Shown here: in pieces, positions 1 through 20,350 of the stretch
How positions within the stretch are numbered: the first letter of the stretch is position 1
Layout of the letters: each line of letters opens with the position of its first letter
IMG/VR virus record: IMGVR_UViG_3300040751_000439
Coordinates: 1 to 20,350 of that record
Strand: one strand, 5' to 3'
From: a virus
Length of the DNA stretch: 20,350 nucleotides
Notes under the pieces: generated by a model
Databases searched by the model: none
Seen by the model: the letters and a program-made list of their open reading frames with translations, nothing else
What the model was told of the DNA's origin: nothing
Made by a program: the position numbers and the translations under genes

Positions 1-68
1 GGCCATGGAAGGGTACCGTTTTTACCAATACCCCAATTATCATCACATGCTAGTATCGCTCTTATCAA
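1..68 (-). CDS. folA: dihydrofolate reductase, N-terminal part only (runs off the window)
   Basis: Dihydrofolate reductase reduces dihydrofolate to tetrahydrofolate with NADPH, which feeds dTMP synthesis; phages use it to enlarge the nucleotide pool. Only 22 codons are visible. They encode a beta strand (residues 2-7, IRAILA) followed by NWGIGKNGTLPW (residues 11-22), the highly conserved DHFR loop with the G-I-G-x-x-G-x-L-P-W pattern that contacts NADPH and folate. An in-frame TAG lies 18 bases upstream of codon 1 and no ATG or GTG follows it, so the start must be the TTG at 68. That TTG has an AGAGGA ribosome-binding site about 8 bases upstream. The gene overlaps the preceding small gene by 26 bases. 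The family call rests on a short but diagnostic motif; the rest of the gene lies outside the window. Confidence 0.82.
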   Translation of the reverse strand, partial: MIRAILACDDNWGIGKNGTLPW

Positions 69-234
69 AAGGCCATCCTCTCTTTCCTTCTAAATGTTCT
101 ATTCTGTCGCACAAAAAACTAATAGCTGTACGTATATGTCCTGTGTCTTCGGGTTCTAACAAAGTTACATAATAAGCAACTTCTTCTTTTAGAACGTTAA
201 GACGCACAATATCGTTTATTAAGCTAGTCGCCAC
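43..234 (-). CDS. hypothetical protein, 63 aa, GTG start
   Basis: No family recognised. This is a small charged protein with a helical look: a leucine- and valine-rich N-terminal half (residues 5-27) and a basic/acidic C-terminus. It contains a single Cys and no membrane segment. The start is GTG at 234, with AGGAG seven bases upstream. It overlaps the ferredoxin stop by 11 bases and the DHFR start by 26 bases, so it sits in a translationally coupled chain. The placement of a good ribosome-binding site within the ferredoxin's last codons supports it as a real gene. Its position between ferredoxin and DHFR says nothing firm about function. Confidence 0.65.
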
Positions 235-565
235 GTCCGGGCTCCTCGCTAAAGTATTCCATCTTGCCTTCTACACCATGCCATGCTTCTGCATCATCGG
301 GTACATCTTCAGGACGCATTTGTGTAATAACAGGCCACATGTCTGCATATTTTTGGTTGAACGCAATCCATGGTTCAGAATCTGGATCTGTATCTGGACG
401 AATAGCATCTGCTGGACATTCTGGTTCGCATACACCACAGTCGATACATTCAAGTGGATTAATTACCAACATGTTTTCACCTTCATAAAAACAATCTACT
501 GGACAAACTTCAACGCAATCCATGTGTTTACATTTAATGCATTGATCATTTACAACGTAAGTCAT
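224..565 (-). CDS. fdxA: 7Fe ferredoxin (FdxA / Azotobacter ferredoxin I type)
   Basis: This is a soluble low-potential electron carrier with one [3Fe-4S] and one [4Fe-4S] cluster. All nine cysteines of the Azotobacter FdI family are present: C9, C12, C17, C21, C25, C40, C43, C46 and C50. By family alignment C9, C17 and C50 should ligate the 3Fe cluster and C21, C40, C43 and C46 the 4Fe cluster. The signature [13 protein letters not shown] (residues 17-29) and the second motif [12 protein letters not shown] (40-51) are intact. The C-terminal extension containing WHGVEGK is typical of proteobacterial FdxA, and 113 residues is full length. The start ATG overlaps the clamp-loader stop (ATGA) and has AGGAG five bases upstream. 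Cyanophage ferredoxins are plant-type 2Fe-2S proteins, so this is a different acquisition. Its redox partner is not in the window. Confidence 0.95.
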
Positions 566-1488
566 AATGCTCCTAGTCTAATTAAAGTTGCTGCTAAATT
601 AATTTCTGGATCTACAACCAATGTATGATCTACTAACCCTTGCTTAATAATTAGCACTGCTTGGTCTTGTTGTTCGTCTGTTCCGAACAACTCAATGTTG
701 TCATACAGCCAGCGATAGATTTCTTCCATTTCTTCTGCACGTACAGTACCACAAAGTAGTTTACGTGCATCGTGTATCTTACCTGCTTTAAACAGTTCAA
801 CCATCTCCAGTTTCCAGTCGCTTTCGCCTGTGTCGCCTTCTTGTGGTGATACAAGTTTGCCTTCAACTGAATTCATTTGCACCATGTTAATACACTTACG
901 CAAATCTGGATAAGTTGCTTTTACATATGTGTCAAGTGTATCCAAGTCTGGAGTAACACCTTCGCTAATGAGAATTTCAGCAACCCGAGCTGTGAACTCA
1001 GTTTGGTCAATCTTAGCAATGTGGAAACCTTGACACCTGCTATGGATAGCAGGAATAATCCTGTTAGGATAATTACAAGTAAGTATAAAACGGGCCGTGC
1101 TATGATATTCTTCCATAACTCCACGAAGTGCTGCTTGAGCGTTCGGGGATAAGTAATCTGCCTCATCTAGTAGTACCACCTTAAAGTCACCAAAGGGTAT
1201 CATTTGTACAAACGATACAATTTTATCACGTACATCGTCAACACTGTTTGTACGACTTGCGTTAATTTCTAATATATCTAATTCATTTACATCTAGTTCG
1301 TTGAACAGTAGTTTAGCAAGTGTTGTTTTACCAATGCCTGCATTACCACTAAACAGCAAATGAGGAATAGTTTTGTCTTTAATCCAAGTTTGCACTTGTT
1401 TACGTTGTGCATCGTCTCTAAATACGTATCCGTTAACGGTTTTCGGACGATACTTCTCTACCCATAATTCTTTCAAGTTCTTCTCCAT
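562..1488 (-). CDS. 44: sliding-clamp loader large subunit (T4 gp44-like AAA+ ATPase)
   Basis: This is the ATPase subunit that opens and loads the phage sliding clamp at primer-template junctions. It has the RFC/gp44 N-terminal signature LWVEKYRP (residues 8-15), Walker A GNAGIGKT (48-55), Walker B VVLLDEAD (104-111), sensor 1 TCNY (137-140) and the arginine-finger SRC motif (150-152). These are followed by the lid and a C-terminal helical collar domain. At 308 residues it is close to T4 gp44 (319). The start ATG has no clear ribosome-binding site of its own and lies inside the upstream 48-residue gene, so it is probably coupled. In T4 the next gene is 62, the small loader subunit; here a ferredoxin follows directly and no gp62-like gene is seen in the window. 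Confidence 0.95.
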
Positions 1489-1579
1489 ATTGCTGTTCGA
1501 ATTTTTTAACTAGTTCTGCCATCATAGGGCTGTAATCATTTTCCATGATTTCTTTCAAGCTAACCTTACGCTTGTTCAT
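1433..1579 (-). CDS. small hypothetical protein, 48 aa, overlapping the clamp-loader start
   Basis: Not recognised. The reading frame starts MNKRKVSLKEIMENDY and ends VSSENR; it is strongly charged and predicted helical. It has the best ribosome-binding site in the neighbourhood, GGAGG ten bases before ATG. Its start overlaps the previous gene's stop (ATGA), and its last 56 bases run inside the clamp-loader gene in another frame. The strong initiation site, combined with the weak one of the clamp loader, suggests that its translation delivers ribosomes to gene 44. It may be a leader-like coupling gene or a small regulator. Confidence 0.6.
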   Translation of the reverse strand: MNKRKVSLKEIMENDYSPMMAELVKKFEQQYGEELERIMGREVSSENR

Positions 1580-1707
1580 GCTATTTTAACCTCCGTATGC
1601 TTTGGGCTAAACTGTAATACATTAAAGTCATATCCTTTAATAGCATAAGTATACACAACTTCAGCGTTGATGTCAAGTCTTGCAATCACTGTGTTTACTT
1701 TTGTCAT
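1576..1707 (-). CDS. small hypothetical protein, 43 aa
   Basis: Not recognised. It begins MTKVNTVIARLDINAEV and ends KHTEVKIA. Its pattern of alternating hydrophobic residues suggests a small beta or alpha-beta fold. The start overlaps the upstream stop as TAATG, and the stop overlaps the next start as ATGA, the same junction types seen between clear genes here. A GAAGGA sequence lies about 10 bases before the ATG. A near-consensus sigma70 promoter lies inside this frame (1648-1676), so it could be fortuitous reading of a promoter region. The neat junctions at both ends make a real gene somewhat more likely. Confidence 0.5.
   Translation of the reverse strand: MTKVNTVIARLDINAEVVYTYAIKGYDFNVLQFSPKHTEVKIA
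1648..1676 (-). promoter_or_regulatory. sigma70-like promoter, TTGACA-17-TATACT
   Basis: A minus-strand -35 box TTGACA (1676-1671) and -10 box TATACT (1653-1648) are separated by exactly 17 bases. Initiation near 1641 would give a leader of about 60 bases before the 48-residue gene, followed by the clamp loader, ferredoxin, the 63-residue gene and DHFR. It lies inside the 43-residue frame. No factor-binding site was recognised. Confidence 0.6.
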
Positions 1708-2072
1708 TAGTATTGTAATCCTTCGTAATATTTTCCAAAAAGTCTAAATCCATTAGCACGCCTATCTAGTTCGCTTAGTAAATATGTGCCACCTGGGATG
1801 TAGTTATTGCCAATTTCGTCTTCAAAGTTCTTTTTACTAAACGCATAAATCATTTCATCTAACACCCAAAGCCAACGTTGTTTATGCGTATCGTCATTGT
1901 GATCTTTGCTGCGTTCAGTTGTAGGTTGTAAATGCTCAGGAACATCTTCGGGATCCACATATGGATAGCTAATTGTTTGTTTGCGAAAATTTTCTAACAT
2001 GGGTAGGATAACACATGCTAGATCAAAATCCATGTTTTCTACATTGTCGGTGTTGATGGTTACTAGTCCCAT
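1707..2072 (-). CDS. conserved phage hypothetical protein, 121 aa (paralogue of its upstream neighbour)
   Basis: Function unknown. It aligns along nearly its whole length with residues about 88-238 of the 238-residue protein directly upstream. Shared blocks include VILPML/IVLPML, PYVDPEDVPEHLQP/PYVDLKDVPKELQP, RWxWVLDEMIxAF and NGFRLFGKYYE near the C-terminus. It is acidic and aromatic-rich, with no signal or membrane segment. The start overlaps the upstream stop by 10 bases, with GAGG four bases before the ATG. The pair looks like a tandem duplication in which this copy lost, or never had, the N-terminal domain. I believe similar proteins occur in other marine T4-like phages, from memory of the WVLDEMI-type motif. 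Confidence 0.85.
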   Translation of the reverse strand: MGLVTINTDNVENMDFDLACVILPMLENFRKQTISYPYVDPEDVPEHLQPTTERSKDHNDDTHKQRWLWVLDEMIYAFSKKNFEDEIGNNYIPGGTYLLSELDRRANGFRLFGKYYEGLQY

Positions 2073-2779
2073 AGTGCCTCATAATATTTGCCGAACAATC
2101 GGAAACCGTTGCTTATGCGTTCCTGATATGCTTTTTTGCCTTCCCAATCAGTTTCCGCAGTGTGATTAGGACCTTTTACCATTTGGCTATTGCCATCTTC
2201 TAGTTTCTTCCACTGTAGATCGTATTCACCAGTTTCAAACTGTTCTTCCCAGCGTCCGTCATCTACTTTAGTTTCAAACGCAAAGATCATTTCGTCTAGA
2301 ACCCAGTCCCAACGTTCAAAGTGTGTGCTGTCAGTTTCGCCGCTGTCTTTTTGCTTCTTTGTTTGCTTCTTGGGCTGTAGCTCTTTAGGCACATCCTTTA
2401 GATCAACATAAGGGGCACCGTGCTTGGTTTCTTTCAACTGCTTGAGCATAGGCAATACAATGTAAGCAAGGGTATTATCCATGCTCCATGTATCCCAACG
2501 ATCAATGTGTACTTTGATAGTACGTTTCTTCTTGCTGTCAATCCAACTTAGAAACTTATACAACCAAGTGTGGGGACGATCTCCCCACTTGTGAATGTCA
2601 CCTACTTCTGGTTCAGGCTCTACGCTACCGTGAGCAAGCCATTCGCCAAACTTGTGTACACGATCCGCAGTGTGCGGAATGCCGTATTCATCTTTTTCTT
2701 TTGGCACCCAGAACATCAATGTCTCAGCTAACTGATACGGTCCATACCAAGATGTATAATTTCCAATTTTGACTTTCAT
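2063..2779 (-). CDS. conserved phage hypothetical protein, 238 aa
   Basis: Function unknown. There are two parts. The first (residues 1-87) begins MKVKIGNYTSWYGPYQLAE and is rich in Trp and Tyr. The second (88-238) contains IVLPMLKQL, PYVDLKDVP, RWDWVLDEMIFAFE and a C-terminal NGFRLFGKYYEALWD, and is duplicated in the next gene downstream. A Lys-rich linker (about 133-142) may be flexible. There are no recognisable catalytic motifs, cysteine clusters or membrane segments. The start overlaps the upstream stop as ATGA. From its place among replication and nucleotide genes it is probably an early gene. Confidence 0.88.
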   Translation of the reverse strand: MKVKIGNYTSWYGPYQLAETLMFWVPKEKDEYGIPHTADRVHKFGEWLAHGSVEPEPEVGDIHKWGDRPHTWLYKFLSWIDSKKKRTIKVHIDRWDTWSMDNTLAYIVLPMLKQLKETKHGAPYVDLKDVPKELQPKKQTKKQKDSGETDSTHFERWDWVLDEMIFAFETKVDDGRWEEQFETGEYDLQWKKLEDGNSQMVKGPNHTAETDWEGKKAYQERISNGFRLFGKYYEALWD

Positions 2780-3180
2780 GACAATCCTGCAATCATCTTA
2801 TAGTTATCCCAAGCCTTTTTAGCAGCTGGGTTGCTTTGAACAACATCATCGCTCAGCACCACATCATACCAGTAGTGATTCATACGCTGTGGACGAGCAC
2901 CATATTGACGTGGTTGATGCAGTTTACCTCTATGTAATAGATCTAAACATATGTCACGAACTGCCTGTTTATCTTCTGCTGGAATATTACTCCATTCGGG
3001 TTGACTCCAAATACTACCGCCGCTATTGCCACCGGCATATCCATTCCAGATTGCGTTCCAGTGAACATCATCTTCTGGATCAAAATCTGTGCGAGCAACA
3101 ATCACCAACACATCTTCAATATCTACTGTGCCTTCGTAGATGTCTCGTACACAACGGCTAAGGCTGGTTCCTATTTTCAT
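2776..3180 (-). CDS. conserved phage hypothetical protein, 134 aa
   Basis: Not assigned to a functional family. It is an acidic N-terminal half (VDIEDVLVIVARTDFDPEDD, residues 19-38) followed by an aromatic, Gly-rich stretch (HWNAIWNGYAGGNSGG, 40-55) and a basic segment around residues 84-100. It is cytosolic by composition. It overlaps the MazG-like gene upstream by 23 bases and the next gene by ATGA. GGAG lies about 11 bases before its ATG. The clean overlaps and even codon use support a genuine gene. Confidence 0.8.
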   Translation of the reverse strand: MKIGTSLSRCVRDIYEGTVDIEDVLVIVARTDFDPEDDVHWNAIWNGYAGGNSGGSIWSQPEWSNIPAEDKQAVRDICLDLLHRGKLHQPRQYGARPQRMNHYWYDVVLSDDVVQSNPAAKKAWDNYKMIAGLS

Positions 3181-3472
3181 TGATTAAGGTACTCCATGTT
3201 TTGAGTTTTTCTCTTTTAACATCTGCTCTTGCATATGCTTCTTGCCACGTAAAACATCCGTGTTCACTCATTAACTCTAACATACACAACACATCGCCTG
3301 CTTCCTCAAGCAACATTGTAATATACTTGTCTTTAACTGCTTTGTCAAGCGAATCATACTTGCGTAATAGTTTCATACACACTTGAGTCAGTTCAGCACA
3401 TTCTTCTGCTGTAATAGCCATCAACTGTTGAAAATTGTTGATTGGTGTTTCTAGTTCTTGATTACTAACCAT
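3158..3472 (-). CDS. MazG-like all-alpha NTP pyrophosphohydrolase
   Basis: Members of this superfamily hydrolyse NTPs or dNTPs to the monophosphate plus pyrophosphate, using Mg2+ held by acidic residues. The first half-motif is at E23, E24 and E27 (TAEECAEL) and the second at E56, E57 and D60 (LLEEAGDVL), the arrangement expected for the ExxE...ExxD metal site. At 104 residues it is a single-domain form of usual size. In phages such enzymes are proposed to alter nucleotide or ppGpp pools; the substrate cannot be read from the sequence. Its start lies within the last codons of the upstream 53-residue gene. A promoter-like sequence lies inside the gene (3320-3348). Confidence 0.8.
   Translation of the reverse strand: MVSNQELETPINNFQQLMAITAEECAELTQVCMKLLRKYDSLDKAVKDKYITMLLEEAGDVLCMLELMSEHGCFTWQEAYARADVKREKLKTWSTLINENRNQP
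3320..3348 (-). promoter_or_regulatory. intragenic sigma70-like promoter, TTGACA-17-TATATT
   Basis: The -35 box TTGACA (3348-3343) and the -10 box TATATT (3325-3320) are separated by 17 bases, inside the MazG-like gene. Initiation near 3313 would place the 134-, 238- and 121-residue genes on a separate transcript. The call rests on sequence match and recurrence of the same spacing elsewhere in the window. Confidence 0.5.
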
Positions 3473-3626
3473 TTTCTTGCTCTAATCTCCAGTTACAATA
3501 ACTGCCCCAGCCAAACTCATATATTGCATATGCAACAACAAATCCAATAAAAGGCACAACAAACGCAACAGTCATTAATAAATCTGCCATTAAGATTGCT
3601 GCTACATAATCATACCAACGTATCAT
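3465..3626 (-). CDS. small membrane protein, 53 aa
   Basis: Not recognised as a family. It begins MIRWYDYVAAILMADLL and contains a long hydrophobic stretch, residues about 8-38, with a Pro near residue 25 that could split it into two short helices. The C-terminus is polar (WRLEQENG). There is no lysis-protein signature, although a small inner-membrane role such as holin-like, superinfection or regulatory function is conceivable. GAGG lies six bases before the ATG, its start overlaps the previous gene's stop (ATGA), and its end overlaps the MazG-like start by 8 bases. Confidence 0.65.
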   Translation of the reverse strand: MIRWYDYVAAILMADLLMTVAFVVPFIGFVVAYAIYEFGWGSYCNWRLEQENG

Positions 3627-3802
3627 GAAAACCTCAAACTAAAAAATGTTGCGTGTTTGTCTTCTGTAAAGACAACTTCAGACAATTCACGAACTTCCCA
3701 CATACCTTTAATAGTAGGACCATACTTTGTGTATAACCAAAGTATAGCCTCACGCCTTTCTTCTGGCGTCTTTCCGATCTTATTTAGATCAACAACTGTC
3801 AT
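3623..3802 (-). CDS. small hypothetical protein, 59 aa
   Basis: Not recognised. It begins MTVVDLNKIGKTPEERREAI and ends HATFFSLRFS. The middle (EERREAILWLYTKYG, residues 14-28) is predicted helical, and the C-terminal half alternates like beta strands. Both ends overlap neighbours by ATGA junctions, and GAACG sequence before the start gives only a weak ribosome-binding site, consistent with coupling to the upstream gene. Confidence 0.65.
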   Translation of the reverse strand: MTVVDLNKIGKTPEERREAILWLYTKYGPTIKGMWEVRELSEVVFTEDKHATFFSLRFS

Positions 3803-3978
3803 CGTTCTACTAGTGGCATTGCATTTTGGCTGTCGTGATAATCACCGTCTTTGTAATAATCACGTACTGCACTTTCTTTTACCATAATACCGTTCTTGAC
3901 ACGATAGGTTACAATCTCACGGCGTACTACACCGTCTGTATCTGCGTCAAACGCATTTTTAAAAGGTCCTTCAGTCAT
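3799..3978 (-). CDS. conserved small phage protein, 59 aa
   Basis: Function unknown. It has an acidic N-terminus (EGPFKNAFDADTDG) followed by a likely beta hairpin (EIVTYRVKNGIMVKE) and RDYYKDGDYHDS. I have an impression of similar short proteins in T4-like cyanophages, but could not check it. The frame is also open from an ATG at 3987, three codons earlier. I prefer 3978 because it overlaps the DexA stop as ATGA, the junction used repeatedly here. The stop also overlaps the next start as ATGA. Confidence 0.78.
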   Translation of the reverse strand: MTEGPFKNAFDADTDGVVRREIVTYRVKNGIMVKESAVRDYYKDGDYHDSQNAMPLVER

Positions 3979-4511
3979 TTTGTCCATCCATTGTGTTTAA
4001 AAATAATTTGTACTGATTTTGCTTGGAAGTAAGCATCAGCAAGAGCATTGTGCAAATCAGTTTGCATATCCTTGCGTGGGTCTTTGGGCATACGCTTGGT
4101 AATAGTCCGAGCATCACTAATCTGCCAAAACTGCCACGGAATAGGTTTGCCCAGCATACGATACATATTTTCAATGATAGTAAGGTCAAAGCCATAACCA
4201 TGTCCCCACAGTTCGTCTACACCTACAACCCATTTGTTAAGTTGTGCTAGTGCTTCTTCTACAGTAACAGCACCCGTTTGATCAAAGGCTTCTTCCATGA
4301 TCTTAGGATCTTGACGGCTCCACCATTCGATAGTGCTATCGCTAGTGGTACGACCCAAACGATCTTGATCATCAATCTGAATCTTTAGATAAAGTTCACT
4401 GTGCGGTTCTGCATCAGTGGTTGGGTCAAACTTTACTGCACCAAGCGACAGTACAGTTGCAGTAGGAAACACGTCAAGAGTTTCCAAGTCGATCATGCCA
4501 TGAGTAGCCAT
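3975..4511 (-). CDS. dexA: DexA-like 3'-5' exonuclease (DEDDh family)
   Basis: This is a metal-dependent 3'-5' exonuclease of the RNase H-like DnaQ fold; T4 DexA is the phage prototype. The three exonuclease motifs are complete: motif I IDLET with D8 and E10, motif II GHGYGFDLTIIE with D109, and motif III HNALADA with H154 and D159, which makes it DEDDh. The TIEWWSRQDP segment (60-69) is typical of the DexA group. At 178 residues it is a stand-alone nuclease domain, shorter than T4 DexA (about 227). A likely role is host DNA degradation or nucleotide salvage, or RNA/DNA end trimming. AGAGG lies six bases before the ATG, and a sigma70-like promoter lies immediately upstream. Confidence 0.92.
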   Translation of the reverse strand: MATHGMIDLETLDVFPTATVLSLGAVKFDPTTDAEPHSELYLKIQIDDQDRLGRTTSDSTIEWWSRQDPKIMEEAFDQTGAVTVEEALAQLNKWVVGVDELWGHGYGFDLTIIENMYRMLGKPIPWQFWQISDARTITKRMPKDPRKDMQTDLHNALADAYFQAKSVQIIFKHNGWTK

Positions 4512-4534
4512 TTAATACCTCTTTGTTATAGTTT

Positions 4535-4563
4535 ATAATACTACAAAAATTGAATTACGTCAA
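4535..4563 (-). promoter_or_regulatory. sigma70-like promoter of dexA, TTGACG-17-TATTAT
   Basis: The -35 box TTGACG (4563-4558) overlaps the stop codon of the 251-residue gene. The -10 box TATTAT (4540-4535) follows after 17 bases. Initiation near 4528 gives a leader of about 17 bases with an AGAGG ribosome-binding site before dexA. This is the only intergenic gap in this part of the window, which supports a promoter function. Confidence 0.68.
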
Positions 4564-5315
4564 GACGACAATTGTTTAATTTCCTCTAATAACTGATCTT
4601 TGTTAAACACAACAGGTGCCGGCAACGGAATACTAACAGTATAATTGTGTTGACTGGTTGTTAAATCTTTGTAGATAAGATAGTTTGTTTGATACAACCC
4701 ACTGTTACTGCCATTACGTCTTGCAACAATTTTACCATCTACGTGTCCTTCAATTGCTACACGCTTGCCTGCTTGACGACTTTTAGATCCGCCTAATACT
4801 TCTGTCCATAGTACATCATACGGATTATAAAATACATGATCAAAGATGTCAACATCAACTAGGTAACGTGTCTGTGTACGATCAATACCGTGTCTCACAA
4901 CTACATCAAGTACATTGTTTGTACCTGGAAATTTATCATAACTTTCTTGTACAAATTCTTCGAACCCTATTAATGTAGCTTGACCTATTTGTAAAGGTGA
5001 ATTCTTTTGTTCATCTAATGTAACAGGCAAGTTGGTTCTACGCTGAATCATCATTTGACTTGTAGGATCAAATTCTTTAACAGGATGACTTAAAAAATCT
5101 CTGCTTTCAACTTTCTTTTTAATTGAAGGTTTAAATCCTAATGTTTTAATATTAAGAATATGATTGTCAAGTACACCATCTGCTAGGTACTTGTCACCTT
5201 CAATCCAAGTTGCACCCATTGCTGCACAAATAACCTGTTCCCAATTCTCTGCACTTAAACTATTATGTTTAAGTCCAAAGTATACTTGTGCTTTTAGCAT
5301 GTCTATATCAATCAT
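4560..5315 (-). CDS. unknown protein, 251 aa; possible PD-(D/E)xK-like nuclease
   Basis: Not recognised with confidence. The N-terminal region WEQVICAAMGATWIEG (25-40) followed by ADGVLDNHILNIKT (45-58) has the layout of type II restriction-like nucleases: a helix with an acidic residue, then an Asp-Gly strand, then a strand ending x-K-T. The usual Glu/Asp two residues before the Lys is Asn here (N55-I-K57), so activity is doubtful. The C-terminal half has several beta-like strands (YLVDVDIFDHVF, VAIEGHVDGKIVARR). It is the last gene of a three-gene set with a DGQHR/ParB-like and a possible HNH-like protein and overlaps the latter by 8 bases. A perfect sigma70 consensus lies within it (4824-4852). 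Confidence 0.85.
   Translation of the reverse strand: MIDIDMLKAQVYFGLKHNSLSAENWEQVICAAMGATWIEGDKYLADGVLDNHILNIKTLGFKPSIKKKVESRDFLSHPVKEFDPTSQMMIQRRTNLPVTLDEQKNSPLQIGQATLIGFEEFVQESYDKFPGTNNVLDVVVRHGIDRTQTRYLVDVDIFDHVFYNPYDVLWTEVLGGSKSRQAGKRVAIEGHVDGKIVARRNGSNSGLYQTNYLIYKDLTTSQHNYTVSIPLPAPVVFNKDQLLEEIKQLSS
4824..4852 (-). promoter_or_regulatory. perfect-consensus sigma70 promoter inside a gene, TTGACA-17-TATAAT
   Basis: The -35 box TTGACA (4852-4847) and the -10 box TATAAT (4829-4824) are separated by 17 bases, matching the bacterial housekeeping consensus at all 12 positions. It lies in the coding sequence for VDIFDHVFYN of the 251-residue protein. A transcript starting near 4817 would have about 300 bases of leader before dexA, or could serve an RNA function not otherwise visible. 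Confidence 0.55.
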
Positions 5316-5856
5316 TTAAAAACCTTTCAAAGTGTTCGTCTAGTGTCATTGCTGTATTAACATTAACACCATCATACGTTTCGAACAAGTCTTTTGTTTC
5401 AAAACTGTACTCATAACGTTTCCAAAAGTTGTAGATATCAGGTGTCTTGCTTGCCCAACCTGCTTCACGCAACTTGTCATCACGCTCTTTGCTCAACTTA
5501 CAAGTAGGCATGTTACATGCTTGCTTGGGTGTAATCACTTGTGCAATCAGCAAGTCTCGAATAGTGCTTGCTGGAACCATGTGTTCAAATATACCATTGC
5601 CTTCTAGTCCACGTTCAATGTAGTGAGCACCAATGTTTTCTTTGATGCAGTACTGATGGTAGCGGCGAAGTGCATTGTCAATGTCATCACGGATCAATCT
5701 GTATGTTTGTTCATCGTTTTTTGTGTTGCGATACAGTTCAACAAGACGTTCTAAATTTGCTGTAACATATGCGGCTGTTGCCGCATATGATTCTGTGCTA
5801 CGCTTTGTTCTAACATACACAGGAGCGTTAAAGTTTTTTAATGCTTCACGTAACAT
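5308..5856 (-). CDS. unknown protein, 182 aa; possible HNH / His-Me-finger-like domain
   Basis: The N-terminal half is helical and basic (residues 1-72). The centre carries FEHMVPASTIRDLLI (90-104) followed by CNMPTCKLSKERDDKLREAG (114-133). An E-H-x-V-P element followed by N...C..SK is reminiscent of HNH-type nucleases, where the His is the general base. The zinc-binding cysteine pairs of classical HNH proteins are absent, so this is only a candidate. The C-terminus (PDIYNFWKRYEYSF) is aromatic. The start overlaps the stop of the DGQHR protein as TAATG, and the end overlaps the 251-residue gene, so the three are translationally coupled. Confidence 0.85.
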   Translation of the reverse strand: MLREALKNFNAPVYVRTKRSTESYAATAAYVTANLERLVELYRNTKNDEQTYRLIRDDIDNALRRYHQYCIKENIGAHYIERGLEGNGIFEHMVPASTIRDLLIAQVITPKQACNMPTCKLSKERDDKLREAGWASKTPDIYNFWKRYEYSFETKDLFETYDGVNVNTAMTLDEHFERFLND

Positions 5857-6920
5857 TATGCTGCCTCAAGTGTTTTAGGAAACAGTCCAAGTACTGGGTT
5901 AGTTGCAACTTGCATCTTAGCACCTTCTCCGTGATACGGTAGGTTAATCTTGCCGCCGTTCAGCATGTACACTTCACGCAAGAAGTTTGCCATAGCACTT
6001 GGAGCACTCCAAGTTGCACCTGGGTTGACATGTTCCCATTGACGTTTTGCTTTGCTGTGTACTGTTGCAGTACTGTTAAACGATTTCTTAACACTACGCA
6101 GTACATCTTCCATCCAGTAGTCTGGCAGTTCACGATGATTCTGATCTAGTCGTGCTAGTTCATACAAGCCGATAAACACACCTTGATCAACTTCTTCTTG
6201 CAGTGGAAATACACTTACAATAGTTTGCAAAATGTTGTAAATCAATTTGCCACTGTTGTCTGCTTCAATTACCTTTTCTGCATACTTGAAGTGACTAAAG
6301 AAGTAGTCATTATCTCCACGCATGCCTGGTGATTTACGTGTGCCTTTGTCCTCCAAGTCAACACCAGTTTTATCAAACTGATCTTGCAGTGTACGAGCAA
6401 TTACGTTTTTCTGTTCACGGCTACCTAGTTTGTAACGTGTTAGTCGGTTACGGTGAATGTCTTGTGGTCCAAGTTTCTTGGTGCTCATGTTGCACTCTTC
6501 AAAAGCATAACTTGGGAATTGGATATCGTCTGTTTCGACTACAATACAAGGAATATGTGTAAAGCCTAGTACTGCTGTTGCAATAGTACGGTGCTGACCG
6601 TCAAAAGTCATGATAGGAGACTTTTGGTTATCAATGTCAAATACATCTGTACACGCACTTGCTGGCGAACACAGACGTGGATCGTAGCGTTTGATAATGC
6701 TGATAATGTGTTTGATGATTACATCACGTTGTACTTCATAATCAATCCACAGTAGATCAATTGGAAGCATCATACTGCCAACTGGAAACTTGTGTCCGTT
6801 AGCATCTACTCGTGCTCGTAATGCGTCTAGTTGTTCTTGGGTAATTCCGTACTCTGCTGCGAGAGTGATCTTAACTTCTGCGATTACATCAGTCAGTTTG
6901 CGGGTAAGTCTTTTAGCCAT
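5856..6920 (-). CDS. ParB/sulfiredoxin-like protein with DGQHR motif, 354 aa
   Basis: The N-terminal half has the ParB/Srx-type layout: LPIDLLWIDYEVQRD (residues 52-66), a helix with IIKRYDP, then a strand with the nucleotide-binding-type box FDGQHRTIATAVLG (106-119) and HIPCIVVE. DGQHR is the signature of a ParB-related family that includes DndB-type proteins, but the rest of this protein (helical, ending GLFPKTLEAA) matches nothing I know. ParB-fold proteins bind CTP or ATP and can bind or cut DNA; none of these activities is proven here. I start it at ATG 6920, which has GGAG six bases upstream. An in-frame ATG at 6974 coincides with the predicted transcription start and is less likely. 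It heads a three-gene cassette with its own promoter. Confidence 0.85.
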   Translation of the reverse strand: MAKRLTRKLTDVIAEVKITLAAEYGITQEQLDALRARVDANGHKFPVGSMMLPIDLLWIDYEVQRDVIIKHIISIIKRYDPRLCSPASACTDVFDIDNQKSPIMTFDGQHRTIATAVLGFTHIPCIVVETDDIQFPSYAFEECNMSTKKLGPQDIHRNRLTRYKLGSREQKNVIARTLQDQFDKTGVDLEDKGTRKSPGMRGDNDYFFSHFKYAEKVIEADNSGKLIYNILQTIVSVFPLQEEVDQGVFIGLYELARLDQNHRELPDYWMEDVLRSVKKSFNSTATVHSKAKRQWEHVNPGATWSAPSAMANFLREVYMLNGGKINLPYHGEGAKMQVATNPVLGLFPKTLEAA

Positions 6921-6950
6921 TATATACTCCATCTTACTATAAGACTGCTT

Positions 6951-6965
6951 GGAACACAATGTTCC
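6951..6965. repeat. inverted repeat GGAACA-CAA-TGTTCC in the leader
   Basis: A perfect six-base inverted repeat with a three-base centre lies about 10 to 24 bases downstream of the predicted transcription start and upstream of the DGQHR gene. It could be a repressor half-site pair or a short mRNA hairpin at the 5' end. It differs in sequence from the palindrome in the promoter spacer. Confidence 0.6.
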
Positions 6966-6980
6966 TTGCTTCATGTATAT

Positions 6981-7009
6981 AATATAACACGGGCCGTAGC
7001 CCGTGTCAA
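6981..7009 (-). promoter_or_regulatory. strong sigma70-like promoter, TTGACA-17-TATATT with TGT extension
   Basis: The -35 box TTGACA (7009-7004), a 17-base spacer and the -10 box TATATT (6986-6981) are preceded by TGT, an extended -10 element. The predicted start is near 6974, giving a leader of about 54 bases before the GGAG and ATG at 6920. It lies in the largest gene-free gap of the window (6921-7049) and drives the DGQHR cassette. The spacer is occupied by a palindrome. Confidence 0.78.
6987..7006. repeat. perfect palindrome ACACGGGC-CGTA-GCCCGTGT in the promoter spacer (putative operator)
   Basis: This inverted repeat has two eight-base arms and a four-base centre. It fills the whole -35/-10 spacer and the first bases of the -35 box, the classic location of a repressor operator. 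It is strikingly GC-rich in an AT-rich region. As RNA it would form a stable hairpin, but the bases that follow on the minus strand (TATATTATATA) are not a U-run, so an intrinsic terminator for the upstream gene is unlikely. Confidence 0.75.
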
Positions 7010-7049
7010 CCTAATTTAGGAGCATTCCAAAGATTAATTGGAGGAAATT

Positions 7050-7409
7050 TTAGTTCTGACCAACAAATGGTGCTAGTTCCGGTGGCTTCCAGCCTTCTGG
7101 CTTCAACACCTTGCCGTCTTCTCTCTTGCGTACTTTGCCTGTCTCTGGATCGATCTTTGCAAAGTTTGTTCGCATTACTTCTGTCCATGCACCTTCTCCG
7201 TCAAAGCCGCCTGCTCGAATAGCACCCATAGTTACAACCAAGATGTCAACAAGTGCATCAAGTTGTTCTACACGATCGTTTGCTACAATAGCATCACGTA
7301 GTTCGTTGTACTCTTCTGTAATTAAATCAAGATACATAGCATAGTTTTCGATGCTAGGTGCCTGATCACACGCTGTTGCAAACGTGTCAATATCTTTAAA
7401 TGGATTCAT
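7050..7409 (-). CDS. MazG / PRA-PH-like NTP pyrophosphohydrolase
   Basis: This is a second all-alpha pyrophosphohydrolase-like protein, 119 residues. The first acidic motif is LITEEYNELRDA (29-40) with E32, E33 and E36, followed by EQLDALVDILVVTMGA (48-63) with E48, D51 and D55. The C-terminal part VMRTNFAKIDPETGKVRKRE...GKVLKPEGWKPPEL is the typical substrate-loop and tail of phage members related to phosphoribosyl-ATP pyrophosphohydrolase. It is likely to act on a nucleoside triphosphate or a related pyrophosphate compound. AGAGG lies seven bases before the ATG. It is clearly different from the MazG-like protein at 3158-3472, so the phage has two. The promoter and operator region lies directly downstream. 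Confidence 0.85.
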   Translation of the reverse strand: MNPFKDIDTFATACDQAPSIENYAMYLDLITEEYNELRDAIVANDRVEQLDALVDILVVTMGAIRAGGFDGEGAWTEVMRTNFAKIDPETGKVRKREDGKVLKPEGWKPPELAPFVGQN

Positions 7410-7418
7410 TTTTTCCTC

Positions 7419-7829
7419 TTAATATTGTGGTGACATAAATGCATCTGGATTTACAGTTGCGTGATCACCGTCACCGTATTCGCCACCGATTTGGACATCA
7501 TCTGGTTTTTCGTTACTCCAAGCTAAAATGCTTTCTGTTTCAACCATGCGTAATTCAAAATTACCTTTATCATTTTCAACATTAACGCCGCGGGTCCAAC
7601 GACCGTGTTCTACTAGAATCCAATCGCCAATTTGATATTCATCTGTGTTTTCTGGTCCTTTTGCATAAACTTGACCCCAACGTGGATAGATACCTCTAGT
7701 AGATCCGTTGTCATCACGTAATATCAAACCTGATTTTGTTTTTTGTTCACCAAAATACATATTACTTACAATAACACGATTGCGTATCGGTTTTAAATCA
7801 CCTTGAATTGTATTAAGATTGATTGCCAT
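7419..7829 (-). CDS. 31: GroES / T4 gp31-like co-chaperonin
   Basis: This is a cpn10-fold co-chaperonin that caps host GroEL and, in T4, enlarges the folding chamber for the major capsid protein. The N-terminal strand IRNRVIV (15-21) corresponds to the GroES LxDRVxV element. The GEQKTKSGLILRDDNG segment (27-42) matches the mobile loop, ending in a GLIL tripeptide-like GroEL-contact motif (GIVL in GroES). GDWILVEHGRW (about 68-78) matches the second conserved strand. At 136 residues it is longer than GroES (97) and gp31 (111), with an extra acidic C-terminal tail. The start overlaps the upstream stop as TAATG with AAGGTG before it. Confidence 0.88.
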   Translation of the reverse strand: MAINLNTIQGDLKPIRNRVIVSNMYFGEQKTKSGLILRDDNGSTRGIYPRWGQVYAKGPENTDEYQIGDWILVEHGRWTRGVNVENDKGNFELRMVETESILAWSNEKPDDVQIGGEYGDGDHATVNPDAFMSPQY

Positions 7830-8221
7830 TATTCACCTTTTTGTATAAAGTTACCGTCTTCATCTTCTACCCATTTTGATTCAGCAGTTTTAGTTGCTGT
7901 ACGAGTAGTCTTTTTTGGAGGAACAGGTTCCTCATCAAATTCTGCTAATGATTTAGCTTCAGCAGAACTTAACTCTGTTTTGTTAACTTCTCTTTTTTTA
8001 GTTGGTTCGTCTACTACCGGACGTGAATTATAATACTCTCTTACAACTTCTTCGTGTTTGCGGATAATCTTACCACCTGGTCCTAGTTCATCACCACGAG
8101 CGTTTACACGAGCATTACCTACAGCCGGAGTCATTTCGTTGCGTTTAATTAACAAGTCTAAGTCTATTTGCTTACCTTGCATTGTGCGGTAGACTTTTCT
8201 ACCTTTGTTTTTCATTGCCAT
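7829..8221 (-). CDS. conserved T4-like marine phage protein, 130 aa, unknown role
   Basis: Residues 9-55 (RKVYRTMQGKQIDLDLLIKR, NEMTPAVGN, RVNARGDELGPGGKIIRK) form a conserved block that I have seen described in marine T4-like phages, usually without a function and sometimes as a virion protein. The C-terminal half is low-complexity, Lys/Thr/Glu-rich and probably disordered. There is no membrane segment. It has a good ribosome-binding site (AGGAG, eight bases before ATG) and a CTAAATA late promoter upstream, consistent with expression late together with the co-chaperonin and with a role in assembly. Confidence 0.82.
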   Translation of the reverse strand: MAMKNKGRKVYRTMQGKQIDLDLLIKRNEMTPAVGNARVNARGDELGPGGKIIRKHEEVVREYYNSRPVVDEPTKKREVNKTELSSAEAKSLAEFDEEPVPPKKTTRTATKTAESKWVEDEDGNFIQKGE

Positions 8222-8244
8222 TAGAATCTCCTAAACTCTACTGA

Positions 8245-8251
8245 TATTTAG
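8245..8251 (-). promoter_or_regulatory. T4-type late promoter, CTAAATA
   Basis: The minus-strand sequence CTAAATA lies 23 bases before the ATG at 8221 and overlaps the stop codon of the DnaE-like gene. T4 late promoters are TATAAATA, and CTAAATA is a variant reported for marine T4-like phages. Its position matches the three other late promoters in the window. Confidence 0.6.
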
Positions 8252-8772
8252 TCTCTTAAAAATTCACGCCAGTCTAAATTGTATTTAATACTATCAATAC
8301 GATGTACACCTATCAAATACAGCACATAACTTGCTACACTTGATCCACGTCCTACGCCCCATACAATGTTATTCTCACGCATAAAGTCTACTAGATAAAC
8401 CATATAGCGTAGCAAGTCTAACATATTTCTATTCTTAAACTCTGCAAACTCGTCATTCATTCTCAGTATTTGTTCGTTTGTAGAACATTGACTCATTAAA
8501 AATGAATGAAGGTTGAATGTTTTGTATTCGTCAGGCATGAACCATTCACTTTGACATACACCGTCAAATGTCTTTTGATCTACATCTAGTGGAATATACT
8601 TTTGTAGTTTAGGAAGACCTTGTTCTTCCATAGCACTATTAAACTTGTCTATTTCATCTGTAGGGTTACATAATACCACGTGACATTTATCAATATTTCC
8701 ACTATAGATCATATTGATAAGATCGCGATTAGAGAATCGTGGTATTCCTAAGTCATCTGTTTTCATTAGCAT
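8248..8772 (-). CDS. DnaE-like fragment (DNA polymerase III alpha palm-entry motif only)
   Basis: The C-terminal part GVGRGSSVASYVLYLIG (139-155) and DSIKYNLDWREFL (160-172) match the GPGRGSxxGSLVAYxLxITxxDPLxxxLLFERFL segment of bacterial DnaE/PolC. The protein then ends, just before the catalytic Asp residues (PDxDxDF) would appear. The PHP domain and fingers are missing too; residues 1-130 show no polymerase motif I can identify. At 174 residues it cannot be an active polymerase. I recall short DnaE-like proteins in other marine T4-like phages, so this may be a conserved, repurposed protein and not fresh decay. The ATG at 8772 falls near the predicted start of transcription from the promoter at 8779-8807 and has no clear ribosome-binding site, so leaderless initiation is possible. 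Confidence 0.85.
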   Translation of the reverse strand: MLMKTDDLGIPRFSNRDLINMIYSGNIDKCHVVLCNPTDEIDKFNSAMEEQGLPKLQKYIPLDVDQKTFDGVCQSEWFMPDEYKTFNLHSFLMSQCSTNEQILRMNDEFAEFKNRNMLDLLRYMVYLVDFMRENNIVWGVGRGSSVASYVLYLIGVHRIDSIKYNLDWREFLRD

Positions 8773-8778
8773 ACATGT

Positions 8779-8807
8779 ATTTTACGATACATTAATTAAT
8801 CCGTCAA
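8779..8807 (-). promoter_or_regulatory. sigma70-like promoter before the DnaE-like gene, TTGACG-17-TAAAAT
   Basis: The -35 box TTGACG (8807-8802) and the -10 box TAAAAT (8784-8779) are separated by 17 bases. They overlap the last codons and stop of the 78-residue gene. Predicted initiation near 8772 coincides with the DnaE-like ATG. It marks the boundary between sigma70-type and late-type promoters in this window. Confidence 0.5.
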
Positions 8808-9018
8808 GCGGATTTTCGCCTTGTTCTTCTTGTTGTTTTCTTCTAGCCGCTGCTCTACGTTCTTCAAGTTCGAGAGTATAAGAATCAATAGCCAACAATA
8901 TTTGTTGTCTTACGTCGGGGTTATCTGCAATAAAGTAATATCTGTTTAATTGAAATAACTTTTCTTCCACTTGTGGATCAGTTAAATGTGATAAGTCAGT
9001 TATACCTGGATGGATCAT
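8782..9018 (-). CDS. conserved phage hypothetical protein, 78 aa
   Basis: Function unknown. An N-terminal region (HPGITDLSHLTDPQVEEKLFQL) precedes a helical segment (NPDVRQQILLAIDSYTLELE) and a highly charged helix (ERRAAARRKQQEEQGE, about 53-68) that may form a coiled coil or bind nucleic acid. I believe related proteins of about 80 residues occur in other T4-like marine phages. The start overlaps the stop of the structural gene upstream by four bases (ATGA), so it is probably expressed with the tail genes. Confidence 0.78.
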   Translation of the reverse strand: MIHPGITDLSHLTDPQVEEKLFQLNRYYFIADNPDVRQQILLAIDSYTLELEERRAAARRKQQEEQGENPLDGLINVS

Positions 9019-9608
9019 GCTGCACTAAATAGTCCTACGTATTCTAAGTAAACATCAACGCCGCCATTGATTGTCCATGCTTTAACAATAACTGCATCTG
9101 ATGTAGTTGTCGAAACTGTAACTGTACTACCTGTCCACGCTGCATTACCGTCTGTAAACAAGTTACTTGGAGCACTTGAAGGGTTTAAACCAGCAAAGGT
9201 AACAACATGTGCTCCGCCGCCGTTGCCTTGTAGGTGAATATAAATTTCACCTTTTTTACCAATGTTAGGAAAGCCAGAAACAGTAACAGTAATATTAGTG
9301 TCAATAAGATTAATTTTAAAATAGTTTGCAGTTGCATGTGAAACAGTTCTATCAGCATCGCCAATAATACTTGCATTAGTTTCTACAGTATATGCTAAAA
9401 GATTAGCATTTGTAAGAGTGTTGTTGCTCATATCACTATCAGCATCGGTTCTTACAGTATTATCCTGTAGATCTTCTATTTCGGTTTTTGCTTCTGTAAA
9501 GTTTGTTTTAATAATGTTAAAATTATCACGAAATCCTTGGCTGTTGTTGTCAACGCCTGCTACCGGATATTGATCGTCTATAGTTTCACTAATAATATTA
9601 CTAGCCAT
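9015..9608 (-). CDS. tail/fibre-associated structural protein, 197 aa
   Basis: The N-terminus holds SQGFRDNFNIIKTNF (23-37) followed by a short helix (EAKTEIEDLQ). It is a version of the docking motif seen in many tail-fibre and baseplate accessory proteins and related to the N-termini of the 226- and 103-residue proteins here. The remainder is Thr/Asn/Ser/Gly-rich beta structure ending in YLEYVGLFSAA, suggesting a small receptor-facing or decoration domain, likely trimeric by analogy. AAGGA lies seven bases before the ATG, and a late promoter lies 22 bases upstream. Exact placement on the virion is unknown. Confidence 0.8.
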   Translation of the reverse strand: MASNIISETIDDQYPVAGVDNNSQGFRDNFNIIKTNFTEAKTEIEDLQDNTVRTDADSDMSNNTLTNANLLAYTVETNASIIGDADRTVSHATANYFKINLIDTNITVTVSGFPNIGKKGEIYIHLQGNGGGAHVVTFAGLNPSSAPSNLFTDGNAAWTGSTVTVSTTTSDAVIVKAWTINGGVDVYLEYVGLFSAA

Positions 9609-9630
9609 GTTTGCTTCCTTATCTCATATG

Positions 9631-9637
9631 TATTTAT
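9631..9637 (-). promoter_or_regulatory. T4-type late promoter, CATAAATA
   Basis: The minus-strand sequence ATAAATA, preceded by C, lies 22 bases before the ATG of the 197-residue structural gene in the short gap after the 1345-residue gene. It is the same element and position as at the other late genes. Confidence 0.68.
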
Positions 9638-9643
9638 GTTCGA

Positions 9644-12600
9644 TTACATGTTAAACTTATAGTTTCCGAATAGCAAATATTGTTCGCTATTGTTTTCATC
9701 CGTACTTTCAACAATGTATCTGTCAATTTCATAGTTTATTTGTTTAAAGTTAAATTCACTATTTTCAATGTTTTCTTTTACTAATTGTGCTGTTCCAGGT
9801 TTACAGTAACACAATGGTATCGCAGCAACATAATCAATTTCAGCAATACTACCATCTTGTGCTGTTCTCATCCACAGTGGTAAGAATAATCTTTCATCAG
9901 CACCTATTTCTGATATACGTTTACGCATGTTTGAAATATTACTTATATATCGAACTAGATCTTTGCTTTGACTTGCTAACAATGCATTACTATCTGCTGT
10001 GATTACTCTACTGTTTGGTCTAAATCTAAATGGATCTGTTGTTGACGAAGTACCACTAGATGCAACAGGTCTTACTACAACAACATTTCCGTTTCTGTCT
10101 AGCAATTCTATTTGTCCAAATGTATCAACACTGATAGTTCCATTGTTTCTTGTAACAATACTTATTTTAGCACCGCTTTCAAGTATTGGTGCAGCATCGT
10201 TGTCTCTTCTACCAATTGAATAACTAGAGTTAGCAACTTCAACCTTTGTAGTATCATCTAAAATTTCTATCTTAACTTGGTTAGCTAAAATAGGTTCGTG
10301 TGTTACAATTCTTGTTTCAAGTTTATTTTGCTTGCCTTTTTCAGGCTCTTGTGGGTCAACAACTTCAATATAAACAACTTCGTATATTGCATCAGTAGTT
10401 CCCGGCTGCACTGCCTGTGCAATTTTTAAATCACCAAAACGGAATTTTTTACGTTTGTGATTTTTAGCAACTGCTGCTGCAAAGTCGTGTATACTTTTTT
10501 GTTCTATACCTGCATACACTAGTGTACGTAAATCTTTTTGTAATCCAAAGTTTTCATCGTATGGACGATATATGTAATTAGGGGTAAAAATATCAATATC
10601 GTTTATAAAGTTTTCAAATACTTGACGTTGGCTCACAGGCAAGAACGGTTTCATATACACGTTTGTATATTCTTTTTGATCAACATCTACAACATTCAAT
10701 GTAAATTCACGTATTCTTGCACTGTATCCAAATCTGTCTCTAACTAATACTTTGAATTTGTATGCTCTATCTATAGTAGTTGTGCCACCGTCAAAAGTCG
10801 TTGCTTGTGTTAACGCTTCCCAGTAATCAGTTGCAGTGCTTGGTGTTAACGAAATATTTGACAAGTGTGCCTGTAAACATATGTAAAGAGAATCAGCATA
10901 TGTTATAACATCTCCTGCAAAATATTCTGCACCACTATCCCAAATAGTAGTACCTTGGTCAATATCGGTTAATCCTAAATTACCATCTTTTGAAAATTGA
11001 TTAACTTTACCTACAATTTCTCCGTCACGTTTTAATGTTAATCCGTTTGGCAATCTGCCGCCAATCAAATCAAAACGTAATGTACTATCTTCAAGTGTGC
11101 TAGTTGCTTCTAACTTTAAATAACTTGTTCTGTTTGCTGTTATTGATGGTAATACAGGATCAGTAATCCAGTTTATAGTACTTTCAACTTCACCTAATAT
11201 ATCAATACTAAATGTTTTTGGAGAACTGATAATTTCATTGTTAGCGACACTAAGTTTTTGTGTAAACACTGTTCCTCTTGACACAGCCATAATAAATTGT
11301 CTGCCAATGTTTGCAGTTGATTGATATGGATTATCAATAGTAACTCTCCAACATTCTGTATAACGTCTATTAACTGTACCTTTGTATGCTAATACTTCGC
11401 TGCTGTCGCTGGTATGGAATGCTTGAGTAATATAGTTTTTGTTTAGTGTATTTGCTGATTCTTGTACTCTTATTTCTACAGTTTGAGAATCTAACAACGT
11501 AATTTTGTATGAACTCCAACTTGTAAATCCTGGAAATAGTGTAACTAGATATCTGCCAATTGCATCTTCAAACGTTTCTCCAGGCACAGGTGTTATTCCT
11601 GCTTCGTCATAGTTAAATTCTAATGTAGCAGCACCTTGTGCTTTAATAGTCCAAACAATGTATTTTTGAATTGCTTGAATCTTATACCTGTTTGAATCTG
11701 AAAAAATAACGTCTTTGCTATCCCAATATGCTCTGTGATACGGATCTGCTAAACTTTCGTAATCTACAAACCATTCTAAATCATTTAAACTAACATTTTC
11801 GATAAGTGTTAATGGTGGTGCTTGATAAGTTGCTTCAAGCGGTCTATCAAATGTAATTGTATCATACTCTATGTTGTTTCCGTTTACACTTTCAACTTTG
11901 TATGGAACATTTTCAATGGTCACTGTTTGACTTACTAATGCTTCTAAGTCATTGATTCCGTCACTGATATCTCTAGGCAACTTGTTAACTTTAATAGTTG
12001 TTTTGCCAGCAAGTGTATCTTCATACAAGTTTGCAGCAACTTCGACTATATCCAAGTCTGATTCGCCTCTTAGTGCTTCTACAGTAAATCTATAACGTCT
12101 TGTAACTGCTGGCTGATAAGGAATAATACCTGCTAGTTCTCCTGTGACACTATCTAAAACCAATCCTGGAGGTAACTCACTTGGAGTACCATCATCGTTG
12201 ACATCTTTTAATACATAACTAATAGTGCCTAATAATGTATTAGGATCATATACATCTAAGTATACTGTTTGATAATTGTTTGCTCTGCGTTGTCCTAAAT
12301 ATCCTGGTGTTATCCAAACAGGCTTTCTCAGATAAGTATTATCTGCTGTAAATATACCTGTACCTGCTTGCATAACTGTGTTATCTGCACGTAGGAAATC
12401 ATCACCAACAACATATATTCTAAAATCTCTTTTGCTTTCGCTTACATCATCTGCAACTGTAACTGTAAAATTAAAGTATCTGTTTAATTTTTTAGGCTGA
12501 CGTGTTGTATTATAATAACCATAGTATTGACTATCAAACAAATAGCTATCATAGCCATCGTTGTCAACTACTCTATAATCAAGAGGTGTTGTATCAAACT

Positions 12601-13681
12601 TTGAGTTGTCGTATCCAGGAACATCATACTTGTCTAGTGCTAGTATTGGTTCAACAATTCCACTGATTTTGCCAGAGCTACTTAATGTTAATCCTGGAGG
12701 TAATTCACCATCTCCGTCTGCAATAAAATATTCAAGTTTGCCACCTGCAATCAAATCAGTATCACTGGCTTCAAGCTGATAATCAACAAAGTCATTGTCT
12801 AGTATAAAAAATACATTGCTTTGACTACTTGGAGCAGTATTTCTAAATTCGTAGTATAATGATTCCCATTGTCCTTCTGCTTCAATATAAATCAAAAAGT
12901 TAAGTTTAAAATCATTGTTATATGTTTGAATCCATATTTGTCTATCCTGCGGATCTAGCGGAGCAGTAAATTGAATATCGTATTCTTGAGGTATCCACTG
13001 CAAACTTTCAGGATCATAATTGCGAATTTCTAAATCCAAACCGTTGATCAAATTATTAGTATTGAGCCAGAAGTTATATTTTGATGGGTTTGGAGTAGTA
13101 TTTGTTACAATCATTGTAGTCGATTGTCCAAGTTGATCTTTCAACGCACTGCTGGTCATTTTATACCAGATGCCGCTCTTTTTAAACCAGTATTGTCCAG
13201 TTTCTAAATTAAATGCATAGTCACCATCATTGCCTTCTGAACGACTAGGAATACCTTCGTATATGTCTACCGAAGTTCTAGTCCATTGTAATCCGTCACT
13301 GACAAATATATCAAAATTACTACCGTTGATATATAGCCAATAGTTTCTTAAATCTCTACCACCAATATTAAGTAATCCTTCAGGCGTTATCCATTTAGGT
13401 TCGTCTGCTCCGATTACTTCTATTGTGAAAGTTCTATCTGTAATTCCTGTTGTATTTGTTGCTCTTAGTGTAAATTCGTATTCTGTTGTTCTGTTTACCT
13501 CAAAAGGAACTCCGGTAATCTGTAAATCTTCTATACGTAGACCAGGAGGCATTGTTCCAGCAATAACAGAAATAGTAGTTTCGCCATCATCTGTTATTGG
13601 TAAGTTAATTTGATAATCAACTCTTTCGTTTAACGAAGCTAATTGTGTACCACTACGTTCAGTCCATGCCGGGTATGCCAT
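9644..13681 (-). CDS. giant structural protein with Ig-like (He_PIG) repeats and a CBM5/12-like module, 1345 aa
   Basis: This is a very large virion protein, probably part of the tail, baseplate or fibre. It has at least four He_PIG-type Ig-like repeats with the PPGL...G.I.G pattern: GTMPPGLRIEDLQITGVP near residue 42, LPPGLTLSSSGKISG near 325, LPPGLVLDSVTGELAG near 501 and LPNGLTLKRDGEIVG near 875. Residues about 912-957 (IWDSGAEYFAGDVITYADSL, then YICL and YWEAL) look like a CBM5/12-type carbohydrate-binding module inserted between Ig-like parts. An early DGDYAFNLETGQYWF segment (about 153-167) resembles repeats found in other fibres. The C-terminal 350 residues are not recognised. It starts at the ATG with AAGGA six bases upstream, nine bases after the preceding gene. 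It has no late promoter of its own. Confidence 0.9.
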   Translation of the reverse strand: MAYPAWTERSGTQLASLNERVDYQINLPITDDGETTISVIAGTMPPGLRIEDLQITGVPFEVNRTTEYEFTLRATNTTGITDRTFTIEVIGADEPKWITPEGLLNIGGRDLRNYWLYINGSNFDIFVSDGLQWTRTSVDIYEGIPSRSEGNDGDYAFNLETGQYWFKKSGIWYKMTSSALKDQLGQSTTMIVTNTTPNPSKYNFWLNTNNLINGLDLEIRNYDPESLQWIPQEYDIQFTAPLDPQDRQIWIQTYNNDFKLNFLIYIEAEGQWESLYYEFRNTAPSSQSNVFFILDNDFVDYQLEASDTDLIAGGKLEYFIADGDGELPPGLTLSSSGKISGIVEPILALDKYDVPGYDNSKFDTTPLDYRVVDNDGYDSYLFDSQYYGYYNTTRQPKKLNRYFNFTVTVADDVSESKRDFRIYVVGDDFLRADNTVMQAGTGIFTADNTYLRKPVWITPGYLGQRRANNYQTVYLDVYDPNTLLGTISYVLKDVNDDGTPSELPPGLVLDSVTGELAGIIPYQPAVTRRYRFTVEALRGESDLDIVEVAANLYEDTLAGKTTIKVNKLPRDISDGINDLEALVSQTVTIENVPYKVESVNGNNIEYDTITFDRPLEATYQAPPLTLIENVSLNDLEWFVDYESLADPYHRAYWDSKDVIFSDSNRYKIQAIQKYIVWTIKAQGAATLEFNYDEAGITPVPGETFEDAIGRYLVTLFPGFTSWSSYKITLLDSQTVEIRVQESANTLNKNYITQAFHTSDSSEVLAYKGTVNRRYTECWRVTIDNPYQSTANIGRQFIMAVSRGTVFTQKLSVANNEIISSPKTFSIDILGEVESTINWITDPVLPSITANRTSYLKLEATSTLEDSTLRFDLIGGRLPNGLTLKRDGEIVGKVNQFSKDGNLGLTDIDQGTTIWDSGAEYFAGDVITYADSLYICLQAHLSNISLTPSTATDYWEALTQATTFDGGTTTIDRAYKFKVLVRDRFGYSARIREFTLNVVDVDQKEYTNVYMKPFLPVSQRQVFENFINDIDIFTPNYIYRPYDENFGLQKDLRTLVYAGIEQKSIHDFAAAVAKNHKRKKFRFGDLKIAQAVQPGTTDAIYEVVYIEVVDPQEPEKGKQNKLETRIVTHEPILANQVKIEILDDTTKVEVANSSYSIGRRDNDAAPILESGAKISIVTRNNGTISVDTFGQIELLDRNGNVVVVRPVASSGTSSTTDPFRFRPNSRVITADSNALLASQSKDLVRYISNISNMRKRISEIGADERLFLPLWMRTAQDGSIAEIDYVAAIPLCYCKPGTAQLVKENIENSEFNFKQINYEIDRYIVESTDENNSEQYLLFGNYKFNM

Positions 13682-13690
13682 TTTTATTCC

Positions 13691-14371
13691 TTATACAAAC
13701 GTTCCAAAATCAATGTTATCTACTTCTGGGTCAGTGAATGTTCCTAAGTCGACATCATTCTGATTAACAATCCAATCAATAATACTAGTACGATTACCAA
13801 TAATTTGACCAAAATCCCAACCTGATATTCTTCCTAATGCATCAAAGTCGATATCATTGATATTACCAACATTTACAATGTCATTACCTTGTGCATCTAG
13901 TGTTGCACTTATTCTTGGTGCTGTTTCTCTATACAATTGACTATCAACTGTAATTTGGTATAAATCTATTTCAGGATTTGCTTGAAATGAAATGTAAGCA
14001 CCTTGAGTTCCTACTATAGTAGTAAATTTGTCTGCAGGAACAATCAGTGATCCTACACCGTCTGTATATTGTACACGAGATTGTTTTGAATAAAACATTA
14101 ACTGATCACGTACTGGATCATATTCAATGCTCATTGAGTCCATGTAATCAGGATGGACCCCTAGTTTATAAAAAGATAGTGTATTGTCTGCTAATTCTTT
14201 GAATACACCAACACCGTATTCGCCTACGTTTTCTGCATTTGTTGCTGCACCTGTAATTTCTCCAGCAGTAATTGAATCAAAGTTTTGATTGATTTTAATA
14301 AATGCTTCGCGAAGATCATCACCTGTGCCGTCGTTGGCAACTAAACCTACATTAATTTCTTGGAATGCCAT
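13691..14371 (-). CDS. tail/fibre structural protein with LRxAFxKINxNF docking motif, 226 aa
   Basis: Residues 9-31 (GLVANDGTGDDLREAFIKIN and then NF) match the N-terminal motif NDGTGDxLRxAFxKINxNF shared by many phage fibre and baseplate proteins. Positions G9, A12, N13, G15, G17, D18, L20, R21, A23, K26-N28, N30 and F31 are in exact register with the 103-residue protein at 15867-16178. The remainder is beta-rich and unrecognised, with DIDFDALGRISGWDFGQI and a C-terminus repeating an xDFGTF-like unit. GGAG lies about six bases before the ATG and a late promoter 18 bases upstream. It is probably an adaptor or short spike. Confidence 0.85.
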   Translation of the reverse strand: MAFQEINVGLVANDGTGDDLREAFIKINQNFDSITAGEITGAATNAENVGEYGVGVFKELADNTLSFYKLGVHPDYMDSMSIEYDPVRDQLMFYSKQSRVQYTDGVGSLIVPADKFTTIVGTQGAYISFQANPEIDLYQITVDSQLYRETAPRISATLDAQGNDIVNVGNINDIDFDALGRISGWDFGQIIGNRTSIIDWIVNQNDVDLGTFTDPEVDNIDFGTFV

Positions 14372-14389
14372 CTTATTCTCCGTTTTATA

Positions 14390-14396
14390 TATTTAT
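14390..14396 (-). promoter_or_regulatory. T4-type late promoter, GATAAATATA
   Basis: The minus-strand sequence ATAAATA in a GATAAATATA context lies 18 bases before the ATG at 14371, in the gap after the 466-residue gene. It probably drives both the 226- and the 1345-residue structural genes. Confidence 0.7.
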
Positions 14397-14427
14397 CCTA
14401 TAAACAGATATAATATATTACGAAGTA

Positions 14428-15828
14428 TTAGTTTAGATCAATCCAGCTGCCGCCGTAGTAAAGTTGTACTTTATTAGTTGATACGTTTATGATTAATTCA
14501 CCAACATATGGATTTGTTATAGCGTTTCTTTGTGTGGTAGTTAATCTTGGAATAACCAATCCTCTAGGAGCATTAGTTCCGCCTAGATATAACCATTCGT
14601 CAGCTGTACCAACACCTGACATGTTTCGAACCAGTATTGCTGCTGTATCGCCAATAAACGCAAAATCACCTGTTGCTGTACCCGTAGATGGTAAACTAAT
14701 ATTGTATGGCAATCCAATCCAACTACTGCTATTAGAAATATCAACTTTGCCAGGAGCATTGATTTCGATACCACCTGATGCAACTGATACTACTTGGTTG
14801 TTAAATGTCATGCCACCTAATGTACCTGTAGCACCTGATACAGCACCGTTTGTTGTACTGATGTTACCATTTGTACTAGTTAAGTTTCCACTCATACCAA
14901 TATTAAGTGTACTGATACTAGACAAGTCATGCGGTCCTGCACCGGTTAATGTTAACCCACCAACACTGATATTGTTGATAGTAGTTCCGCCAACGTTGGT
15001 AACGTCATCTAAACTTACACCTGCTTTTGCATCTGCTATTGTAATGAAGTTTAATACACCATTGTCAAATGCAATTTCACCAGTTAAGTTATTATAAGAA
15101 ATACCGCTGCCGCCACTTAGAGATGTTAGTTTAATAAATCCATCTGAGGTAACTGCCGCTAGTGTTGTATAGTTTGAATCGTTGATTAGATCGCTGATAT
15201 TGCCACCAACTTGTACAGCATTTGGTGGTGTATATGTAAACTCACCTGTGCTGTCATCGTAAGTTAAACTACCTTGTCCGCTTTTTGGATTTTGTGTTAC
15301 ACTAAAATCAGTTAATGCAATACCACCAACAGGAGCAGCTGGGTAATAGTTACCAGCACCATCAAGTGTTAATACATGTCCTTCTGTTTGTGGTAATGCA
15401 TCGCCTACAACATCATTCAAATCATAAATGCTTTGTACACCTGATATGTTTGGTTTATTTCTAATAAATGCAGCACTACCTGTATCTGCTTCATTCCAAT
15501 CTGATTGTACTTGTATGCTACTTAATGCTTCACCGCCTACGGTAAAATTGGCAGCATCTACCGTTCCTGTAATATTAGCATTTTGAAATCCGACAAAATT
15601 TCCAAGTGCATAAATATTTGTTCCAGTAACACTAGTAGTAACTTCTAATCTGTTACCAATAACATCTCCACCAAACGTACCATTATTTGCTGTTAAATTA
15701 CCAGTTAAATCAATGTTTGCAACATTAACAATGGTACCATTTTGTAAATTTAAATTGTCTCCAGTAGGTAATTCCTTGATTTGGTTTGTACCTGCTGTGT
15801 CTAATATTAGTGGAAATCTATCTGCCAT
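14428..15828 (-). CDS. tail fibre-like protein, 466 aa
   Basis: This is a long repetitive beta-structured protein rich in Gly, Asn, Thr and Ser. The N-terminal part (NLQNGTIVNVANIDLTGNLT, about 27-46) resembles shaft repeats. QSDWNEADTGSAAFIRNKP (about 106-124) is a well-known fibre motif. The C-terminal segment RLTTTQRNAITNPYVGELI followed by STNKVQLYYGGSWIDLN (about 425-466) is a widespread terminal module of phage and bacterial tail proteins. GLVIPRLTTTQR may be a chaperone-like folding tip, by analogy only. AGGA lies eight bases before the ATG and a late promoter 23 bases upstream. It is probably a host-recognition fibre. Confidence 0.88.
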   Translation of the reverse strand: MADRFPLILDTAGTNQIKELPTGDNLNLQNGTIVNVANIDLTGNLTANNGTFGGDVIGNRLEVTTSVTGTNIYALGNFVGFQNANITGTVDAANFTVGGEALSSIQVQSDWNEADTGSAAFIRNKPNISGVQSIYDLNDVVGDALPQTEGHVLTLDGAGNYYPAAPVGGIALTDFSVTQNPKSGQGSLTYDDSTGEFTYTPPNAVQVGGNISDLINDSNYTTLAAVTSDGFIKLTSLSGGSGISYNNLTGEIAFDNGVLNFITIADAKAGVSLDDVTNVGGTTINNISVGGLTLTGAGPHDLSSISTLNIGMSGNLTSTNGNISTTNGAVSGATGTLGGMTFNNQVVSVASGGIEINAPGKVDISNSSSWIGLPYNISLPSTGTATGDFAFIGDTAAILVRNMSGVGTADEWLYLGGTNAPRGLVIPRLTTTQRNAITNPYVGELIINVSTNKVQLYYGGSWIDLN

Positions 15829-15851
15829 TTTCTAAGTCCTATTGTTTAGTA

Positions 15852-15858
15852 TATTTAT
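15852..15858 (-). promoter_or_regulatory. T4-type late promoter, GATAAATATA
   Basis: The minus-strand sequence GATAAATATA lies 23 bases before the ATG of the 466-residue fibre gene, in the short gap after the 103-residue gene. The ten-base context is identical to that at 14390-14396. Confidence 0.7.
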
Positions 15859-15866
15859 CGTATGCA

Positions 15867-16178
15867 TTAAAGTGCTGCAATCCTTGTTTGGAAATCAGTA
15901 AAATCTATACTTGCTGCAACTACAGCTTGCAAGTCACTAATTTTCATATATCCAGGAATAGTGCCGTTAACAGCATCTACTAGTAATGTACTATCATCAG
16001 CAAACACACTACCAACAACATCTCCAATAATACTTGTTGTAATGTTACCATCTTCCAATGCTGTTATTTTACCATATACTTCTGTAAAATTATCGTTGAT
16101 TTTTATCATTGCATCGCGGAGAGGATCGCCCCCTCCGCTGTTTGCACTTGCACCGGTTTCTATTATTTTTTGTGCCAT
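15867..16178 (-). CDS. short structural protein with docking motif, 103 aa
   Basis: Residues 9-31 carry the LRDAMIKINDNF form of the fibre docking motif. Residues about 52-72 (GDVVGSVFADDSTLLVDAVN) match a motif common in marine phage fibre proteins. It then ends after about 30 more residues (SIDFTDFQTRIAAL), without the long beta shaft usual for this family, so it looks like an adaptor or a shortened fibre. It starts one base before the end of the upstream stop (TAATG) with GGGAG before it, so it is co-translated with the giant fibre protein. Confidence 0.82.
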   Translation of the reverse strand: MAQKIIETGASANSGGGDPLRDAMIKINDNFTEVYGKITALEDGNITTSIIGDVVGSVFADDSTLLVDAVNGTIPGYMKISDLQAVVAASIDFTDFQTRIAAL

Positions 16179-19100
16179 TATACTCTCCCTACCACTACTT
16201 CAACAATGCCTCTGTCGTCACTGTCTTTGGTTGTAACTGCTTTACCAATTACTGTACCGATGCTAGGATTATTATTAACTATAGCATATCCTGGTACTGC
16301 ACTGGTTACAAGCATATCGCCTTTTTGCACTCGTCCAATTACTTTACACGGTACACGCCCTTGTAGTGCTACACCTACAACGTAATCACCTTGTAATGCA
16401 CTGTTCATCAAGTGTGCAGGATTTGTAGTTACAACACCAGCAACTCTATGATCGCCTTTGCTTGCACATACTGTAACTTCTTCTGCACCACCAAATACTA
16501 GAACTGTACCTGGTTCGTAATCTGCATCACCTAAATAGTTTTCTGCAAGGTCAGCGTAGCGAGCATTTGTAGCAGTACCATTAAATACTTCTGCCCAAAC
16601 AGTATTGTATCTATTCAAGCTACCACCTATGCTTACGTTGTTATTGCCTGCGGAAGTACCACTTGTGTTTGCAGGACCAGTAATATTACCTGTGTGGTTA
16701 ATAGTAGTAATTCCTGTTAGAGCAGTAATAGTTCCACCTAGTGAAACTGCTGTGCTACCAATTGTAATACTACTATTAGCAAGTTCGGCATTGCTAATTT
16801 CACCGTTGCCTAGTGTTACAGTTTTGCCACTTAGATCTAGTGTATTGTTAAGTTCTGTTGCACTTACACCTTGTGCTTTAATGCCAACCCATCCGTCTGT
16901 GATTTCAAAGTTAGCACTATCAAAACTTGCAAGTCCAAGATCTGCTTGAGTAATACCTGTTGCGTTTGCTCTAGTTGTTGCTGCGTTCATTGCAAGTTTA
17001 CTTTGATCGATAGCAGCACTCGAATTTACATCACCGTTAACAATAGAACCTGCTGTAATAGCACTTGTAATAGTGTTAGCACTTGATCTAGTTAATGTAA
17101 CATCTCCACTAATAGTGCCATCTTCCCACGTAGTACCATTCCAAATCAGTATGTCACTGGTTGCTAAACTGACCGATATAGCAGTATCTAACAACTCGCT
17201 CAGTTCGTCATATGCTTGAACTTGTGTATCGACATAGTTTTTGTTTGCAGCTTCTAGTCCTGATGTTGGAGTAGCAACGTTTTGAATCTTGAAGTTGTTC
17301 AAGTTCATGTTGCCTTCCATTGGTGTTTGATCCGAACCAGGACCGCCTAAACTCATTACACCTGGACCAATTCTACTGCCGCCAACACTTTGACCATCTT
17401 TATCAAAGCCTAATCTGAAAGCAAGATAATTGTCCACTGCTGTTTGTGTTGGTACTGCATCACCTTTTGGATCTGAGAAGGTGTCATCGTTTGAAAACTC
17501 GTTAACACGCACACCACGTTTGAAACCAATACCGTCAATGTTTGTAAGAACAAGTGCAGCGTTAAATGTAACACTACCTGTACCTTGGTCAACTGTAAAG
17601 AATCTACCTACACGGAAGAAACCGTCTTGGTCTGTCATAACAGTAAACACACGCCCTCTTGTACGTTCTTGTACTTGAGCAGCACTTCTGTTACCTGTAC
17701 TGTCGATAGCATCGTTTGTGCTTACTGGATCACTTACAGGTGAACCAAAAATACGTTCTGGGTAGTTAGCACTATTGTAACCACCAGTACCGATATCAAG
17801 CATATCGTGTCCTGTTGCACGACATGTTGAAATGTTAACAGTAATCTGTGCTTCTTCTGTAGAGTTCAAACCACCTTTTAAACTGATGCCTTGAGCACTA
17901 TCAAGTGATGCTGCAATACCACTTGCTGTTGCTGGATAGTTAACATCTGTGCCTGCAATATCAGCAATTTCAATTACACCAAACTCAATGTCTGCACCTG
18001 CTGCTGGATAATATGTGTATTCCGAGTAACCTGTGATTAAATGAGTTTTACCACCCCATGTAAATACCATTTCGGCACCTTCTACACGAGCTCTGTCTGT
18101 TGCATCAAGTTTGCTTATTGCAATAAATCTATCTCCAAGAGTGTATCCTAGTGTTTTTGCACTTGGTGTACCAGCTGTGATAATATCGGTAAACCCTGGG
18201 TTAACATCAATACGTGGTGTTGTTGGGGAAGTTACACTTACTAGTGTTTCTGTAATAGCAGCATCAACAATATCTTGTTCAACTAGCATATCAACATAAC
18301 GGAAGTTAGCATCAAATGTAATAACACTTTGATTATTGGCTACTGCATATCCATCTGTGATTGTTGTTGTAAAGCCGATAGTTCTATATGTAAATTCATC
18401 TGTGTCGTCTACAAACTCAACTGCTGTACTTGGACGAGTTGGCAAACTTGTAACACCATCAAATACAAAGTTTTGTTTGTGTCTAATTACCAACGGAGTA
18501 TCATGCAATGTTACTTCTTGCAAGCCATTTTCTGCTGTGCCTTCGATACCAGTACCAAAGTTAAATCTCCAAACTTGTCCGTTTAGTACAGGAGTACTGT
18601 CATCATACGCTGCTGTTGGAGTACCACTGATGCTTAGTTCTGTTGGAACACCTGAACTCACTGCATCAACTGCTATAGTCAGGTCGTTACCTCCATCTGC
18701 ACCACCTAAATCAGCACCACTAATAGTAACTGTACTAGATGTTGTATAGCTAGTACCACCTTCAAAGTCTACAATTACGTAACCATCTGTTCTGTTTTTA
18801 GCAACTGTTACAATAAGACCAGTACCACCGCCTGAAGTTGATTTAAATGCTACAGCATCACCAATTTCATAGCTATTGAAGATAAAGTTTTTACCTCCAA
18901 GTTTTGCCAGTGAAGCATTGGTTAGTTCATATGGTTGATACAAGCCTGTGTCATGTAGTATTTCAACTTCTGATACGTTGTTTGGTAATCCATCAAGATC
19001 GTATGCGTATAAGAACAAGTCTGCTACATCTGCACTAGTGCTCAATGTTTCAAATGCACTCGGAGTACCTAATGCTGTTGCACCGCCATCTGCGGTCACT

Positions 19101-20350
19101 GCATTACTAGTATCAAATGTACCAGTAACATCGGTTAAGTATACAACAGTATCACCTTCTGATTTAAAACTAATAGTACCTGTTGCACCTGTTGTTGCTT
19201 GAGTTATTTCATCTCCGATATTTGCACCTGCAGGTACAGCACTAGCAAATGTTAGTCTGTGACTTGCTTGCCATGCTTTACCAGCAAATGCCATTTTAGC
19301 ATTTAGTGTAACATCTGTGCTACGTTCATCTGGATCCGAACCTTCTGCAACTAGACCGTAGAAACCATAACTGTTGTTACCAGCAATACTACGAATCTGT
19401 GAACCTGATCCTGCTAGGTAACCTGTGTGACAGTAGTATGTAAACATACTAACAAGTTCTGCTAGTGCGTTGTTGATACAAATGGTACCAAAGCCTAAAT
19501 CGTTAACTTGTGTAAAGTCGTTTGCAAGCATCGAGCGGTTACCACCACTCTGTATAAAGATATCACCTGTTCTATTAAATCCATCGGTTACCGGATCATC
19601 TGACGGTGTGCCTGTGCCTGAACTCCAGCCGCCACCTGCTGCAACTGTTTCGGCAAACCCGCCACTGCTGTAAGTGTTGTACAGTGTGCTATCTTCGCTG
19701 TCTAGCGAGAAGTTAAGAGTATCTATAACTGTAACAGTAAATGTTCTACCATTAAGTTCTGTCATGCCGCTAACACTAGTAATAGTTACAGTGTCGCCTG
19801 TTGTAAATCCGTGTACGTCACCGGTTGTAACTACTGCTGGGTTTGCATTAGTAATGTTTGTAATATTTCTTGTTACACTACCTGATGCATTACTTGTTTC
19901 ATCAAGAATAAGTCTTGCTGTACCTGTAGTTTGATCATAGTTTGTAATGGTGTTAACTTGGTATCTAGAACCGCCAACCCAGAACGGGAATGGAGTAGGC
20001 GGTCTGCGTACAAACAAACCTTGTCCTGTCGGCGATTCTACATCAAGTGTAAACGGATCAACTATGCTTGTAATAGTTACAGGCATATTACCTGCATACC
20101 CGTCTACAAACTGTCCACCAGCAAAACTACGCTCTGTGACTTTTGATTGTGAGAAACTTGAACCTGTCTGACAGTAAGGTGATCTTGTTAGGATTTGACC
20201 TTCTGGGTCAAGTACCATCATAAAGCCGCCTTGCTGCTGTACTGTAATGTTACGTACAATAGTACCATCATTACACAAGAACACATCCATTTTGTTGTTT
20301 TCTAACGGCGGGTTATAACTTGCATCAAATGCAAATACCACACAATCAAC
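16178..20350 (-). CDS. giant tail fibre/structural protein, 5' end outside the window
   Basis: At least 1,390 residues; the frame is open to the window edge, and the GTG at 20341 has no ribosome-binding site, so the true start is probably upstream. The N-terminal region (FLCNDGTIVRNITVQQQGGF) is typical of large marine-phage structural proteins. About 160-220 residues in, TGDVHGFTTGDTVTITSVSG and ELNGRTFTV resemble the small beta domain known as FCCH-like in phage tail proteins. In the C-terminal third, MEGNMNLNNFKIQNVATPTS, ANKNYVD and NRYNTVWAEVFNGTA are classic fibre motifs. The last about 125 residues (ADLAENYLGDADYEPGTVLV, then GDHRVAGVV and LQGRVPCKVIGRVQKGDML) resemble a C-terminal chaperone/peptidase G2-like domain that may be cleaved after trimer folding. 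This last point is tentative. Confidence 0.9.
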   Translation of the reverse strand, partial: VDCVVFAFDASYNPPLENNKMDVFLCNDGTIVRNITVQQQGGFMMVLDPEGQILTRSPYCQTGSSFSQSKVTERSFAGGQFVDGYAGNMPVTITSIVDPFTLDVESPTGQGLFVRRPPTPFPFWVGGSRYQVNTITNYDQTTGTARLILDETSNASGSVTRNITNITNANPAVVTTGDVHGFTTGDTVTITSVSGMTELNGRTFTVTVIDTLNFSLDSEDSTLYNTYSSGGFAETVAAGGGWSSGTGTPSDDPVTDGFNRTGDIFIQSGGNRSMLANDFTQVNDLGFGTICINNALAELVSMFTYYCHTGYLAGSGSQIRSIAGNNSYGFYGLVAEGSDPDERSTDVTLNAKMAFAGKAWQASHRLTFASAVPAGANIGDEITQATTGATGTISFKSEGDTVVYLTDVTGTFDTSNAVTADGGATALGTPSAFETLSTSADVADLFLYAYDLDGLPNNVSEVEILHDTGLYQPYELTNASLAKLGGKNFIFNSYEIGDAVAFKSTSGGGTGLIVTVAKNRTDGYVIVDFEGGTSYTTSSTVTISGADLGGADGGNDLTIAVDAVSSGVPTELSISGTPTAAYDDSTPVLNGQVWRFNFGTGIEGTAENGLQEVTLHDTPLVIRHKQNFVFDGVTSLPTRPSTAVEFVDDTDEFTYRTIGFTTTITDGYAVANNQSVITFDANFRYVDMLVEQDIVDAAITETLVSVTSPTTPRIDVNPGFTDIITAGTPSAKTLGYTLGDRFIAISKLDATDRARVEGAEMVFTWGGKTHLITGYSEYTYYPAAGADIEFGVIEIADIAGTDVNYPATASGIAASLDSAQGISLKGGLNSTEEAQITVNISTCRATGHDMLDIGTGGYNSANYPERIFGSPVSDPVSTNDAIDSTGNRSAAQVQERTRGRVFTVMTDQDGFFRVGRFFTVDQGTGSVTFNAALVLTNIDGIGFKRGVRVNEFSNDDTFSDPKGDAVPTQTAVDNYLAFRLGFDKDGQSVGGSRIGPGVMSLGGPGSDQTPMEGNMNLNNFKIQNVATPTSGLEAANKNYVDTQVQAYDELSELLDTAISVSLATSDILIWNGTTWEDGTISGDVTLTRSSANTITSAITAGSIVNGDVNSSAAIDQSKLAMNAATTRANATGITQADLGLASFDSANFEITDGWVGIKAQGVSATELNNTLDLSGKTVTLGNGEISNAELANSSITIGSTAVSLGGTITALTGITTINHTGNITGPANTSGTSAGNNNVSIGGSLNRYNTVWAEVFNGTATNARYADLAENYLGDADYEPGTVLVFGGAEEVTVCASKGDHRVAGVVTTNPAHLMNSALQGDYVVGVALQGRVPCKVIGRVQKGDMLVTSAVPGYAIVNNNPSIGTVIGKAVTTKDSDDRGIVEVVVGRV

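Follow-up and report, generated by a model that had tools for sequence, protein, structure and literature searches.

We report a conserved operon of two genes, present in single copy, that has a promoter of its own and a leader with an RNA hairpin. So far, we have found it nowhere but in contigs of uncultured viruses that are T4-like or of jumbo size. Its first gene encodes a protein for which structure prediction supports a ParB/sulfiredoxin (Srx) fold, and its second gene a protein that we call HNH-like and that would, judging from its sequence and model, be a nuclease. No family model, name or cultured relative of the pair was found. We will argue, with somewhat less than even confidence, that it represents a GmrSD-like ParB/Srx and HNH core that is bordered by interchangeable mobile nucleases of the homing type.

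The window, by which we mean the whole stretch of DNA that was analysed, is the 20,350-base IMG/VR virus record IMGVR_UViG_3300040751_000439, a 20-kb fragment with T4-like genes for a clamp loader, a DexA-like exonuclease, MazG and a gp31-like cochaperonin. It also encodes a 1345-aa protein (9644-13681, minus strand) that has no tblastn match at E 1e-5 in 50,697 phage records. The three reading frames that an earlier note had described as a self-contained cassette are present at the places it gave and are coupled as it had said, the first two having one base in common in TAATG and the last two overlapping by 8 bases (5308-5315). Since conservation in the protein alignment begins at the MAKR of the ParB-like frame, this protein probably starts at 6920 and not at 6974. 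The notion of a self-contained three-gene unit, however, has to be given up. The third gene, of 251 amino acids, falls outside the conserved cassette, because one relative (L002) lacks it, another (L001) carries an unrelated gene, and no relative of the gene itself was found. The expected co-occurrence is thus seen for two of the genes, while the third is replaced elsewhere by other genes, very often nucleases; what is conserved is a pair, followed by a variable third gene. The features of the locus are collected in Table 1.

Table 1. Positions in the window of the operon, its control elements and the adjoining gene.
Feature	Position	Strand	Remark
Sigma70-type operon promoter, TTGACA-17-TATATT	6981-7009	-	TG before -10; 11/12
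Near-perfect inverted repeat ACACGGGCTACGGCCCGTGT in promoter spacer, between -35 and -10	6985-7008	-	
Leader hairpin A, GGAAC-ATTGT-GTTCC, loop AUNGU	6951-6965	-	covariation
Leader hairpin B, TCTT-ATAGT-AAGA, weaker second copy just before ribosome binding site	6932-6944	-	
Core gene 1, ParB/Srx-fold DGQHR-type protein (predicted)	5856-6974	-	372-aa ORF; likely start 6920, 354 aa
Core gene 2, HNH-like protein (E91-H92, N115, D126)	5308-5856	-	182 aa
Orphan gene of 251 aa, in the variable slot that follows the core	4560-5315	-	
Promoter-like site of dexA, TTGACG-17-TATTAT	4535-4563	-	10/12; cassette end

Both promoters that had been proposed, one belonging to the operon and one for dexA directly after the cassette, are found in the window, and the former has counterparts in the relatives. 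In 66 of 75 relatives, a match of at least 10/12 lies within the 150 nt before the ParB-like gene, compared with a share of 9% in random windows and of 20% in the stretches ahead of other ORFs, and the operon promoter is thus above chance. The inverted repeat in its spacer is kept in L002 with a changed centre and is absent from L001; it is possibly an operator. A perfect TTGACA-17-TATAAT is located within the 251-aa gene (4852-4824, minus strand), directed toward dexA. Embedded promoters for the next gene are often found in T4 homing genes.

A scan of 2.9 million viral contigs yielded 141 stretches for the ParB-like protein and 138 for the HNH-like one, and the best 80 of each were kept. After removal of duplicates, these amount to at least 85 distinct IMG/VR modules in which the two genes are adjacent or are parted only by a slot gene. 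Among the kept loci (the best 80 of 141), the ParB-like gene is never alone, as the four loci that had this appearance in a first count are all truncated, the contig ending within the partner gene. The HNH-like gene is found without it in three loci (L103, L104 and L135); at L135:5340-6561, a slot nuclease and the HNH-like gene remain, with the ParB-like gene and the leader missing. Of 34 large contigs, all have a single copy of the HNH-like gene, and 33 have a single copy of the ParB-like gene. The window proteins gave no tblastn match in the 50,697 phage records, and a pattern scan of GTDB genome contigs for a bacterial home of the pair found no relative. One diverged member has a match (E 1e-4) to a 'partitioning protein' of a Microcystis phage, which by annotation has no HNH-like neighbour.

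The AlphaFold2 model of the ParB-like protein (pLDDT 86) bears out the ParB fold that had been assigned to it from the sequence. The leading Foldseek matches are ParB, KorB, Noc and sulfiredoxin, with E values from 0.002 to 0.3 and a best probability of 1.00, and VIA-align places 94 residues (66-167) on Myxococcus ParB (7bnr) with a Z of 8.4 and an rmsd of 2.4, the rows for unrelated helical proteins being at Z below 4. The part so aligned has the N-terminal CTP-binding fold of ParB, and the alignment to KorB continues past the CTP domain to span 186 residues. All 25 members compared share the motifs QR (82-83), DxQxR (125-129) and FxxxN (158-162) without change; QR, DGQ(H/Q)R and FxxxN are the three motifs given for GmrS and DGQHR domains (PMC4619093). 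At the position of the DGQHR pentapeptide, 15 of the 25 have DAQHR and three have DGQQR. The DGQHR model TIGR03187 (DndB) gives 12.0 bits against a cut-off of 58.85, and a PDB profile search with the DGQ alignment returned chance matches only. As the curated family models fail, we consider the protein to be a ParB/Srx-fold protein of DGQHR type that stands outside the curated families.

The model of the HNH-like protein (pLDDT 93) has a helical hairpin (21-72), a strand (89-92) ending in E91-H92, then N115, a second strand (118-121) and a helix (123-131) with residue 126. All 25 members compared have E91, H92 and N115, and at position 126 there is H in 16 of them and D in 9. The order of these residues, on a strand-strand-helix (beta-beta-alpha) arrangement, is that of an HNH site. 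Compared with the site of the GmrSD partner, E/D-H-N-N, the layout fits, with H or D and not N at position 126, and without a structural match. In all Foldseek and VIA matches the helical hairpin (19-76) dominated, a BFVD search gave nothing under E 0.1, and Pfam HNH_4 is touched by three members at E 0.07 or worse. The HNH-like reading of the earlier note is hence upheld by the invariant residues and the beta-beta-alpha layout, but not by any match to a known structure or family. Its remark that the combination is not recognisable as a named system stands, since PADLOC finds no system and the pair does not match the family models of the nearest layout, GmrSD. Some SLATT-like hits (E 0.005-0.1) correspond to the helical hairpin of the HNH-like protein.

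The leader of the operon was studied in an alignment of 58 leader hairpins, picked by loop motif and place only, the exceptions to this rule being the row of the window itself and a few near-duplicates that were omitted. Across these leaders, 88% of the stem cells are paired, against 53% in shuffles, the covariation is 0.775, against 0.208 in the shuffled case, and double changes are seen in all five stem pairs. AUNGU-loop hairpins with at least five pairs number 46 in the leaders and 29 elsewhere in 855 kb, both strands counted, and two hairpins with stems of at least four are present in 21 of 76 leaders. Rfam gives no match in the window. Folding of the single leader sequence has a z of -0.96, which is not significant alone, and the case for the hairpin rests therefore on the covariation. 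Because the centre is constant and the arms vary, an RNA element appears to fit better than a DNA operator, and it most likely sets the translation of the operon. The AUNGU hairpin, a new RNA element with a covarying stem, is a hallmark of the operon. In L059, L068 and L102, where a nuclease is the first gene, the hairpin is ahead of the nuclease, and in L042 there is one hairpin before each gene. A PD-(D/E)xK-like nuclease lies ahead of the ParB-like gene at L102:4373-4945 and in L046, L068 and L042, with the hairpin before it in L102, L068 and L042.

The 251-aa gene occupies the downstream slot of this operon. Compared with L002, the nearest relative with the dexA flank, in which the pair is 85% identical and runs straight into dexA, the gene is one insert between the last HNH-like codons and the dexA promoter. 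In L001, with a pair that is 96-99% identical, an unrelated 310-aa gene is coupled at the same stop codon. The GC content of the 251-aa gene is 35%, compared with 40-44% in its immediate neighbours, and some other genes of the window are equally low. Its protein has no homologue and no Pfam, PADLOC or PDB match. D47 and N57-x-K59 fit a degenerate PD-(D/E)xK layout, read by eye in this one orphan sequence, and the Q-x-K of one slot family (A6) suggests that the E of PD-(D/E)xK can be replaced. In the reading that we prefer, the gene would be a passenger of the homing-type kind.

A gap of 165-1120 bases is present between the two core genes in 54 modules, the genes touching each other otherwise, and it is nearly always filled by an intact gene, most often a nuclease. 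When all three junctions are counted, 62 of the 85 modules (73%) have a nuclease-family gene, 51 of them one and 11 of them two, while none was detected in the other 23; by junction, the middle holds 52 of the slot nuclease genes, the downstream side 14 and the upstream side 7. They belong to at least ten unrelated families, are nearly always on the same strand and are often coupled by a few bases. Among them are EndoVII/HNH, a second HNH family, a GIY-YIG-like family (A5), the PD-(D/E)xK-like A6, T5orf172, MUG113 and a relative of MvaI/BcnI (34.9 bits, cut-off 25), and the Pfam matches are to HNH_3, HNH, T5orf172 and MvaI_BcnI. A5, the largest family, is assigned to GIY-YIG by its invariant YxY, KxG, R, E and N, an assignment that Pfam and PDB searches do not confirm; some downstream families (R260, R214, R184, R156, R186 and HNH310) are nuclease-like solely by motifs read by eye. 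The 25 commonest Pfam matches of 129 proteins flanking these loci include no nuclease family. At L031:6596-8009, a REase-like 186-aa gene and then a DNA methyltransferase (DPPY) adjoin the pair. Relatives of the former in L016 and L050 come without a methyltransferase; the R186 genes there lie upstream of the promoter and are probably not parts of the module.

The occupants mostly differ between cores that are more than 88% identical, and often between those above 90%, as seen for L127/L151 (99.7%, empty versus HNH), L113/L112 (96%), L012/L115 (97%) and L129/L149 (95%). Empty and filled sites with matching flanks are found in L127/L151 and L114/L134, and decayed remnants of slot genes are almost entirely missing. 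Differing nuclease classes occur at the same border of the conserved locus, which is the pattern by which HEG islands are recognised. In 34 records (6.2 Mb), all eight copies of A5 and all four of A6 adjoin the pair, whereas the ordinary GIY-YIG genes and most other HNH genes of the same phages lie away from it; by a rough estimate, the nuclease density at the pair is some 50 times that of the other HNH/GIY genes there. Self-avoidance of CCWGG/CCSGG beside the MvaI/BcnI homologue, whose own site may differ, was not seen.

In the explanation that we place first, the two core proteins would act together on DNA in the manner of GmrS and GmrD, as their fold and motifs suggest: the ParB/Srx protein would bind nucleotide and DNA, and the HNH-like partner would cut or nick. 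The genes in the slots would be mobile nucleases, for the most part of the homing type, that travel as passengers beside the pair. Conserved phage genes bordered by homing nucleases, at a fixed place and with a changing class that includes HNH to PD-(D/E)xK, are known as HEG islands (Barth, Dunham and Seed 2023, PMC10448857), and in T4, free-standing homing genes often lie within an existing operon and lack a promoter, and the cuts they make are distant from the homing gene itself (PMC2988022). Homing is placed first since it explains the turnover, the clean insertion and the operon coupling. Against the GmrSD-like core speak the unmatched GmrSD models, a Z of only 3.0 to BrxU, and an HNH-like model without structural match; against homing passengers, the slot families show a much closer tie to the pair than general homing genes do, and a first-placed nuclease takes over the leader hairpin.

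Homing accounts less well for the confinement of A5 and A6 to the pair, for the convergence of so many unrelated families on it, for the missing remnants and for the shared leader. The strongest rival, an integrated three-part system, is thus a serious one, although we place it on the unlikely side. The core would here carry or license a swappable nuclease against competing phages, satellites or host DNA, and a swap would change the target, as in ICP1 Odn. The frequency and variety of the nucleases at any of the three junctions agree with this, as do the confinement of the two families that were searched genome-wide, the estimated density, and the first-placed nucleases behind the leader hairpin (L042, L059, L068 and L102). 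The host-type promoter is as expected for early genes, a methyltransferase has been added in one module (L031), and L135 keeps a nuclease with the HNH-like gene when the ParB-like gene is gone. The modules with no detected nuclease or with two do not suit such a system, nor does the lack of a constant partner domain; the exchange of genes beside conserved ones is familiar from homing (PMC10448857), and sites of the MvaI/BcnI type nearby show no avoidance. We regard as unlikely the proposal of phage-borne interference in which the core, under the AUNGU leader, uses any slot nuclease and selection swaps the cutter among the families to change the target.

That the first protein binds DNA for regulation or segregation in the manner of ParB or KorB, its partner being structural and not cleaving and the nucleases incidental, seems to us quite improbable. 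The closest folds and the length of the KorB alignment are in its favour, together with the weak match of one member to the phage 'partitioning protein'. However, DxQxR stands in place of the GERRxRA box of ParB, it is difficult to account for the invariant E-H, N and H/D of the partner unless there is a metal site, a shallow search found no partition sites, and nothing specific points to genome segregation. A true type IV restriction enzyme of the GmrSD family, carried by phages against modified DNA, is very improbable. The same two-fold layout, the separate genes as in E. coli CT596 and the same three GmrS motifs speak for it; the lack of any match to PF03235 or PF07510 and the low BrxU score speak against it.

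Returning to the GmrSD-like core with homing-type passengers, its closest counterpart is GmrSD itself (DUF262 and DUF1524, including BrxU and SspE), with which the pair shares a ParB/Srx fold with QR, DGQ(H/Q)R and FxxxN beside an HNH-type partner. It differs in failing the DUF262 and DUF1524 models, in being found here only in phage contigs, and in the other sequence of its partner (E-H ... N ... H/D). With the DGQHR-domain protein DndB, the likeness is in the signature pentapeptide and the flanking motifs, but the ParB-like protein scores far below the cut-off of that model and no Dnd genes were seen nearby. HEG islands (PMC10448857) and the seg/mob genes of T4 (PMC2988022) have in common with the present locus that conserved genes are bordered by interchangeable nuclease classes, on the same strand and often promoterless. 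The present locus is set apart in that the slot families keep to a single small pair of non-structural genes, whose leader hairpin they can share, that the occupant in the window is an orphan, and that the homing is putative. ICP1 Odn and other domesticated anti-satellite nucleases (PMC8263062, PMC10448857) are likewise swappable phage nucleases in a fixed place, with T5orf172 among their types; here, no RepA-like targeting domain was seen, and the nuclease is accompanied by the conserved ParB/Srx and HNH-like pair. Since a single slot allows at least ten nuclease families to be set side by side, the choice between a homing passenger and a domesticated weapon becomes directly testable.
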